DNA from: an uncultured Flavobacteriaceae bacterium
GTDB taxonomy: Bacteria > Bacteroidota > Bacteroidia > Flavobacteriales > Flavobacteriaceae
Reading direction: 5' to 3'
Length of the DNA stretch: 64,000 nucleotides
Assembly: GCA_937959395.1 (NCBI GenBank)
Contig: CALGLR010000048.1
Coordinates: forward strand, 1-64,000
Translations under genes and position numbers: made by a program
Shown: in pieces, positions 1-64,000 of the stretch
Layout of the letters: every line of letters starts with the position of its first letter
Position numbering within the stretch: position 1 is the first letter of the stretch
The notes under the pieces: generated by a model
The model's input: the letters and a program-made list of their open reading frames with translations, nothing else
Databases searched by the model: none
Told to the model about the DNA's origin: nothing

Positions 1-401
1 ATGTGAATTATTGGAAATAAACCCGCTTGAAGTACTGAGAATATCGTCATTGCTTCTGCAGAACGGTTAATCGCCATTCTCCATTTTTGACGGAATAGTA
101 GAAGTACTGCAGAAATTAATGTTCCTGCGTGACCAATACCAACCCACCAAACGAAGTTAGTAATATCCCAAGCCCAGTTTACTGTTTTGTTTAGACCCCA
201 AGTTCCAATACCTGTTGAAATTGTGTATATCATACAACCAATTCCCCAGAGAAAAGCAATCAATGCGATTGAAAATACAATCCACCATTGTTTGTTCGCT
301 TTTCCTTCTACAGGAGCTGCAATATCAACAGTTACATCGTGATACGATTTTTCGCCTGTAACTAAAGGTCTTCTAATAGGTGCTTCGTAATGAGACGCCA
401 T
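1..401 (-). CDS. actC: Alternative complex III subunit ActC (NrfD-like), N-terminal part
   Basis: Only the first 133 residues lie in the window; the gene runs off the left edge. It begins MASHYEAPIRRPLVTGEKSY, then hydrophobic helices begin near residue 38, as expected for the quinol-binding NrfD/PsrC-type membrane subunit. ActC is known as an integral membrane subunit of alternative complex III, which oxidises menaquinol and passes electrons to cytochrome c or directly to an oxidase. The start ATG is at 399-401, with AAAAGG a few bases upstream, and it lies 29 bases after the actB stop, so the two are probably cotranscribed. The family call rests on context (ActA and ActB upstream) and on the membrane pattern. 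Confidence 0.85.
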   Translation of the reverse strand, partial: MASHYEAPIRRPLVTGEKSYHDVTVDIAAPVEGKANKQWWIVFSIALIAFLWGIGCMIYTISTGIGTWGLNKTVNWAWDITNFVWWVGIGHAGTLISAVLLLFRQKWRMAINRSAEAMTIFSVLQAGLFPIIH

Positions 402-430
402 AATCCTTTTTTAATTGTTTGTTAATTAAT

Positions 431-3400
431 TTATGCTTTTATATTTCTCACTTTAGTATGGTACTGCACATTAGGCTTAGTACCAACACTTTCTAATAAG
501 TGATACATACGATCGTCTTTTAAAAGTTTTCCAACTTTACTGTCATTATCATTTATATCTCCAAATAACATTGCGCCATTGCTACATGCTGAAGAACAAG
601 CGGTTTGGAACTCACCATCTTTTATTACTCTTCCGTCTCTTTTAGCATCTAAAATCGTTTTCTGAGTCATTTGGATACACATAGAACATTTTTCCATAAC
701 ACCACGAGAACGAACAGTCACATCTGGGTTAATTACCATACGTCCTAAATCATCGTTCATATAATAATCAAACTCATCGTTTTCATTATATAAAAACCAG
801 TTAAAACGACGTACTTTATATGGACAGTTGTTTGCACAATAACGCGTACCTACACAACGGTTATAAGCCATATGATTTTGACCTTGACGTCCATGGGCAG
901 TAGCTGCAACCGGACAAACCGTTTCACACGGTGCGTGATTACAGTGTTGACACATTACGGGTTGAAAAGCCACTTGCGGATTATCTGCTGGATCTTCCAA
1001 CTCACCAAAACCACCAAGAGAACCATTATCTCCTGATAAACCAGAGAAACCATCTTTCTTAGCATCATCTTGAGCAAATGTATCTTCAGATGAATAATAT
1101 CTATCTATACGTAACCAATGCATATCACGGCTACGACGAATTTCTTCTTTACCAACTACAGGCACATTGTTTTCTGCATGACATGCAATAACACAAGCAC
1201 CACATCCTGTACATGCATTTAAATCTATAGATAAGTTAAAATGATGTCCTATTGAACGGTCAAACTCATCCCAAAGATCAACATCTGGAGAAGTTACTGG
1301 TGTTTCCTCATGATTTAAAGAAACCATTGGCATTGGATTCCAAACCTGTTTGTTTTTAGTATTAAAAACTTCTAAGGTTGTCTCTACAATAATATCGCCA
1401 CGCCCCATTAATGTATTTTGAAGCTGAACACATGCAAATTCATGCATTCCAGCTGCAGCAGTTACACTAACAGATTGTACATTATTAAAATTATTATATA
1501 AAGGATAGGCATTTACACCTACTTTCATTTCATCTTTAACCCCAGCTTTTCTTCCATAACCTAATGCTAAGGCGACTGAGCCTTTTGCTTGTCCTGGCTG
1601 AATAATTACTGGAACAGTTATGGTCTTACCATTAGCAGTTACTTTAGCATAACTTCCATTTAAAGCGCCAGTTGCTTCATTCTCATTTACTAGCTTCAGG
1701 TTTTTTGCATCGGCCTTAGAGACTAATAAATAGTTATCCCAAGACGTTCTTGTAATTGGATCTGGAAATTCTTGCAACCATGGGTTATTAGCTTGTTGAC
1801 CGTCTCCCATTCCAACTTTAGTATAAAGTGTTAACTCCATACCTTTTGTATTAGCACCTGATGCTGCTAAAGCTATTGCTGGATTTCCTGAAGCTGCTAC
1901 ACCTTGAATGTCTTCTTCTTCATCAATACTACCAATAACTGTTTCTGAAATAGAAGTTGTATTACTAACAAACACACCATCATGTAATGCTTTGTTAAAT
2001 GAACCCCCATTTAATATATTTTCATTCCACACGACTTTAATATAATCGTTGAGTGAAATATCATTTCCATTCCATTTTAATAGCGCTTCTTGAAACTGTC
2101 TTGTATCAAATAAAGGACGAATTGTAGGTTGCATTAACCCAAAATGTCCTTTTGTTAATTCAACATCTCCCCAAGATTCTAAGTTATGAGGTGCAGCTGC
2201 TAAATATTTAGACGCTAAAGCAGTCTCATCTTCTTTCATAGAAAACGTTACTGATAAATCTACTTTCTTTAAAGCTTCAACAAACTCTGATGCATTTGGC
2301 AATGTATATGCTGGATTTACACCGCTCATAATAATACCTCCAACTTTACCAGATTTCATATCTGATACTAAGGCTGATATTACTTTATCACTACCTTGTC
2401 TTGTTTTTATTGGCGACGTTTTATCAAATACTTTACTTGATAATGCTTCATTTATTTTTAAAGCTACAGTTTGTGCATTTACGTCTTGAATTCCTGTAAG
2501 CACAACCCCTTTACTTCCTGCTCTTTTTAATTCTGAAGCTGCATTTCTAACGGCCTCTTCTATATTTTTAGGTAAGTTACCTGAAACAGAACCACCCACT
2601 ATAAAACTATATAATCTCGCTAAAGCTATTCTTTGCTGACTAGGTGTTAAAGGCACACGTTTATCTGCATTAGCTCCTGCTAAAGACATATTTGATTCAA
2701 ACTGAATATGACGAGACATTTTTCCGTGATTTGGAATACGTCCTTTTGAATATCCAGAATCAAATCCACCACCTTGCCAATCTCCTAAAAAATCTGCTCC
2801 TACTGAAACAATTGTAGATGCTTTAGATAAATCGTAGTTCGCTAAACCGCGCTCTCCGTACATTGCTTGGTAAGCATCTAGTGCTGCTGATTGTGAAACG
2901 GCATCGTATTGCACATGATTTACATTGCCATACTTTGCTTTAAACTCTGAAATTAATTTAGTTGTAGATGGACTTGCATAAGTTTGCGTTAATAACACAA
3001 TCGTCTTACCATTACTAGCCAAATTAGATAATTCTTTATTGACTTCGGCATCAAACTGACTCCAAGAAATTGGAGCACCGCCTTTTTTAGGCCCCTTAAC
3101 TCTTTTACTATCATATAACCCTAAAACAGAAGCATTAACTCTAGCATTAGCATTTCCAAGTGCTTTTGCTAATTTGTTATTCTCTATTTTAATTGGACGC
3201 CCTTCACGAGTTTTTACTAAAACATTAACAAAATCAAAACCATCAGCAATTGTAGTTGCATAATAATTTGCAACACCAGGAATAATCCTATCAGGTTGCA
3301 CTACATATGGAATCGATTTAATTACAGGTCCTTCGCAAGCAGCCAAAGATGCAGCTGCCGTACTAAAACCAACATACTTTAAGAAATCTCGTCGCGTTGT

Positions 3401-3547
3401 AGACGAACCTTCTAATGTATCTTTGTCTCCTAAAAATTCTTCTGTAGGAATTTCGGTAACAAATTCGTTTTGTTTTAGCGCCTCAACAATAGAGCTATCT
3501 TCTTTTAGCTCTTCAACACTTTTCCAGTATTTCTTGTTTGATGACAT
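431..3547 (-). CDS. actB: Alternative complex III iron-sulfur subunit ActB
   Basis: A 1038-residue periplasmic electron-transfer subunit. Near the N-terminus is a twin-arginine motif (RRDFLKYVG, residues 52-60) followed by a possible lipobox ending in Cys71, so export by Tat is likely. The central part resembles the molybdopterin-oxidoreductase fold, which in this family is known to have lost the cofactor. The C-terminal third carries ferredoxin-type cysteine clusters: CTGCGACVIAC near residue 780, CQHCNHAPCETVCP near 865, RCVGTRYCANNCP near 895, and CSMC with CSSAC near 950-985. This pattern fits three 4Fe-4S clusters and one 3Fe-4S cluster. It sits between actA and actC in the usual act order. 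The length and motif order match the fused ActB of Bacteroidota. Confidence 0.95.
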   Translation of the reverse strand: MSSNKKYWKSVEELKEDSSIVEALKQNEFVTEIPTEEFLGDKDTLEGSSTTRRDFLKYVGFSTAAASLAACEGPVIKSIPYVVQPDRIIPGVANYYATTIADGFDFVNVLVKTREGRPIKIENNKLAKALGNANARVNASVLGLYDSKRVKGPKKGGAPISWSQFDAEVNKELSNLASNGKTIVLLTQTYASPSTTKLISEFKAKYGNVNHVQYDAVSQSAALDAYQAMYGERGLANYDLSKASTIVSVGADFLGDWQGGGFDSGYSKGRIPNHGKMSRHIQFESNMSLAGANADKRVPLTPSQQRIALARLYSFIVGGSVSGNLPKNIEEAVRNAASELKRAGSKGVVLTGIQDVNAQTVALKINEALSSKVFDKTSPIKTRQGSDKVISALVSDMKSGKVGGIIMSGVNPAYTLPNASEFVEALKKVDLSVTFSMKEDETALASKYLAAAPHNLESWGDVELTKGHFGLMQPTIRPLFDTRQFQEALLKWNGNDISLNDYIKVVWNENILNGGSFNKALHDGVFVSNTTSISETVIGSIDEEEDIQGVAASGNPAIALAASGANTKGMELTLYTKVGMGDGQQANNPWLQEFPDPITRTSWDNYLLVSKADAKNLKLVNENEATGALNGSYAKVTANGKTITVPVIIQPGQAKGSVALALGYGRKAGVKDEMKVGVNAYPLYNNFNNVQSVSVTAAAGMHEFACVQLQNTLMGRGDIIVETTLEVFNTKNKQVWNPMPMVSLNHEETPVTSPDVDLWDEFDRSIGHHFNLSIDLNACTGCGACVIACHAENNVPVVGKEEIRRSRDMHWLRIDRYYSSEDTFAQDDAKKDGFSGLSGDNGSLGGFGELEDPADNPQVAFQPVMCQHCNHAPCETVCPVAATAHGRQGQNHMAYNRCVGTRYCANNCPYKVRRFNWFLYNENDEFDYYMNDDLGRMVINPDVTVRSRGVMEKCSMCIQMTQKTILDAKRDGRVIKDGEFQTACSSACSNGAMLFGDINDNDSKVGKLLKDDRMYHLLESVGTKPNVQYHTKVRNIKA

Positions 3548-3641
3548 ATTATATAATTGAATTACTTCTTAATTTATTTTTTAAAGTTTTAAATCCCTTT
3601 ACGAGATTTCCTTTTTAATAGAAATTACTAAAAGCTTACTT

Positions 3642-4934
3642 TTAGTAATGACACTTACCGCATTCCAGACCACCCATTTGCGCAGCTGTTAATTGATCCA
3701 CTCCATATTTCTTAGACAATTGCTCATGTATTTTTGTGTAATACGCATTATCTTTAACCTTAACATTAGTTTCACGGTGACAATTAATACACCAACCCAT
3801 TGTTAAAGGCGCATGTTGGTACATAATCTCCATTTCCTCAACTGGACCATGACAAGTTTGACATTCGATACCCGCTACAGAAACATGCTGAGAGTGATTG
3901 AAATATGCAAAATCTGGCAAATTATGAATTCTCACCCATTTCACTGGTTTTGCTACCCCTGTATATTTTTGATTGGCATCATCCCAACCTACAGCATCAT
4001 ATAGCTTCTTAATTTCACCATCATAAAATTCTTTACTGTATTCTTCAGTAGCAGTAGACTCTGCCACTTCGTAAATTGATTTATGACAATTCATACACAC
4101 ATTTAAAGACGGAATACCAGAATGCTTACTTACTCTAGCAGACGAGTGACAGTATTTACAATCTATACCATTATCTCCAGCATGTATTCTATGTGAGTAA
4201 TGAATTGGCTGTACAGGCTCATATCCTTGATTAACGCCTACTTGCATTAAGTAACCATAAACAAAGTAACCACTAGATAATAATAAGAACACTGCTGTTA
4301 CCAGTATTAAAAATTGATTCTGAGCAAAAGCTTGCCATAACGATTTTTTTCCTGTTTCTTTAGCAACGTCTATTCCTTTTTCTTGAGCAAAACGACGTAA
4401 TGTTTTATTTACTAAAACAAGTGCCACTGCCAATATTGCAAATAATAATGCTAAAGCACCAAGAATTAATGTATTTGATGAATTATCACTTCCTTCTGAA
4501 GTTGTTGCTCCTGCTTTAGTAGCTATCTCAGTTGGAGCTTTTTTGACCTCTGCCGTATAGGCTAAAATATTATCAATATCTCCATTAGAAAACTGAGGAA
4601 AAGCAGTCATTGCAGTACCATTGTATTCTTTATAAATCTTGTTAGCATAAGCATCACCAGATTTAACCATTCCTGCACTATTCTTTATCCACTTGTAAAG
4701 CCACTCTCTATCTAAACCTTCTGTTTCTGACAAACGCGCTTCAACATTACGTAAAGCCGGACCAGTCATTTTCTTATCTAGTTTATGACAAGATGCACAA
4801 TTTGCATTAAATAAAGACTTACCCTTGGCAGCATCGCCATCTTGGGCAGACATTGAAGTAGAAAACGCTAGTAAAAAAATTAAGCCTATACGAAGAATAT
4901 TATTGCTTAACTTACGGTGAATCACCTGTTTCAT
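3642..4934 (-). CDS. actA: Alternative complex III haem c subunit ActA with N-terminal monohaem domain
   Basis: 430 residues from the chosen start. A signal peptide (hydrophobic core around residues 13-26, then AFSTSMSAQ) precedes a class I cytochrome c domain with CASCH at 46-50 and a likely axial Met in TAMTAFPQ. Two hydrophobic stretches follow, and then five more haem sites: CKYCH, CMNCH, CQTCH, CINCH and the C-terminal CGKCH. That makes six haem c motifs in one chain. In the family as known, ActA is pentahaem and ActE is a separate monohaem protein, so this looks like an ActE-type domain joined to ActA, though a separate ActE may exist beyond the window. The reading frame extends upstream to 5027, but that ATG lies at or above the predicted promoter, and only 4934 gives a proper signal peptide. 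First gene of the act operon. Confidence 0.9.
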   Translation of the reverse strand: MKQVIHRKLSNNILRIGLIFLLAFSTSMSAQDGDAAKGKSLFNANCASCHKLDKKMTGPALRNVEARLSETEGLDREWLYKWIKNSAGMVKSGDAYANKIYKEYNGTAMTAFPQFSNGDIDNILAYTAEVKKAPTEIATKAGATTSEGSDNSSNTLILGALALLFAILAVALVLVNKTLRRFAQEKGIDVAKETGKKSLWQAFAQNQFLILVTAVFLLLSSGYFVYGYLMQVGVNQGYEPVQPIHYSHRIHAGDNGIDCKYCHSSARVSKHSGIPSLNVCMNCHKSIYEVAESTATEEYSKEFYDGEIKKLYDAVGWDDANQKYTGVAKPVKWVRIHNLPDFAYFNHSQHVSVAGIECQTCHGPVEEMEIMYQHAPLTMGWCINCHRETNVKVKDNAYYTKIHEQLSKKYGVDQLTAAQMGGLECGKCHY

Positions 4935-5015
4935 ATTGTTGGTTAAATTAACTTCTAAACTTTGGTACGATTTTTTCATATTAGTACAGAATAAAACTGC
5001 TGATAAAATCTTTGG

Positions 5016-5046
5016 CAAAAATAACACATAAAGTCGATTTGAGAAA
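5016..5046 (-). promoter_or_regulatory. Promoter of the act operon (Bacteroidota type)
   Basis: On the minus strand TATTTTTG (5016-5023) matches the -7 consensus TAnnTTTG exactly. TTTC at 5043-5046 lies exactly 19 bases upstream, where TTTG is expected (3 of 4). Transcription would start near 5010, leaving a leader of about 75 bases before the actA start at 4934. This supports that start over the longer frame. Confidence 0.5.
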
Positions 5047-5096
5047 TGTTAGGGAACTGTTAATTGCTAATTTAGAGATATTCTAAATAATAAATT

Positions 5097-5127
5097 GTTG
5101 TGATTTTTAGTTTATAACTTACATTTG
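5097..5127 (+). promoter_or_regulatory. Promoter of the SPOR-domain gene
   Basis: TACATTTG at 5120-5127 matches TAnnTTTG, and GTTG at 5097-5100 sits at the correct 19-base spacing (3 of 4). It points toward the SPOR gene at 5244 and is back to back with the act promoter. These two divergent promoters are all I see in the gene-free stretch 4935-5243. Confidence 0.45.
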
Positions 5128-5243
5128 TAGCGGTTAACTATGATACTATGAAATATCTAATGATTATTATATTCATATTTAATTAATGAAATAGTAATTA
5201 TAACGAACTTAATTTGACTTTAAAAACAATAAAAATATAACAG

Positions 5244-5633
5244 ATGAGATTATTATCTAAAAGAAATTTATTTTTTATAACTCTATTCACGTTTGCGTTT
5301 AGCACTATAAATTATGCGCAGCAGGGCACTATTAGCATAAACCAAGATCCCAGAATAGATGAACTTGTGAAACTAAGAAAAGATATCGATGACACTAGTG
5401 ACCGCTATCGCATTCAAATATTTTCAGGAGATAGAACTAGAGCTGAAGACAAGCGATTAAATTTTAGAAAATATTTTTCGCAATATTCTACGAAACTAGT
5501 TTATGAAACTCCAAATTATAAAATCTGGATTGGGAGTTTTAGAACCCGTATAGAAACTGATCGAGCTTTTATTGATGTAAAACGAAAATTTCCGTCTGCA
5601 ATTATTATTAGACCTCTCAAAGATAGAAGTTAG
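5244..5633 (+). CDS. Exported SPOR-domain protein
   Basis: 129 residues. A signal peptide with hydrophobic core FFITLFTFAF ends around NYAQQ. The rest is essentially one SPOR domain (about residues 50-126): YRIQIFSGDR, then a helix, then YKIWIGSFRTRIETDRAF and a final strand SAIIIRPL. SPOR domains bind denuded glycan strands of peptidoglycan, often at division sites, so the product is probably a small periplasmic cell-wall-associated protein. It is transcribed alone. Its 3' end runs straight into the left inverted repeat of the decayed insertion sequence, whose hairpin may now serve as its terminator. The specific role is unknown. Confidence 0.8.
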   Translation: MRLLSKRNLFFITLFTFAFSTINYAQQGTISINQDPRIDELVKLRKDIDDTSDRYRIQIFSGDRTRAEDKRLNFRKYFSQYSTKLVYETPNYKIWIGSFRTRIETDRAFIDVKRKFPSAIIIRPLKDRS

Positions 5634-5660
5634 TTGATTAAACTCTTAAATCATAAAAAA

Positions 5661-5690
5661 AGTGACCAAATGCTAGTCATGGTCGGAAGA
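5661..5690 (+). repeat. Left terminal inverted repeat of the IS
   Basis: Pairs with 6534-6563 on the opposite strand, 26 of 30 positions identical, including an unbroken 17-base run at the inner end. The inner end is also the 5' arm of a small hairpin (5682-5703). Confidence 0.85.
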
Positions 5691-5709
5691 TTTTTCTTCC
5701 GACTTTTTT
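5682..5709 (+). terminator. Terminator-like hairpin within the left IS end
   Basis: GTCGGAAGA (5682-5690), loop TTTT, TCTTCCGAC (5695-5703), then a run of T. It lies 49 bases after the SPOR gene stop in the right orientation to end that transcript. Confidence 0.65.
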
Positions 5710-5794
5710 GTTTTTATTAAAGCACGAGAATTATATATATAACTTGTTTATTTGATAAAATTTTCGTATATTTTTATCTGATAATCAGTCAATT

Positions 5795-6517
5795 ATGTCA
5801 GTATTCAAAGACCACAAAATTTCAGTAAATCAATTATTGGGAGTTATACCCGAAGCTCTTTTGGGTCACGTTAAACAAGAGTCAGGGCATCAAAATATTT
5901 ATGTAATAGACAGAGGATTGCAATCTACCAGAACAATGAACTCCTTTAGTAAAGACGCCATTGGTTTTATTATATGAGCAAAAGAAAACAGAAAACATAT
6001 AGAGTTAGCCTGTTTGATGACTCAAAATCAAGATCTAGATTTAGGAGAGTTGACCCTTATAAAAGATAGTAAAGTACAACTGTATACTGGAAAACCGATC
6101 AAGAATAATAAAGGAAATATACATTATAGAGAAGAATTAGTAGAAACACCATTTCGTTTGATTGTTGCAAAAACTAAAACAGATGATTCTAAAGCGTTTT
6201 GGTTTATTACTAATAATTTTGAGCTAACGCCTAAAGAAATTGCTCTAGCTTATAGAAGAAGATGGGATATTGAGGTCTTCTTCCGTTTTATTAAACAAGA
6301 GCTTAATGTTAGTCATCTTGTATCGTTAAACAAGAATGGAATACAAGTTATGCTATACATGACTTTAATTGTAGCAATGCTAATCTTAATATATAAAAAA
6401 GCAAACAAAATAGGTTATAAAACAGCTAAAAGACGATTTTAAATGGAGCTCCGAAATTTAGCTATTGCTATGATTGTTATTAAATGTGAAGGGAAATTAG
6501 ACCATTTTAAAACATAA
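5795..6517 (+). pseudogene. IS4-family transposase, two in-frame stops and internal deletion
   Basis: One reading frame runs from ATG 5795 to TAA 6515-6517 but is interrupted by TGA at 5975-5977 and TAA at 6440-6442. The frame does not shift, so both look like point mutations. The N-terminal part (FKDHKISVNQLLGVIPEALL) is followed almost directly by IYVIDRGLQS, which resembles the second catalytic Asp region. The usual segment with the first catalytic Asp is missing, implying an internal deletion of roughly 150 codons. The later part keeps YRRRWDIEVFFRFIK with the catalytic Glu and ends RNLAIAMIVIKCEG, typical of the family C-terminus. About 240 codons remain against roughly 400 in intact relatives. 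It cannot encode an active transposase. Confidence 0.85.
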
Positions 6518-6543
6518 AAAAATGGCCGGAATTTCTTCCGACC
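6516..6543 (-). terminator. Terminator of infB operon inside the right IS end
   Basis: On the minus strand an 8-base-pair stem with one mismatch (GGTCGGAA with TTCCGGCC, plus-strand 6524-6543) is followed by A and a run of seven T. It lies about 50 bases past the infB stop. The rimP-nusA-infB transcript may therefore now end in IS-derived sequence. Confidence 0.55.
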
Positions 6544-6563
6544 ATGACTACCAAATGGTCGCT
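6534..6563 (-). repeat. Right terminal inverted repeat of the IS
   Basis: Reverse complement of the left repeat at 5661-5690 with four mismatches, all in the outer half. Confidence 0.85.
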
Positions 6564-6593
6564 TTTTTTTATTATAAATATAAGTATTGAATT

Positions 6594-9407
6594 TTACTTT
6601 AATTTTTTCTTAACCTCAACTTCATGGAATGCTTCAATAGAATCACCTTCTTTAATATCGTTGTAATTCTTAATTTGCATACCACAATCATAACCTTTGC
6701 TAACTTCCTTAGCATCATCTTTAAATCGTTTTAAAGAAGCTAATTCACCAGTATAGACAACAACACCGTCTCTAATTAAACGTACTTTAGAATTTCTAAA
6801 GATTTTACCGTTCATAACCATACAACCTGCTATTGTTCCTACTTTAGAAACTTTAAACATTTCTCTAATCTCTGCTGTTCCAGTAATCTCTTCTTTAAGC
6901 TCTGGAGATAACATCCCTTCCATAGCGTCTTTAAGATCATTAATAGCATCATAGATAATTGAGTAACTTCTAATATCTACTTCTTCTTTATCTGCAATAA
7001 CTCTGGCATTACCAACTGGACGAACATTAAATCCTATAATTATAGCATCAGAAGCTGTTGCTAATAAGACATCACTTTCTGTAATCGCTCCAACACCTTT
7101 ATGTAAGATATTAACTTGAATTTCTTCAGTAGATAACTTTTGGAAAGAATCTGTTAATGCTTCTACAGAACCATCAACATCACCTTTAAGTATAATATTT
7201 AATTCTTTAAACGTTCCAAGTGCAATACGACGACCAATTTCTGCAAGCGTTAATGTTTTAGTAGTACGAACATCTTGCTCTCTTTGTAATTGTGTACGCT
7301 TTGTCGCAATTTGTTTCGCTTCACGCTCATCGGCAAAGACATTGAATTTATCTCCTGCTTGTGGTGCACCATCTAAACCTAAGATAGAAACTGGAGTAGA
7401 AGGACCTGCTTCTAAAACATCATTCCCTCTTTCATCATGCATTGCTTTTATCTTTCCACTGTTTTTCCCAGCCAATACGTAATCACCTATTTTAAGTGTT
7501 CCTGCTTGAACTAATATTGTAGAAACATAACCTCTTCCTTTATCTAAGAACGCTTCAACTACTGTTCCAATAGCTGGCTTATTAGGATTAGCTTTTAATT
7601 CTAGTATTTCGGCTTCAAGAAGTACTTTTTCAAGTAACTCGTTAACTCCTGTACCCACTTTTGCTGAAATATCATGCGATTGTATTTTACCACCCCAATC
7701 TTCAACTAGCAAATTCATTTGAGCTAAACCTTCTTTAATTTTTTCAGCATTAGATTCTGGTCTATCTATTTTATTTATTGCAAATACAATAGGTACTCCT
7801 GCAGCTTGTGCATGTGAGATTGCTTCTTTCGTTTGCGGCATAATAGCATCATCTGCAGCAATAACTATAATAGCTAAATCTGTTATCTGAGCACCACGAG
7901 CACGCATTGCTGTAAAGGCCTCGTGACCAGGTGTATCTAAAAACGCTATTTTTTGACCGCTATCTAATTCTACACCGTAAGCACCAATATGCTGAGTAAT
8001 TCCTCCAGACTCTCCTGCAATTACATTTTCTTTACGAACATAATCTAAAAGTGATGTTTTACCATGATCTACGTGTCCCATTACCGTAATAATTGGAGCT
8101 CTTGTTACTAAATCTTCCGGCTTATCTTCAACTTCTTCAATTGCTTCTTCAATATCAGCAGTAATAAATTCTACTTTATATCCAAATTCCTCAGCAACTA
8201 TGGTTAATGTCTCAGCATCTAAACGCTGATTCATCGTCACCATCATTCCTAATGACATACAAGCCGAAATAATTTTAGTTACTGGCACATCCATCATTGT
8301 AGCAACCTCACTAGAAGTAACAAACTCTGTTACTTTAAGGATCTTGCTTTCTGCAGCTTCTAATTCTAAATCTATTTCTGTTTGCTCTCTATGCTGATCT
8401 CTTTTCTCTCTTCTATATTTTGCGCCTTTACCTTTATTAGATTTACCTTGAAGTTTTTCTAATGTTTCACGCACTTGCTTTTTAACATCTTCCTCACTAG
8501 GCTCTTCCTTAACGATATTACGTCTTCCTTGACCTTGACCCGTTTTCTTTCCTTTGTAACGATCATTACTTCTATTACCTCCAGGCTTGTTATTTCCTCC
8601 TGGTTTATTATCTCCTGGTTTAGAAATACGACGACGCTTTTTCTTGTTTGCGTTATCTCCTGCTTTTTTAGGATCTTCTTTCTTTTTCTTTGGTTTATTG
8701 AATTGAGAAAGATCTATTTTATCTCCAGCAATTTTTGGCCCAGTAAGCTTTTTGTATTGCGTTGTTAAAGTTTCTTCAACTGGTTCGCTTGGCGTTTCCT
8801 CAGCTTTAGTTTCTTCCGGCTTAGCGATCTTTGCTTTAACTTTAACTTCCTCTTTAACCTTAGCAGGTTTTTCTATAGGCTTCTTTTCTTTAACTTCTGT
8901 TTTTGCTTCTACAGGTTTTTCCTTTTTAACCTCTTTCACAACTTCTTCTTTAACCTCAGTAACTGTTTCCGCGACAACAGTAGGCTCTTTAACAGGCTCC
9001 TGTTTAATCACTTCTTGTTTCTTTTTCTTAGGATTAAGATCTATTTTACCTACAGTTTTAGGTCCTGCAAGAATCTTAGAAGCTTTTACAACTTTTTCTT
9101 CCTTTACTTTAGGAACAGGAACTACTTTAGCTTCAATCTTCTTTTGCTTCTCTTCTATTTCTTTTTCTCTTTGTACACGAAGCCCTTCTTTTTCTTTAAT
9201 TTTTGCTTCACTTACTTCTTGAGATGCTACTTTTTTACTTGCATCTGTTTGAAATTCACCGGAAAGAACACTGTAAACTTCTTCTGAAATTTTTGTAGTC
9301 GGTCGCTTTTCTATTTCGATGCCTTTAGAATCTAAAAATTCCACAGCACGATCTAGAGAGATATTAAGCTCACGTAGTACTTTATTTAATCTAATTGTTC
9401 CAGCCAT
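6594..9407 (-). CDS. infB: Translation initiation factor IF-2
   Basis: 937 residues. IF-2 is a GTPase that places initiator tRNA on the 30S subunit and promotes 50S joining. The N-terminal domain ([19 protein letters not shown]) is followed by a long Lys/Glu/Pro-rich linker of low complexity up to about residue 340. The G domain has GHVDHGKT near 440, DTPGHEAF near 490 and NKID near 543. Domains II to IV follow, including a glycine-rich [10 protein letters not shown] segment. The length is normal for Bacteroidota, where the linker is long. It is the last gene of rimP-nusA-infB, 122 bases after nusA. A weak inverted repeat (TTGGG at 9502-9506, CCCAA at 9516-9520) lies in that gap. Confidence 0.98.
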
Positions 9408-9529
9408 AAATTGCTCTAACCTTTAATGTAATTCCAAATTATAAATAAAACAAACCATGAATTTGCTTGTGCGCATTCAATTTTAGTTCATTTAATATTT
9501 ATTGGGCATAAAAAACCCAAATATATGAT

Positions 9530-10762
9530 TTAATCTTCGAATTCTTCTTTAAGAATCCTAAGAACATCGTTAATTGTTTCTTCTTCTAAATCTGTTCTTT
9601 TTACAAGATCATTAACATCTTGCTCTAAAATACTTTTTGCAGTATCTAAACCGGCTTTAGAAAATTCAGAAATAATCCATGCTTCTATTTCATCAGAAAA
9701 CTCTGATAATTCCACATCTTCTTCTGCACCTTCTCTAAACACGTCTATCTCATAACCAGTCAATTGACCTGCTAGACGAATATTATGTCCGCCTCTACCA
9801 ATCGCTTTACTAACTTCTTCTGGTTTAAGAATAGCTTCAGCACGCTTATTTTCTTCATCTATTTTTATAGAGGTTACTCTAGCTGGGCTTAATGCTCTGG
9901 TAATATATAATTGAAGGTTATTAGTATAATTAATAACATCAATATTTTCGTTTCCTAATTCACGAACGATACCATGAATTCTAGATCCTTTCATACCAAC
10001 ACATGCTCCTACGGGATCAATTCTATCATCATAAGAATCTACTGCTACTTTTGCTTTTTCTCCAGGAATACGAACAACGTTTTTAATTGTTATTAAACCA
10101 TCAAACACTTCTGGTATTTCAGCTTCAAATAATTTTTCTAAAAATTTAGGTGAGGTACGAGACATAATAATTGCTGGCTTATTCCCTTTAAGCTCAACGC
10201 TATCAATAATACCTCTTACATTATCACCTTTTCTAAAGAAATCTGAAGGAATTTGTTTGTCTTTTGGTAAAATTATTTCATTTCCATCGTCATCTAACAA
10301 TATTACAGCTCTATGACGTATATGGTGTACCTCTGCAGTATACAAATCACCTTCTAAGTCTTTAAACTGTTTATATATGTTTGTATTGTCATGTTCATGA
10401 ATTTTAGAAATTAAATTTTGGCGCAATGCTAAAATAGCACGACGGCCAAGGTCTATTAATTTAACTTCTTCAGAAACATCTTCTCCAACTTCGAAATCTG
10501 GTTCAATTTTTCGGGCTTCTTCAAGAGAAATCTCTTGATTAGGCTCTTCGACTTCACCATCAGCAACCACAACTCTATTTCTCCAAATTTCTAAATCTCC
10601 TTTATCAGGGTTTATAATAATATCGAAGTTATCATCATCTCCAAATTTCTTCTTTAATGCATTTCTAAAAACGTCCTCTAATATCGCCATTAATGTTACA
10701 CGATCAATTAGTTTATCGTCTTTGAATTCTGAAAAAGAATCGATTAAGGCTAAATTTTCCAT
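9530..10762 (-). CDS. nusA: Transcription elongation and termination factor NusA
   Basis: 410 residues. NusA binds RNA polymerase and modulates pausing, termination and antitermination. The N-terminal polymerase-binding domain is followed by an S1 domain (about 130-200), then KH1 and KH2 domains; KH2 contains AIGRGGHNIRLAGQLTG. The C-terminus ends in a short acidic helical segment and lacks the two acidic repeats found in the longer enterobacterial protein, as is usual in this phylum. It starts 12 bases after the rimP stop, so the two are tightly coupled. Confidence 0.97.
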   Translation of the reverse strand: MENLALIDSFSEFKDDKLIDRVTLMAILEDVFRNALKKKFGDDDNFDIIINPDKGDLEIWRNRVVVADGEVEEPNQEISLEEARKIEPDFEVGEDVSEEVKLIDLGRRAILALRQNLISKIHEHDNTNIYKQFKDLEGDLYTAEVHHIRHRAVILLDDDGNEIILPKDKQIPSDFFRKGDNVRGIIDSVELKGNKPAIIMSRTSPKFLEKLFEAEIPEVFDGLITIKNVVRIPGEKAKVAVDSYDDRIDPVGACVGMKGSRIHGIVRELGNENIDVINYTNNLQLYITRALSPARVTSIKIDEENKRAEAILKPEEVSKAIGRGGHNIRLAGQLTGYEIDVFREGAEEDVELSEFSDEIEAWIISEFSKAGLDTAKSILEQDVNDLVKRTDLEEETINDVLRILKEEFED

Positions 10763-10774
10763 AACTCTATTGAA

Positions 10775-11236
10775 TTAAAATTTTATCATCACTTTTGCTT
10801 CTACAATATCTTTGTATGCAATATTTGCTTCTTTTTGTACAGTAACCTTACCTTTTCCTACTGGCTTAGGCTCTCTTGCTTTCCATTCAAGGTGGATTGA
10901 TTCTTCATTAACTTCTACTAAATCCCCTTCAATGGTATCATTAACAGTTTTCACTTCTAGCTTTCTACCTATATTCTTTTTGTATTGCCTAGGTGTTTTC
11001 AAAGGCTCTGAAGCTCCAGCTGAAGCGACTTCTAAAGAAAAATCGACTTCTTCCCTATCTAAATTATGTTCTATTGCTCTACTTATAAATATGCAATCCT
11101 CAACCTTAACACCATGGTCACCATCTATTATAACCTTAATAGTATTATCGCCATCTATAGAGAAATCTATTAAAAATAAATCCTCTCTTTCTGCTAGACT
11201 GTCCTGAAGTAATTCCTTTACTGTATTTATAAACAT
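10775..11236 (-). CDS. rimP: Ribosome maturation factor RimP
   Basis: 153 residues, required for 30S subunit maturation. The two-domain layout is visible: an alpha/beta N-terminal half with DCIFISRAIEHNLDRE and SLEVASAGASEPL (close to the family motif VSSPGLDRPL), and a C-terminal beta domain with KKNIGRKLEVKT. It is the first gene of the conserved rimP-nusA-infB operon. The start at 11234-11236 lies about 10 bases after a strong hairpin and T run in the leader (see separate entry). Confidence 0.95.
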   Translation of the reverse strand: MFINTVKELLQDSLAEREDLFLIDFSIDGDNTIKVIIDGDHGVKVEDCIFISRAIEHNLDREEVDFSLEVASAGASEPLKTPRQYKKNIGRKLEVKTVNDTIEGDLVEVNEESIHLEWKAREPKPVGKGKVTVQKEANIAYKDIVEAKVMIKF

Positions 11237-11246
11237 TCTTAAGTAT

Positions 11247-11272
11247 AAAAAGAGGGGACTTTCCGTCCCCTC
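11247..11272 (-). promoter_or_regulatory. Terminator-like hairpin in the rimP-nusA-infB leader
   Basis: On the minus strand GAGGGGAC, loop GGAAA, GTCCCCTC (plus 11252-11272), followed at once by TTTTT. It lies between the predicted promoter (11298-11305) and the rimP start (11236), so it would act on the operon's own transcript. The stem is a perfect 8 base pairs and GC-rich in an AT-rich region. It looks like an intrinsic terminator or attenuator. Confidence 0.7.
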
Positions 11273-11297
11273 AATTATCTTTTTTCTTACAACGGTG

Positions 11298-11305
11298 CAA
11301 ATATA
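11298..11305 (-). promoter_or_regulatory. Promoter (-7 element) of rimP operon
   Basis: TATATTTG on the minus strand matches TAnnTTTG exactly. A good -33 TTTG is not seen at the expected place. Predicted transcription start is about 55-60 bases before rimP. Confidence 0.5.
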
Positions 11306-11392
11306 TAACTTTTTATTGAATTTTCGAAGTATTAAAAATCATTTTTTATGCTTAAATTTAGTAAGAGGTTCACTCTTTAAACTTTAGAAATT

Positions 11393-12217
11393 ATGAAAAA
11401 AATTCTCGTACCCACAGATTTCTCGAAAGAAGCCGAAAATGCAATAAAAATTGCAGCTAAATTGGCAAAAAAACATGATTGCGAATTAATCTTGTTACAC
11501 TTACTAGATCAACAGCTTTATTCGTATAGCGATTCTTCAAATTCGTCTCAATTACCAGAGGCTCTATTTTTTATGCAACTTGCGCACAAGGAATTCGAAA
11601 ACATCACTAACAAACCTTACTTAAAGGGCATTACAGTTCATGAAATGATCGATTTTAAGGAAGTAGAGTTAGGCGTTATGGAAATTAGCAAGGAACACAA
11701 TATAGACTTAGTCGTTATGGGGTCGCAAGGCGCTAGCGGACTTAAAGAACTATTCGTTGGTTCTACTGCTGAAAAAGTAGTTCGCTATTCAGACACCCCA
11801 GTTCTTGTTGTTAAAAATGATCAACCAAATTTCCATATTGATGATTTTGTTTTTGCTTCAGATTTTAATGAAGACAATAAAGAGTCTTACAAAAAAGCTG
11901 TGAAACTGGCTAAAACTTTTAATGCTAAGATTCATTTACTAATGGTTAATACCATAGGTAATTTTACTACAACAGCTTCTGCGAGAGTTCGTATCACTGA
12001 ATTCATAAAAGATGTTAGCTTTGACAATTATACTATAAATATCTATAATGATGAAACTCCTGAAAAAGGAATTCTTAACTTTTCTCAAATCATGGGAGCA
12101 GATCTTATAGGCATTAGTACTCATGGTAGACAAGGTCTGTCTCATTTTTTTAACGGAAGCCTAAGTGAAGACTTAGTAAATCATGCACAAAAACCCGTAA
12201 TTACTTTTAGAATATAA
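11393..12217 (+). CDS. Universal stress protein with two tandem Usp domains
   Basis: 274 residues. The first Usp domain begins MKKILVPTDFSKEAENAIKI and closes with the ATP-binding pattern GSQGASG...GSTAEKVVRYSDTPVLVV (about 110-142). The second half, DDFVFASDFNEDNKESYKKAVKLA to STHGRQGLSHFFNGSLSEDLV, repeats the fold and keeps the G-x2-G-x9-G(S) spacing (GRQGLSHFFNGS). Tandem Usp proteins of this size are common in Flavobacteriaceae and usually respond to stress or growth arrest; the ligand here is unknown. Transcribed alone, divergent from rimP, and ended by a bidirectional hairpin at 12276-12307. Confidence 0.92.
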   Translation: MKKILVPTDFSKEAENAIKIAAKLAKKHDCELILLHLLDQQLYSYSDSSNSSQLPEALFFMQLAHKEFENITNKPYLKGITVHEMIDFKEVELGVMEISKEHNIDLVVMGSQGASGLKELFVGSTAEKVVRYSDTPVLVVKNDQPNFHIDDFVFASDFNEDNKESYKKAVKLAKTFNAKIHLLMVNTIGNFTTTASARVRITEFIKDVSFDNYTINIYNDETPEKGILNFSQIMGADLIGISTHGRQGLSHFFNGSLSEDLVNHAQKPVITFRI

Positions 12218-12275
12218 AAAACTTTTAAATATGGTGAAAAACTACTTTTAATTATTGAAGCTTACTTCAAAAAGC

Positions 12276-12308
12276 AAAAGCCCAGTCTTTTTTAAGAATG
12301 GGCTTTTT
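12276..12308. terminator. Bidirectional terminator
   Basis: AAAAGCCCA (12276-12284) pairs with TGGGCTTTT (12299-12307), with A-rich sequence on the left and T-rich on the right. It lies between the convergent Usp gene and the large secreted protein gene and can serve both. Confidence 0.8.
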
Positions 12309-12328
12309 GATTGTATTCGATTTTTTAA

Positions 12329-15300
12329 TTACAACTTTACAAAACGCTTAGCTCCATTGTTTTTTGTTTTAATAAGATAAACCCCTGTTGATAGCTTAGA
12401 CACATTTATTTGATTGACACTTTCAAAAGACTTAAGACGCTTTCCATTTATTGAGTATATAGCTCCAGAAAGATTTTTACTAAACTTCAAGTTTTTTTCT
12501 ACCACTGGATTTGGGTACATTGAAAAACTATTATTAGCAACCTGCTCACTAACAGATAAAATACCTTCTTCTATTTCAATTATTCCCAAGGAACCACTTA
12601 CTTCATAACCTACTAACAATATATTTTTACCATTAGGACTTTCACTGGCAGGAACAAATTTTATGATCTCTGGAGAAACATCTCCTGTAACTCTATTGTC
12701 TTTGTAGTACGCAATAAATTCTACATCTCTAGGATTTGTAATGTCGTACATTAAAATTGAGCTTTGTCTTTCTAAACCTATAAATGCATAAGTTTTACCA
12801 TTTATTACTCCAATTGCAATAGCTTCAGGTTCTGAACCTTTATCGTCTGATCGATTATCAAACTCACCATCATCTTCATTAAACAATCCAGGTTCTTCTA
12901 CTGCAATAGTTTGTGCAAACTCATCTGCGCTATCAAATACTAAATTCCCATACTCGTCAAAAATAGAAAATGAACGTGCTCCATAAGAATAAATTTGTTC
13001 TATTTTACCATCATTATCATAATCGCCAGTCGCGTTAGTTGTTTTTAATCGACCTAAAACGGCATCATTTTGCAGCTCTGACGCATCTGGGTAATACGCT
13101 TCATTTAAACTTAAATCTTTTACTCTAACTTCTTCAGAATACCCATCATAATCTCTCGCATCTCCTTCGTTAGCTGTTACTATATAATTAACTCCATTTA
13201 CTTCATAAGAAGCAATGGCATCTGGCATGAATAAGCCTAAAGTTGGATTAGGCAAAATATTAATTATGCCATCACTATTTGAAGCATCATATCCATAGTT
13301 ATTTGCAAACGATATAATTCCTAAAACACTTCTATCGGTTACTCCTGCTCCTGCAATACCAAAATCGTTATCATTTAAAACAGCGATTTCATTATTTGGC
13401 AATAAAGCGATTCCTTCAGGCTTATCGGAACCATTATAACCAATTGAAGGCAAGTTAGTCACTTTCGTTTTTTGAACTACTCTAATCCCTTCTGCCAAAA
13501 TTTCATCAGCAGTTAATTGTTCTAATTTTTCGTGTCGATTACGATGCTGACCTATAATATTTGTTGCAAAATTAATATCAATTTCAAAAATATACTTCTT
13601 TCCTTCTCTAACTGTAGGATCTTCAGAATCTCTTTCAATTACTAAAAACTTACCATCACCTTTATAAACAGCATCTCCTATTTTATCTACTCTCGATTTT
13701 GAATATCCCACATCCTTATTTCTTTCTAATAAATAAATATATTCTGATACTGGATATCCAGTATTGGCATCAATTCCTAAAATTCTTATTACATCTGAGT
13801 TGTCTTTTGTGATGCTAGAAGGATTGTATAGTGGTGTTTGAATAAAAGCATATATTACATGATTCTCTTTATCGTAAGCAATGGCTTCAAACCCTCTATT
13901 GGCTCTTCGTTTAGAATATACTGCTGGCAATGTTTCTGCACCATAAGTTCCGGCGGGTTTTGGTGTCGTTCCTAAAAGAGAAGTTCCGTAAGGCACATAG
14001 CGTTCTACTAATTTACCACTGGTTTCAAATTTATATACCGCCGGACGATACTCGTCGCACATCCAGAAAAACCCATCTTTATCAATTAAAACACCTTCAA
14101 AATCCCCGCCGTATTCATCGTAGAGTAATGTATGGTATTCTTCTCCATCTTCATCTACTAAATCTGCATTAGGAAACTCAGTAACAGCATCTGCAAAAGT
14201 AACAGGGATTTCATCAACTCCTGGAATGTTACCTTTTCCTGTTATTGGAGTAATACCATCTTTTCTAGTTAATAAGATTTGATTGTCTAATGTTATAGAT
14301 CCATTTTCTTTATTTAATGTGAATTTGGCTATTCTACCTTGATAATTTGGTAGCTTAAAAGGCCTCACATTTTGTAGTGTATTTGGTGTAAATTTATTTT
14401 TACTTACACTATTCCCATTTGGTCCTCTATCTGGAACGGCATAAAACACTAGGTTCGATGCATTAGAGTTCACCTCATCGTAATAAAGCCCAGAAAACCC
14501 ACCTAAATTCACTGCTGGCTGTCCACCATCGTAAACAGGTGTTCCTAACTCTGGCCAGTTTGCAATCGTCTCATTAAGCACGTAACTTGCAACACTTGGC
14601 GTTCCTAAAGAATGATCTTTAACTCCCAAAGGAACAATATCAATTATAGTATTAGAAATGAGATCTAAAATAATTAACGCATTATTTTCTTGACAGTTTA
14701 CATAAGCTTTAGAACCGTCTTCTAAAACTGTAATAAATTCTGGCTCTAGGTCTTCAGCAACTGATGCGCTTCCATTGTTACCAAAAATACGTATACCTTT
14801 ATTGATCAATGAGGCCTTTTTATCATTGTATTGCGAAAATCCTATTTGACTTGTTGAAGCTGCCAATACGCCACCACTTAAATCAATAATAGTAATTGAA
14901 CCTTCAGGATCATTAGTATAATCATCTGAAGGTTCGCCTTCATTAGCTACGATTAATTTAGAACCATCTGGAGTAAAAGTTAACATATCCGGCAAAGCGC
15001 CGGTAGTTATGCTATTGGTATAAGTCCCAATTAAGTCAAAAAACACTACTTTACCTGGATCTTGTTTTGGATTGGATTCTACTGCTAAGGCTACCACATC
15101 ATTATAAAGCGCTATTGAATTTGGGCCATCCCCATAAGTTGACAAATCTATAGTACTAAATAATGTTGGCATTTCTGGGTTACTAATATCTACAATTGTA
15201 AAGCTATTGTCAGAAGAATTTGTAAAATAAGCACGCTTATTAACCTTATCATAGGCCACCGTTTCCGCTGAGCCTTCTATATTGGTTTGGAAACTGGATA

Positions 15301-15382
15301 AATGATTAAGCGTTTGCGCTTCTAGGAAAACTAAGTGTGAGAAAAACAATGCGACACTTAAACAAAAAGTATTTTTTTTCAT
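12329..15382 (-). CDS. Secreted choice-of-anchor I / esterase-like phytase protein with T9SS sorting tail
   Basis: 1017 residues from the ATG at 15380-15382, chosen because it opens a good signal peptide (KKNTFCLSVALFF ... LEAQ). An upstream in-frame ATG at 15412 adds ten unlikely residues. Residues about 30-220 and 690-930 look like beta-propeller repeats of the choice-of-anchor I type (VAYDKVNKRAYFTNSSDNSF; SEPEAIAIGVINGKTYAFIG). Between them is a phytase-like esterase domain (VFYAVPDRGPNG; GGDFEGVLIDKDGFFWMCDE; RGFEAIAYDKE). The last 70 residues (FSMYPNPV ... LSTGVYLIKT) are a type A sorting domain for type IX secretion, so the protein is exported across the outer membrane. Many acidic loops (DYDNDGK, DEDGEEY) suggest calcium binding. 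A phosphate-scavenging phosphoesterase role is possible but unproven. Confidence 0.88.
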   Translation of the reverse strand: MKKNTFCLSVALFFSHLVFLEAQTLNHLSSFQTNIEGSAETVAYDKVNKRAYFTNSSDNSFTIVDISNPEMPTLFSTIDLSTYGDGPNSIALYNDVVALAVESNPKQDPGKVVFFDLIGTYTNSITTGALPDMLTFTPDGSKLIVANEGEPSDDYTNDPEGSITIIDLSGGVLAASTSQIGFSQYNDKKASLINKGIRIFGNNGSASVAEDLEPEFITVLEDGSKAYVNCQENNALIILDLISNTIIDIVPLGVKDHSLGTPSVASYVLNETIANWPELGTPVYDGGQPAVNLGGFSGLYYDEVNSNASNLVFYAVPDRGPNGNSVSKNKFTPNTLQNVRPFKLPNYQGRIAKFTLNKENGSITLDNQILLTRKDGITPITGKGNIPGVDEIPVTFADAVTEFPNADLVDEDGEEYHTLLYDEYGGDFEGVLIDKDGFFWMCDEYRPAVYKFETSGKLVERYVPYGTSLLGTTPKPAGTYGAETLPAVYSKRRANRGFEAIAYDKENHVIYAFIQTPLYNPSSITKDNSDVIRILGIDANTGYPVSEYIYLLERNKDVGYSKSRVDKIGDAVYKGDGKFLVIERDSEDPTVREGKKYIFEIDINFATNIIGQHRNRHEKLEQLTADEILAEGIRVVQKTKVTNLPSIGYNGSDKPEGIALLPNNEIAVLNDNDFGIAGAGVTDRSVLGIISFANNYGYDASNSDGIINILPNPTLGLFMPDAIASYEVNGVNYIVTANEGDARDYDGYSEEVRVKDLSLNEAYYPDASELQNDAVLGRLKTTNATGDYDNDGKIEQIYSYGARSFSIFDEYGNLVFDSADEFAQTIAVEEPGLFNEDDGEFDNRSDDKGSEPEAIAIGVINGKTYAFIGLERQSSILMYDITNPRDVEFIAYYKDNRVTGDVSPEIIKFVPASESPNGKNILLVGYEVSGSLGIIEIEEGILSVSEQVANNSFSMYPNPVVEKNLKFSKNLSGAIYSINGKRLKSFESVNQINVSKLSTGVYLIKTKNNGAKRFVKL

Positions 15383-15527
15383 TTTAATTGTATTTGGATT
15401 AGTTAATCCCACAAAGTAAAAAACCTTAGATTTTGTAATAGTTAAGTAGAAGTGATCTTATTACTACTTTATGGTTATCGCAATGTAAACGAGCTAACAA
15501 TTATTTAAAATAGCAAGAATTGGAACT

Positions 15528-15816
15528 AAAAAAAGAACCACCACAAACGGATAGTTCTTTTAAATTTAAAATTGGCCCACTAGGTCTCCCTTCGACTCCA
15601 CTCAGGATAAACTTCTCAATCTAGCATTCGTTTTTTCAACAAAAAAAAGAACCACCACAAACGGATAGTTCTTTTAAATTTAAAGTTGGCCCACTAAGTC
15701 TCCCTTCGACTCCACTCAGGATAAACTTCTCAATCTAGCATTCGTTTTTTCAACAAAAAAAAGAACCACCACAAACGGATAGTTCTTTTAAATTTAAAGT
15801 TGGCCCACTAGGTCTC
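15528..15816 (+). repeat. 114-base tandem repeat carrying the tRNA-Gln 3' end and terminator
   Basis: Two full units start at G15535 and G15649, and a partial third starts at G15763 and merges into the real tRNA at 15800-15816; both steps are exactly 114 bases. Each unit contains the tRNA terminator hairpin, the last 17 bases of the tRNA, then a spacer with CTTCGACTCCACTCAGGATA and CTAGCATTCGTTTTTTCAAC. The units differ at only two positions that I can see. CTAGCATTCGTTT recurs at 15966-15978, on the other side of the tRNA. The stretch 15383-15527 holds nothing I recognise beyond the leader of the minus-strand gene. Confidence 0.9.
15755..15789 (-). terminator. tRNA-Gln terminator
   Basis: On the minus strand AAAAGAAC pairs with GTTCTTTT and runs into further T, starting 11 bases past the tRNA 3' end. 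The same hairpin is repeated in the two tandem copies. Confidence 0.75.
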
Positions 15817-15872
15817 GAACCTAGACTCTTCAGTACCAAAAACTGACGTGTTACCAGTTACACCATAGGCCA
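15800..15872 (-). tRNA. tRNA-Gln (anticodon UUG)
   Basis: 73 bases fold into a standard cloverleaf. The acceptor TGGCCTA pairs with TGGGCCA with discriminator A. The D arm is GTGT-AACTGGTA-ACAC. The anticodon arm is TCAGT-TTTTGGT-ACTGA, giving TTG at positions 34-36. The T arm is CTAGG-TTCGAGA-CCTAG. CCA is not encoded: the sequence after the discriminator is ACTTT. It reads CAA, and by wobble CAG, as glutamine. Confidence 0.95.
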
Positions 15873-15891
15873 ATACTTTTGTACGAGTCTG

Positions 15892-15922
15892 CAAATTTAA
15901 CACAAAGTTTTATTTGCACAAA
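15892..15922 (-). promoter_or_regulatory. Promoter of tRNA-Gln, full consensus
   Basis: TTTG (15919-15922) and TAAATTTG (15892-15899) on the minus strand are separated by exactly 19 bases, a perfect match to TTTG-N19-TAnnTTTG. Predicted start is about 12-15 bases before the mature tRNA. The remaining gap to 16108 is AT-rich; TAAATTCG just before the next gene is one base off a -7 element and may drive it. Confidence 0.8.
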
Positions 15923-16108
15923 CATTTTTTAAAGAAAAAAAAATTAAAATTATTTAGATTGAAAACTAGCATTCGTTTATTGGTCATAAATATTTTATTT
16001 TTAACCCTTTATACAAAGGTTAATATTATATGTTAAGACATTTAAAATAGTTAGGCGCTGTTTAATAATTATTATTAAATTCGCCCAAGCATACAAAAAC
16101 TAATACAT

Positions 16109-19100
16109 ATGACAAATTTTAGCTTTAAAAAATGGAATACCATTTTTGGCTGGCTTGCTTTTTTAATCGCTTTAATAACTTATAGCCTTACTGTAGAGCC
16201 TACTGTAAGTTTTTGGGATGCTGGAGAGTATATTTTAACGGCTTCAAAACTTCAAGTAGGACACCCGCCTGGAGCTCCTTTATTTCAAATGCTAGGTGCC
16301 ATGTTCTCTACATTTGCGTTTGAACCCTCACAAATAGGATTAATGCTTAATATGGTTAGTGCCGTTTGCAGTGCTTTTACCATATTATTTCTTTTTTGGA
16401 CCATTTCTTTATTACTTAGAAAATTAGTTGAAGACGAAACGTATTCATCAAATAAATCAATAGCGATTATTGGAAGTGCTTTTGTAGGTAGTTTAACCTT
16501 TGCATTTACCGATTCATTTTGGTTTAATGCTGTAGAAACTGAAGTTTATGCTATGGCTACTCTAATTATGTCTATTCTATTTTATTTAGGTGTTCGTTGG
16601 GAGAATGACATGGATAAACCTAGAGGTAATAAATGGTTAGTACTCATTGCTTTTGTAATAGGACTCTCTTTTGGAGTTCATTTCATGGGCTTATTAACGA
16701 TTCCTGCTATTGGGTTAATTTATTATTTCAAAAATTATAAAACCATAACGGTTAAGAATTTTATTATTGCAAACATTGCTTCTATTGCGATTCTATTATT
16801 CATATTTAAATTATTAGCACCAAATATTCTTAGATTCTTTAGTGTTCTAGAAATTTTCTTTGTTAACAGCATAGGAATGCCATTTAACTCAGGCTCTATT
16901 ATTGCTGGTATTTTATTAGTTGCAGGATTCTACTTCGGATTAAAATACACTAGAGAAAAAGGATATATACATCTTAATACTGGTATTCTGTGCTTACTAT
17001 TTGTCATTTTTGGCTTTTCTACATGGTTAATGCTACCTATTAGAGCGAATGCAAATGTGGTAATTAATGAGAATAACCCTTCTAGTGCTAGAGAATTATT
17101 GGCCTATTATAATTTAGAGCAATACCCAGAAACACATTTATTTTATGGCCCTCTATTTACTGATCAATATTCTGGATTAGATGAAGACGAACCTTATATA
17201 GATGCTAAACCTAAGTACGAGAAAGACTATAAAACTGGCACATACATTATAGTTAACGATTACAAAAACGCTCAACAAAAGTACAACTCTAAACACGCCT
17301 CTATACTCCCAAGGATGTGGAGTGGTGAAAACGCAGAAAATTACATGTTGTTTTCTGGCTTTTTAGATTTTAAATTAAAGCCAGACTACCAAATGGAAAA
17401 TGAGTTACGCAAATCGGTAACTGATTTTAAAAACGATGTTGTTCAAGGAAAAGTAGATTATGAAGATTATCATAATTTCTTAAAACAATTTACTCAATAT
17501 ATCGATGTCGAGAAACCCTCATTATTCAGTAATATCGTTTATTTATTTGAATACCAACTGGGCTACATGTATTGGCGTTATTTTATGTGGAATTTTGTTG
17601 GACGACAAGATGATATTCAAGGTAAATATGACAATCATGGTAACTGGATAAGTGGTATAAAATTTATAGATGAGATGCATTTAGGATTATCTCAAGATAA
17701 TTTACCTAGCGATGTAAAAAACAACAAGGCTAGAAATACGTATTTCTTTCTTCCATTTATATTAGGCTTAATAGGTTTACTTTTTCTGGCTAAAAAAGAT
17801 TTAAAATCCTTTTGGGTGCTTTTAGTGTTTTTCCTTTTTACAGGTTTAGCCATTCAGGTCTACACCAACGTTCGTCCTTTTGAACCCAGAGAGCGCGATT
17901 ATTCTGTAGTAGGCTCTTTTTATGTTTTTGCGGTTTGGATTGGCTTTGGAGTCTATGCTATTTTTGATAGCTTAAAAAAATATGCCTCTAGCAAATTATT
18001 AGCACCAGCTATATCTGTTATTTGTTTATTGTTAGTTCCTGCGATTATGGCAGCTAATAATTGGGATGACCATGACCGTTCTGGAAAATACACCGCAAAA
18101 GCAATGGCCAAAAAGTATTTAGATTCTTGTGCAGAAAATGCCATATTATTCACTATTGGAGATAACGATACATTTGCGCTTTGGTATGCTCAAGAAATTG
18201 AAGGCTATAGAACAGATGTTCGTGTGGTAAATACCAGTTTGTTTCAAACGGATTGGTATATCGATCAAATGAAACGAAAAGCTTATGATAGTGATCCTAT
18301 TCCTAGTTCTTTAAAACATGAACAATACCGATATGGTACAAGAGATTATATTATTAAAAATCAAATTTCTGGAGATACTATGATGATTAAAGATTTCATG
18401 AAGTTTGTTACTAGTGATAATTCAAAAACTAAATTTAGACACATCCTAAAACAACAAGGTGAAAATCCTAATGAGTATCCTTCTGGACATATAAACGCTA
18501 ATTATTTTCCAGTTGAAGATATTAGAATTCCTGTAAACAAAGAAACGGTATTAAAAAATGGATTAGTAAAACCTAAAGATGCAGATAAAATAGCACCACA
18601 TATTGATATTAAAATTAAAGGCGGAGCTATCTACAAAAATCGCTTATTAATGCTAGATGTAGTTGCAAGTAACGACTGGAAACGCCCGATATATTTTACT
18701 GGAGGTGCCTTTGGAGACGACGACTATATTTGGATGAAAGACTATTTACAACTCGATGGTATGTGTTATAAATTGGTCCCTATTAAAACGCCCGTAGCAA
18801 GAGCGAACCCTTTTGATATGGGACGTGTAGATAGCGATATTATGTACAACAAAATTATAGCATGGGATTGGGGAAATAGCGGTAGTAGCGACATTTACCA
18901 TGATGTTGAAACCAGAAAAAATTCTATTACTTATCGCGGAAACATCGCAAGAGCTATAGAACAGCTTATTAACGAAGAACAATACGATAAAGCCGAAGAA
19001 TTAGCAGATATTGCTATGGAAAACATGCCTGTAGATTACTTTGGATACTACACACTCTTAGAACCTTATATAGGTGCTTATTACGAAGTAAAAGCTAAAG

Positions 19101-19414
19101 ATAAGGCTAGACAACTATTTAAAGATGTTTCTACTAAATATCAAGAGAATTTAAAATACTATAGTACGCTTACTATAGAAAACCAAGAGCGACATTTTCA
19201 AGATATTATTACAGATATTGAACGCTATAAAGCCTTAGTCGATCAACTTATAAATTATGATAGGGATTTTGCTTTAGAAGAATCTAGAGTTTTTAGTAAT
19301 TATATTAAAAAGTTTAAATATTTCTATGGCGATGAGGAAGAGGAAGAAGAACAACCACCTATTAAAGAAGAACGCGATATAAACAGAGACAGTAGTATAC
19401 CAATTAAAGACTAA
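16109..19414 (+). CDS. DUF2723 multi-pass membrane protein, probable GT-C glycosyltransferase
   Basis: 1101 residues. About ten hydrophobic helices fill the N-terminal 330 residues and more lie around 545-660. The first loop carries the family hallmark TVEPTVSFWDAGEYILTA, whose acidic residues sit where GT-C enzymes place their catalytic Asp. HPPGAPLFQMLGAMF and NAVETEVYAM are also typical. The C-terminal third (from about 700) is soluble and probably periplasmic, with TPR-like helices near the end and an acidic tail of glutamates. The DUF2723 family includes the eukaryotic O-mannosyltransferase TMEM260; by inference this could glycosylate exported proteins in the periplasm. The CE4 gene starts 3 bases after its stop, so the two are cotranscribed. 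Confidence 0.85.
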   Translation: MTNFSFKKWNTIFGWLAFLIALITYSLTVEPTVSFWDAGEYILTASKLQVGHPPGAPLFQMLGAMFSTFAFEPSQIGLMLNMVSAVCSAFTILFLFWTISLLLRKLVEDETYSSNKSIAIIGSAFVGSLTFAFTDSFWFNAVETEVYAMATLIMSILFYLGVRWENDMDKPRGNKWLVLIAFVIGLSFGVHFMGLLTIPAIGLIYYFKNYKTITVKNFIIANIASIAILLFIFKLLAPNILRFFSVLEIFFVNSIGMPFNSGSIIAGILLVAGFYFGLKYTREKGYIHLNTGILCLLFVIFGFSTWLMLPIRANANVVINENNPSSARELLAYYNLEQYPETHLFYGPLFTDQYSGLDEDEPYIDAKPKYEKDYKTGTYIIVNDYKNAQQKYNSKHASILPRMWSGENAENYMLFSGFLDFKLKPDYQMENELRKSVTDFKNDVVQGKVDYEDYHNFLKQFTQYIDVEKPSLFSNIVYLFEYQLGYMYWRYFMWNFVGRQDDIQGKYDNHGNWISGIKFIDEMHLGLSQDNLPSDVKNNKARNTYFFLPFILGLIGLLFLAKKDLKSFWVLLVFFLFTGLAIQVYTNVRPFEPRERDYSVVGSFYVFAVWIGFGVYAIFDSLKKYASSKLLAPAISVICLLLVPAIMAANNWDDHDRSGKYTAKAMAKKYLDSCAENAILFTIGDNDTFALWYAQEIEGYRTDVRVVNTSLFQTDWYIDQMKRKAYDSDPIPSSLKHEQYRYGTRDYIIKNQISGDTMMIKDFMKFVTSDNSKTKFRHILKQQGENPNEYPSGHINANYFPVEDIRIPVNKETVLKNGLVKPKDADKIAPHIDIKIKGGAIYKNRLLMLDVVASNDWKRPIYFTGGAFGDDDYIWMKDYLQLDGMCYKLVPIKTPVARANPFDMGRVDSDIMYNKIIAWDWGNSGSSDIYHDVETRKNSITYRGNIARAIEQLINEEQYDKAEELADIAMENMPVDYFGYYTLLEPYIGAYYEVKAKDKARQLFKDVSTKYQENLKYYSTLTIENQERHFQDIITDIERYKALVDQLINYDRDFALEESRVFSNYIKKFKYFYGDEEEEEEQPPIKEERDINRDSSIPIKD

Positions 19415-19417
19415 AAT

Positions 19418-20125
19418 TTGAGATTAGTTCCATCTAAAACGCCTTGGTTATTTAAGAAATTATTCCCAAACTATGTTTGGGAATTTTCTTCTGATATAAA
19501 TAGTGACAAGGTTTTATATCTTACATTTGATGATGGCCCTACTCCAAAAATAACGCCCTGGACATTAGATGTTTTAAAACAATACAATGCTAAAGCGACT
19601 TTTTTTTGTATTGGTGAAAATGTAAAAAAGCATCCTGAAATTTTTAATACTATTTTAGCTCAAGGTCACAGTATAGGAAATCACACCAATACGCATGTAG
19701 AAGGATGGCATACAAAAACGAAAGCATATTTAGAAGATTTTAGAAAAGCTGAGGAAATCATTACTACTACTATTGAGAGTTCTAACCTGCAAGATTCACA
19801 AATCGTTAATCAAAAATCGTTAATCGTAAATCTTTTCCGTCCGCCTTTTGGACAATTAAAAACGAGCCAAGGGAAAGCTTTAAGACGATTAGGTTATAAA
19901 ATAATTATGTGGAGTGTCGTTACCTTCGATTGGGAGGAATATATCACTCCAGAAAAGTGTTTAAATAGTGTTCTTAAAAATGCGACTAGCGGAAGTATTA
20001 TCGTATTTCATGATAGTATAAAAGCATCTCGGAATATGCGATATGCCTTACCTAAAGTATTGGATTACTATAGCAAAAAAGGATTTCGTTTTGAAGCCAT
20101 AACTTCAGCAAACTTCAACAGTTAA
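19418..20125 (+). CDS. Polysaccharide deacetylase (CE4 / NodB family)
   Basis: 235 residues, using TTG at 19418 since no earlier in-frame ATG fits and it sits 3 bases after the previous stop. NodB motifs are present: motif 1 TFDDGPTP (about 47-54), motif 2 GNHTNTH (about 87-93), motif 3 RPPFGQ, and late motifs MWSVVTFDW and IIVFHDS. These are the metal-binding and catalytic residues of acetyl-xylan, chitin and peptidoglycan deacetylases. No signal peptide is visible, so it may act in the cytoplasm or be poorly started. Residues 128-138 (IVNQKSLIVN), just before motif 3, come from a simple repeat of AATCGTTAATC type and look like an insertion in a loop. The substrate is unknown. Confidence 0.88.
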   Translation: MRLVPSKTPWLFKKLFPNYVWEFSSDINSDKVLYLTFDDGPTPKITPWTLDVLKQYNAKATFFCIGENVKKHPEIFNTILAQGHSIGNHTNTHVEGWHTKTKAYLEDFRKAEEIITTTIESSNLQDSQIVNQKSLIVNLFRPPFGQLKTSQGKALRRLGYKIIMWSVVTFDWEEYITPEKCLNSVLKNATSGSIIVFHDSIKASRNMRYALPKVLDYYSKKGFRFEAITSANFNS

Positions 20126-20135
20126 AGTGATAAAA

Positions 20136-20432
20136 CTAAACGTATTGTTGAACGATAGATATTAAGGTATTAGCATCTTGCTCTCCACTTTGACGCCATT
20201 TCATTTCACCACCTTTATAAATCATAAGCGTTGGCAAGCCTTTCACTCTTAATGCTTCAGAGAGTTCTTTATTTTTTTCTACATCTATTTTAATCACTTT
20301 AGCTTTATCACCAAGTGCGGCTGCAACATCTCTTAATACGGGATGCATTGCTGTAGATTGCTCATTCCATTCTGTAAAAAAATCTAACAGTACAGGAATA
20401 TTTGCATCTATTAAATCACCAAATTTTGACAT
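20136..20432 (-). CDS. Thioredoxin-fold protein without the CxxC active site
   Basis: 98 residues with a clear thioredoxin outline: PVLLDFFTEW, then helix, VIKIDVEKNKELSEALRVKGLPTLMIYKGGEMKWR. The cis-Pro (GLPTLMIY) is conserved, but where thioredoxins have WCGPC this protein has WNEQS, and there is no cysteine anywhere in the chain. It cannot act as a dithiol reductase, so a binding or chaperone role is more likely. A predicted -7 element lies just upstream at 20465-20472. It is convergent with the CE4 gene, 10 bases apart. Confidence 0.85.
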   Translation of the reverse strand: MSKFGDLIDANIPVLLDFFTEWNEQSTAMHPVLRDVAAALGDKAKVIKIDVEKNKELSEALRVKGLPTLMIYKGGEMKWRQSGEQDANTLISIVQQYV

Positions 20433-20464
20433 TTATCGCGGTATTTATTAATACAATTGTTATG

Positions 20465-20472
20465 CAAATATA
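20465..20472 (-). promoter_or_regulatory. Promoter (-7 element) of the thioredoxin-fold gene
   Basis: TATATTTG on the minus strand matches TAnnTTTG. It lies 33 bases before the start codon. No matching -33 TTTG is seen. Confidence 0.4.
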
Positions 20473-20486
20473 ACATTTCCCTGAAA

Positions 20487-21728
20487 TTAAGCCGTTTGCG
20501 TCCCTTTTTTGAGTTCTATAACCGTTATTTCTGGCCAAATCCCTACACGTCCAGGGTAGGCATGAAACCCAAATCCTCTATTTACATTTATATATTGACT
20601 TGCTTCATTATACAATCCTGCCCACTGCTTATAAACATATTGTACAGGACTCCATTTAAAAACTCCAGGGATTTCTATTCCAAACTGTAAACCATGTGTA
20701 TGGCCGCTTAATGTTAAATGAAAATGTTCTGGATGTGATTTTACTTCATACTCCCAATGTGAAGGGTCGTGGCTTAGCAAAATTTTAAAGTCATTACTGG
20801 AAATAGAATCTATCGCTTTATTTAAATCGCCAGCTTTCTTAAAACTCTTTCCCCAATTTTCTACACCAACAAGTGCAATTCGTTCTCCGTCTTTTTCTAA
20901 ATAATCACTCTCATTCAATAACAATTTAAAATCTATCTTCTCATGAATTCCTTTTATCTCTTCAAAATTAGCATCTTTAGCTTCTTTGGTAGGCCATGTT
21001 ACATATTCTCCATAATCATGGTTTCCTAATACCGAATACTTTCCAAATTGAGGGGTTTTAATACGCTTAAACGTATCGATCCAAGGATCCATTTCATTTG
21101 CTTTGGTGTTTACAATATCTCCAGTAAATAAAATAACATCTGTGTCTTGCTCATTTATTAAATCTACGGCATATTCTATTTCTTCTCGACTATCAAAACT
21201 ACCAGAATGGATATCACTTATTTGTGTGAGTTTAAAACCATCAAACGCTTCTGGCAAATCATCAAAATGCAACGTATACTTTAATACTTTAAAATTATAT
21301 TTCCCTTTAAATATTCCATAGAGCAAAGATGCAAAAGGAATCGCTGCTAAACCCAAAGCGAGTTTACTTAAAAACAAGCGCCTGCTTGGCAAATATTTTT
21401 CTGAAGTGCCTGAGAAAAAATTATCGGTTAAATAATTATAACCTCCCACAAAAAGGCGAATGATATCTTCACCAAACATCACCAATAAAAGCACCACTTT
21501 TGGCACAAACATGAGTAAAAACAATCCCATTGCACGCAACGATGCCGCATTTGGACCAACACTTCTATCGTAATTTAAAAATATATAAGCCAGATACCCA
21601 TAAACCACAATAGAAATTAAAAGATAAACCCAAAATACCCATGGCCCTTTAAAAACTGTTTTTACAGATTGGAAGGCATAAAAATCAATAATAATAAAAA
21701 TTAGTGCTGGTATTAAGAGTCGTAACAT
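20487..21728 (-). CDS. Membrane-anchored metallophosphoesterase
   Basis: 413 residues. Four hydrophobic helices occupy roughly residues 1-100 and another lies near 120-135. The catalytic domain carries the calcineurin-like metal ligands: SDIHSGS, FTGDIVN, LGNHDYGEY, LLSHDPSH and LSGHTHGLQFG. This is the YkuE-like group of membrane phosphoesterases, some of which act on lipid-linked or UDP-linked substrates; the substrate here is not known. The catalytic part probably faces the cytoplasm or periplasm next to the membrane. A -7 element (21748-21755) sits 20 bases before the start, so it can be expressed independently of the beta-mannosidase gene 32 bases upstream. Confidence 0.88.
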   Translation of the reverse strand: MLRLLIPALIFIIIDFYAFQSVKTVFKGPWVFWVYLLISIVVYGYLAYIFLNYDRSVGPNAASLRAMGLFLLMFVPKVVLLLVMFGEDIIRLFVGGYNYLTDNFFSGTSEKYLPSRRLFLSKLALGLAAIPFASLLYGIFKGKYNFKVLKYTLHFDDLPEAFDGFKLTQISDIHSGSFDSREEIEYAVDLINEQDTDVILFTGDIVNTKANEMDPWIDTFKRIKTPQFGKYSVLGNHDYGEYVTWPTKEAKDANFEEIKGIHEKIDFKLLLNESDYLEKDGERIALVGVENWGKSFKKAGDLNKAIDSISSNDFKILLSHDPSHWEYEVKSHPEHFHLTLSGHTHGLQFGIEIPGVFKWSPVQYVYKQWAGLYNEASQYINVNRGFGFHAYPGRVGIWPEITVIELKKGTQTA

Positions 21729-21747
21729 GCGGTGTTATATTTAGCAA

Positions 21748-21755
21748 CAAAATTA
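21748..21755 (-). promoter_or_regulatory. Promoter (-7 element) of the metallophosphoesterase gene
   Basis: TAATTTTG on the minus strand matches TAnnTTTG and lies in the short gap after the beta-mannosidase gene. No -33 match. Confidence 0.35.
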
Positions 21756-21760
21756 ACCAT

Positions 21761-24238
21761 TTAAAGGTGCTTTAATCTTACTAAATTGTTAAAGGTTTTT
21801 ATCTGTATGTTTTCTAATTTTGGCGCTTTTGTTTTAAAATGAATGGTGTAAATTTCGTTTGGTAACATATCGAAAAAATTATCGCTAAAATGGCCTTTTT
21901 CTTCGGAAATTAAAAACACATCCTTTTGTAATATTTTGCTTGATAATCTTATAGAAAACCCTGTTTCAGTTTTTGTTATGGTTTGTTTTATATCACCTTT
22001 TTGAAGTTTTAACGCTTTATGTTTTTCTAAATAAAAAACAGATCGTTCTTCATTAAATGTTGAAACAATAACAACTTCATCTTTATTAAACTCTGAAACA
22101 TTTAATTTATGTTTTATTTCACTACTATCCGCATTAACTTCAATTGGTTTAGAAGCTTCATGTAAAATCGCACCATTAAAATCCATTATTTTAAGATTCA
22201 AATCGCCTTTATACCCCTCTAAATCATCATTAACAACATAGGTGTTCAACGTATCATTAACCACTCTTGAAGAAATTAAAACATCTTCAAATGCTTTTTT
22301 GGTTTTATAATGCATGGCTTTCCAATTTCCTAAAAAATCGATACTCGACCAAGAAATTACCGGCCAACAATCGTTAAGTTGCCAATATAATGTTCCCATA
22401 TTATAGGGTTTTGCTCTGCGTTGTGCTTCAAAACCCAATACCATACCGTTTGCCTGCATTAGTTGGCTTACGTATACATAATCTTCATCATTATCTGGCA
22501 CAGGATAATCGCGCTCCATATAATTTTTTATAATAGAATAACCTCTTGGGTGTTTTTGATGCGTATCAAATGCTTTTGAAGACACTGAAGTGCTTTCATT
22601 TCCATTAATGTACTTTATCACTTCATAGCTTGGAAAAGCTTGAAACCCAAACTCACTCATAAAACGCGGTACTGCATCTAATAAATGCTCAAAAGGATAT
22701 TCGTCATGCCAAATCCACCAGTCGTGTGCATCGCCTTCTGTTTTGTACAAAGGATTTCCTCTACCATATCTTGGTGAACTTTCCCAGTAATCTATCTCTT
22801 TGTGATATTCGTTTACAACTTGCGGCAGAAGTGTATCAAATAATTTAAGATAGTTCCCCCATATTTCGTTTTTCTCTTCTTCACTTCTTCCAGTTTGCCA
22901 TCCCCAACGATGCCAAGCTTCATTATTTTCATTATTCCCACACCATAAAGCAATAGAGCTGTGATTTCTTAAACGTTTTACATTATCAATTGCTTCTTGC
23001 TTTACATTATTCAAGTACGCTTCATCTCCAGGATACATGGCGCAAGCAAACATAAAATCTTGCCAAACCATAATTCCCTTTTCATCACACAGGTCATAAA
23101 AAATATCGTTTTCATAAATTCCGCCACCCCAAACACGAAGCATATTCATATTCGCTTCTACAGCATCGTTTAAAAGCTTTTCGTAATGCTCATCTTTTAC
23201 TTGATTTTGAAAACTATTTTGCGGAATGTAATTCGCTCCTTTTGCATAAACAGGAACCCCATTAACTTTAAAATAAAACGATTCTCCAATGCTATCTTTT
23301 TCAGTCATCAATTTTACCGTTCTTAGTCCTTTTTTTAAAGTATGTGTATCTAACGTTCTTCTTCCTTCTTTTACAACAGTTTTTATATTGTATAGATAAG
23401 GTTCTCCAATATTATGAGGCCACCATTTTTTTGGATTTTTAATTTTAAATGGAATAGAAAATGTTTGGGATGCTTTTGCCAATTCTGTTTCAGAATTCAA
23501 GACGTTATTTACATATATTTCTACTGTAATTGGGTTTTCTACAGAAGATTTCACTTCGAATTGCGCTTCTATTTCTGCAATAGTATCATTTAACACTTTT
23601 TGATTGAAATAAATATCTTCAATTTTAAAATCATTCCATGATTTTAAACTAATTGGTTTTGAAACACCGCTAGACGTTAAAACTGGACCCCAATCCCAAC
23701 CATAATGAAATTGTGGTTTCCTCGTAAAAATACGATCTCCAGCTGGCAACTCATAAGGTAACTTTTCTTTTTCTATTTTTTCAGTTTTAGTAGTGCTTTC
23801 AAAAACAATGTGTAATTCATTTTCCGATTTTAAAAGTGGTTTTACATCAACTAAAAACTCGCGAAAAGCATTATTCGTTTTTAAAATCTCCTTTCCATTT
23901 AAGAATACTGTTGCATACGTATCCAGTCCTTTAAAATCTAATTCAAGGTGCTTTTTTAAAAGTGTTTCTTCATCTACAATAAAATTGGTTTTATATTCCC
24001 AATCGGCATTAGAAATCCATTGCAAATCTAATTCGTTATTTGCCACAAAAGGGTCTTTTATTTTTCCATTTCTAAATAAGTCAGAATGGACTTCTCCAGG
24101 AACCTCAGCAGTCTCCCAGGTAGTATCTTTTACATTTTTAAAAGTCCAGTTTTCGTTTAAGTTGTTTGTTTTTGGAATGTCATCTTTTTTACAACTAATC
24201 ATCACAACTAACAGTAATACTAAAAATAATTTATTCAT
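21761..24238 (-). CDS. Beta-mannosidase, GH2 family lipoprotein
   Basis: 825 residues from ATG 24236-24238, the start that opens a lipoprotein signal (MNKLFLVLLLVVMISC). A longer frame to 24316 is possible but buries this signal. The residues after Cys are KKDD, which fits the Bacteroidota surface-export signal K-(D/E)2, so the enzyme is probably on the cell surface. The sugar-binding domain (WTFKNVKDTTWETAEVPGEVH), immunoglobulin-like domain and TIM barrel are in GH2 order. The acid/base is in CGNNENNEAW near 434 and the nucleophile in MSEFGFQAFPS near 528. FHYGWDWGP and NMLRVWGGGIYE are typical of beta-mannosidases. It would cleave the Man-beta-1,4-GlcNAc bond of the N-glycan core. The start overlaps the PNGase stop by 8 bases. 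Confidence 0.93.
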   Translation of the reverse strand: MNKLFLVLLLVVMISCKKDDIPKTNNLNENWTFKNVKDTTWETAEVPGEVHSDLFRNGKIKDPFVANNELDLQWISNADWEYKTNFIVDEETLLKKHLELDFKGLDTYATVFLNGKEILKTNNAFREFLVDVKPLLKSENELHIVFESTTKTEKIEKEKLPYELPAGDRIFTRKPQFHYGWDWGPVLTSSGVSKPISLKSWNDFKIEDIYFNQKVLNDTIAEIEAQFEVKSSVENPITVEIYVNNVLNSETELAKASQTFSIPFKIKNPKKWWPHNIGEPYLYNIKTVVKEGRRTLDTHTLKKGLRTVKLMTEKDSIGESFYFKVNGVPVYAKGANYIPQNSFQNQVKDEHYEKLLNDAVEANMNMLRVWGGGIYENDIFYDLCDEKGIMVWQDFMFACAMYPGDEAYLNNVKQEAIDNVKRLRNHSSIALWCGNNENNEAWHRWGWQTGRSEEEKNEIWGNYLKLFDTLLPQVVNEYHKEIDYWESSPRYGRGNPLYKTEGDAHDWWIWHDEYPFEHLLDAVPRFMSEFGFQAFPSYEVIKYINGNESTSVSSKAFDTHQKHPRGYSIIKNYMERDYPVPDNDEDYVYVSQLMQANGMVLGFEAQRRAKPYNMGTLYWQLNDCWPVISWSSIDFLGNWKAMHYKTKKAFEDVLISSRVVNDTLNTYVVNDDLEGYKGDLNLKIMDFNGAILHEASKPIEVNADSSEIKHKLNVSEFNKDEVVIVSTFNEERSVFYLEKHKALKLQKGDIKQTITKTETGFSIRLSSKILQKDVFLISEEKGHFSDNFFDMLPNEIYTIHFKTKAPKLENIQIKTFNNLVRLKHL

Positions 24239-25433
24239 TATTATATGTAATATAAGCAGAAACCATCCAATAATTATTCTCGTTTTCAGTCGCGACTTGC
24301 GCTTCTGGAATGACAATTTTAAGTATATGATTTCCTGTTTCTAAATTTCCTAAATCAATAATTTCTGGTAAGACTTGACTCCCTGGGCACCAATTCGAAC
24401 GGGACAAATCTGAAGAAGCAATTTTATCATCAGATTTTTCATCTGGCATAAACGATTTAGCCAGCCAAGTGCCTGATGTTGGATTAAATCGTCTAAAACT
24501 CGCACAATCATCTCTCCAAGGTACCCAAGTTTTTAAATTCTTATTATCTAAATTAATTTGATGTTCTTTTTTCACAAATTCATCACCTCCAGAATGTCCA
24601 CCATGACCAGTAGTTATAAAATATAGTTTAGCATTTTTATAATTCTCATTTGCAGTAAACTCTACTTCTAAGGGCTGTTTTGAAAAATTATCATACAACT
24701 TCTGATCTGCAGCATATTTAGAAGTATTTACTAATGGTACTACAATTTGTTTTTTTTTATAATGATTTGGTATTTTACTTTCTTCAAAATCTAAATTCAC
24801 AGAAATAGTATAGCCTTCTTTTGTCCATGTATCAATATAGACACCTATATAAACCTCATCCTCTAAAAGCGGTAATAAATGTGTGACATCTTGTGACCAC
24901 TTTACTTCTTTTTCCCAATGTGGAATATATGGTGGTTTTCTATCTTTAACACTTTCTTGATTTGTAAAATGCCCAACACCAAATGGCGTCATGAAACGCA
25001 CAAGTTCAACATTAGGAGCATAGTTTATGCTATCATTTCTTATAAGACTTACGGCTGGATAATTTTCTTTTAAACTTTTTAAATCGAAGCTTCCATTTTC
25101 AAAATCTAACAAATTTAAATTCGCTGTTTTTGGAATTACAAACAACGACCCTGCTTTATCCCAAGGATCTCCATTAGAGGTTAAAGTAACATTTACAGTA
25201 GCTTTAGGCTGCTTCTTATAATTAGGCAATTTTATTTTTTTTACGATAACGCGTCCAGCATCTAAACGCAAAATAGAATCTTTTAATTTTTTAGACCCTT
25301 CCTCCTTAAAAGCCATATCAAAATATAGATTTTCATTATCAAAAATTGATATGGAATTATCACCAATTGATTTTACTTCTCTTGCACAGGTGGTAAAAAC
25401 GAGTAAGCCTAAAAGGCATAATTTAATCTTCAT
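24231..25433 (-). CDS. PNGase F-like peptide-N-glycosidase, lipoprotein
   Basis: 400 residues with a lipoprotein signal (LLGLLVFTTC, Cys16). The rest aligns by eye with PNGase F of Elizabethkingia: WDKAGSLFVI matches WDRYANVYV with the catalytic Asp60 equivalent at Asp92; GGDEFVKKEHQI matches AEWCFRTHTI with the Glu206 equivalent at Glu285; SDLSRSNWCPGSQV matches PDRAGWCPGMAV. The residue equivalent to Glu118 is Asp201 (YIDTW instead of YTETW). The N-terminal 80 residues are an extra segment not in the prototype. The enzyme would hydrolyse the GlcNAc-Asn amide and release whole N-glycans. Its start overlaps the cutC stop by 11 bases and its stop overlaps the beta-mannosidase start, which implies one operon. 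Confidence 0.85.
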   Translation of the reverse strand: MKIKLCLLGLLVFTTCAREVKSIGDNSISIFDNENLYFDMAFKEEGSKKLKDSILRLDAGRVIVKKIKLPNYKKQPKATVNVTLTSNGDPWDKAGSLFVIPKTANLNLLDFENGSFDLKSLKENYPAVSLIRNDSINYAPNVELVRFMTPFGVGHFTNQESVKDRKPPYIPHWEKEVKWSQDVTHLLPLLEDEVYIGVYIDTWTKEGYTISVNLDFEESKIPNHYKKKQIVVPLVNTSKYAADQKLYDNFSKQPLEVEFTANENYKNAKLYFITTGHGGHSGGDEFVKKEHQINLDNKNLKTWVPWRDDCASFRRFNPTSGTWLAKSFMPDEKSDDKIASSDLSRSNWCPGSQVLPEIIDLGNLETGNHILKIVIPEAQVATENENNYWMVSAYITYNNE

Positions 25434-26157
25434 TTTGTTGAATAGTTTTAAGTAGCTGTTTTATTTTTTCTGAATTAGAAGTACCTATATGTGTTTCATT
25501 AAAATGTTTCGAACCATTCATTGGTATTAACGGTTTATAATTCACCTTTTCTAATTGGGTAAGAGAGGCATGAATTTCATTAAATCCTGCATTTTTGAAG
25601 AGTATAACATTATCTACAGAAACACCTCCTCCTGGTAAAATAATTATTCTATCCTCTGCCTTTGTTTTTAAAATCTTTAATAATTCTAACCCTCTTTCTG
25701 CAGTTAAGTTTTGACCAGAAGTTAATAGCCTATCTACACCTAGATATATTAATTGTTTTAAAGCTTCGGCTAAATTTGGAGACCAATCAAACCCGCGATG
25801 AAACGTAAATGATAATGGTCTCGACAATTCAATTAGTTCTTTAGTTCTTGCAACATCTATAGTATTATCGCTATTTAAAACCCCAGACACAATGCCTTTA
25901 CAACCTAATTCTTTACACAGTTTGATATTACTTTTCATAATCTCAAACTCAATATTAGAATACGTAAAATTGCCACTTCTTGGACGAATCAAAACAAAAG
26001 TATCTATTGATAATTCTTGAGTTACTTTTTTTAATAAACCATAACTAGGAGTAATCCCTCCAATTGCCAACTCACTGCATAATTCAATACGATGGGCCCC
26101 TGCTTCTTGCGCATTTTTAGCAGATTGATAGGAATTGGCACAAATTTCTAATTTCAT
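25423..26157 (-). CDS. cutC: CutC family protein
   Basis: 244 residues from ATG 26155-26157, where the family start MKLEICANSYQSA begins; the frame extends 20 codons further upstream without support. A TIM-barrel protein with the CutC signatures AGAHRIELCSELAIGGITPSYG, VLIRPRSGNFTYS, CKGIVSGVLN, TFHRGFDW, RLLTSGQ and IILPGGGV. CutC was first described in copper tolerance, but that role is weakly supported. Here it is translationally coupled to the PNGase and beta-mannosidase genes and has no copper genes near it, so a part in glycan catabolism is a reasonable inference. No export signal, so cytoplasmic. Confidence 0.9.
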   Translation of the reverse strand: MKLEICANSYQSAKNAQEAGAHRIELCSELAIGGITPSYGLLKKVTQELSIDTFVLIRPRSGNFTYSNIEFEIMKSNIKLCKELGCKGIVSGVLNSDNTIDVARTKELIELSRPLSFTFHRGFDWSPNLAEALKQLIYLGVDRLLTSGQNLTAERGLELLKILKTKAEDRIIILPGGGVSVDNVILFKNAGFNEIHASLTQLEKVNYKPLIPMNGSKHFNETHIGTSNSEKIKQLLKTIQQNED

Positions 26158-26284
26158 ATGTGTTCTTATTATTCTTTGGTCACTAAACGTAGCCGAAGTG
26201 CAAACTTGTGTTTTCAATTAACACTAATACTTTCAAAATGGACTCCTATTTTCACAGGAATGACAGATTTTATATTTTCGTTTT

Positions 26285-26317
26285 AGACCCGACAGGTTTT
26301 AAAAACCTGTCGGGTCT
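26285..26317. repeat. Perfect 16-bp hairpin repeat
   Basis: AGACCCGACAGGTTTT (26285-26300), one A, then its exact complement (26302-26317). It lies in the 344-base gene-free stretch 26158-26501 between GH20 and cutC. It has no T run, and the sequence is of a type I recognise as widespread in flavobacterial intergenic DNA. It probably shapes or stabilises the transcript end rather than marking a specific site. Confidence 0.8.
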
Positions 26318-26335
26318 GGTGGTAAATCGCCTTCA

Positions 26336-26412
26336 CTTCGACTACGCTCAGTGACCGAAATAGATTCGACTATGCTCTGCGACCAAATAGATTCGACCAC
26401 GCTCTGGTGACC
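26336..26412 (+). repeat. Three degenerate copies of the CTTCGACTNCGCTCAGTGACC repeat
   Basis: Copies at 26336-26356, 26364-26384 and 26391-26412, spaced 27-28 bases, each ending in GACC. They resemble the copies near 15590, 15704 and in polA at 36543-36710. With the hairpin at 26285 they account for much of the gap between GH20 and cutC. Confidence 0.8.
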
Positions 26413-26501
26413 AGACAGAAATAACAATCCTTTATAATCTCTTGCAAATTATAAAATCATTTAGCTACTAAATAATACTTTTTTGACAATCGCTTGCCGT
26501 A

Positions 26502-28799
26502 TTACTTCACTATAATTTCATCTATAAAAGTCCAAGCTTTATTTCCTGCTCCTTGTTTCCCTTCTGGGATTGTTCCATAGCTTGGGATTTTTAAAATAAT
26601 TTTGCTTGCAGAAAGCCCTTCAAACTTAACACTAAATTTAGAAAGTAATGAATCTCTGTTTTTCACCTCAACCCTTCGCAACTTATCTTTTACATTACTG
26701 TCTGTAGAAAAATCCACAAATACTTCTTTCGGAGAATATAACCACTGTCCATTAGCATTATAAAAACGAGTTTCAATAGAATTAATTTCTGTAATTTTCC
26801 CCAAATCAATAATAATCTCCAAATCGTCTCCCCAAAAGCCCAACCATTCTTTATCACCATAACGCGAATTACTCCCACTCACTCCATTAATTAATCCTTT
26901 TTTACCACTACCACTATAAGCTTTATGAGGTGTTGTATTTACTATTATTTTTTTACCTACTGCTTTATGATAATTTAGTGTTTCAGAAAAAGTTTGCCCT
27001 AATTTCTTTTCAGTATTAAAAACTGCTGCTTTAATCGTTTTACTTTCTGAAACAGGAATAGATTCAATATATTTCTTAGAATTTAATGTGGGTTCACTGC
27101 CATCTAAAGTATATCTAATTGTTTTATTTTTAGTTAATGTTTTAAGAGCATAACTCTGTTTGTTGTTTTTTGAATTCAACTCCCCTTCTACTTCATATAA
27201 ATGACTGGCATATTTAATATCTAAAGCCTCTAAACGCTTATTAAAAGACTCTAATCTTGAAATGAAGCCACTATAATTTTTGTTTTCATTTTTAGACCAA
27301 ACCACTTCACTCATAGCTAGTAAACGCGGAAATACCATATACTCGACTTTATCTTCTGTAGGCATATATTCTGTCCAGACATTACCTTGAGCTCCCAAAA
27401 TATATTGCTGTTCCTCTTTATTTAAAGCTTCTGGCATTGGATTAAAGTGGTATACTTTTTCAAGCGGTAAAAACCCTCCTATTGCTAAAGGTTCATTTTC
27501 ATTATCGCTTTGGTAATAATCAAAATAACTATGAGAAGTTGGGGTCATTATAACTTTATGTTTTTCTTTAGCAGCAGTAACAGCACCTTCTATTCCTCGC
27601 CAAGACATCACTGTAGCGTTTGGCGCCAAACCGCCTTCTAAAATTTCGTCCCACCCAATTATTTGTCGGCCCTTATTATTTAAATATTTTTCTATTCTTC
27701 TAATAAAATAGCTTTGAAGCTCTTGTTCATTCTTTAACCCTTCAGTCTTCATGCGTTTTTGACATTCACTGCATGTTTTCCATCGCGTTTTTGGTGCTTC
27801 ATCTCCACCAATATGTATATTTTCACTTGGAAACAACTCTAAAACCTCATCTAATACATTTTCTAAAAAAGTAAATGTCGATTCTCTAGTGCAATAAATT
27901 TCTTCGAAAACGCCCCATTTTGTTGCAACTTCTACAGGATTTAAAGTACATCCCAACTTAGGATAAGCTGCTATAACAGCTTGTGAGTGTCCAGGCATTT
28001 CAATCTCTGGTATAATTGTAATATGGCGATCTTGAGCGTATTTTACGATGTCTTTAATCTCTTTTTGAGTATAAAAACCACCGTATTTTTTACCATCAAA
28101 TTGGTGTGGCGTATCGTTATAATGCCCTATTAAAGTTTCATTTCTATACGAACCAATAGTATTTAGTTCGGGATATCTTTTAATTTCTACTCGCCAACCT
28201 TGGTCATCGGTTAAATGCCAATGAAACGTATTCATCTTTAATAAAGCCAAAGCATCGATATATTTTTTAATAAAATTAACCGAGTACATGTGTCTTGAAA
28301 CATCTAAATGCATGCCTCTATACTGGTATTCAGGTTCATCTTCAATGATAAGGCAGGAAATGCTAGCTTTTTCAGCTTTAAAAGTACCGTTTTCTATCAT
28401 TTCTGGTAAAAGTTGCCGTAAAGTTTGTACTGCATAAAAAGCACCTTTATCATTAGCGGCAGAAATAATAATTGATTGAGGCGTTATTTTAATTTTATAA
28501 CCTTCAGCTTTTGAAAGCAAAGTATCTTTCTTAAAAGAAATAGTATTAGTAGACTGTTCATTTTTTATTTTAATTTGAAAAGAATTTGACAAGTATGTTT
28601 TTAAGAATTCGGCAGACGCCTTAAAACCATTGTCAAAACTTATAGCAGTATCAGTAGTTAAAACAAATTGGCCTTCTTCTATATTTAATACGGAAGGTAT
28701 CGGAATTATATTTGGTTTTTCTACAGTTATTTGCTCTTTTTCACAACTAAAAAAAAGACTAAAACTTATTAAAATGAACAACAATTTATTGATTTGCAT
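26502..28799 (-). CDS. Beta-N-acetylhexosaminidase, GH20 lipoprotein
   Basis: 765 residues with a lipoprotein signal (LFILISFSLFFSC). A GH20b-type N-terminal domain (about 30-150) precedes the catalytic barrel, which has RGMHLDVSRHMY, FHWHLTDDQGWR, IPEIEMPGHS and the catalytic pair in HIGGDEAPKTRW near 330. The Trp-rich end of the active site is seen in VMSWRG and QGNVWTEYM. After the barrel come a chitobiase-type C-terminal module (RYTLDGSEPTLNSKKY) and a discoidin-like module ending WTFIDEIIVK. The enzyme would remove terminal GlcNAc or split the chitobiose core. It faces GH92 across only 44 bases, and the shared tail suggests the two enzymes bind the same material. Confidence 0.94.
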   Translation of the reverse strand: MQINKLLFILISFSLFFSCEKEQITVEKPNIIPIPSVLNIEEGQFVLTTDTAISFDNGFKASAEFLKTYLSNSFQIKIKNEQSTNTISFKKDTLLSKAEGYKIKITPQSIIISAANDKGAFYAVQTLRQLLPEMIENGTFKAEKASISCLIIEDEPEYQYRGMHLDVSRHMYSVNFIKKYIDALALLKMNTFHWHLTDDQGWRVEIKRYPELNTIGSYRNETLIGHYNDTPHQFDGKKYGGFYTQKEIKDIVKYAQDRHITIIPEIEMPGHSQAVIAAYPKLGCTLNPVEVATKWGVFEEIYCTRESTFTFLENVLDEVLELFPSENIHIGGDEAPKTRWKTCSECQKRMKTEGLKNEQELQSYFIRRIEKYLNNKGRQIIGWDEILEGGLAPNATVMSWRGIEGAVTAAKEKHKVIMTPTSHSYFDYYQSDNENEPLAIGGFLPLEKVYHFNPMPEALNKEEQQYILGAQGNVWTEYMPTEDKVEYMVFPRLLAMSEVVWSKNENKNYSGFISRLESFNKRLEALDIKYASHLYEVEGELNSKNNKQSYALKTLTKNKTIRYTLDGSEPTLNSKKYIESIPVSESKTIKAAVFNTEKKLGQTFSETLNYHKAVGKKIIVNTTPHKAYSGSGKKGLINGVSGSNSRYGDKEWLGFWGDDLEIIIDLGKITEINSIETRFYNANGQWLYSPKEVFVDFSTDSNVKDKLRRVEVKNRDSLLSKFSVKFEGLSASKIILKIPSYGTIPEGKQGAGNKAWTFIDEIIVK

Positions 28800-28843
28800 T
28801 TCCTTATATTAGATGCTTATAAATGTAGTAATCCTATTTTAAA

Positions 28844-31777
28844 ATGACGCTTAAACTTCACATCCTTTTTATTATAATAGCTCTTTTCTCTTCTTGTAAA
28901 GAAAAAAAGGCTGAATTAGCAAAAAAAGACAAGTCACTTACGTCTTACGTAAACCCTTTTATTGGTACCGGAGGACATGGTCATACTTATCCTGGAGCTA
29001 CACTTCCCTTTGGCATGATGCAATTAAGTCCGGATACTAGATTAGACGGTTGGGATGGTTGTTCTGGTTATCATTATAGCGACAATTATATTTACGGCTT
29101 TTCGCACACGCATTTAAGCGGCACAGGAGTTAGCGATTATGGTGATATTTTACTAATGCCAACTAACAACGTTGTTTTTAATAACGGAAGTGATGGTAAA
29201 AAAGGATATCGCGCCTATTTTTCTCATGAGAATGAAATCGCAGAACCTGGCTATTACAAAGTCCATTTAGACTCAACAAATATTGATGTAGAGCTCACTG
29301 TTTCTAAACGCAGTGGTATTCATAAATATAAATTTCCTTCCCCTGAAAATCAGGTTGCGATACTCGACTTAATTCATAGAGATGAAGTTTTAGATGCCAA
29401 AATTAAAGTTCTTTCTGACACAGAAATTCAAGGCTATCGACATAGCAAAGCTTGGGCTACAGATCAACGTTTATTCTTCACAATAAAAACGTCTCATAAA
29501 TTCAATGATATTTTACAATCTCCTCCAATTAAAGGTAAGCCAGGTGGCAAGCGAGTAGCGTTGACATTCATTAACCCAAATAACGAGCCTGTTTACATTA
29601 AAATAGGCATTAGTGCAGTTGATGAAGCTGGTGCAAAGAAAAATTTAGAACAAGAAATTAGTAACAAAACTTTTGAAGTCATTAAAAAAGAAGCTCAAGA
29701 TATTTGGGAAAAGCAATTAGAAAAAATCGTTATTGAAAGTGATAATGAAGATTATAAAACTAATTTTTACACCTCAATGTATCATGTTTCAATTGCTCCC
29801 AATTTATATCAAGATGTCGACGGACGCTATCGCGGAATGGATTTAAAGATTCATAAAACTAAAGATTTCGATTACTACACTGTTTTTTCGCTTTGGGATA
29901 CTTACCGGGCAGCACATCCTTTATACACCATTATTGAGCAAGATAGAACCAATGATTTTATTAATACCTTTTTAGCAAAACAAGATGAAGGTGGCATCAT
30001 GCCTATTTGGGATTTAGCAGGAAATTACACCGGATGTATGATTGGCTATCACGCGGTTCCAGTTATCGCAGATGCTTACTTAAAAGGAATCCGCGGTTAT
30101 GATTCTGAAAAAGCTTTAAATGCCATGATTCATAGCGCTTCTCAAGACAAGTTAGGTTTAAAATCTTATAAAAACTATGGATTTATTCCTGTTGAAGAAG
30201 AAAGTGAATCAGTTTCTAAAACCCTAGAATATGCTTACGATGATTGGACCATAGCGCAAATGGCTAAGGCCATGAATAAAGAGGCTATTTATAAAAAATA
30301 TATAGAGCGTGCCCAATATTATAAGAATAGTTTCGATCCCGAATCGCAATTTATGCGTGGTCGGTTTCGTAATACATGGTTTGCGCCTTTCGATCCTTAT
30401 GAAGTTAATTTTAATTATACCGAAGCCAATTCTTGGCAATACAGTTATTATGTGCCGCAAGATGTTTCTGGTTTTATGAATTTATTAGGAGGAAAAGATA
30501 AATTAGAAACAAATTTAGACAAATTATTTACGGCCGAAGACAAAACATCTGGGCGTGAGCAAGTAGATATTACAGGTTTAATAGGACAATATGCACATGG
30601 CAATGAACCGAGCCACCATATGGCGTACCTCTATAATTTCGTAAATAAACCTCATAAAACTCAAGAAAAAGTACATCAAATTTTAACCGAATTGTATACC
30701 AATACGCCAGATGGTATTTCGGGCAATGAAGATTGCGGACAAATGAGTGCCTGGTACATATTTAGTTCTCTTGGGTTTTACCCTGTAACACCAGGTTCTA
30801 ATGAATACATTATTGGGACGCCCCTATTTAAAAAAGGGACAATTAACTTAGAAAACGGAAAACACTTCACTATTTCAACTGAAAACTTCAGTCCCAAAAA
30901 TAAATATATAGAATCGGTCACTTTCAATGGCAAATCATTAAACCAGTCTTATATTTCTCATAACACAATTATTAATGGAGGTAACCTTAATTTTAAAATG
31001 ACAAATAGTCCATCAAATTGGGCGACCAAAGAAGGCCAAGAACCAAAAACAGAAATTAAAGACCATTTAATAGTTTCTCCACCGTTTATTTCTAAAGGAG
31101 ATATCGCATTTAATGAGTCTACAAAAGTGGAATTGAAAAGCAATACAAAGAATGCCACTATTTACTATGCTGAAAACAATTCAGACTATAAAAAGTACGA
31201 GACTCCTTTTTCTATTTCTGAAGCAGGAGTTTTAAAAGTGTATTCAGAATTAAACAAAAAAAAGAGTTCAATAATTACTACTCAATTTTTTAAAATAGAT
31301 CCTAATCTATCTATAAAATTAGACTCAGAATATGCAAATCAATATAACGGCGGAGGAAAAAACGCTTTGATTGATGGTATTCTTGGCGCTCAAGATTTTA
31401 GAACAGGGACTTGGCAAGGGTATTTTGATAAAGATTTGATTGCAACAGTAGACCTTGGAAGTCTAAAAGTATTTAGCGAAGTAAACGTGAATTTTTTACA
31501 AGACCAACGCTCTTGGATATTTTATCCTACTCAAGTAGAATGTTACGGTTCTAAAGACGGTAAAAACTTTAAACCCTTAACTGTTAGCCAGAAAATTAAT
31601 ACAACATTACCATCTGAAGAAGTTGATATTAAAACAATCACTTTCGATCATGTGAATGCATATTATCGTTACGTAAAAATTAAAGCAACAAAACTAGGCA
31701 AATTACCAGAATGGCATTTGGGCTATAAACACGATGGCAGAAGTTGGCTATTTGTAGATGAAATAACAATAAAATAA
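28844..31777 (+). CDS. Alpha-mannosidase, GH92 lipoprotein
   Basis: 977 residues with a lipoprotein signal (LFIIIALFSSC, followed by KEKK). GH92 hallmarks are clear: VNPFIGTGGHGHTYPGATLP, GWDGCSGYHY, FSHTHLSGTG, VFSLWDTYRAAHPL, GNEPSHHMAYLYN and SGNEDCGQMSAWYIF with the catalytic acid. These calcium-dependent enzymes remove alpha-1,2/1,3/1,6-linked mannose from N-glycans; the linkage cannot be told by reading. The barrel ends about residue 740, followed by a chitobiase-like beta module (KNATIYYAENNSDYKKYETP) and a discoidin-like module ending SWLFVDEITIK, like those in GH20. It starts an operon with the sugar permease 10 bases downstream. Confidence 0.95.
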   Translation: MTLKLHILFIIIALFSSCKEKKAELAKKDKSLTSYVNPFIGTGGHGHTYPGATLPFGMMQLSPDTRLDGWDGCSGYHYSDNYIYGFSHTHLSGTGVSDYGDILLMPTNNVVFNNGSDGKKGYRAYFSHENEIAEPGYYKVHLDSTNIDVELTVSKRSGIHKYKFPSPENQVAILDLIHRDEVLDAKIKVLSDTEIQGYRHSKAWATDQRLFFTIKTSHKFNDILQSPPIKGKPGGKRVALTFINPNNEPVYIKIGISAVDEAGAKKNLEQEISNKTFEVIKKEAQDIWEKQLEKIVIESDNEDYKTNFYTSMYHVSIAPNLYQDVDGRYRGMDLKIHKTKDFDYYTVFSLWDTYRAAHPLYTIIEQDRTNDFINTFLAKQDEGGIMPIWDLAGNYTGCMIGYHAVPVIADAYLKGIRGYDSEKALNAMIHSASQDKLGLKSYKNYGFIPVEEESESVSKTLEYAYDDWTIAQMAKAMNKEAIYKKYIERAQYYKNSFDPESQFMRGRFRNTWFAPFDPYEVNFNYTEANSWQYSYYVPQDVSGFMNLLGGKDKLETNLDKLFTAEDKTSGREQVDITGLIGQYAHGNEPSHHMAYLYNFVNKPHKTQEKVHQILTELYTNTPDGISGNEDCGQMSAWYIFSSLGFYPVTPGSNEYIIGTPLFKKGTINLENGKHFTISTENFSPKNKYIESVTFNGKSLNQSYISHNTIINGGNLNFKMTNSPSNWATKEGQEPKTEIKDHLIVSPPFISKGDIAFNESTKVELKSNTKNATIYYAENNSDYKKYETPFSISEAGVLKVYSELNKKKSSIITTQFFKIDPNLSIKLDSEYANQYNGGGKNALIDGILGAQDFRTGTWQGYFDKDLIATVDLGSLKVFSEVNVNFLQDQRSWIFYPTQVECYGSKDGKNFKPLTVSQKINTTLPSEEVDIKTITFDHVNAYYRYVKIKATKLGKLPEWHLGYKHDGRSWLFVDEITIK

Positions 31778-31787
31778 AAATTAAATC

Positions 31788-33098
31788 ATGACTGAATCAA
31801 AATCTTATCGCTCCTCATTTATACTATTAACGACTTTATTTTTCCTTTGGGGCTTTATTACGGTTTTAGTTGATTCATTAATTCCGCGCTTACGCGAATT
31901 ATTTACATTATCTTATTTCCAAGCAGGAATGGTTCAATTTGCTTTTTTTGGGGCTTATTTTTTACTCTCAATTCCTGCCAGTTATATTCTTTCAAAAATT
32001 GGTTACAAAAAAGGTATTATTCTAGGCTTACTAACTATGGCTCTAGGTTGCTTATTATTTTATCCAGCTGCATCCTATAGAGTTTTCGGTATTTTTATGT
32101 TAGCCTACTTTATTCTAGCAGGTGGAATGACCATATTACAAGTTGCTGCTAATCCATATGTAGCTGTCTTAGGAAGTGAAAATGGTGCATCTAGCCGATT
32201 AAACTTATCTCAAGCATTTAACTCGTTGGGTACAGCTATAGCACCAGCTATTGGCGCCTTATTAATTTTAAGTGATACTATTAAATCTAAAACTGAAATT
32301 GCGGCATTAACCCAAACAGCAAAAGAAAGCTATTTAGCTTCTGAAGCATCTGCAGTCCAAACACCTTTTATTGGATTGGCAGTATTTATACTTTTTATTG
32401 CTGGTATTTTTTTCTTCGCAAAACTCCCCAAATTAATAAGCGAAACTTCAACTGGAACTTATGCCGATACTTTTAAAGAGAAGAACTTAATGCTAGGAGT
32501 TCTTGGTATTTTCTTTTACGTTGGAGCAGAAGTTGCTATTGGCAGCTATTTGGTTAATTACTTTCTAGACATGAATTTAGTTGAAGTTATTAAAGAAAAC
32601 AACTTCATGAAATCTATAGCTGAAGGCATTTTAAATTCAGGATTGGCAGAAAATGATAATAAAGCTATAGTTGGTGTTTTTGTTACTTTTTACTGGTCTG
32701 GAGCCATGATAGGACGTTTTATAGGCGCTTATCTTACTAAGATATTAAAACCAGGGAAAGTACTTGGTCTTTTCGCTTCAATTGCTATTTTACTAATTAT
32801 TATCTCAATAAGCACAACTGGTTTATTATCGATGTGGAGTATTTTAGCTGTAGGGTTATTTAACTCAATTATGTTTCCAACTATTTTCACTTTAGCAATA
32901 GATGGTATTGGCGAACTAAAACCAAAAGCTTCTGGCTTATTATGTACTGCCATTTTTGGAGGCGCAATTATATCGCCTTTATATGGCTTTCTTACAGACA
33001 GTATTGGTTTTAAATCTGCATTATTTTTTATTATACTTTGCTATGGTTACATTTTTTATTATGGAATTAGAAATAATAGAAAAAGAGTTGAGATATAG
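31788..33098 (+). CDS. Sugar MFS transporter, FucP/GlcP/NagP family
   Basis: 436 residues with twelve predicted helices. LFFLWGFITVLVDSLIPRLRE and LSYFQAGMVQFAFFGAYFL match the start of L-fucose permease relatives, as do QVAANPYVAVLG and LNLSQAFNSLGTAIAP. These are proton symporters in the inner membrane that take up fucose, glucose, mannose or GlcNAc. Placed between GH92 and glycosylasparaginase, the likely cargo is mannose or GlcNAc released by the cluster, but specificity cannot be read from sequence. It follows GH92 by 10 bases and precedes glycosylasparaginase by 75. Confidence 0.92.
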   Translation: MTESKSYRSSFILLTTLFFLWGFITVLVDSLIPRLRELFTLSYFQAGMVQFAFFGAYFLLSIPASYILSKIGYKKGIILGLLTMALGCLLFYPAASYRVFGIFMLAYFILAGGMTILQVAANPYVAVLGSENGASSRLNLSQAFNSLGTAIAPAIGALLILSDTIKSKTEIAALTQTAKESYLASEASAVQTPFIGLAVFILFIAGIFFFAKLPKLISETSTGTYADTFKEKNLMLGVLGIFFYVGAEVAIGSYLVNYFLDMNLVEVIKENNFMKSIAEGILNSGLAENDNKAIVGVFVTFYWSGAMIGRFIGAYLTKILKPGKVLGLFASIAILLIIISISTTGLLSMWSILAVGLFNSIMFPTIFTLAIDGIGELKPKASGLLCTAIFGGAIISPLYGFLTDSIGFKSALFFIILCYGYIFYYGIRNNRKRVEI

Positions 33099-33173
33099 TT
33101 CCAATTTTCTATTGTAAAAAACGGATGTAAAATCCCTATCTTGCTATTCCAAAACAGTTCAATTTTCTAACCA

Positions 33174-34196
33174 ATGAAAAGAAGAAAATTCATAAAAAAG
33201 ACAGCTTTAACTGGTATAGGTATTGCAGCTGGAACCGTACTATCTGCTTGTAATAATAACAGTGAAAAAACGACTTCAATACATTCTACAGAAGAAAAAA
33301 ACACAATGACTAATATGCGTAATCAATTTCCAATAGCAATATGCACCTGGGCTTTTACTAATGCCAATGCAAAGGCAGGAGAAGAATTATCGAACAATAA
33401 ATCCGCTTTAGATGCTGCCATTTCTGGTGTTGAAGTAGAAGAAGAAAACTTAAAAAACACAACCGTAGGTAAAGGTGGTGCGCCAGACCGAGAAGGCAAT
33501 GTAACATTAGATGCCTGCGTAATGAATTCAGATGGCGATTGCGGTGCTGTTGTTTGTGTAAATACCATTACTAATGTTGCCGCTTTGGCACGAAAAGTAA
33601 TGGAAGAAACACCTCATGTTATGCTTGCTGGAGAAGGTGCCGAAGAGTTTGGATACCGACAAGGATTTAAAAAAGAAAATTTACTTACCGAAGCCTCAAA
33701 AAGAGATTGGGAAGAGTGGAAAAAATCTCCAGAATACAAACCCATTATTAATATTGAAAACCACGATACTATTGGTATGCTTACCATCGATAAAAATGGT
33801 GATATTGCTGGTGCTTGCACAACTTCTGGGTTATCTTACAAAATGAAAGGTCGCGTTGGGGATTCGCCTATAATAGGATCTGGTTTATTTTTAGATAATG
33901 AAATAGGCGGTGCAGTAGCCACTGGAATGGGTGAAGAGGTTATGAAAACGGTAGGTAGTTTTTTAATTGTAGAATTAATGCGTAATGGTATGAGTCCGCA
34001 AGCCGCATGCGAGGAAGCCATAAGAAGAATTGTTACTAAAAACAAACGCCATAAAGATTTTCAAATCGCTTATATCGCGATTAATAAAGCTGGAGATGTA
34101 GGATCGTATTGTATTCATGAAGGTTTTACGTATATGAAATACCAAAATGGTAAAAATGAAAATATAAAGTCTGGATTCGTTTTAAAAACAGTATAG
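33174..34196 (+). CDS. Glycosylasparaginase (N4-(beta-GlcNAc)-L-asparaginase), Tat lipoprotein
   Basis: 340 residues. An N-terminal twin-arginine signal (KRRKFIKKTALTGIGIAAG) ends in a lipobox LSAC, so it is likely exported folded and lipid-anchored. It is an Ntn hydrolase: NHDTIGML contains the Asp-Thr pair where the chain self-cleaves, making Thr199 the new N-terminus and nucleophile. CTTSGLSYKMKGRVGDSPIIGSGLF and GAVATGMGEEVM are conserved beta-subunit motifs. It hydrolyses the GlcNAc-Asn bond left on free asparagine after proteolysis, complementing PNGase, which acts on peptides. It is the last gene of the GH92 operon. The closest described relative is the Elizabethkingia enzyme. Confidence 0.94.
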   Translation: MKRRKFIKKTALTGIGIAAGTVLSACNNNSEKTTSIHSTEEKNTMTNMRNQFPIAICTWAFTNANAKAGEELSNNKSALDAAISGVEVEEENLKNTTVGKGGAPDREGNVTLDACVMNSDGDCGAVVCVNTITNVAALARKVMEETPHVMLAGEGAEEFGYRQGFKKENLLTEASKRDWEEWKKSPEYKPIINIENHDTIGMLTIDKNGDIAGACTTSGLSYKMKGRVGDSPIIGSGLFLDNEIGGAVATGMGEEVMKTVGSFLIVELMRNGMSPQAACEEAIRRIVTKNKRHKDFQIAYIAINKAGDVGSYCIHEGFTYMKYQNGKNENIKSGFVLKTV

Positions 34197-34250
34197 TTTT
34201 TTAATTAAGTAAACGTCCTCGGAGCATTAAATCCAAATTATCAACTATAA

Positions 34251-35381
34251 TTATTTGTAAACCTTGGTTAATTCTTCAGAAATCTGATCGACTAAAAGAC
34301 TACTTGAACTATCAAGAATAACAATTGTGTTTTTTAATGAGAAATTTCTAATAATTTGAGTTCTTGCTCCCAACCAGCTCCCATTATGCATCACTGCGTT
34401 TGGAGCAATTAACCATCCAAAACCGTAATTAGATTTTTCTCCATTATTTAAAATAGGTTGTTTAAACGCTTCTTGAATTGTTTCTTGAGAAAGTATTGAA
34501 TTATTATACCAGAAATCGTTCCATATAATAAAATCGTCTATACTACTAAAAACAGCACCATCTCCAGAAACGCCATCTAATAACCCAGGTTTTAAAGGCG
34601 AATTATTACCTAAAAGATCAACATCGAAACTTGACGTTTTATTTTCAAATGTTTTCGTTTGAGATAAAAGATTCCGTACACGCGTATTTTTCATCCCTAA
34701 AGGTTTAAACAATTCTTTATGCATGAACGTCTCAAAAGATTCACCACTAACGCTTTCAATAATTGCAGATAATAATACGTAACCAATATTTGAATATTCA
34801 TAGGCCTCATTTGGAGGCGTTACTAATTCTGGTTTATGTTTTGATAATAGACTTACTACTTTACTATTTGTAAGAAAGGGCTTAACCTCTTCTGGATATT
34901 TTTCTGGGTATCCCATATAAACATCAGGAATGCCAGAAGTGTGATTAAGCAAATGTCTAATCGTTACATTATAATAAGGTAGAGTAGGCAGAAATTTAAT
35001 AATGGGATCATCAAAACTTAATATGCCCTTTTCTTTTAAAATCATAATTCCTGATGCCGTAAATTGTTTCGACAAAGACCCTAATCTAAACGAGGATTGT
35101 GTTGTTAATTTTTCCTGCTTAGAATAATCTGTATATCCATAAACTTTTTTATGCAAAACAGAATCGTTTTTAATAAGTAAAACGGCACCATTAAATTTAT
35201 TAGCTTCTTGCAATTGGTTTAGCCAAATATCTGCTTTTTCTATTTTTTGATGGATATCATCCTGCTTATCAACTTTCAAATGATCTACTTTAACTTGTTT
35301 ATAAAGCCAAGCAATCCCACCAGTAATAATTATGATTCCGAATAAAACAATACCAATAATTATTTTCCAAATTAATTTCAT
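34251..35381 (-). CDS. Serine hydrolase, class C beta-lactamase family
   Basis: 376 residues. An N-terminal hydrophobic helix (residues 7-26) looks like a membrane anchor. The catalytic domain has SLSKQF (SxxK, near 102), YEYSNIGYVLLSAI (YxN) and HNGSWLG (third-box HxG). This is the AmpC / D-aminopeptidase / esterase fold, and most members are peptidases or esterases rather than resistance enzymes. It is convergent with the glycan cluster, 54 bases from glycosylasparaginase. The substrate is unknown. Confidence 0.9.
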   Translation of the reverse strand: MKLIWKIIIGIVLFGIIIITGGIAWLYKQVKVDHLKVDKQDDIHQKIEKADIWLNQLQEANKFNGAVLLIKNDSVLHKKVYGYTDYSKQEKLTTQSSFRLGSLSKQFTASGIMILKEKGILSFDDPIIKFLPTLPYYNVTIRHLLNHTSGIPDVYMGYPEKYPEEVKPFLTNSKVVSLLSKHKPELVTPPNEAYEYSNIGYVLLSAIIESVSGESFETFMHKELFKPLGMKNTRVRNLLSQTKTFENKTSSFDVDLLGNNSPLKPGLLDGVSGDGAVFSSIDDFIIWNDFWYNNSILSQETIQEAFKQPILNNGEKSNYGFGWLIAPNAVMHNGSWLGARTQIIRNFSLKNTIVILDSSSSLLVDQISEELTKVYK

Positions 35382-35552
35382 ACTAAGATGTATTTATAAG
35401 TAACTCGCATTATTAGGTACAATTTAGTTAAATAAAACTAAAAAGACTTTTAATAACTTTTTCAAAGAGTATGTTATTTTGTTTTTAAAGATATTGTAAT
35501 TTGCACATTGATTTTTAATAGTTTCAAAATCGTCCTCTTTTGTCTCCTCGAG

Positions 35553-35591
35553 CCTTTCGACTGTCGCTCAAGACAGACTAAAGTCGAGAGG
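35553..35591. repeat. Palindromic dispersed repeat upstream of polA
   Basis: CCTTTCGACT (35553-) pairs with AAGTCGAGAGG (to 35591), enclosing an inner CTGTC/GACAG arm. The sequence TTTCGACTGTCGCTCA is related to the CTTCGACTCCGCTCAG family. It lies in the 278-base gap before polA, where I find no clear promoter. Confidence 0.65.
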
Positions 35592-35659
35592 GTTGTTTAA
35601 CCAAAAGAGTTTTCGATTGTGTTTGAACTGACTATAATTTCAATCCTTAATACTTAAAA

Positions 35660-38551
35660 ATGTCTAATAATAAACGTGTCTTTTTAGTTGATGCTTTTGC
35701 ATTAATTTTTCGTGGCTACTATGCCTTTATTAAAAACCCAAGAATTAACTCTAAAGGATTAGATACCTCAGCCATAATGGGCTTTATGAATTCTCTTTTA
35801 GATGTTATAAAACGAGAACGGCCAGACCATTTAGCGGTTTGTTTTGATAAAGGTGGAAGTGCAGATCGTGTAGAAATGTACGCCGAATACAAAGCTAATA
35901 GAGATGAAACTCCAGAAGCTATTAAAGTTGCCGTTCCTATCATTCAGGATATTTTAAAAGCCATGCACATTCCAATTATGGTAAAAGCAGGCTTTGAAGC
36001 CGATGATGTTATTGGGACTCTTGCAAAACAAGCCGAAAAAGAAGGCTATCAAACTTTTATGGTTACTCCTGATAAGGATTTTGCACAATTAGTTAGTGAA
36101 AACATATTCATGTACCGCCCAATGTTTGGTGGTGGCTATGAAACCTGGGGAATTCCTGAAGTACAAAAAAAGTTTGAAGTTACAGAACCACTCCAAGTTA
36201 TCGATTTTCTAGGGATGATGGGAGATGCGAGTGACAACATTCCTGGGCTTCCTGGTGTTGGTGAAAAGACAGCTAAAAAGTTTTTAGCCCAATATGGTAG
36301 CATGGAAAACCTTTTAGCAAATACCCATGAGTTAAAAGGTAAAATGAAAGAAAAAATAGAAGCTAATGGCGAATTAGGATTGTTATCCAAAAAGCTAGCA
36401 ACTATTATGCTCGATGTTCCTGTAACATTTAATGCAAAAGATTTCGAATTAGAACAGCCAGATATCCCTAAGGTTAACGAAATTTTTCAAGAGTTAGAAT
36501 TTAGACGTTTAATTGATAATTTTAATAAAACATTTTCTGGGGCTTCGACTCCGCTCAGCCACCAGAATAATGAGAATGGAGCGACTTCTACTTCGGCTAA
36601 AACCGAAACGAAAGTAACTCCAAAAGAAATGGCTTCAGCTGGTGCTGGACAATTTAGTTTGTTTGGCACTTCGACTTCGCTCAGTAACCAATCGAATTCG
36701 CTCAGTGGCCAAACCGCAACAGAAGACACTTTTCAACGAAAAACAACTCAAAATACGTCACATTTTTACCAAAGTGTTGCACCAGGAATGGCCACAAAAT
36801 TGTTCGTAAAAAACTTATTAAATCAAACTAGCGTTTGTTTTGATACCGAAACAACGGGCTTAAATCCCTTAACAGCAGAACTTGTTGGTATTGCATTTTC
36901 TTGGGAAACAGGAAAAGGATTTTACATTCCCTTTCCAGAAGATAAAGATGAAGCGCAGAATATTATTGAAATAGTTCGTCCATTTTTTGAAGCAGAACAC
37001 ATCGAAAAAATTGGACAAAACCTAAAGTACGATATAAAAGTCCTTCATAAATATAACATTACTGTAAAAGGGAAGTTATTCGATACCATGTTAGCGCATT
37101 ATTTAATCAATCCTGATATGCGACATAATATGGATGTGCTTGCCGAAACGTATTTAAACTATACCCCAATTTCGATTACTGAATTAATTGGTAAAAAAGG
37201 TAAAAATCAGCTTTCTATGCGAGATGTCGCTATAGATAAGCAAACCGAATACGCTGTTGAAGATGCCGATATTACGCTTCAATTAAAAGAACATTTCCAA
37301 AACGAATTAGGAGAAGCTAACACCCAAAAACTGTTTGATGATATAGAAGTCCCTTTACTTCGTGTTTTAGCGGCTATGGAATTAGAAGGCATTAATTTAG
37401 ATGGTGACTTTTTAAAATCGCTTTCGGAAGAATTAAATAACGATATTAAAACTTTAGAAGCAAAAATATATGAAGCCGCTGGAGAAGAATTTAACATTGC
37501 TTCTCCTAAACAATTGGGCGTTGTTTTATTTGAAAAATTAAAACTGGTCGATAAACCTAAAAAAACTAAAACTGGTCAATACTCTACTGCAGAAGATGTG
37601 TTAAGTTATTTAGCCAAGGATCATGAAATTATTCAAAACATTTTAGACTATCGTGGATTAGCAAAACTAAAAAGTACTTATGTAGATGCGCTACCAACTC
37701 AAGTTGAAGAATTAACAGGTCGTGTTCATACCGATTATATGCAAACAGTGGCCGCTACTGGTCGTTTAAGTAGTAATAATCCTAATTTACAAAACATTCC
37801 TATTCGTACCGAACGTGGCAGACAGGTTAGAAAAGCATTTATTCCTAGAGATGAAAACCATATTTTACTGGCTGCCGATTATTCTCAAATAGAACTTCGT
37901 ATTATCGCTGCTTTAAGCGAGGAAGAAACCATGATTGAAGCTTTTAAAAATGGTGAAGATATTCATGCTAGTACAGCTGCAAAAGTATTTGATGTAGATT
38001 TAAAAGACGTTACTCGCGAACAGCGTAGTAACGCCAAAACTGTAAATTTTGGTATTATTTATGGTGTTTCTGCTTTTGGATTAAGTAATCAAACCGATTT
38101 ATCTCGTGGCGAAGCCAAAGAATTGATTGATACGTATTATGAAACGTACCCTAAATTAAGAAAATACATGAGTGAATTGGTCGATTTTGCTAGAGATAAT
38201 GGTTATGTACAAACCGTTTTAGGCCGCCGTCGTTATTTAAAAGACATTAACTCTCGTAATGCAGTAGTAAGAGGAGCTGCAGAGCGTAATGCAGTTAATG
38301 CACCTATACAAGGAAGCGCCGCAGATATTATTAAAATAGCGATGATTAATATTTACAACGCTCTTGAAGCTGGAGGTTATAAAACTAAGATGTTATTGCA
38401 AGTACATGATGAATTGGTTTTTGATGTATATAAGCCTGAGCTAGACACCATGAAAACGCTTATAAAAACAGAAATGGAAAATGCTTTTGAACTCGCTGTG
38501 CCATTAGATGTAGAATTAGACACGGGTGAAAATTGGTTGGAGGCGCATTAA
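35660..38551 (+). CDS. polA: DNA polymerase I
   Basis: 963 residues. The 5'-3' exonuclease domain (1-290) has FLVDAFALIFRGYYAF, FEADDVIGTLA and GDASDNIPGLPGVGEKTA. The 3'-5' exonuclease domain has CFDTETTGLNP near 391 and appears active (D and E present). The polymerase domain has motif A DYSQIELRI near 739, motif B RSNAKTVNFGIIYG near 788 and motif C VHDELVFD near 914. The enzyme works in gap filling and Okazaki fragment processing. The linker between the two exonuclease domains (about 294-360) is unusual: it is low in complexity, rich in Ser, Thr and Gln, and partly encoded by three copies of a dispersed repeat (separate entry). Confidence 0.98.
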   Translation: MSNNKRVFLVDAFALIFRGYYAFIKNPRINSKGLDTSAIMGFMNSLLDVIKRERPDHLAVCFDKGGSADRVEMYAEYKANRDETPEAIKVAVPIIQDILKAMHIPIMVKAGFEADDVIGTLAKQAEKEGYQTFMVTPDKDFAQLVSENIFMYRPMFGGGYETWGIPEVQKKFEVTEPLQVIDFLGMMGDASDNIPGLPGVGEKTAKKFLAQYGSMENLLANTHELKGKMKEKIEANGELGLLSKKLATIMLDVPVTFNAKDFELEQPDIPKVNEIFQELEFRRLIDNFNKTFSGASTPLSHQNNENGATSTSAKTETKVTPKEMASAGAGQFSLFGTSTSLSNQSNSLSGQTATEDTFQRKTTQNTSHFYQSVAPGMATKLFVKNLLNQTSVCFDTETTGLNPLTAELVGIAFSWETGKGFYIPFPEDKDEAQNIIEIVRPFFEAEHIEKIGQNLKYDIKVLHKYNITVKGKLFDTMLAHYLINPDMRHNMDVLAETYLNYTPISITELIGKKGKNQLSMRDVAIDKQTEYAVEDADITLQLKEHFQNELGEANTQKLFDDIEVPLLRVLAAMELEGINLDGDFLKSLSEELNNDIKTLEAKIYEAAGEEFNIASPKQLGVVLFEKLKLVDKPKKTKTGQYSTAEDVLSYLAKDHEIIQNILDYRGLAKLKSTYVDALPTQVEELTGRVHTDYMQTVAATGRLSSNNPNLQNIPIRTERGRQVRKAFIPRDENHILLAADYSQIELRIIAALSEEETMIEAFKNGEDIHASTAAKVFDVDLKDVTREQRSNAKTVNFGIIYGVSAFGLSNQTDLSRGEAKELIDTYYETYPKLRKYMSELVDFARDNGYVQTVLGRRRYLKDINSRNAVVRGAAERNAVNAPIQGSAADIIKIAMINIYNALEAGGYKTKMLLQVHDELVFDVYKPELDTMKTLIKTEMENAFELAVPLDVELDTGENWLEAH
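36543..36710 (+). repeat. Dispersed repeat copies inside polA coding sequence
   Basis: Three in-frame copies of the CTTCGACTCCGCTCAG type at 36543-36563, 36669-36689 and 36692-36710. They encode STPLSHQ, STSLSNQ and SNSLSGQ in the polymerase I linker. The same repeat is otherwise intergenic in this window. Confidence 0.85.
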
Positions 38552-38705
38552 ACCTAATATAAAAATGTTTATAACGCGTAAAAATAATTGCTACGATAGG
38601 CATATTCAAAGACCAGTACTTTTACGCTTCGAATTTTACTTATAGAAAATTTTCTGTAACAGAAAGCAACTATTCTTACACAAAACGTTAGACACAAATA
38701 ATACT

Positions 38706-39659
38706 ATGAAAAAGGTCTTAACTAAGATTATAAAAATAACACTTCTGGGTATAGGTGTTTTAATAATTCTTATTGCTTCATTTTTCGGTTATAGAGATGT
38801 TTCCTTAGAGAGTTTAAAGACAAAATACGCTTCAGATCCGTCTTCATTTATCTCAGTTGATGGAATGCAAGTACATTATCGAGATGAAGGAAAAGCAACG
38901 GATTCGATTCCAATAGTACTACTTCATGGCACTGGATCCAGCCTACATACATTTAATGATTGGACAACTCAATTAATCACGGATTATCGAGTAGTTAGAA
39001 TGGATTTGCCCGCATATGGACTTACTGGTCCCTTTCCTCATAAAAATTATTCAATTGATAATTATGTCGTTTTTCTTAAGCACTTTTTAACGTCGCTCGG
39101 AATTAAAAAATGTGTGTTAACCGGAAACTCATTGGGTGGCGGTATTGCATGGAATTTCGCAATTGAACATCCCGATATGGTAGAAAAATTAATCCTAATT
39201 GATGCGTCTGGTTATCCATCTGAATCAAAGAGCGTTCCCATAGCCTTCAAAATTGCTCAAATCCCTTTCATTAAAAACATCTTTACATTTATCACACCAC
39301 GATATGTAGTAAAAACAAGCCTTAAAAATGTATATACTAACGAAACCAAGGTAACTAAAGAATTAGTTGATCGCTATTTTGAACTCATGTTAAGAGAAGG
39401 CAATAGACAAGCATTTATTGATCGATTTAAGATAAGTAGGGGTTCTAATCCCCACCATAAAATTAAATTAATTAAGCAGAAAACTCTGATTTTATGGGGA
39501 GAACAAGATAAGTTAATTCCGCCAAAAATGGCATACCGATTTCATAATGACTTACCTAATGACACACTTGTTATTCTAAAAAACGTTGGACACCTCCCAA
39601 TGGAAGAAAATCCAGAACAAAGTTTAAAACCAGTTATTACATTTTTGAAAAACCATTGA
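38706..39659 (+). CDS. Alpha/beta hydrolase, membrane-anchored
   Basis: 317 residues. One N-terminal hydrophobic helix (KIIKITLLGIGVLIILIAS) looks like an anchor or uncleaved signal. The fold is marked by the oxyanion loop VLLHGTGSSLHT, the nucleophile elbow GNSLGGG (Ser near 141), the acid in WGEQDKLIP and the catalytic His in GHLPMEENPEQS. All three catalytic residues are present. The substrate could be a lipid or other ester; nothing nearby indicates which. Stands alone on the plus strand, 154 bases after polA. Confidence 0.9.
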   Translation: MKKVLTKIIKITLLGIGVLIILIASFFGYRDVSLESLKTKYASDPSSFISVDGMQVHYRDEGKATDSIPIVLLHGTGSSLHTFNDWTTQLITDYRVVRMDLPAYGLTGPFPHKNYSIDNYVVFLKHFLTSLGIKKCVLTGNSLGGGIAWNFAIEHPDMVEKLILIDASGYPSESKSVPIAFKIAQIPFIKNIFTFITPRYVVKTSLKNVYTNETKVTKELVDRYFELMLREGNRQAFIDRFKISRGSNPHHKIKLIKQKTLILWGEQDKLIPPKMAYRFHNDLPNDTLVILKNVGHLPMEENPEQSLKPVITFLKNH

Positions 39660-40091
39660 AACGCACTTTTTAGATACCTCAAAAGATATTCGACTAAATG
39701 GAGTAATGAAGTCATTTAAACTTTTTCCATTTGCTAAAAAATTGACCTTTTAATCCCATTTTTGTCTTTTTTTATTTCCGTAGCGATGCTATGCAACTCA
39801 AAAAAGCCTTCAAATGAACATAAAATTTCTAATTTTCGCTTAAACGTTAAAAGTTTAAATCACTTCAATGAAAAGAAATAAAGAAAAAGTAGAGGATTTC
39901 GAATTTAAAGACGGAATAAAAAAACACCCAACAACGACTCCTAAAAATAATTGCTTGTTCATTCATCTCTTAAAATTTAGGACTAAACCAAGTCATTTTT
40001 CATAACTCAAACGTAAGGTAAGATGTAACAAAACGTCTTATAACTCTTTTAAAAAAAATCTAATTAATGTATATTACAAGCCTATCTAAAG
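39660..40091 (+). other. Gene-poor stretch with two small possible ORFs
   Basis: 432 bases. A 15-codon ORF at 39706-39753 encodes MKSFKLFPFAKKLTF and closely resembles an 18-codon ORF just after the next gene (41945-42001). A second ORF at 39868-40005 would encode 45 residues starting MKRNKEKVEDFEF, with no recognisable family. Neither has a clear ribosome binding site or promoter. The sequence GTAGCGATGCTATGC near 39780 is a small imperfect palindrome. These may be gene remnants. Confidence 0.35.
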
Positions 40092-41942
40092 ATGGAAATC
40101 ATGGAAGACAATAAAATGCTAAATTATATTAAAGATGTATTAGAAAACATGCCAAGCAATTGGCTGAATCTAACAACCCATCGACTAGATATTTATGATG
40201 AAAAACTGGCCAAAATTCAATTCTTAGATCAGTTTAAAATCTTATTTAATAATAATAATTCTGAATTATCAGCACTAAGTGAATTACCTACTGCTTACGA
40301 CTATATTCGATTAGGTCATCCATTATCTTGTATACTAGAATGGGGAATTGCTAGTTTATATCATCTAAAACCAGAAAATGTAATCAGTTTTTCATCAAAG
40401 ACGATTCCTATTTTGGCAATTCTAAGAAAAAATTTATTAGATAATAAAAAGACGCAGATCATTTATACAGGTGAATTACCAGAGTTTTTTAATGCTGAAT
40501 TACTAAAAAATATTTACGGTTATAATTTTGATTTAAAACATGTTGAAAAACCAGAAACGGTTTCTTCATTTAATGGTAGTACCATTTTTATTTCACAACA
40601 AGATGAAATCTATAATATTAATCTCTCACCAAATATTGACTTTTTTATAAGTATTCACTCTCACCTTGGAAGTCTCTTATTAGTAAATGGTGAACAAAAT
40701 GAAAATTATATCTCAGAAATTCAACATGTTCGAAGAAGAGAGACTATTGCAATGACACCGGCTAATTCTCTTGCCGCCTTAAAGACTCTAATAAAGAAGT
40801 CTCCTGGAACTAAGGACAATAATTTGGAAACAAACAAGACAGTTGTTTTAGATTCAATTAAAGAGATTACTGGCACAACTACAAAACCACTTGTTGGTTC
40901 TAGTGGATTATCTATTCAATATGCGATTTTAATGGGACTAGTTCACGATGCGTTAGAAAAACATAAAGGAAAAGACATCAAAATTATTGTTCCTCCAAAT
41001 TGTTATGGTGGAACAAATGACCAAGCAAGACGAGTTGCAGCTTGTATTGAGAATGTTGAAATCGTAGATTTACCAGTTGATGGTGGAAATGACATGAATC
41101 AAAGTATTGATATCGTTTTAGCTAAAATCGCCAACGAAGATGCTATTCCTTATATAATTGCAGAAATCCCAACAAATCCTAGAGTTGAAGTTCCAGATCT
41201 TATAAAATTAAAAGCCGTTTTAAGTGCAACTCGTAAAACTGCAACTGGTGAAATTGCTGTCGATCCTGTTTTTATTTTAGATCAAACTTTTTGCCCTAAT
41301 GTGCATTTTTTAGGCGAAAATGAAATACTCTCAACGATTAGAACCATTTCATTTGCTAGCGGATCGAAATTTCCAAGTGGAGGAAAATGTACTGCTGGTT
41401 ATTGTGTAGGAAATAAAAAAACTGAAGCGTTGATGGAAAAAATAGAAAAACATCTAATGCTTTGCGATAACGAAGCTACAAACCTTCAATATGAAATATT
41501 AGCAAAACAAATGCCTTCAATGAATCAAAGAATTCATGATGCTTATAAAAACACACGTGAATTTGTAAACTTTATCAATGATAATTTACCAGAAGCGAAA
41601 ATCAATTTTGTTTCAGAAGAATTGGCAAAAAAAGGATTTACGCCTTCCGTGTTTTCATTAGACCTTCCCACTAAAGGAAATACAGACCAAGAAAAAGAAT
41701 CTTACAAAAGAGCGTTAAATCATAAATTAATCAATTTAATGATTACAAAAATTCCTAATGAAAGTAAATACTGTGTGAGTTATGGACAGTTAAATGGATG
41801 TTACTGGACAATACCAGCAACATCTACTCAAGGAACAACCAAAGAAGGTGATAAGGATTATATTGCCCGTGTAGCACTTTCTCCTAATATGAATCTTGAG
41901 CTTCATAAAAAAGTCTTTTTGGATTTTATAAAAGAAATTTAA
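40092..41942 (+). CDS. PLP-dependent enzyme of the Cys/Met metabolism fold with long N-terminal region
   Basis: 616 residues. The C-terminal part (about 230-600) has the fold of cystathionine gamma-synthase relatives: TKPLVGSSGLSIQYAILMG, NCYGGTNDQARRVA, IAEIPTNPRVEVPD, FILDQTFCPN (cofactor Asp) and SFASGSKFPSGGKC with the likely PLP lysine Lys426. The first 230 residues do not resemble classical enzymes of the family, which are about 380-400 residues; they contain a possible degenerate second domain (SCILEWGIASLYHLKPENVISF). The substrate is unknown; sulfur amino acid lyase or synthase chemistry is the likeliest. Start ATG 40092 chosen; 40101 is an alternative. No operon partner. Confidence 0.78.
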   Translation: MEIMEDNKMLNYIKDVLENMPSNWLNLTTHRLDIYDEKLAKIQFLDQFKILFNNNNSELSALSELPTAYDYIRLGHPLSCILEWGIASLYHLKPENVISFSSKTIPILAILRKNLLDNKKTQIIYTGELPEFFNAELLKNIYGYNFDLKHVEKPETVSSFNGSTIFISQQDEIYNINLSPNIDFFISIHSHLGSLLLVNGEQNENYISEIQHVRRRETIAMTPANSLAALKTLIKKSPGTKDNNLETNKTVVLDSIKEITGTTTKPLVGSSGLSIQYAILMGLVHDALEKHKGKDIKIIVPPNCYGGTNDQARRVAACIENVEIVDLPVDGGNDMNQSIDIVLAKIANEDAIPYIIAEIPTNPRVEVPDLIKLKAVLSATRKTATGEIAVDPVFILDQTFCPNVHFLGENEILSTIRTISFASGSKFPSGGKCTAGYCVGNKKTEALMEKIEKHLMLCDNEATNLQYEILAKQMPSMNQRIHDAYKNTREFVNFINDNLPEAKINFVSEELAKKGFTPSVFSLDLPTKGNTDQEKESYKRALNHKLINLMITKIPNESKYCVSYGQLNGCYWTIPATSTQGTTKEGDKDYIARVALSPNMNLELHKKVFLDFIKEI

Positions 41943-41944
41943 TT

Positions 41945-42001
41945 ATGAACTCGTTTAAACTTTTTCAATTTGATAAAAAATTTAAACTAGTTCTATGGTA
42001 A
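41945..42001 (+). CDS. Possible 18-residue peptide ORF, paralogue of 39706-39753
   Basis: Starts 2 bases after the PLP enzyme stop and encodes MNSFKLFQFDKKFKLVLW. Its first 13 codons match those at 39706-39753 closely (SFKLF-x-F-x-KK), with one silent difference in the Ser codon. It could be a real micropeptide or simply a direct repeat flanking the PLP gene. No functional evidence. Confidence 0.25.
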   Translation: MNSFKLFQFDKKFKLVLW

Positions 42002-42093
42002 AGACCAAAAAAAACTATCAACTTATTAATATTATTCTTGTTATTTAAACAATGTAACCTTATAAAACCATTATAAAATCAACTGAATCTCAT

Positions 42094-42945
42094 ATGGTCC
42101 CCAAACTACTACATACTCCTATGCGTTTACAAGAGTATGGCGTAGGTATTTTCAATGCAGTCTTAACGAAATCAGCATTAAAAAAAGCACTAAAAAAACA
42201 GTATATAACCGTTAATGGTGTTGTAGCCACTTCGGCTACTTTTATAAATGGTGGAGAATCTATTAATTTATCTATTTTAGAAGAAACTAGTTCTAAGAAA
42301 AGACTGATGATCTTTGAGCTTGAAGTATTATTTGAAGACGATTACTTAGCAGTGATTCATAAACCTGCTGGTATTTTGGTTAGCGGTAATAGTTTTAAAA
42401 CTATTGCTAATGCTTTAGCCCAAAATATAAAACAAAGTAATCTTCCCGATGCAACAACACCAAAACCTGTTCACCGATTAGATTTTGCAACAACAGGTGT
42501 TTTATTAATTGGAAAAACGAGTAGTAGCATTCGTGCTCTAAATAAAATATTCGAAAATAGAGCGATTAAGAAAACTTACTATGCGGTTACTATTGGAGAA
42601 ATGAACTATCAAGGAAAAATCACTTCAGAAATTGACGGAAAGAAATCGCAATCTAATTATACACTATGCAAATCTGTCTCTTCAGAAAGATTCGGAAAAC
42701 TTAACTTAGTACAATTAGAGCCCTTAACAGGAAGAAGACATCAATTGCGTAAGCATCTATCAAATATTGGAAATCCGATATTGGGCGATAAAGAATATGG
42801 GATTAAAAATTTAATTTTAAACGGTAAAGGTATGTATTTACACGCCTATTCTTTAAAATTCATACATCCATATACAAATGAAGAAATTCATATAAAAGAC
42901 AAATTCCCTCAAAGGTTTAAAAAAATATTTGCGCACCTAAAATAG
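42094..42945 (+). CDS. RluA-family RNA pseudouridine synthase
   Basis: 283 residues. A short S4-like RNA-binding segment (about 18-65: ALKKALKKQYITVNGVVATSAT) precedes the synthase domain. The catalytic motif is HRLDFATTG with the Asp near residue 130. YLAVIHKPAGILVSG, KKTYYAVTIGE, LTGRRHQLRKHLSNIGNPILGD and MYLHAYSLKF are also family motifs. It converts specific uridines in rRNA or tRNA to pseudouridine; which site cannot be told. Convergent with the methyltransferase gene, 7 bases apart. Confidence 0.92.
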   Translation: MVPKLLHTPMRLQEYGVGIFNAVLTKSALKKALKKQYITVNGVVATSATFINGGESINLSILEETSSKKRLMIFELEVLFEDDYLAVIHKPAGILVSGNSFKTIANALAQNIKQSNLPDATTPKPVHRLDFATTGVLLIGKTSSSIRALNKIFENRAIKKTYYAVTIGEMNYQGKITSEIDGKKSQSNYTLCKSVSSERFGKLNLVQLEPLTGRRHQLRKHLSNIGNPILGDKEYGIKNLILNGKGMYLHAYSLKFIHPYTNEEIHIKDKFPQRFKKIFAHLK

Positions 42946-42952
42946 CTGTAGC

Positions 42953-43636
42953 TTAAAAAAGCGTATAGAACGTAGTTACTATAATACCTTTATTATCATT
43001 TAAAGTAATAGACGATAATTGTTTTTCTTCTTTTATCTTAAAATTAAATGGTGGAGCCAATAAGTTTAAACCACTTTGTTTTTTTAGTCTAATTCCTTGC
43101 CCTGAAATAATCTCTTTATTAGGTACAAAATGGCCTTCAGGTAAATGCTCTGTCAAAACGACGTATTTAAAGTTATTTAACTTATTAACGACACTTTGTA
43201 TTTCAGCATTCGATAAATGTTGTAGTACTTGTCTTAATAAAGCACAATCCCCAGCAGGTAAATCATCAACTGCGATATCCAAGCAATGAAATTCTAAGTT
43301 TTTTTGTTTAAATTTTTCTTTATTATATTCTATAAGACCTGTTACTATATCTACCGCAACATACTTCTTAGTATACTTTACCAATTCTTTTCCTACATTA
43401 AAATCCCCACAACCTAAATCACATACTATAAGAGGGTTTTTAAAAGAAGTTAAAAAGGATGTTATAACATCTATATATGGATTTACTATCTCAGGATGAT
43501 GAGATCCCACTCCTGAATAAAATTTTGATTTATTATCACCCCAAAGTTTCATTGCATAAACTTGCTCCATCGCATCTTTAGTTGGCCAAGATTTCTTTAT
43601 TCTTTTAGTCTCATTTTCTTTCTTTTTCATAAACAC
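42953..43636 (-). CDS. Class I SAM-dependent methyltransferase
   Basis: 227 residues. The SAM-binding motif I is VCDLGCGDFNVGKELV, motif II VAVDIVTGLIEYNKE, and LEFHCLDIAVDDLPAGD and LLRQVLQHLSNAEI follow. N-terminal residues are Lys-rich with no export signal, so it is cytoplasmic. Tyr- and His-rich VGSHHPEIVNPYIDV may contribute to the substrate pocket. The start could be 43636 or the Met two codons later. The substrate is unknown and neighbours give no clue. Confidence 0.85.
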   Translation of the reverse strand: MFMKKKENETKRIKKSWPTKDAMEQVYAMKLWGDNKSKFYSGVGSHHPEIVNPYIDVITSFLTSFKNPLIVCDLGCGDFNVGKELVKYTKKYVAVDIVTGLIEYNKEKFKQKNLEFHCLDIAVDDLPAGDCALLRQVLQHLSNAEIQSVVNKLNNFKYVVLTEHLPEGHFVPNKEIISGQGIRLKKQSGLNLLAPPFNFKIKEEKQLSSITLNDNKGIIVTTFYTLF

Positions 43637-43728
43637 TTTACTGATCTATAAAAGTATATTTATCTGTATTCAAATGAAAATATTAAAACAATTGATTATA
43701 AATTAGTTAACATTTTTAATTATAAAGC

Positions 43729-43806
43729 AACATCCATTCCCAGCTCTTTATTCTGAAGGAAGAGAGTCAGAAAGTCTCCCTTTGAAGGCAGATTTAGAAG
43801 GATGTT
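43729..43806. repeat. Imperfect long hairpin, probable dispersed repeat
   Basis: AACATCC (43729-43735) pairs with GGATGTT (43800-43806), with shorter pairings between (GACTTTCTGACTCTC-like arms and TCTCCCTTTGAAGGCAGA). Similar sequences are, to my knowledge, common in flavobacterial intergenic DNA. It lies in the 308-base gap between the divergent methyltransferase and hydrolase genes; the only other thing seen there is the promoter at 43879. Confidence 0.5.
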
Positions 43807-43878
43807 TAACTTGAGACAAATAACAACGCTTAAATAAACTACAGCCTAAAACAATTAGGATTCATTCAAAAACATAAA

Positions 43879-43886
43879 TATCTTTG
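43879..43886 (+). promoter_or_regulatory. Promoter (-7 element) of the isochorismatase-like gene
   Basis: TATCTTTG matches TAnnTTTG, 58 bases before the chosen ATG at 43945. No good -33 match. Confidence 0.4.
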
Positions 43887-43944
43887 AACGACTTCAATAA
43901 ACAAAATTGCAACGATTAACTTATTGACTTACAAATTAAAATCT

Positions 43945-44511
43945 ATGAAACTAAGAGAACAAAAAACAGCATTATTATTAATTGATTTTCAAAAAGGGTT
44001 TGATAATGAAGATTTTTGGGGAGGCAACAGAAATAATAAAGATGCCGAAAAAAAAGCCTTAAAAATCCTAACCCAATGGAGAGCATTAAACTTACCTATT
44101 TTTCATATCATTCATAGTTCCCTGGATCCTAATTCTAAACTGCATGAATCTCACCCTGGGTTTGAAATGAAAAACGAATTAAAGCCTATAAAAGGTGAAC
44201 CTTTAATTATTAAAAACGTAAACAGCGCTTTTATTGGCACTAATTTAAAAGAAACTCTAGATAACCAAGGCATAAATAAGCTTGTTATATTAGGGTTAAC
44301 GACAAACCATTGCATCTCTACTACAACGCGAATGGCAGGGAATTTAGGATTTGATACACTATTAGTAGAAGATGCCACTGCAACTTTTGATAGAAAGGGA
44401 GTAAATGGCGAATTATTTTCTGCTGAAATTATTCACCAAACTACTTTAGCTAACTTACAAGAAGAGTTTGCTCAAATTATTACAACTAACAAACTACTGG
44501 AACAACTTTAA
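43945..44511 (+). CDS. Isochorismatase-family cysteine hydrolase
   Basis: 188 residues from ATG 43945; a TTG seven codons upstream is possible but less likely. The catalytic triad of the family is visible: Asp14 in LLIDFQKGF, Lys in LIIKNVNSAF, and Cys123 in LTTNHCISTTTRMAGNLGFD, after the conserved cis-peptide GLTTNHC. Relatives hydrolyse isochorismate, nicotinamide, N-carbamoyl compounds or other amides. It is a stand-alone cytoplasmic enzyme; the substrate is unknown. Convergent with the DUF5916 gene, 19 bases apart. Confidence 0.9.
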   Translation: MKLREQKTALLLIDFQKGFDNEDFWGGNRNNKDAEKKALKILTQWRALNLPIFHIIHSSLDPNSKLHESHPGFEMKNELKPIKGEPLIIKNVNSAFIGTNLKETLDNQGINKLVILGLTTNHCISTTTRMAGNLGFDTLLVEDATATFDRKGVNGELFSAEIIHQTTLANLQEEFAQIITTNKLLEQL

Positions 44512-44530
44512 ATACTAAAAAAAGATACTC

Positions 44531-47197
44531 TTATAAAATAAATCGATACGTTGCTTTTATTAAAAATGTATTTTGAGGTTTTTGATTAAGCAACTGATTC
44601 TCTACAATAGCACTGAAATCATTTGAAGGATCTCCAGAACCTGTAACGCCTTGAGACCAGACTAAGAATATTTCAGAGCCAGGAATATATTCCCATCTCA
44701 TAACTAAGTTAGAACGAAACTGAACAAAAGCGAAATCGGGGTTTCCAAACGAATAATCTATAGTTCCATCTAAATCCTCATCTACAGAATAATTGTCATT
44801 CAAAAAAGAAACTTGATTATTTTCATAAGAAATAATACGATCATTTAAATTCCTAGCAATAGGATTATTGACATAATTAAAATTAGCATACTTAGCCTTA
44901 AAAATAAAAGGTTGCCCATAATATTGAATAGTAAGATTAGGGTTAATATTATAGTTTACTCGTAAAGTTGCACTCAATGTTTCTTGGTCTATTTCACCAT
45001 TAATATACCTTGCTGTACCATTAAAATCGCTTGTAGTTACGTATTGGGTTTTATTTGGATTTTTTGAATATTCTGTAGAAAGGGATAAACTTAGAGAATT
45101 AATAGGCTGATAATTAACTCCTAATTCATATCGTCTTAAAGAAAAATTATTTTGTTTCGCTTGAGAATTTACATGCCCTGCAGTAACACTAACCTTTTTT
45201 CGTTGGTCTGTATTCACAAATAAATAAGCAAAATTTTCTTGTGAGAAACGCCAACGCGGTCCTCCTCTTAAATTCGTATTGGAAAAAATTCTTGGTTTAT
45301 GGGCACCTCCAAAGTTTATATTCCAATTATTTTTAAGGTTAACACGTCCGCCTATTTCATATTGTATTCTGTTATAATTCCCTTCAAAATCATAAGTAGT
45401 AAATTGAGAAAACCCAATATTTGCTTGGCGATACCATTTTGTTGGCTTATTAAATAATCGTCTTATATTAAAATATTGACGTACTTCATCTGCCTGTCTT
45501 AAAAACCCTATGTCGTTTAATTCAAGTTCCGGCGAACGCCAATTGCCGCCAACATTATAACGCCAATTTCCTCCCCCACTTTTTCCAATCTCAAAACGAC
45601 CTCCCGATCCTGTTAATGACGTTTTTGTTGAATCAACATTTACATGATCTGCATCAACACGCTGAAACAAATGTGTTATAGAACGTTGGGTTAATTCAAT
45701 AGATTCTGCGCTTCCTTTTACATTACTTATTACCGCACTACCTTCAGCATAATATTTACGCTCTTTCCAATTGTGTTTAAAATCTATACCAGAGCTATAG
45801 GCATCTTTTCGCAAAAAAGATAGATTACCATCAAGGTTACGATTAGTAGCGGTAAAAATACCTCCAATATAAGAGTTGTTATTATTAAAATCTTTTTGAA
45901 CTCTAGAGACTAAGTAATTAGTTAAAGGCTCTACTAATTCTTTTCTAGGTTCACCAACTTGACCTAACCCATCTAAAACAGATTGATCTGTATTTAAATC
46001 TATTTTTGCAAACTCTTTAGCAGTAACACTTTCTAAAAAACCAATGGCCCAACCATCTTTTGTTTTTCCGCTAAACTTAGCTGCACCTAAAATGGTTGTA
46101 TTATTTGGAAAGTCTTCAAATTCGCCTTGACGACTTTCTAACGTTGTAAACCCTTGAGGAGTTCGTCCAATTCTTCTGGAAAAAAATAAGTTGTCTTGAT
46201 TTCCTCCAAATTGGAAATCGAAAATACTTTTATTCTCCACAAAAAAAGGCCGTCGTTCTTGAAAGAAAATTTCAAAACCATCTAATGCAATGGCTCCTGG
46301 ATCTGCATCTACTTGTCCAAAATCTGGATTCACGGTTAAATCTAAAGTAAGATCGTTTGTTATTCCAATTTTTGCATCTAAACCCACTGTTAATTTAGCA
46401 TCACTTCCATCTCTAAAAGGATTCCCTTGCTCTTTTTCATAAGTATCTAATTGTGCTACAGAGTATGGCTGTATCTCCAATTGCTTTTGAGGCTTTAGTC
46501 CTGTTATACCTCTTAGCTCTCCAAACTCACTTACCCATCCTGGAGGATTTGGATATAAAGGTTGCCAAGTAGAGCGCTCTTCTTTTTTAAAATACCGCCG
46601 GGTAGATTGTAAGCCCCAAACTTGTTCCTTTTCTGCACTAAAACGTAATTGACTTAAAGGTATTTTTAGTTCTGCAGTCCATCCTTCCCCATCTATATTA
46701 GTATTAACATACCAAATAGGATTCCAACTATCGTCAAAATTACTGTTATTAGATATAAATTCATCGCCTTTAACTCCAGAGGCAGATATTGTAAATGAAA
46801 AACCAGTACGATCATCTCCAAGAGTTCCTAAATTAATTTCTACCCAATCTCCAGGAAAATCGTCTCGTCTTCCCATTCTTTTTTCAATAGTAGATGGTTC
46901 TTTCTCATAACAACGAAACGCAACATATAAGTTTTTAGAATCGTAAATAATCTTCATTTTTGTTTGCTCTGAAGGCGCTGTAGCATTGTCTGGTTCAAAC
47001 TCTGTATAATCCGAACTCCAATCAACAATACTCCAAACAGTATCATCTATTAATCCATCAATTTTTGGAGGATTCTCTGAATTAATTGATTTAGTTGTGT
47101 AAACTCTTTTCTCTTTAGTAGAATTTAATTCTTGAGCATTAATAATACTGGCAGCTAATACTACAAATAATAATAAACTAATTAGTTTAAAATTCAT
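44531..47197 (-). CDS. DUF5916 outer-membrane protein with CBM9-like N-terminal domain
   Basis: 888 residues with signal peptide (LISLLLFVVLAASIINAQE). Residues about 35-215 form a CBM9-like carbohydrate-binding fold (PPKIDGLIDDTVWSIVDWS; MKIIYDSKNLYVAFRCYE; DDFPGDWVEINLGTLGDDRTG; FSAEKEQVWGLQSTR). The rest is DUF5916, beginning near the motif TVNPDFGQVDADPGAIALD and FFQERRPFFVEN, and has alternating hydrophobic strands to the C-terminal LIKATYRFIL, as expected of an outer-membrane beta-barrel. Function is unknown for the family; glycan binding or outer-membrane uptake is the usual guess. Single gene. Confidence 0.88.
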   Translation of the reverse strand: MNFKLISLLLFVVLAASIINAQELNSTKEKRVYTTKSINSENPPKIDGLIDDTVWSIVDWSSDYTEFEPDNATAPSEQTKMKIIYDSKNLYVAFRCYEKEPSTIEKRMGRRDDFPGDWVEINLGTLGDDRTGFSFTISASGVKGDEFISNNSNFDDSWNPIWYVNTNIDGEGWTAELKIPLSQLRFSAEKEQVWGLQSTRRYFKKEERSTWQPLYPNPPGWVSEFGELRGITGLKPQKQLEIQPYSVAQLDTYEKEQGNPFRDGSDAKLTVGLDAKIGITNDLTLDLTVNPDFGQVDADPGAIALDGFEIFFQERRPFFVENKSIFDFQFGGNQDNLFFSRRIGRTPQGFTTLESRQGEFEDFPNNTTILGAAKFSGKTKDGWAIGFLESVTAKEFAKIDLNTDQSVLDGLGQVGEPRKELVEPLTNYLVSRVQKDFNNNNSYIGGIFTATNRNLDGNLSFLRKDAYSSGIDFKHNWKERKYYAEGSAVISNVKGSAESIELTQRSITHLFQRVDADHVNVDSTKTSLTGSGGRFEIGKSGGGNWRYNVGGNWRSPELELNDIGFLRQADEVRQYFNIRRLFNKPTKWYRQANIGFSQFTTYDFEGNYNRIQYEIGGRVNLKNNWNINFGGAHKPRIFSNTNLRGGPRWRFSQENFAYLFVNTDQRKKVSVTAGHVNSQAKQNNFSLRRYELGVNYQPINSLSLSLSTEYSKNPNKTQYVTTSDFNGTARYINGEIDQETLSATLRVNYNINPNLTIQYYGQPFIFKAKYANFNYVNNPIARNLNDRIISYENNQVSFLNDNYSVDEDLDGTIDYSFGNPDFAFVQFRSNLVMRWEYIPGSEIFLVWSQGVTGSGDPSNDFSAIVENQLLNQKPQNTFLIKATYRFIL

Positions 47198-47465
47198 AAA
47201 ACGATAATTTGATTGATGATATAAAGACTTTAATTTATAATGTTTGTTACAACAATTAAGCTTTTTTTTAAAAAAATCAAAAAACAGAACTTCATTAATT
47301 TTATCTGTATTTTACGATAATATAAATTAAAACAGCGTATTCAATAGTTTTTCATTTTCAAAAAAGGATACTAAACCATCTCTATTTTTATATATCGTTT
47401 TGTATTTATCGAAGATTATAAACCAACAATAGAATATTAAGGTTTGTACCTGTTCCAAATACTTA

Positions 47466-49409
47466 TCACCTTTTCTTCTTAAACTTAGCTTTATCCTTTC
47501 TCTTATTAAAAGGAATAGCATCATTATAAGTATTCTTAGCTTCTCCTTTGGGTTTATTTTTACGCCATTTTTCGCCTTTTTCTGGAAGTAGTACTTTTAA
47601 TAAATCTTCACGACCTAATCTATTTAAGGTCTTTTTAATCCATGCTTTATTTTCATCTTTATACCAAAAGAAAAAACGGTGTTGCTCTTCTTTCTCTTTA
47701 CGTGTTATTGGCGTATTTACTTTTTTAAGCGTGTATGGATGGTAACCACTATAATAAATCACCGTAGCAACCGTCATTGGTGTTGGTGTAAAACCTTGTA
47801 CTTGTTCTAACTGAAAACCCATATCTTTAGTTTCAGCAGCTAGGTTTGCCATATCTTCCACTTCACAAGCGGGATGATTTGATATAAAGTATGGTATTAA
47901 TTGAAGCTTTAAATTCTTTGCTATATTAATCTTATCAAAGCGTTCTTTAAACTTATGGAAGTAACTAAATGATGGTTTGCGCATTAATTTTAAGACAGGA
48001 TCACTAGTATGTTCTGGCGCTACTTTAAGTCGTCCAGAAACATGCTTAGTCATTACTTCTTCTGTATAATCGTCAAGTTCTTTTGGGTCTACATTTTTAT
48101 TAAACTCTGGCACTAACATATCATGACGAATTCCACTACCAATAAATGATTTTTTCACTTTTGGGTGATTATCTACAGCTTGATATAATTCGGTTAATGG
48201 TTTATGCGACGTATCTAAATTACTACATATTACAGGTGAAATACAAGATGGGGCCACACACTTATCGCATATAGACTGTACTTTACCTTTCATTTTATAC
48301 ATGTTGGCACTTGGTCCACCAATATCAGACAAATAACCTTTAAAATCAGGCATATTTGCTACAGTATCGACTTCCCGTAGTATAGATTCCTGGCTACGAG
48401 ATGCAATAAATTTTCCTTGATGCGCAGAAATAGTACAAAAACTACAACCACCAAAACAACCACGATGTATGTTTATAGAAAACTTAATCATTTCGTAAGC
48501 CGGAATTGGTCCACGCTTATTATATTTTGGATGCGGCATTCTAGTATAAGGCAACTCAAAAGAACCATCAATTTCCTTTTCTGTCATTGTTGGGTATGGT
48601 GGATTAATCATCAACGTCTTTTCTCCTACTTTCTGAAAAATTCGTCTTGCAGCCAACTTATTAGACTCCTGCTCTATTATTTTAAAGTTCGAAGCATATT
48701 TTTTCTTATCCTCTAAACAGATTTCATGTGAAGCGATTTCAACATCTTCCCAATTACTATTTTTAGGCACTTTAGCACCTTCATTTAATAAAACTGCTGT
48801 TTGTTTTATAGTTGTAATACTAGAAAAAGGAACTCCTTTTTGCAATAAACGCACCACTTCACGTAAGGGCTGCTCTCCCATTCCGTAAACCAGCATGTCT
48901 GCTTTAGAAGTTGCTAAAATACTTGGCATTAATTTGTCACTCCAAAAATCATAATGCGTTACTCTACGTAATGATGCTTCAATACCTCCAATTAAAATTG
49001 GTGTATCTGGCCATTTTTCTTTTAAAATCTTAGAGTAAACTGTCGTTGCATAATCTGGTCTAAACCCAATATCACCATTTGGTGTATAAGCATCTTTATC
49101 TCGCTTCTTCTTATTAGCATTGTAATTACTAAGCATAGGATCCATACAGCCACCAGTAACACCAAAAAACAACTTTGGTTTACCCATTTTTACAAAGTCT
49201 TGAAGATTATCCTTTACATTAGGCTGAGGAACAATCGCTACACGCAAGCCATAACTTTCTAAAATACGGCCTATAACCGCAGGGCCAAAAGAAGGGTGAT
49301 CTACATAAGCATCTCCACTAAATAAGATAACATCTAGCGCTTCCCAACCGCGAATTTTAACCTCTTTGTTTGTGGTAGGTAACCAATCTGAAAGTTTTAA
49401 ATCTTGCAT
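47466..49409 (-). CDS. YgiQ-family radical SAM protein
   Basis: 647 residues. An N-terminal B12-binding-like region (DVILFSGDAYVDHPSFGPAVI) precedes the radical SAM core with the cluster motif CFGGCSFC near residue 320 and GKFIASRSQESI. The DUF3362 C-terminal part includes QLEQVQGFTPTPMTVATVIYYSG. The C-terminus is Lys-rich. YgiQ proteins bind a 4Fe-4S cluster and make a 5'-deoxyadenosyl radical, but their reaction is not known. The -7 element at 49417-49424 would place the transcript start almost at the ATG, so the mRNA may be leaderless. Confidence 0.93.
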   Translation of the reverse strand: MQDLKLSDWLPTTNKEVKIRGWEALDVILFSGDAYVDHPSFGPAVIGRILESYGLRVAIVPQPNVKDNLQDFVKMGKPKLFFGVTGGCMDPMLSNYNANKKKRDKDAYTPNGDIGFRPDYATTVYSKILKEKWPDTPILIGGIEASLRRVTHYDFWSDKLMPSILATSKADMLVYGMGEQPLREVVRLLQKGVPFSSITTIKQTAVLLNEGAKVPKNSNWEDVEIASHEICLEDKKKYASNFKIIEQESNKLAARRIFQKVGEKTLMINPPYPTMTEKEIDGSFELPYTRMPHPKYNKRGPIPAYEMIKFSINIHRGCFGGCSFCTISAHQGKFIASRSQESILREVDTVANMPDFKGYLSDIGGPSANMYKMKGKVQSICDKCVAPSCISPVICSNLDTSHKPLTELYQAVDNHPKVKKSFIGSGIRHDMLVPEFNKNVDPKELDDYTEEVMTKHVSGRLKVAPEHTSDPVLKLMRKPSFSYFHKFKERFDKINIAKNLKLQLIPYFISNHPACEVEDMANLAAETKDMGFQLEQVQGFTPTPMTVATVIYYSGYHPYTLKKVNTPITRKEKEEQHRFFFWYKDENKAWIKKTLNRLGREDLLKVLLPEKGEKWRKNKPKGEAKNTYNDAIPFNKRKDKAKFKKKR

Positions 49410-49416
49410 ATCGCTA

Positions 49417-49424
49417 CAAAAATA
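49417..49424 (-). promoter_or_regulatory. Promoter (-7 element) of ygiQ, near-leaderless
   Basis: TATTTTTG on the minus strand matches TAnnTTTG and ends only 7 bases before the start codon, so transcription would begin within a few bases of the ATG. No -33 match. Confidence 0.4.
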
Positions 49425-49508
49425 GTCAAAAAAAGAGTCCTAGACATTATTATTAAAGGGTTTAGCACTTTGATTTATACATTTCTATCATTATACAGAG
49501 TAAATAAA

Positions 49509-49609
49509 CGTCAGTTCGAGTGATGCGACGAAGGAGGATTGTATCGAGAACTAGTAAAAAGACTTCTCGATACAATTTGTTCATACTTCACAAATTACTC
49601 GAAGTGACG
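49509..49609. repeat. 101-base double-arm palindromic repeat
   Basis: Outer arms 49509-49524 and 49594-49609 match at 14 of 16 positions. An inner perfect 13-base arm, ATTGTATCGAGAA (49538-49550) with TTCTCGATACAAT (49564-49576), lies within. It sits in the gene-free stretch 49410-49816 between divergent ygiQ and rplM, which otherwise holds only the two promoters. Arms with TCGAGTGA and TTCTCGATAC occur widely in flavobacterial intergenic DNA as far as I know. Confidence 0.75.
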
Positions 49610-49739
49610 AGTCGTTGTTTTTCTAAAGGAAATCAACAAAATATCAGCTTTATAAACAGGTGTTTTAAAGAATTTTAGGTAGAATTAACATAATGTAAAA
49701 ACATATCAACAAACTTATCAAATAAAACAGTCTATAGTA

Positions 49740-49770
49740 TTTGGTAATCAAGAAGATTATCGTAAATTTG
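49740..49770 (+). promoter_or_regulatory. Promoter of rplM-rpsI, full consensus
   Basis: TTTG (49740-49743), exactly 19 bases, TAAATTTG (49763-49770): a perfect match to the Bacteroidota housekeeping promoter. Transcription should start near 49776, giving a leader of about 40 bases before the GTG start of rplM. Confidence 0.8.
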
Positions 49771-49816
49771 CAAACTCTTTTTGAAAGAGGAATGTTTAAT
49801 TAAAAAAATAAGAATT

Positions 49817-50272
49817 GTGGACACATTAAGCTACAAAACCGTTTCAGCAAATAAAGCTACTGTAGATAAGCAGTGGGTTTTAATTGATGCCGATGGTCAA
49901 ACTTTAGGACGCATGTGCACTCAAGTCGCAAGACTTTTAAGAGGAAAGCACAAGCCAAGCTTCACACCACACGTTGATTGTGGCGATAACGTTGTTGTTA
50001 TCAATGCAGAAAAAATCAACTTAACAGGAAACAAGTGGAATGACAAAACGTACATTCGTCACACAGGTTATCCAGGTGGTCAAAGAAGTTTAACTGCTAC
50101 TGAATTGTTCGGAAAAGATCCGTCAAGATTAGTAGAGAAATCTGTAAAAGGAATGTTACCTAAAAATAAATTAGGAGCAGCACTTTTTAGAAATTTAACT
50201 GTTGTTACAGGTACAAAGCACGCTCATGAAGCTCAAAAACCTAAAACAATTAACTTAAACGAATTTAAGTAA
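49817..50272 (+). CDS. rplM: 50S ribosomal protein L13
   Basis: 151 residues. Chosen start is GTG at 49817, giving MDTLSYKTVSANKATVDKQW, the usual N-terminus in this phylum; the frame is open from a TTG at 49781, but that lies almost at the predicted transcription start. Conserved stretches include VLIDADGQTLGRM, LLRGKHKPSFTPHVDCGD and MLPKNKLGAALFRNL. L13 binds 23S rRNA early in 50S assembly. The stop overlaps the rpsI start as TAATG. Confidence 0.97.
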   Translation: MDTLSYKTVSANKATVDKQWVLIDADGQTLGRMCTQVARLLRGKHKPSFTPHVDCGDNVVVINAEKINLTGNKWNDKTYIRHTGYPGGQRSLTATELFGKDPSRLVEKSVKGMLPKNKLGAALFRNLTVVTGTKHAHEAQKPKTINLNEFK

Positions 50273-50658
50273 TGGAAGTATTACACAAAATTGGTCGTCG
50301 TAAAACGGCTGTTGCTCGTGTTTACCTTTCTGAAGGAAAAGGTACAATCACGATTAACAAAAAAGAATTAAAAGATTACTTCCCAACTGCAACATTACAG
50401 TACAAAGTAAACCAACCGTTAATGCTAACGGAAAACGAAGGTACTTTTGACATTAATGTAAATGTATTTGGTGGAGGAATCACTGGTCAAGCTGAAGCTA
50501 TCCGTTTAGCAATCTCTCGTGCAATGTGCGAATTAGATGCTGAGAATAGATTAGTTTTAAAACCAGAAGGATTATTAACTAGAGACCCAAGAATGGTTGA
50601 GCGTAAGAAATTCGGACAGAAGAAAGCGCGTAAGAAATTCCAATTCTCGAAACGTTAA
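50272..50658 (+). CDS. rpsI: 30S ribosomal protein S9
   Basis: 128 residues, with HKIGRRKTAVARVYL near the N-terminus, NVFGGGITGQAEAIRLAISRA in the middle and the basic tail ending KKARKKFQFSKR that reaches the P-site tRNA anticodon. The start ATG overlaps the rplM stop by one base (TAATG), so the two are translationally coupled, the usual L13-S9 operon. Confidence 0.98.
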   Translation: MEVLHKIGRRKTAVARVYLSEGKGTITINKKELKDYFPTATLQYKVNQPLMLTENEGTFDINVNVFGGGITGQAEAIRLAISRAMCELDAENRLVLKPEGLLTRDPRMVERKKFGQKKARKKFQFSKR

Positions 50659-50718
50659 TATCCTTAACTCTATTGGGAATCTATTTATCAGTTATCTCAA
50701 TGGTGTTGAAATTAAAGC

Positions 50719-50739
50719 AAGTTGAAAAAATTTCAACTT
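50719..50739. repeat. Hairpin in the rpsI-rpsB gap
   Basis: AAGTTGAAA (50719-50727) pairs with TTTCAACTT (50731-50739), followed by A rather than T on the plus strand, so it is not a plus-strand terminator. It may be part of an rpsB leader structure. Confidence 0.4.
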
Positions 50740-50812
50740 AAAAAAATTAAACAGTTATTGTTGTCCTAGTCTATAAAATTTTATGACAGGATTTAGTTTA
50801 GCATCTAAATGA

Positions 50813-50847
50813 AGCCAAAAGCCAGCAGCTAAAAGCTAAAAGCCAAA
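50813..50847 (+). repeat. Short AAAAGCC/AAAAGCT tandem repeat in the rpsB leader
   Basis: Successive AGCCAAAAGCC, AGCAGCTAAAAGCT and AAAAGCC units, ending about 40 bases before the rpsB start. Simple heptamer-like repeats of this sort are common in flavobacterial intergenic DNA. No exact TAnnTTTG promoter is seen in this gap. Confidence 0.5.
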
Positions 50848-50888
50848 TGGAACATTGCTAATTCAACAGAACGTAAACTATTACAAAA

Positions 50889-51677
50889 ATGGCAGTAGAA
50901 GTAAAAGAATTACTTGAAGCAGGTGTACACTTCGGTCACCTTACACGTAAATGGGACCCAAACATGGCTCCTTACGTATATATGGAGCGTAATGGCATCC
51001 ATATTATAAACTTATATAAAACAGCAGCTAAAATTGACGAAGCTGGAGCAGCACTTTCTAAAATTGCAGCTTCTGGACGTAAAATTTTATTTGTTGCTAC
51101 AAAAAAGCAAGCAAAAGATATCGTTGCTGAGAAAGCAGCTAACATTAACATGCCTTACATTACTGAAAGATGGCCAGGTGGAATGTTAACTAACTTCGTT
51201 ACTATTCGTAAAGCAATCAAAAAGATGGCAACTATCGATAGAATGAAAAAAGATGGTACTTTTTTAACACTTTCTAAGAAAGAACGTTTACAAGTAAATC
51301 GTCTTAGAGCTAAGTTAGAAAAAAACTTAGGGTCTATTACAGATATGACTCGTCTTCCAGGAGCTTTGTTTGTTGTAGATATTAAACGTGAGCATATCGC
51401 GATTAAAGAAGCGCAGAAATTAAACATTCCAATATTTGCAATGGTAGATACGAATTCTGATCCACGTCAAGTAGATTACGTTATACCTTCAAATGACGAT
51501 GCTTCTAAATCGATCGATAAAATTTTAACGCATGTAACTAATGCAGTTACTAATGGCTTAAATGAGCGTAAAGCTGAAAAAGCTGAGAAAGATGCAGCAA
51601 AAGCTGAGGCTAAAGCGGCACCTGCAAAAGCAGAAACTGCAAAAGTAGAAGCAGTAGCAGCAAAAGAAGAAGAATAA
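50889..51677 (+). CDS. rpsB: 30S ribosomal protein S2
   Basis: 262 residues. Family motifs include LLEAGVHFGHLTRKWDPNM, NGIHIINLYKT, TERWPGGMLTNF, LPGALFVVDIKREHIA and NIPIFAMVDTNSDP. The tail from about residue 225 is a low-complexity run of Ala, Lys and Glu, longer than in enterobacteria. S2 is a late-assembling protein of the small subunit body. It is followed by tsf after a terminator-like hairpin. Confidence 0.98.
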   Translation: MAVEVKELLEAGVHFGHLTRKWDPNMAPYVYMERNGIHIINLYKTAAKIDEAGAALSKIAASGRKILFVATKKQAKDIVAEKAANINMPYITERWPGGMLTNFVTIRKAIKKMATIDRMKKDGTFLTLSKKERLQVNRLRAKLEKNLGSITDMTRLPGALFVVDIKREHIAIKEAQKLNIPIFAMVDTNSDPRQVDYVIPSNDDASKSIDKILTHVTNAVTNGLNERKAEKAEKDAAKAEAKAAPAKAETAKVEAVAAKEEE

Positions 51678-51699
51678 TTAACAATTATCCAATATCAAT

Positions 51700-51746
51700 A
51701 AGTCGTTTAATTTTTTTCTTTATTGAAACTTATTAAACGACTTTTT
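51700..51746 (+). terminator. Terminator or attenuator between rpsB and tsf
   Basis: AAGTCGTTTAAT (51700-51711) pairs perfectly with ATTAAACGACTT (51732-51743), followed by TTT. The 20-base loop is large, so it may be only partly efficient. It would let more S2 than EF-Ts be made, as is known for the enterobacterial operon. Confidence 0.65.
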
Positions 51747-51761
51747 AAATTACTTATAGAT

Positions 51762-52733
51762 ATGAGTACTACAATAAAAATTACAGCCGCAGAGGTTAAC
51801 AAATTAAGAAAAGCTACAGGTGCAGGTATGATGGACTGCAAAAAAGCATTAGTTGAAGCAGGAGGAGATTTTGATGAAGCTATTAATGTTTTACGTAAAA
51901 AAGGTCAAAAAGTAGCAGAAAAAAGAGCAGATCGTGACTCTAGCGAAGGTGCTGCTGTTTCTAAAGTAAATGCAGATAACACTGTAGGTGTTACTATCGT
52001 TTTAGGATGTGAAACAGATTTCGTTGGAAAAAACGAAACTTTTTTAGCATTAGCAAACCAATTTGCAGATATAGCAATCAACTTTGATAACAAAGAAGAT
52101 TTCTTAGCTGCAGATTTTGATGGTATGACTGTTGCCGAAAAACTAATTGAACAAACTGGTGTTGTAGGTGAAAAATTAGAAATCAACGCTTTTGAAAAAT
52201 TAGAAGCAGCATATGTTGGAACTTATGTTCACATTAACAAAATTGGTGCTCTAGTAGGTTTATCTGAAAAGATTGATACTGCAGATGTCGTTTCTAAAGA
52301 TGTCGCTATGCAAGTTGCTTCTATGGGAGCTACTACTTTATCATACAAAGATTTTGATCCAGCATATGTAGCATCAGAAACTGAAGCTAGAATTGCTGTT
52401 ATTGAAAAAGATAATATCGAATTAGGTCGTTTAGGTAAAACACTTAAAAACGTACCTGAATTTATTTCAATGGCACAATTAACTCCTGAAGTTATAGCTA
52501 AAGCTGAAGCGGATGCGAAAGCACAATTAGCTGCTGAAGGAAAACCAGAACAAATTTGGGATAAAATTTTACCAGGAAAAATGGAACGTTTTATTTCAGA
52601 TAACACCACTTTAGATCAAGAACAATGTTTATTAGATCAAAAGTTTATTAAAGACGAAAAACAAACTGTTGCAGATTATGTAGCGTCTAAAAACGTTGCT
52701 GTTACAGCATTTAAACGTGTATCTTTAGGATAA
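51762..52733 (+). CDS. tsf: Elongation factor Ts
   Basis: 323 residues from ATG 51762, giving MSTTIKITAAEVNKLRKATG; the frame is open from a TTG at 51723, but that lies within the hairpin between the genes. The UBA-like N-terminal domain with TGAGMMDCKKALVEAGGD and the core TDFVGKNE motif that inserts near the EF-Tu nucleotide site are present. EF-Ts recharges EF-Tu with GTP. Length is typical for Bacteroidota, longer than in E. coli (283). Confidence 0.97.
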   Translation: MSTTIKITAAEVNKLRKATGAGMMDCKKALVEAGGDFDEAINVLRKKGQKVAEKRADRDSSEGAAVSKVNADNTVGVTIVLGCETDFVGKNETFLALANQFADIAINFDNKEDFLAADFDGMTVAEKLIEQTGVVGEKLEINAFEKLEAAYVGTYVHINKIGALVGLSEKIDTADVVSKDVAMQVASMGATTLSYKDFDPAYVASETEARIAVIEKDNIELGRLGKTLKNVPEFISMAQLTPEVIAKAEADAKAQLAAEGKPEQIWDKILPGKMERFISDNTTLDQEQCLLDQKFIKDEKQTVADYVASKNVAVTAFKRVSLG

Positions 52734-52784
52734 TAAATTATTTATGTTATTCCATACTACATGTGGGATACATAAGAATTATAT

Positions 52785-52823
52785 AAAACCACTACTCTAT
52801 TTTTAGAGCTAGTGGTTTTTTTT
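52785..52823 (+). terminator. Terminator of rpsB-tsf
   Basis: AAAACCACTA (52785-52794) pairs with TAGTGGTTTT (52810-52819), with a further CTCT/AGAG pairing in the loop and a T run to 52823. Lies about 50 bases after the tsf stop. Confidence 0.85.
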
Positions 52824-52893
52824 ATGCTCAAAAACACTTAGTTTTGCTAAACTTTAGTTTCGTAATTAGAGACTAAAACTCACATAACTAAAC

Positions 52894-53601
52894 ATGCAAT
52901 ATAAAAGAATACTCCTAAAACTATCTGGTGAAGCGTTAATGGGAACACGCCAATATGGAATAGACCCCGAACGCTTAGCAGAATATGCTGAAGACATTAA
53001 AGCTGTTACAGATAAAGGTATAGAAGTCGCTATTGTTATTGGCGGTGGTAACATTTTTAGAGGTGTCGCTGGAGCAATGAATGGGATGGATCGTGTACAG
53101 GGTGACCACATGGGAATGTTAGCTACAGTAATTAATGGGCTAGCGTTACAAAATGCACTAGAAGATGCTGGCGTTAAAACACGATTACAAACTGCCATAC
53201 AAATTAATGAAGTAGCAGAACCTTTTATTAGACGTAAAGCAATGAGCCATCTTAGAAAGGGACGTGTTGTCATTTTTGGCGGAGGAACAGGAAATCCCTA
53301 TTTTACTACAGATTCGGCTGCCGTTTTGCGTGCTATCGAAATTGAGGCCGATGTTATTCTAAAAGGAACTAGAGTTGATGGCATTTATAATACTGATCCG
53401 GAAAAAGATAATACTGCAATAAAATTTGATCATATTACTTTTGATGATGTTTTAAGAAAAGGTTTAAAAGTAATGGATACAACAGCATTTACATTAAGTC
53501 AAGAAAATGAATTACCTATTATAGTTTTTGATATGAATACCAGAGGAAACCTTATGAAAGTGGTCTCTGGAGAAAATATTGGGACACAAGTTAGTTTATA
53601 A
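52894..53601 (+). CDS. pyrH: UMP kinase
   Basis: 235 residues, the typical length of bacterial hexameric UMP kinase. Motifs: KLSGEALMG at the N-terminus, [10 protein letters not shown], and [18 protein letters not shown], which binds nucleotide. It phosphorylates UMP to UDP and is the feedback point of pyrimidine synthesis. It sits between tsf and frr, the common bacterial order rpsB-tsf-pyrH-frr, but with its own upstream terminator, so it is probably transcribed separately from tsf. No exact promoter seen (TAGTTTCG at 52855 is one base off). Confidence 0.97.
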
Positions 53602-53692
53602 CTTTTTTCCAACACCTTTTCGTCGATTAAACTATTCTATTAACTTTGGCTTAATATTTGAATACTAATTAGCAAATTAAAATTATAAAGTA

Positions 53693-54250
53693 ATGAACGA
53701 GGATATAACATTCATTATAGATTCTGCAAAAGAAGCAATGCAAAATGCAATCTTACATCTTGAAAAACAATTTGTAAACATTAGAGCTGGAAAAGCTAGC
53801 CCTGCAATGTTAGGAAGTGTTACAGTAGACTATTATGGATCTCAAACGCCATTAAGCCAAGTTGCTAATGTTAACACTCCAGATGGAAGAACAATAACAG
53901 TACAGCCTTGGGAGAAAAACATGCTTCAAGAAATTGAACGTGCGATACAAATTGCAAACCTAGGATTTAACCCTATGAACAATGGAGAAGTTTTAATTAT
54001 AAATGTACCGCCATTAACAGAAGAACGAAGACGTGAATTAGCTAAACAAGCTAAATCTGAAGCTGAAGATGCAAAAATTGGAATTAGAAATGCTAGAAAA
54101 GATGCTAACAGCGACATAAAAAAGGCAGAAGGTGCTTCTGAAGACTTACAAAAAAATGCTGAACTAGATATTCAAAATCTAACAGACAGTTATGTTAAAA
54201 AAATTGACGAGGCTTTTAATAGTAAAGAGGTAGAAATAATGACTGTATAA
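53693..54250 (+). CDS. frr: Ribosome recycling factor
   Basis: 185 residues. Conserved stretches include FVNIRAGKASPAMLGSV, VDYYGSQTPLSQVANV, PDGRTITVQPWEKNML and ELAKQAKSEAEDAKIGIRNA. RRF with EF-G splits the post-termination ribosome. It lies 91 bases after pyrH and is followed by a small hairpin terminator, so pyrH-frr likely form a two-gene unit. Confidence 0.97.
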   Translation: MNEDITFIIDSAKEAMQNAILHLEKQFVNIRAGKASPAMLGSVTVDYYGSQTPLSQVANVNTPDGRTITVQPWEKNMLQEIERAIQIANLGFNPMNNGEVLIINVPPLTEERRRELAKQAKSEAEDAKIGIRNARKDANSDIKKAEGASEDLQKNAELDIQNLTDSYVKKIDEAFNSKEVEIMTV

Positions 54251-54258
54251 ATTTTGAA

Positions 54259-54285
54259 AAACGACTTATTAAGTCGCTTTTATTT
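54259..54285 (+). terminator. Terminator after frr
   Basis: CGACTT (54262-54267), loop ATT, AAGTCG (54271-54276) then CTTTTATTTATT. The stem is short, so strength is uncertain. Confidence 0.5.
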
Positions 54286-54315
54286 ATTAAATTCAACTTA
54301 TAAAGTTTAAACACT

Positions 54316-55053
54316 ATGAAAATTTCCAAATCACTATTTATAGTTTTTATATTACTACAAAGTTTTACAACTATAGCTCAGGGTTATAAATTCATTCCTG
54401 CTAACCAAAGGTTGTTAAGTGATGAGCAATTAAAAAGCATAGAAATAATGATTACTCCTAACATTATGCTTTTTAATGAACATGGCAAAATATTGCCTTT
54501 CTCTCAAATTGATTTACTAACCAATCCTGATTATAGGCCTTTGTTTTATGTCGATACGAGTGAAAAACTACAGTCTGTAATCTTTCTTAAGAAAAGTGAC
54601 AACCCGATTCTTATTGAAAAAAATCCTGAGGCTGAATTCACCAAAGGCGAACGCGCACTTGACTTCATTGTTACAACAATAGAAGGTGAACATGTAAAAC
54701 TCTCTGAGTTAAGAGGCAAAGTTGTGGTTTTAAATTTCTGGTTTACCAAATGTGGCCCTTGCAAACTTGAAATGCCTGATCTTAATGGTTTGGTAAACGA
54801 ATTCAAAGATAAAGACGTTGTTTTTTTAGCAATTACATTTAATAAGAAGGAAATGATTCAACAATTTCTAAAGAGCCACCAATTTAACTATACCATAGCT
54901 CCAAATGCTAATGATGTTATAACGATGTATGGTGTACAAAGCTACCCTACAAGTATCGTTATAAATAAAGAAGGTGAAATCGTTTTAAAAGAGCTAGGTT
55001 ATAGAACAAATATTAAAGAAGTACTTACCAACTCTATAAATACTGTTCTATAG
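54316..55053 (+). CDS. TlpA-like periplasmic thioredoxin
   Basis: 245 residues with signal peptide (LFIVFILLQSFTTIAQ). An N-terminal extension of about 100 residues without recognised fold precedes a TlpA/ResA-type domain: GKVVVLNFWFTKCGPCKLEMPDLNGL with the active CGPC, and the cis-Pro in VQSYPTSIVIN. It likely reduces disulfides in the periplasm, for example in apocytochromes or membrane proteins. The next gene starts 10 bases after its stop, so the two are probably cotranscribed. Confidence 0.9.
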   Translation: MKISKSLFIVFILLQSFTTIAQGYKFIPANQRLLSDEQLKSIEIMITPNIMLFNEHGKILPFSQIDLLTNPDYRPLFYVDTSEKLQSVIFLKKSDNPILIEKNPEAEFTKGERALDFIVTTIEGEHVKLSELRGKVVVLNFWFTKCGPCKLEMPDLNGLVNEFKDKDVVFLAITFNKKEMIQQFLKSHQFNYTIAPNANDVITMYGVQSYPTSIVINKEGEIVLKELGYRTNIKEVLTNSINTVL

Positions 55054-55063
55054 TTATCCTAAA

Positions 55064-56338
55064 ATGCATAAACTGGCTTTTTTAATCGTTTTTGTATTCT
55101 CCCTATCTGCAGGAGCTCAAAAACCAAAAAAAGAAAAAGACAGTATTATTTTCAAACAAGATTCTTTGAGAAAATCGGCATTTCTCAATAAATTAGGCAA
55201 TGGTTTTTTTCCTACTAAATATGTAAATATAGATTTAAAATATTTAGTTAAATACAATCAATTCGAAGGTTTTAGAACTGGAATTGGAGGAGAAACAAGT
55301 AAAGCTTTTTCAGAAAAAATCAAACTTAATGCTTATACCGTATATGGCTTTATTGATAAACAATTTAAATTTGGATTTGGTAGCGGGTTTAGAGTTGCTC
55401 CAAAAACAAATACATGGATAAACTTCTCCCATCAAAACGATTTACAAGAAACAGGAAGCTCTATATTTTTAACTGATAAACGTTTTTTTTCATTCTTTGA
55501 ACCTCGTTTATTAAACATAAATTTGTTTCATAAACACATTACAAGTAAAGTATCTTTATCACATAATTTATCTTCTCATATACTATCAGAAACAGAGTTT
55601 GCAATAAGTAACATTGAACCTACTTACAGCTATACTTTTGTTTTAAAAGACAAATCATATAGAGCATTTGAAGCCACAACAACTAAAACGGCAATACAAT
55701 GGAGCCCATTTAGTACTTTTAACATGAAAGAAGGCAAGGTAAATATGATTAAAGATGGCTATCCTAAATTTACATTTCAATTTACAAAAAGCCTAAAAGG
55801 CTTGTTAAAATCTAATTTCAATTTTACAAAAATAGACTTTAGAACCCATCATAAAATAGATTACAAAAATAATTCTTTTTCGTTTTTAACACTCACTGCC
55901 GGGCTTGCAAATGGAGATACGCCTTTAACGCATTTATACCATGCCTATCCCAATAATATTAGCAAGCAAACCATAAGTAAACGATTTTCCGTAGCTGGAA
56001 TAAACAGTTTTGAAACCATGTTTTTTAATGAGTTTTTTTCAGATAAACTAATGACCTTTCAGTTTAAACATTACTTTAATTCATTTAAAATATCTAAACA
56101 TTTTAAACCGCAACTCGTCTTAATTACTCGTTATGCTTTAGGAGGCATAAGCAACTCTTCTAGACATCAAGATATTAACTTTTCTAAATTAGAAAAAGGG
56201 TATACAGAATCTGGAATTGAAATCAATAAATTGCTTTTTGGTTTTGGTCTAAGCTTATCCTATCGGTATGGCGCATACCATTTACCTCGCTTTGATGATA
56301 ATATTGCCCTTAAATTCACTTTTAATGTGACTTTATAG
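55064..56338 (+). CDS. DUF5686-type outer-membrane beta-barrel, short form
   Basis: 424 residues with signal peptide (LAFLIVFVFSLSAGAQ). The sequence matches the C-terminal barrel of DUF5686 proteins by eye: FEGFRTGIGGETSKAFSEK, FSVAGINSFETMFFNEFFSD, KHFKPQLVLITRYALGGI and LEKGYTESGIEINKLLFGFG, ending ALKFTFNVTL. Most members are about 800 residues with an N-terminal carboxypeptidase-regulatory-like domain, which is absent here. The function of the family is not known. It lies 10 bases after the TlpA-like gene. Confidence 0.75.
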   Translation: MHKLAFLIVFVFSLSAGAQKPKKEKDSIIFKQDSLRKSAFLNKLGNGFFPTKYVNIDLKYLVKYNQFEGFRTGIGGETSKAFSEKIKLNAYTVYGFIDKQFKFGFGSGFRVAPKTNTWINFSHQNDLQETGSSIFLTDKRFFSFFEPRLLNINLFHKHITSKVSLSHNLSSHILSETEFAISNIEPTYSYTFVLKDKSYRAFEATTTKTAIQWSPFSTFNMKEGKVNMIKDGYPKFTFQFTKSLKGLLKSNFNFTKIDFRTHHKIDYKNNSFSFLTLTAGLANGDTPLTHLYHAYPNNISKQTISKRFSVAGINSFETMFFNEFFSDKLMTFQFKHYFNSFKISKHFKPQLVLITRYALGGISNSSRHQDINFSKLEKGYTESGIEINKLLFGFGLSLSYRYGAYHLPRFDDNIALKFTFNVTL

Positions 56339-56371
56339 TCCATAGAGTCGATCAAATACATTGCTTTTACA

Positions 56372-56379
56372 TACCTTTG
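56372..56379 (+). promoter_or_regulatory. Promoter (-7 element) of the MMPL gene
   Basis: TACCTTTG matches TAnnTTTG, 17 bases before the chosen ATG at 56397. It lies within the frame that is open upstream of that ATG, so it supports the shorter start. No -33 match. Confidence 0.45.
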
Positions 56380-56396
56380 CTTTCTTTTTAAAAGAT

Positions 56397-58796
56397 ATGA
56401 TTAAACTATTCACTAAAGACTTTTGGGACATTGTTGCCCGATTAATTTTACGTAATAAAATAGCGATACTTTCTATTATCGTTATTATTACAATTCTCTT
56501 TAGTACACAGTGGAAACATATGCGATTTACGTATACTGAGGCAAATCTATTGCCCGATGAACATGAAGTAAATCAAGATTACAATCGGTTTTTAGATGTT
56601 TTTGGTGAAGAAGGTAATTTAATTGTTTTAGGTGTTAAAGATTCTACTCTTTTTACAGTTGAAAAATTAAACGCTTGGAATGCTTTATCTGAAACTTTTA
56701 AAGCTGAAAAGGAAGTAGAAACTGTTGTTTCAATAAAAGATCTTCAAAAATTAAAAAAAGACACAAAAAACCAAAAATTCAATTTAGAACCATTTATAAC
56801 AGATTCTATCAAATCAACTAATGAAATTAGTAAATTAAAGGACGAGTTATTTAATAAATATCCTTTTTACGACAATTTTCTATATAACACAGAGACTAAA
56901 ACAGTACGGACAGCCATTTATATCAATAAAGAGATTGTAAATACACCAGCTAGAAAAGATTTTGTAATGCTTTCACTTATAGAAAAAGTAAAAGCCTTTG
57001 AAAAAGAGCAAAATATCGATGTAAGAATTTCTGGAATGCCTTATATAAGGACTTTAAATGCGCAAAATATTGTAGATGAAATCGGTTTATTTGTAGGTGC
57101 AGCACTTTTTGTGACCTCATTAATATTTTTCCTGTTTTTTAGATCATTTAGAGCCACATTAATTTCACTGGTAGTTGTATGCATAGGAGTTATGTGGACC
57201 CTTGGTATACTTGGTTTATTAAAGTATGAAATCACTGTTTTAACGGCTTTAATCCCTCCCTTAATAATTGTAATAGGAATTCCTAATTGTATTTTCTTAA
57301 TTAACAAATACCAACATGAAGTAAAATTACATGGCAATAAAGCCCTGTCTCTACAGCGTGTAATTACAAAAGTAGGAAATGCCACTTTAATGACTAATGT
57401 AACTACTGCTTCAGGATTTGCTACATTTATAATTACAGAAAGTAAATTACTAAAAGAGTTTGGTGTTGTAGCCTCACTAAGCATTCTCGCTATATTTATT
57501 TTATGCTTACTTATTATACCCATATTATATAGCTTTTTACCTTATCCTAAAGAAAGACACTTAGAGCATTTAAATAAACGTTGGATTGGTGGTTTTGTAA
57601 ATTGGATGGAAGGTATGGTTCGAGAAAAACGTATCACCATATATATTACATCTCTAGTACTTCTTATAGCATGTATTATTGGAATTTATCAAATTAAAAT
57701 ATCGGGAAGTTTAATAGAAGACATGCCAAAAGGCGAAGAATTTTATAGCGATATTAAGTTTTTTGAACGTGAGTTTAACGGTATTATGCCGCTTGAAGTG
57801 ATGATTGACACCAAACGTAAAAATGGAGTCATGAAACTTTCGAATATTAAACGAATGAGTGAGCTAGAAGACGTTATTGAAGAAACCGATGAGCTTTCTA
57901 AACCAATCTCCATTGTGAGTTTAGTTAAATATGCTAAACAAGCCTATTATAACGGTAACCCTAAGTATTATCAAATCCCTACTAATCAAGAAAAAGCATT
58001 TATTCTTTCCTATATAAAAAATTCTAACGGAGATACCGATCTTCTTAATAATTTTGTAGACAGTACTGGCCAATATGCTAGAATTACTACATTTATGAAA
58101 GATATTGGAACCGATAAAATGGAACGAATAGAAGAAAATCTACAAGCCAAAATAGACCATCTCTTTCCTAAAGAAAAATACAATGTAACCATGACAGGTA
58201 AAGCATTGGTATTTCAAAAAGGGACCACTTATTTAGTCAAAAACTTAGCCATTTCATTAACACTCGCTATTGTACTTATATCATTATTTATGGCCTACAT
58301 GTTTAGATCATTTAAAATGATTATTGTTTCTCTTATTCCTAACTTACTACCGTTGGTAGTAACTGCTGGTTTAATGGGCTATATTGGTGTACCTATAAAA
58401 CCATCAACGATATTAGTGTTTAGTATTGCCTTTGGAATCTCTGTAGACGACACCATTCATTTTTTAGCAAAATATAGACAAGAATTACAAGCCAATAACT
58501 GGAGGATTAAAAAATCGGTTTATGCAGCGCTTAGAGAAACTGGAGTAAGTATGTTTTACACTTCAATCGTTTTATTTTTTGGGTTTTCTGTATTTGTGAT
58601 CTCAAATTTTGGAGGTACAGTGGCACTAGGCGCCTTAGTTTCGGTAACCTTATTATTTGCAATGCTTTCTAACTTACTTTTACTACCATCTTTATTACTT
58701 TCGTTAGAAAGAAGTATTGCCAACAAATCAACATTAAAAAAACCTGCTATAAATATTATTCCTGAAGAAAATTATACAGAGAATAGTAAAGAATAA
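56397..58796 (+). CDS. MMPL/RND-family transporter
   Basis: 799 residues from ATG 56397. Two repeated halves, each with one helix, a periplasmic domain of about 170-200 residues and a five-helix bundle. The second half contains FSIAFGISVDDTIHFLAKYR with the Asp pair (VDD) expected for proton coupling; the first half has the related IPPLIIVIGIPNCIFLINKY without acids. Such proteins export lipids, hydrophobic molecules or siderophores, or assist lipoprotein transport; the cargo is unknown. The TlpA-DUF5686 pair lies just upstream, 58 bases before the start. Confidence 0.9.
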   Translation: MIKLFTKDFWDIVARLILRNKIAILSIIVIITILFSTQWKHMRFTYTEANLLPDEHEVNQDYNRFLDVFGEEGNLIVLGVKDSTLFTVEKLNAWNALSETFKAEKEVETVVSIKDLQKLKKDTKNQKFNLEPFITDSIKSTNEISKLKDELFNKYPFYDNFLYNTETKTVRTAIYINKEIVNTPARKDFVMLSLIEKVKAFEKEQNIDVRISGMPYIRTLNAQNIVDEIGLFVGAALFVTSLIFFLFFRSFRATLISLVVVCIGVMWTLGILGLLKYEITVLTALIPPLIIVIGIPNCIFLINKYQHEVKLHGNKALSLQRVITKVGNATLMTNVTTASGFATFIITESKLLKEFGVVASLSILAIFILCLLIIPILYSFLPYPKERHLEHLNKRWIGGFVNWMEGMVREKRITIYITSLVLLIACIIGIYQIKISGSLIEDMPKGEEFYSDIKFFEREFNGIMPLEVMIDTKRKNGVMKLSNIKRMSELEDVIEETDELSKPISIVSLVKYAKQAYYNGNPKYYQIPTNQEKAFILSYIKNSNGDTDLLNNFVDSTGQYARITTFMKDIGTDKMERIEENLQAKIDHLFPKEKYNVTMTGKALVFQKGTTYLVKNLAISLTLAIVLISLFMAYMFRSFKMIIVSLIPNLLPLVVTAGLMGYIGVPIKPSTILVFSIAFGISVDDTIHFLAKYRQELQANNWRIKKSVYAALRETGVSMFYTSIVLFFGFSVFVISNFGGTVALGALVSVTLLFAMLSNLLLLPSLLLSLERSIANKSTLKKPAINIIPEENYTENSKE

Positions 58797-58811
58797 AAGC
58801 ACACAAAATTT

Positions 58812-58819
58812 TATATTTG
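58812..58819 (+). promoter_or_regulatory. Promoter (-7 element) of asnS
   Basis: TATATTTG matches TAnnTTTG, 20 bases before the asnS ATG. No -33 match. Confidence 0.45.
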
Positions 58820-58839
58820 CCTTTTAAATTTAGTTAAAA

Positions 58840-60270
58840 ATGATATTAAAAACCGTTTCACAATTATTAAAAGAAACCAAACTACAAGAAGTTGAAGTTA
58901 AAGGTTGGGTAAGAACATTTAGAGCAAAGCGTTTTATTGCATTAAATGATGGTTCAACTATAAATAACATTCAATGTGTGGTCGATTTTGAAAACACAGA
59001 TGAAACGACTCTAAAACGCATTACTACAGGTGCTGCAGTTCATATTAAAGGAGAGTTAGTAGAAAGTCAAGGAAAAGGACAAAATGTAGAAATTGTAGTC
59101 AATTCTATTATTATTTTAGGCGATAGTGATCCTGAGACATTTCCTATTCAACCCAAAAAGCATTCTTTCGAATTTTTAAGAGAAAATGCACATTTACGCA
59201 CACGTACCAATACATTTAGTGCCGTAATGCGATTACGTTCTTCTTTATCTTTTGCCATTCACAAGTATTTTAACGAACAAGGATTCTATTATATGCATAC
59301 GCCAATTATTACTGGTAGTGATGCCGAAGGAGCAGGAGAAATGTTTCGCGTTAGCACATTAGATCAAAAAAATCCGCCTTTAAATGAAAGTGGAGATATA
59401 GACCATTCCCAAAATTTCTTTGGAAAAGACACCAACTTAACTGTTTCTGGACAATTAGAAGCTGAAACATATGCCATGTCTCTTGGTAAAGTATATACTT
59501 TCGGACCAACATTTAGAGCAGAAAACTCTAATACATCAAGACACCTTTCTGAGTTTTGGATGATAGAACCAGAAGTTGCATTTATGGATCTTGCAGGCAA
59601 TATGGATCTTGCAGAAAGCTTTATGAAAAGTGTGATTTCATATGTATTAGAAAACAATATTGAAGATCTTGAGTTTTTAAGCAAACGTTTGTTAGATGAA
59701 GAAAAAACAAAACCGCAAGCAGAACGTAGTGAACTTAATTTAATTGAAAAATTAAAATTTGTTACTGAAAACAACTTTAAACGTGTAAGCTATACTGAAG
59801 CTATCGATATTTTAAGAAATAGCAAGCCTAATAAAAAGAAAAAATTCAAATACCTTATTGAAGAATGGGGAGCTGATTTACAGAGTGAACATGAACGTTT
59901 CTTAGTTGAAAAACATTTTAAATGTCCAGTAATTTTATTTGATTATCCTGCAAATATCAAGGCATTTTATATGCGTTTAAATGAAGATGGCAAAACGGTT
60001 CGTGCCATGGATATCTTATTCCCAGGTATTGGAGAAATAGTGGGTGGTTCGCAAAGAGAAGAACGTTTAGAAGTCCTTAAAGAAAAAATGGCAGCTTTAG
60101 ACATTCCTGAAGAAGAATTATGGTGGTATTTAGATCTTAGAAAGTATGGAACAGCTGTACATTCTGGCTTTGGTCTTGGTTTTGAGCGCTTGGTTATGTT
60201 TGCCACAGGAATGGGTAATATTAGAGATGTAATCCCTTACCCTAGAACACCTCAAAACGCAGAGTTTTAA
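58840..60270 (+). CDS. asnS: Asparaginyl-tRNA synthetase
   Basis: 476 residues. The OB-fold anticodon domain ([22 protein letters not shown]) is followed by the class IIb catalytic domain: motif 1 region [25 protein letters not shown], motif 2 [21 protein letters not shown], and motif 3 [21 protein letters not shown] near the C-terminus. It charges tRNA-Asn, so the organism probably does not rely only on the amidation route for Asn-tRNA. Single gene with its own -7 element and a following hairpin terminator. Confidence 0.97.
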
Positions 60271-60307
60271 CACTACTTTTACCAAAATAATTGCATTATA
60301 TATTTAA

Positions 60308-60343
60308 AAACAATCTAGATCACTCTTTAATCTAGATTGTTTT
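60308..60343 (+). terminator. Terminator of asnS
   Basis: AAACAATCTAGAT (60308-60320) pairs with ATCTAGATTGTTT (60331 region to 60343), followed by TCTTTATTTTG. Lies about 40 bases after the asnS stop. Confidence 0.8.
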
Positions 60344-60453
60344 CTTTATTTTGTTAAAAAGTAGTGCAATAAAAAATAATTAAGCGTGTTAGCTTTTTTA
60401 TCAATTAAACATTTTAAATAGTTTTCTTATTTTTATAAGACGATATACCTCCT

Positions 60454-61902
60454 ATGCTTAAACAATATTTACAGTTCAAATTATCTCAAAAGTTGTCCCC
60501 ACAACAAATTCAATTAATGAAATTGATCCAACTGCCCACGCAGGCATTTGAACAACGTTTAAAGCAAGAACTTGAAGAAAATCCGGCATTAGAGAGTGGA
60601 AAAGAAGATAAAGCAGATTTAGATGATGATTTTGACAATTCTAAAGATGAATATGAGGATAATGCTGCTGATGAAATAAATGTTGATGATTATTTAAGCG
60701 ACGACGAAATACCAGATTATAGAACAAATGCAAATAATTATAGTGCAGATGATGATGAAAAAAGCGTTCCATATGCATCAGGCACTTCATTTACTCAACA
60801 TTTAGTGAATCAATTAAATACCTACCGTTTAAATGATGAAGAAAGATATATTGCCGAATTTCTTGTAGGAAGCGTTGATGAAAGCGGATACATTCGTAGA
60901 GCATTAAGTGACATTATGGACGATTTAGCTTTTACTCAAAATGTGTTCACTACAGAAGAAAAAATTGAATCGGTATTAAAAATAGTGCATCAATTAGACC
61001 CTTCTGGAGTTGGAGCTCGTAATTTACAAGAGTGTTTAAGTATTCAGTTAAGCAGAAAAGAGCAACATCCAGATGTTATGCTTGCATCAAATATCATTAA
61101 CAAAGCTTTTGATCAATTTACTAAAAAGCATTACAAAAAGTTAATGCAAAAGTTTGATATAAGTGAGCTTCAATTAAAAGATGCTATTCGTGAAATTGAA
61201 CGTTTAAATCCAAAACCTGGAGGCTCTTACGCTGGAAACAATCGCATTGTAGAACATGTTGTTCCAGATTTTGCTATAAAAATTGTTGAAGGCCAATTAC
61301 AACTCACCTTAAACGGAAGAAACGCGCCAGAACTTCATGTTTCTAGGGAGTATAATAATATGCTTAAAGGGTATAAAGAGTCTAAAGACAAATCAAAATC
61401 TCAAAAGGATGCTGTTATGTTTATTAAGCAAAAATTAGATGCTGCTAAATGGTTTATTGATGCTATAAAACAAAGGCAACAAACACTTTTTGTAACCATG
61501 AGTTCTATTATGCATTATCAAAAAGAGTACTTCTTGTCTGGAGATGAAAGGAAATTAAAACCAATGATTCTTAAAGACATTGCAGACGAAATAGAAATGG
61601 ATGTTTCTACAGTTTCTCGTGTTGCTAATAGTAAATATGTAGATACACCTTATGGCACTAAATTAATTAAAGAGTTTTTTAGCGAGTCGATGACTAATGA
61701 CCAAGGAGAAGAAGTCTCTACTCGAGAAATTAAAAAAATACTAGAAATAGTAATAGAAGAAGAAAGTAAGAAAAAACCATTAACCGATGAAGCTTTAGCT
61801 AAAATTCTGAAAGAAAAAGGGTATCCTATTGCTAGAAGAACAGTAGCAAAATACAGAGAACAATTAGATATACCAGTTGCAAGGTTGCGGAAGAAAATTT
61901 AA
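60454..61902 (+). CDS. rpoN: RNA polymerase sigma-54 factor
   Basis: 482 residues. Region I (LKQYLQFKLSQKLSPQQIQLMKLIQLP) is the activator-interacting, Gln/Leu-rich start. Region II is strongly acidic (about 50-110). The core-binding domain follows, then the HTH with DIADEIEMDVSTVSRVANSK, and the RpoN box ARRTVAKYRE (about 460-469) that reads the -24 element. Sigma-54 needs an AAA+ activator to open promoters. The next gene's ATG overlaps its stop (TAATG). All regions are present, so it should be functional. Confidence 0.97.
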   Translation: MLKQYLQFKLSQKLSPQQIQLMKLIQLPTQAFEQRLKQELEENPALESGKEDKADLDDDFDNSKDEYEDNAADEINVDDYLSDDEIPDYRTNANNYSADDDEKSVPYASGTSFTQHLVNQLNTYRLNDEERYIAEFLVGSVDESGYIRRALSDIMDDLAFTQNVFTTEEKIESVLKIVHQLDPSGVGARNLQECLSIQLSRKEQHPDVMLASNIINKAFDQFTKKHYKKLMQKFDISELQLKDAIREIERLNPKPGGSYAGNNRIVEHVVPDFAIKIVEGQLQLTLNGRNAPELHVSREYNNMLKGYKESKDKSKSQKDAVMFIKQKLDAAKWFIDAIKQRQQTLFVTMSSIMHYQKEYFLSGDERKLKPMILKDIADEIEMDVSTVSRVANSKYVDTPYGTKLIKEFFSESMTNDQGEEVSTREIKKILEIVIEEESKKKPLTDEALAKILKEKGYPIARRTVAKYREQLDIPVARLRKKI

Positions 61903-62507
61903 TGAATGGCATTATTAAAAGCATATCGTTTATATTTCACCCCATTTTTATGCCATTATTTGGGCTATGTTTTTACTTTTGGAAGTCTCCTAAGTTTTTC
62001 CCTCAAGATCTCATAAGAGCTAAGTTCATTTCTATATTAATTTTAACAGTGATTTTACCTGTTCTAATATACTTACTCCTTAAAACCTTAGGTAAGGTTA
62101 AATCTGTTTATTTAAAAACAACTCAGGAGCGTATTTTACCTTTATTAATTAATGCAACAATTACATTTCTAGTCATAAAACGTGTCCTACCCAGTTCTCA
62201 AATAATAGAACTTTATTATTTTTTTATAGGCATACTTATTTCTACAATGTCATGCCTGCTTTTAGCCTATTTAGAATATAAAGCGAGTATACACATGATT
62301 GCTATTTCTGGAGTTTTCACTTTCGCAATAGCCCTAGCATTACATTTTAGTATAAATATTAATGGTAGTTTGTCTTTATTCGCTATAATAACTGGAGCAG
62401 TTGCAACATCTCGTTTGTCTTTAAAAGCACATACGACTAAAGAGATACTTATAGGAACATTAATTGGAGTTGCTCCTCAATTTACATTATTAGGATATTG
62501 GTTATAG
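61902..62507 (+). CDS. Small multi-pass membrane protein, PAP2-like end
   Basis: 201 residues with five or six hydrophobic helices. The C-terminal LSLKAHTTKEILIGTLIGV resembles the last motif of PAP2-type lipid phosphatases (H-x3-E), but the other PAP2 motifs (KX6RP and PSGH) are not seen, so enzyme activity is doubtful. The start ATG overlaps the rpoN stop by one base, implying coupled translation. This pairing of rpoN with a short membrane protein is, as far as I recall, common in Flavobacteriaceae. It overlaps the convergent PorT-like gene by 6 bases. Confidence 0.6.
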   Translation: MNGIIKSISFIFHPIFMPLFGLCFYFWKSPKFFPQDLIRAKFISILILTVILPVLIYLLLKTLGKVKSVYLKTTQERILPLLINATITFLVIKRVLPSSQIIELYYFFIGILISTMSCLLLAYLEYKASIHMIAISGVFTFAIALALHFSININGSLSLFAIITGAVATSRLSLKAHTTKEILIGTLIGVAPQFTLLGYWL

Positions 62508-63197
62508 AATATAAAATACCAAGCCTATTTTAATGGCATTAGTATCTATTGTTTTTCCATCTATAGTAGCCTTATTATTAAAAATAGGATTTAACGCATA
62601 ATAAAAATAGAAATTCCAAGTATTATAACCTCCGCTAAAGCTTAAACCATATTGGAAGTCGTTAAAGTCCTTTACTTGAGCATGTCTAATATCTCCAGAC
62701 TCTGCTTCAAATTTGGTAACATTACTTAATAAATAGCCAAATTTAACTCCAGAATATATTCTCCAAAATTTATAATCACTAGCTGTAGAGGTTCGCCATC
62801 TAAGCTCAAGAGGCACCTCAACTAAGTTCATGTAAAATCTATTTAAAGTATAAGGAGTAATATTATCATCTAAAACACTATAGTTATAAGTCTCATCTCC
62901 ATTTTGATTAACTAGTAAATTTTGATTAAACGAATTTAGAGACCCACCTATGCCAATACCTATTCCAAAATTCCGTCCTTCATTTAAAGGGATGTCTTTA
63001 ATAAACCCAAAATGTACCCCTGTAGAAAAACCTGTTTGTGATATTCCTTTTGGTTTTTTAGCTATAAGATTATAAGTAACTCCAATATAAAACTGATCTT
63101 CTTTATAAAGCGCATCTCCCGCTTCTTCGTCATTATTTTGCGCTAACAAAAAAGGACCAATACATAAAAAACAAAATGTTGCTATTAAATATTTCAT
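62502..63197 (-). CDS. PorT-family outer-membrane beta-barrel protein
   Basis: 231 residues with signal peptide (LIATFCFLCIGPFLLAQ). Conserved strands: DQFYIGVTYNLI, FGFIKDIPLNEGRNFGIGIGIG, FYMNLVEVPLELRWRTSTASDYKFWRIYSGVKFGYLLS and the C-terminal IKIGLVFYIL ending in a hydrophobic residue, as for barrels. PorT/SprT proteins are needed for type IX secretion, but this family has several paralogues, and I cannot say that this is the secretion one. Its neighbours, two ExbD proteins, fit an envelope energy-transfer role. The sorting-tail protein at 12329 shows the strain uses type IX secretion. Confidence 0.72.
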   Translation of the reverse strand: MKYLIATFCFLCIGPFLLAQNNDEEAGDALYKEDQFYIGVTYNLIAKKPKGISQTGFSTGVHFGFIKDIPLNEGRNFGIGIGIGGSLNSFNQNLLVNQNGDETYNYSVLDDNITPYTLNRFYMNLVEVPLELRWRTSTASDYKFWRIYSGVKFGYLLSNVTKFEAESGDIRHAQVKDFNDFQYGLSFSGGYNTWNFYFYYALNPIFNNKATIDGKTIDTNAIKIGLVFYIL

Positions 63198-63240
63198 TTA
63201 TGCGTTAATACTATTTATCATTAAAAAATTAATGCAAATT

Positions 63241-63279
63241 AAATAAAAAAAGGACGTTTTGTAAATACAAAACGTCCTT
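63241..63279 (-). terminator. Terminator of the exbD genes
   Basis: AAGGACGTTTTGTA (63250-63263) pairs perfectly with TACAAAACGTCCTT (63266-63279). On the minus strand it is followed by a T run (A at 63244-63250). It lies 25 bases after the exbD stop and before the PorT-like gene, separating the two. Confidence 0.8.
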
Positions 63280-63303
63280 GATATAAAATTGTATGAGTAA
63301 ACT

Positions 63304-63783
63304 TTAGTTTTTAGCAACTGCATCACCTTTTCTGGTCGTGTAGTTTATTTTTAAAGCGTTCTCTTCTCTTAATACTTGTTTAACATCTGATATAATCCCC
63401 ATGTTAGCATCGCTATCTACTTTCATAGCAATTGTAAGTCGAGGTATTAGTTCTTCCCTTAGAGCTGCTCGTTCTGTAGATAAAAAAGCTTTTACTTGCT
63501 CTACTTGAGCATATTTATCATTAAGTTGTATTCTATCAGCTGTACCAAATTTAGATTGATAGTTTCTACTAGGCTTTCCTATATAAATATAACTAATTGG
63601 ATTTTTCTTATCCAGTTTTTCTATTTGATCTGCAGAAGGCAATTTGTTTTCTACCATTAAATTATCTTCCTTTATTACGGTAGCTACCATAAAAAAGAAT
63701 AATAGCATGAATACAATATCTGGTAAAGATGCTGTAGAAATTGGAGGTAAACCTCCGTCACTTTTCTTTTTAAATTTAGACAT
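63304..63783 (-). CDS. exbD: ExbD/TolR-family biopolymer transport protein
   Basis: 159 residues. One helix near the N-terminus (LPDIVFMLLFFFMVATVI) carries the conserved protonatable Asp22, followed by a periplasmic domain. ExbD works with ExbB to use proton-motive force for TonB or Tol functions. The domain contains a longer insertion (SADQIEKLDKKNPISYIYIGKPSRN) than classical ExbD. It lies 23 bases after the second exbD gene, so they form one operon that continues beyond the window. Confidence 0.93.
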   Translation of the reverse strand: MSKFKKKSDGGLPPISTASLPDIVFMLLFFFMVATVIKEDNLMVENKLPSADQIEKLDKKNPISYIYIGKPSRNYQSKFGTADRIQLNDKYAQVEQVKAFLSTERAALREELIPRLTIAMKVDSDANMGIISDVKQVLREENALKINYTTRKGDAVAKN

Positions 63784-63806
63784 AATTTATACGTTTTATT
63801 ATCTAA

Positions 63807-64000
63807 TTAATTTTTCTTAGGCTCTGCTTCAGAGAATTTTTGAGGGATTAAATCCTTAATTATCCTCAGCTTATCTTTTAGCTTCGCTTTATCTTCAGGC
63901 TCAGTTCCAGGATCGTTATAAGCAGCGTTTGCTTGAACGAAATTTACTCCTAAATTAGGATACATTCTTTTAAACTCTCTATCTCTTAACTCATTATAGG
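63807..64000 (-). CDS. exbD: Second ExbD/TolR-family protein, C-terminal part
   Basis: Only the last 64 residues are in the window, with stop TAA at 63807-63809. The visible part reads RMYPNLGVNFVQANAAYNDP and ends SEAEPKKN, a periplasmic tail as in the second ExbD of flavobacterial exbB-exbD-exbD operons. The membrane helix lies outside, so the call rests on position and on the tail. Confidence 0.7.
   Translation of the reverse strand, partial: YNELRDREFKRMYPNLGVNFVQANAAYNDPGTEPEDKAKLKDKLRIIKDLIPQKFSEAEPKKN

Follow-up and report, generated by a model that had tools for sequence, protein, structure and literature searches.

The tandem repeats behind tyrT of Escherichia coli were an early discovery, described with a 19-bp copy of the tRNA tail and with Rho-dependent termination, and we know of no accepted origin for them. 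RNAs of the RtT family also adjoin tRNA genes in Actinobacillus, according to one report (PMC4986893). In the open literature, no paper was recognised as treating tRNA-tail repeats in Bacteroidota.

The array considered here lies behind a tRNA-Gln gene in the window, that is, the whole 64,000-nucleotide stretch of DNA analysed, from an uncultured Flavobacteriaceae bacterium. It is not a simple product of slippage, nor is it proven to be the scar of an attachment event; it represents one case of a recurrent, hairpin-bounded tRNA-tail repeat. This anatomy recurs in Flavobacteriaceae, Patescibacteria and E. coli, with unit numbers that differ between E. coli strains and between related species, and the tyrT/rtT repeats are its best known relative. 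With a probability of about 0.5, the feature would belong, with its two units, to a recurrent class of tRNA-tail repeats of the tyrT/rtT kind, whose units vary in number through recombination or slippage between direct repeats.

Anatomy of the tRNA-Gln array

The only tRNA gene of the window, a tRNA-Gln(TTG) located with ARAGORN, is followed by a tandem array (Table 1) to which Tandem Repeats Finder assigns 2.6 copies, 97% matches and a score of 565, the highest of its eight rows in the window. Two full 114-bp units (15524-15637 and 15638-15751) agree at 111 of 114 positions, which bears out the preliminary description of a tRNA-Gln tail and terminator repeated in tandem at this period; the interval 15528-15872 given there was nearly right, the array starting at 15524. 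Each unit consists of the tRNA tail from the T-loop base A58, a terminator and a REP-like palindrome, in such a way that the palindrome-bearing spacer occurs twice and the tail with its terminator three times, counting the tRNA's own copy. The tail measures 17 nt from A58, and its copies differ from the tRNA by at most one change in the first 16 bases. The three successive terminators that had been claimed were recovered as terminator-like hairpins with a T run, compared with a mean of 0.3 in shuffled sequences, and the consequence of the array is that several terminators stand in series behind one tRNA. The arm CTAGATT can pair at 6 of 7 places (fixed-place chance 0.004) with GACCTAG, with which the tRNA-Gln's own tail starts, and the tail copy after hairpin 1 has one change within that stretch. 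Upstream of the tRNA-Gln, at 15967-15979, a 13-nt AAACGAATGCTAG-like piece matches part of the unit spacer.

A Pfam scan of eight neighbouring ORFs, from 9.5 to 21.7 kb of the window, found NusA, RimP, a universal stress protein, a phytase-like protein bearing a secretion tail, a TMEM260-like protein, a polysaccharide deacetylase, a thioredoxin and a phosphoesterase and, in agreement with the preliminary description, no integrase among the eight.

Table 1. Features of the tRNA-Gln array, in window coordinates
Feature	Position	Strand	Remarks
tRNA-Gln(TTG)	15799..15872	minus	A58 of T loop at 15815, tail 15815-15799
Predicted intrinsic terminator 1, directly behind tRNA-Gln	15759..15789	minus	hairpin and T run
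5' arm CTAGATT, hairpin 1	15732..15738	minus	6/7 pair with GACCTAG
Module GAGAAGTTTATCCTGAGTGGAGTCGAAGG, copy 1	15703..15731	minus	REP-like core CCTGAGTGGAGTCGAAGG
tRNA tail copy 1	15685..15701	minus	starts at A58; one C to T change
Predicted terminator 2	15645..15675	minus	hairpin and T run
5' arm of hairpin 2	15618..15624	minus	sequence
Module, copy 2	15589..15617	minus	sequence
tRNA tail copy 2	15571..15587	minus	starts at A58
Predicted terminator 3	15531..15561	minus	hairpin and T run; by eye, copy similarity stops at its T run
Whole tandem array	15524..15816	minus	period 114

REP-like core and GAGAAG module

The palindrome core CTGAGYNNAGTCGAAG has 101 dispersed copies in the genome of origin with at most one mismatch (reversed control, 0). 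Thirty of these places were tested for an upstream tRNA and a tail copy: 28 have no tail copy, the other two being those of the window, and at one other tested place a tRNA (His) lies 102 bp upstream with merely 9 of 16 matching bases. The longer module GAGAAGTTTATCCTGAGnnnAGTCGAAGG, with at most two mismatches, occurs at five places in the same genome, behind tRNA-Gln (two), tRNA-Thr (one) and tRNA-Trp (two), and a tail copy stands behind the module in all five. Elsewhere in the window (26337-26413), tandem units of 27-28 bp share the REP core (TTCGACTACGCTCAG). In Dokdonia pacifica (L305-L324), the module AGAAGTTTATnCTGAGnnnAGTCGAAGT is also present away from tRNAs, many times within a palindrome like ACGCTTTC...GAAAGCGT, as if settling in palindrome centres.

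Sequences similar to rtT have been linked to BIME repeats in one report (PMC2965389), and a REP-type body may be common to rtT and the window units. REP elements mobilised by RAYTs carry a GTAG or CGTC tag at one end, according to another (PMC3733652); no such tag was seen at the stem foot of the module, read by eye. Matches to Y1_Tnp number 21 in the genome of origin, and five of eight unit-bearing genomes have none, on which ground RAYT/REP transposition was rejected as the general maker of the units.

Recurrence across genomes

With at most two mismatches, GAGAAGTTTATCCTGAGnnnAGTCGAAGG is found in 35 of 199 sampled genomes of Flavobacteriaceae (reversed control, 0), and a scan of a species-genome collection, the pattern of which also required AG behind the module, gave at least 116 stretches with it. 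Judged by titles, the matches listed include four Patescibacteria (L192, L202, L244, L303) and one Balneolaceae bacterium (L271), the remainder being Flavobacteriaceae genera or unclassified Bacteroidetes; Curtissbacteria, Parcubacteria and Levyibacteriota all rank among the Patescibacteria. Outside Flavobacteriaceae the module is rare: of 296 genomes sampled evenly over the phylum Bacteroidota, six have it, and each of these is one of the 30 Flavobacteriaceae in the sample. In the phylum of a patescibacterial genome it appears, with at most three mismatches, at 27 places in 11 of 192 genomes, and at six of these places (two at tRNA-Ser, one each at Leu, Arg, Glu and Gln) a tail copy follows that matches at 15 or 16 of 16 bases, with the GAGAAG start in every case. 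No exact match of the module pattern was found in viral contigs, and a viral origin of the units was rejected for that reason.

Among the matches listed with up to six mismatches, 171 of 237 distinct ones are followed by a tail copy, matching at no fewer than 12 of 16 bases, of a tRNA that lies at most 1.5 kb upstream; 66 lack one by this rule, some of them contig ends and some true orphans; at up to two mismatches, it is 157 of the 190 distinct matches listed, with 15 tRNA types. Among the matches listed, 162 tRNA loci have units, namely 131 with a single unit, 24 with two, four with three, two with five and one with six, that is, 31 arrays of two to six units. Periods run from 102 to 118 (63 to 81 behind tRNA-Trp); the exceptions are isolated steps of 212 (L224, where a stretch is masked) and 157. 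A terminator precedes the hairpin in 60 of the 106 loci with a spacer of at least 45 nt, by the rule used, and in none of the 20 tRNA-Trp loci with their short spacer. Between the last and the first tail of the 31 multi-unit arrays, the last is more decayed in 14, less in two and equal in 15. As related sequences are not independent, no P value is attached to the counts of recurrence, joint and pairing.

Unit number in relatives, the comparison suggested in the preliminary description, is not identical. The same tRNA-Gln in two other sampled species of the genus (G001 and G002) shows no unit, and in the former a similar terminator stands behind the gene, by eye. In the genus of Maribacter polysaccharolyticus, 11 of the 12 genomes searched match the tRNA-Gln region; some have arrays, three loci (L330, L334, L335) are without a unit, and two (L328, L329) keep a remnant made of the arm and GAAGTTTAT, without a tail copy. 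Two further loci of that genus (L331, L332) contain another palindrome inside the loop of the REP hairpin, i.e., nested palindromes, and in other families of the order (L076, L077) whole tRNA-Gln genes, near-identical by eye, stand in tandem.

The joint between hairpin and tail

The species-genome scan demanded AG behind the module, and the A58 boundary was therefore recounted without its loci, on those from searches with a pattern that stopped short of the tail (88 hairpins, 17 tRNA types). The copy is identical to the tRNA in 82 to 86 hairpins at positions 59 to 64, in 86 at position 58, in 56 at position 57, in two at position 56 and in none at positions 55, 54 and 53; given this fall before position 58, the tail copy starts at A58.

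Ahead of GAGAAG, the sequence tends to be reverse-complementary to the start of the tail. In 167 collapsed hairpins of 19 tRNA types among the matches listed, the pentamer in front of GAGAAG forms on average 4.31 of 5 pairs with the five-base stretch of the tail that opens at position 59, as against 3.63 of 5 when control arms of other tRNA types are used (at most 3.75 in any of 200 draws). All five pairs are formed in 89 of the 167, and the mean reaches at least 4 in 13 of the 19 types and stays below in six, so the pairing is clear but modest. At the outer pair of the REP hairpin, 152 hairpins have C-G in 109, G.T in 21, A-T in 14, G-C in five, T-A in one and others in two; the conservation of most REP columns follows from the search patterns, which prescribed them. 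The wobble leans to the tRNA-sense strand, with counts that vary with the collapsing of rows and the number of pairs counted: G.T outnumbers A.C by 46 to 7 when three arm pairs are counted from the first and by 65 to 39 over five, and A.C is absent from arm pairs 1 and 2 of the 152-hairpin set.

The rtT repeats of E. coli

The tyrV repeats of E. coli K-12, annotated as rttR, comprise three 178-bp units in which the tail copy AATCCTTCCCCCACCACCA starts at A58 and the arm GGGGAAGGAT is a perfect 10-bp reverse complement of tail bases, with GAGAAG directly after it. A second type of unit, between two tRNA-Tyr genes of strain H2, has GGGGAAGGGT and then GAGAAC. Behind the last tRNA-Tyr, before narI, there are no units in strain WP8-S18-ESBL-07, one in H2, three in K-12 and four in ET881. 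In 40 evenly stepped records out of 4,795 that match, the RtT features under the match number one in 14, two in 10, three in 12, four in three and none in one, counts that partial matches can lower. In WP8-S18-ESBL-07, the query matches at one place, with 28% of its length, and at the sensitivity of this search there is no second place for the unit; nor does the tail-to-arm stretch of the E. coli unit appear behind this strain's tail.

The Rfam covariance model of RtT (RF00391) finds the units of two E. coli loci (five matches of 132.9 to 137.5 bits and one partial of 31.9), gives only the tRNA and no RtT match in the window at E up to 1, and has no match in seven unit loci outside E. coli at E up to 0.1. 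Since the model recognises the E. coli units and not those of the window, the latter share the geometry of rtT yet lie outside the Rfam family, and membership in it was rejected.

Origin of the units

In the favoured reading, a unit runs from A58 of the tail through a terminator (present in the window and in many, not all, relatives), a spacer, a tail-complementary arm and the GAGAAG module with its REP-like hairpin to the next tail. The direct repeats with their start at A58 would be where recombination or slippage adds and removes units, recombination between them being the most likely route of copy-number change. The hairpin at each joint may render the site prone to such change because its 3' arm is itself the start of the tail, and would in this way offer homology for a jump back to A58. 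How, then, would the first unit be made? Two readings remain, namely a hairpin-driven duplication and a cassette-like insertion into the T loop. In 21 of 77 loci, the similarity between the unit's spacer and the DNA that follows the distal tail exceeds the 95th percentile of the values for other loci, and in at least seven of 14 printed from the more similar ones (L191, L150, L231, L245, L235, L232, L210) the distal copy runs, by eye, through the arm into a broken hairpin. Against duplication, the distal flank resembles the unit spacer no more than the control does in the other 56 of 77; because of these flanks and of the E. coli strain without units, the unit does not always look like a copy of native flank, and because 131 of the 162 loci among the matches listed have a single unit, amplification alone is not enough.

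Slippage had already been put forward in the preliminary description, and part of that proposal stands: tandem repeats of such length change their copy number easily, and the window units are identical at 111 of 114 positions. What plain slippage leaves unexplained is that the same module abuts A58 of many tRNA types. That ordinary slippage copied a tRNA end by chance, with no special element involved, is very improbable, given that the same module and joint occur at 162 tRNA loci among the matches listed and the reversed pattern at none; the recurrence, the joint and the arm pairing already contradict it as a complete explanation. The attachment-site scar, also proposed there, found partial support as well. 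A scar left by an island was rejected as the explanation, despite an integrase in one genome (G026) and truncated tRNA copies ahead of the units at two loci where islands seem to adjoin the arrays (L205, L206), these copies extending back, by eye, to the anticodon region, which is another crossover point. In G026, the 404-aa integrase, with Pfam integrase domains, lies 5' of a tRNA-Leu array, at the left end of a stretch of about 57 kb with catabolic-looking genes (L181-L183; G026:C2:424000-483999) that separates this array from a second Leu-tail array without a tRNA; by eye, the second array interrupts the apparent start of a mannose-6-phosphate isomerase gene.

An insertion resembling that of gene cassettes is a tentative alternative, rather on the doubtful side. 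Here the unit would be a tiny non-autonomous mobile element that attaches at the T loop of tRNA genes; the hairpin at its end, folded from a single strand, would recombine between G57 and A58, the element would bring its own tail and terminator so that the tRNA stays intact, and new units would enter beside the tRNA, as in an integron. The sharp A58 joint in 17 tRNA types fits this, as do the E. coli alleles that share a flank and have either zero units, with no second place for one, or a single unit, the excess of G.T over A.C on the tRNA-sense strand, as for a hairpin folded on that strand, and the stronger decay of distal over proximal tails in 14 of 31 arrays; furthermore, the distal terminator can look like that of a unitless relative (L123 vs L012, by eye), and one unit carries cargo. 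This last case, the tRNA-Leu of G156 (L184:17400-19450), has genes for a Peptidase_M78 (IrrE-like) and a DUF4411/PIN protein between the tRNA-Leu tail and the hairpin-tail joint, as if carrying a toxin-antitoxin-like cargo, and no match to the site was found in the congener G329. It is, though, a single case, and no enzyme was found, in that five of the eight unit-bearing genomes have no Y1 transposase and no integrase is tied to the units; the viral contigs gave no exact pattern match, the seven loci with spacer and arm in the distal copy fit duplication better, and a unitless strain may have lost its units by recombination between tails. The wider proposal, in which miniature T-loop cassettes would be spread across Bacteroidota, Patescibacteria and Enterobacteria, with the hairpin of complementary arm and GAGAAG, folded from a single strand, as recombination site, genes carried on occasion and the E. 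coli rtT among them, is unlikely.

Selection at the RNA level would be another way to keep the units, if a small RNA were cut from the tRNA transcript, as proposed for the rtT RNA, and we regard it as quite improbable. The hairpin pairs co-vary, the wobble leans to the sense strand, and the hairpin region of E. coli folds as RNA far better than shuffles (z -3.7), whereas the hairpins of the window (z +1.0) and of tRNA-Thr (z +0.4) fold no better than theirs and that of tRNA-Leu is weakly better (z -1.5; 14 of 200 shuffles as good). The rtT of E. coli and two RtT-annotated Actinobacillus RNAs beside tRNA genes are reported to be transcribed (PMC4986893); against an RNA function, the terminator precedes the hairpin in the window and in 60 of 106 long-spacer loci, so the hairpin would be little transcribed, and the RtT model matches neither the window nor the seven other unit loci at the thresholds given above.

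That one and the same joint (A58, complementary arm, GAGAAG) recurs with many types of tRNA turns a curiosity into a comparative data set, one that extends across unrelated bacteria and makes the origin and the function of tRNA-tail repeats testable. For annotators it is a caution as well: a repeated tRNA tail is not necessarily an island scar.

Comparison with known systems

The window array shares features with several described systems. Integrative elements at tRNA 3' ends likewise regenerate the tail and leave a second one on the far side; the array differs from them by the lack of an integrase in the eight neighbours, by units of about 110 bp and by its tandem copies. REP elements and RAYTs come to mind because the window core CTGAGYNNAGTCGAAG is a dispersed palindrome, although the GAGAAG form sits at tRNA tails and the plain core mostly does not. 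With integron cassette arrays there is an analogy only, consisting of repeated units ended by an imperfect hairpin, the farther copies being more decayed (14/31); unlike cassettes, the units target the T loop of tRNAs, and cargo is present in one case only. The tyrT/tyrV rtT repeats of E. coli have tandem units directly behind the tRNA, a tail copy from A58, an arm complementary to the tail start (6 of 7 pairs in the window) followed by GAGAAG, and a unit number that differs between strains, all as in this class; the E. coli unit is longer (178 bp vs 114), and the rest of its hairpin differs in sequence.
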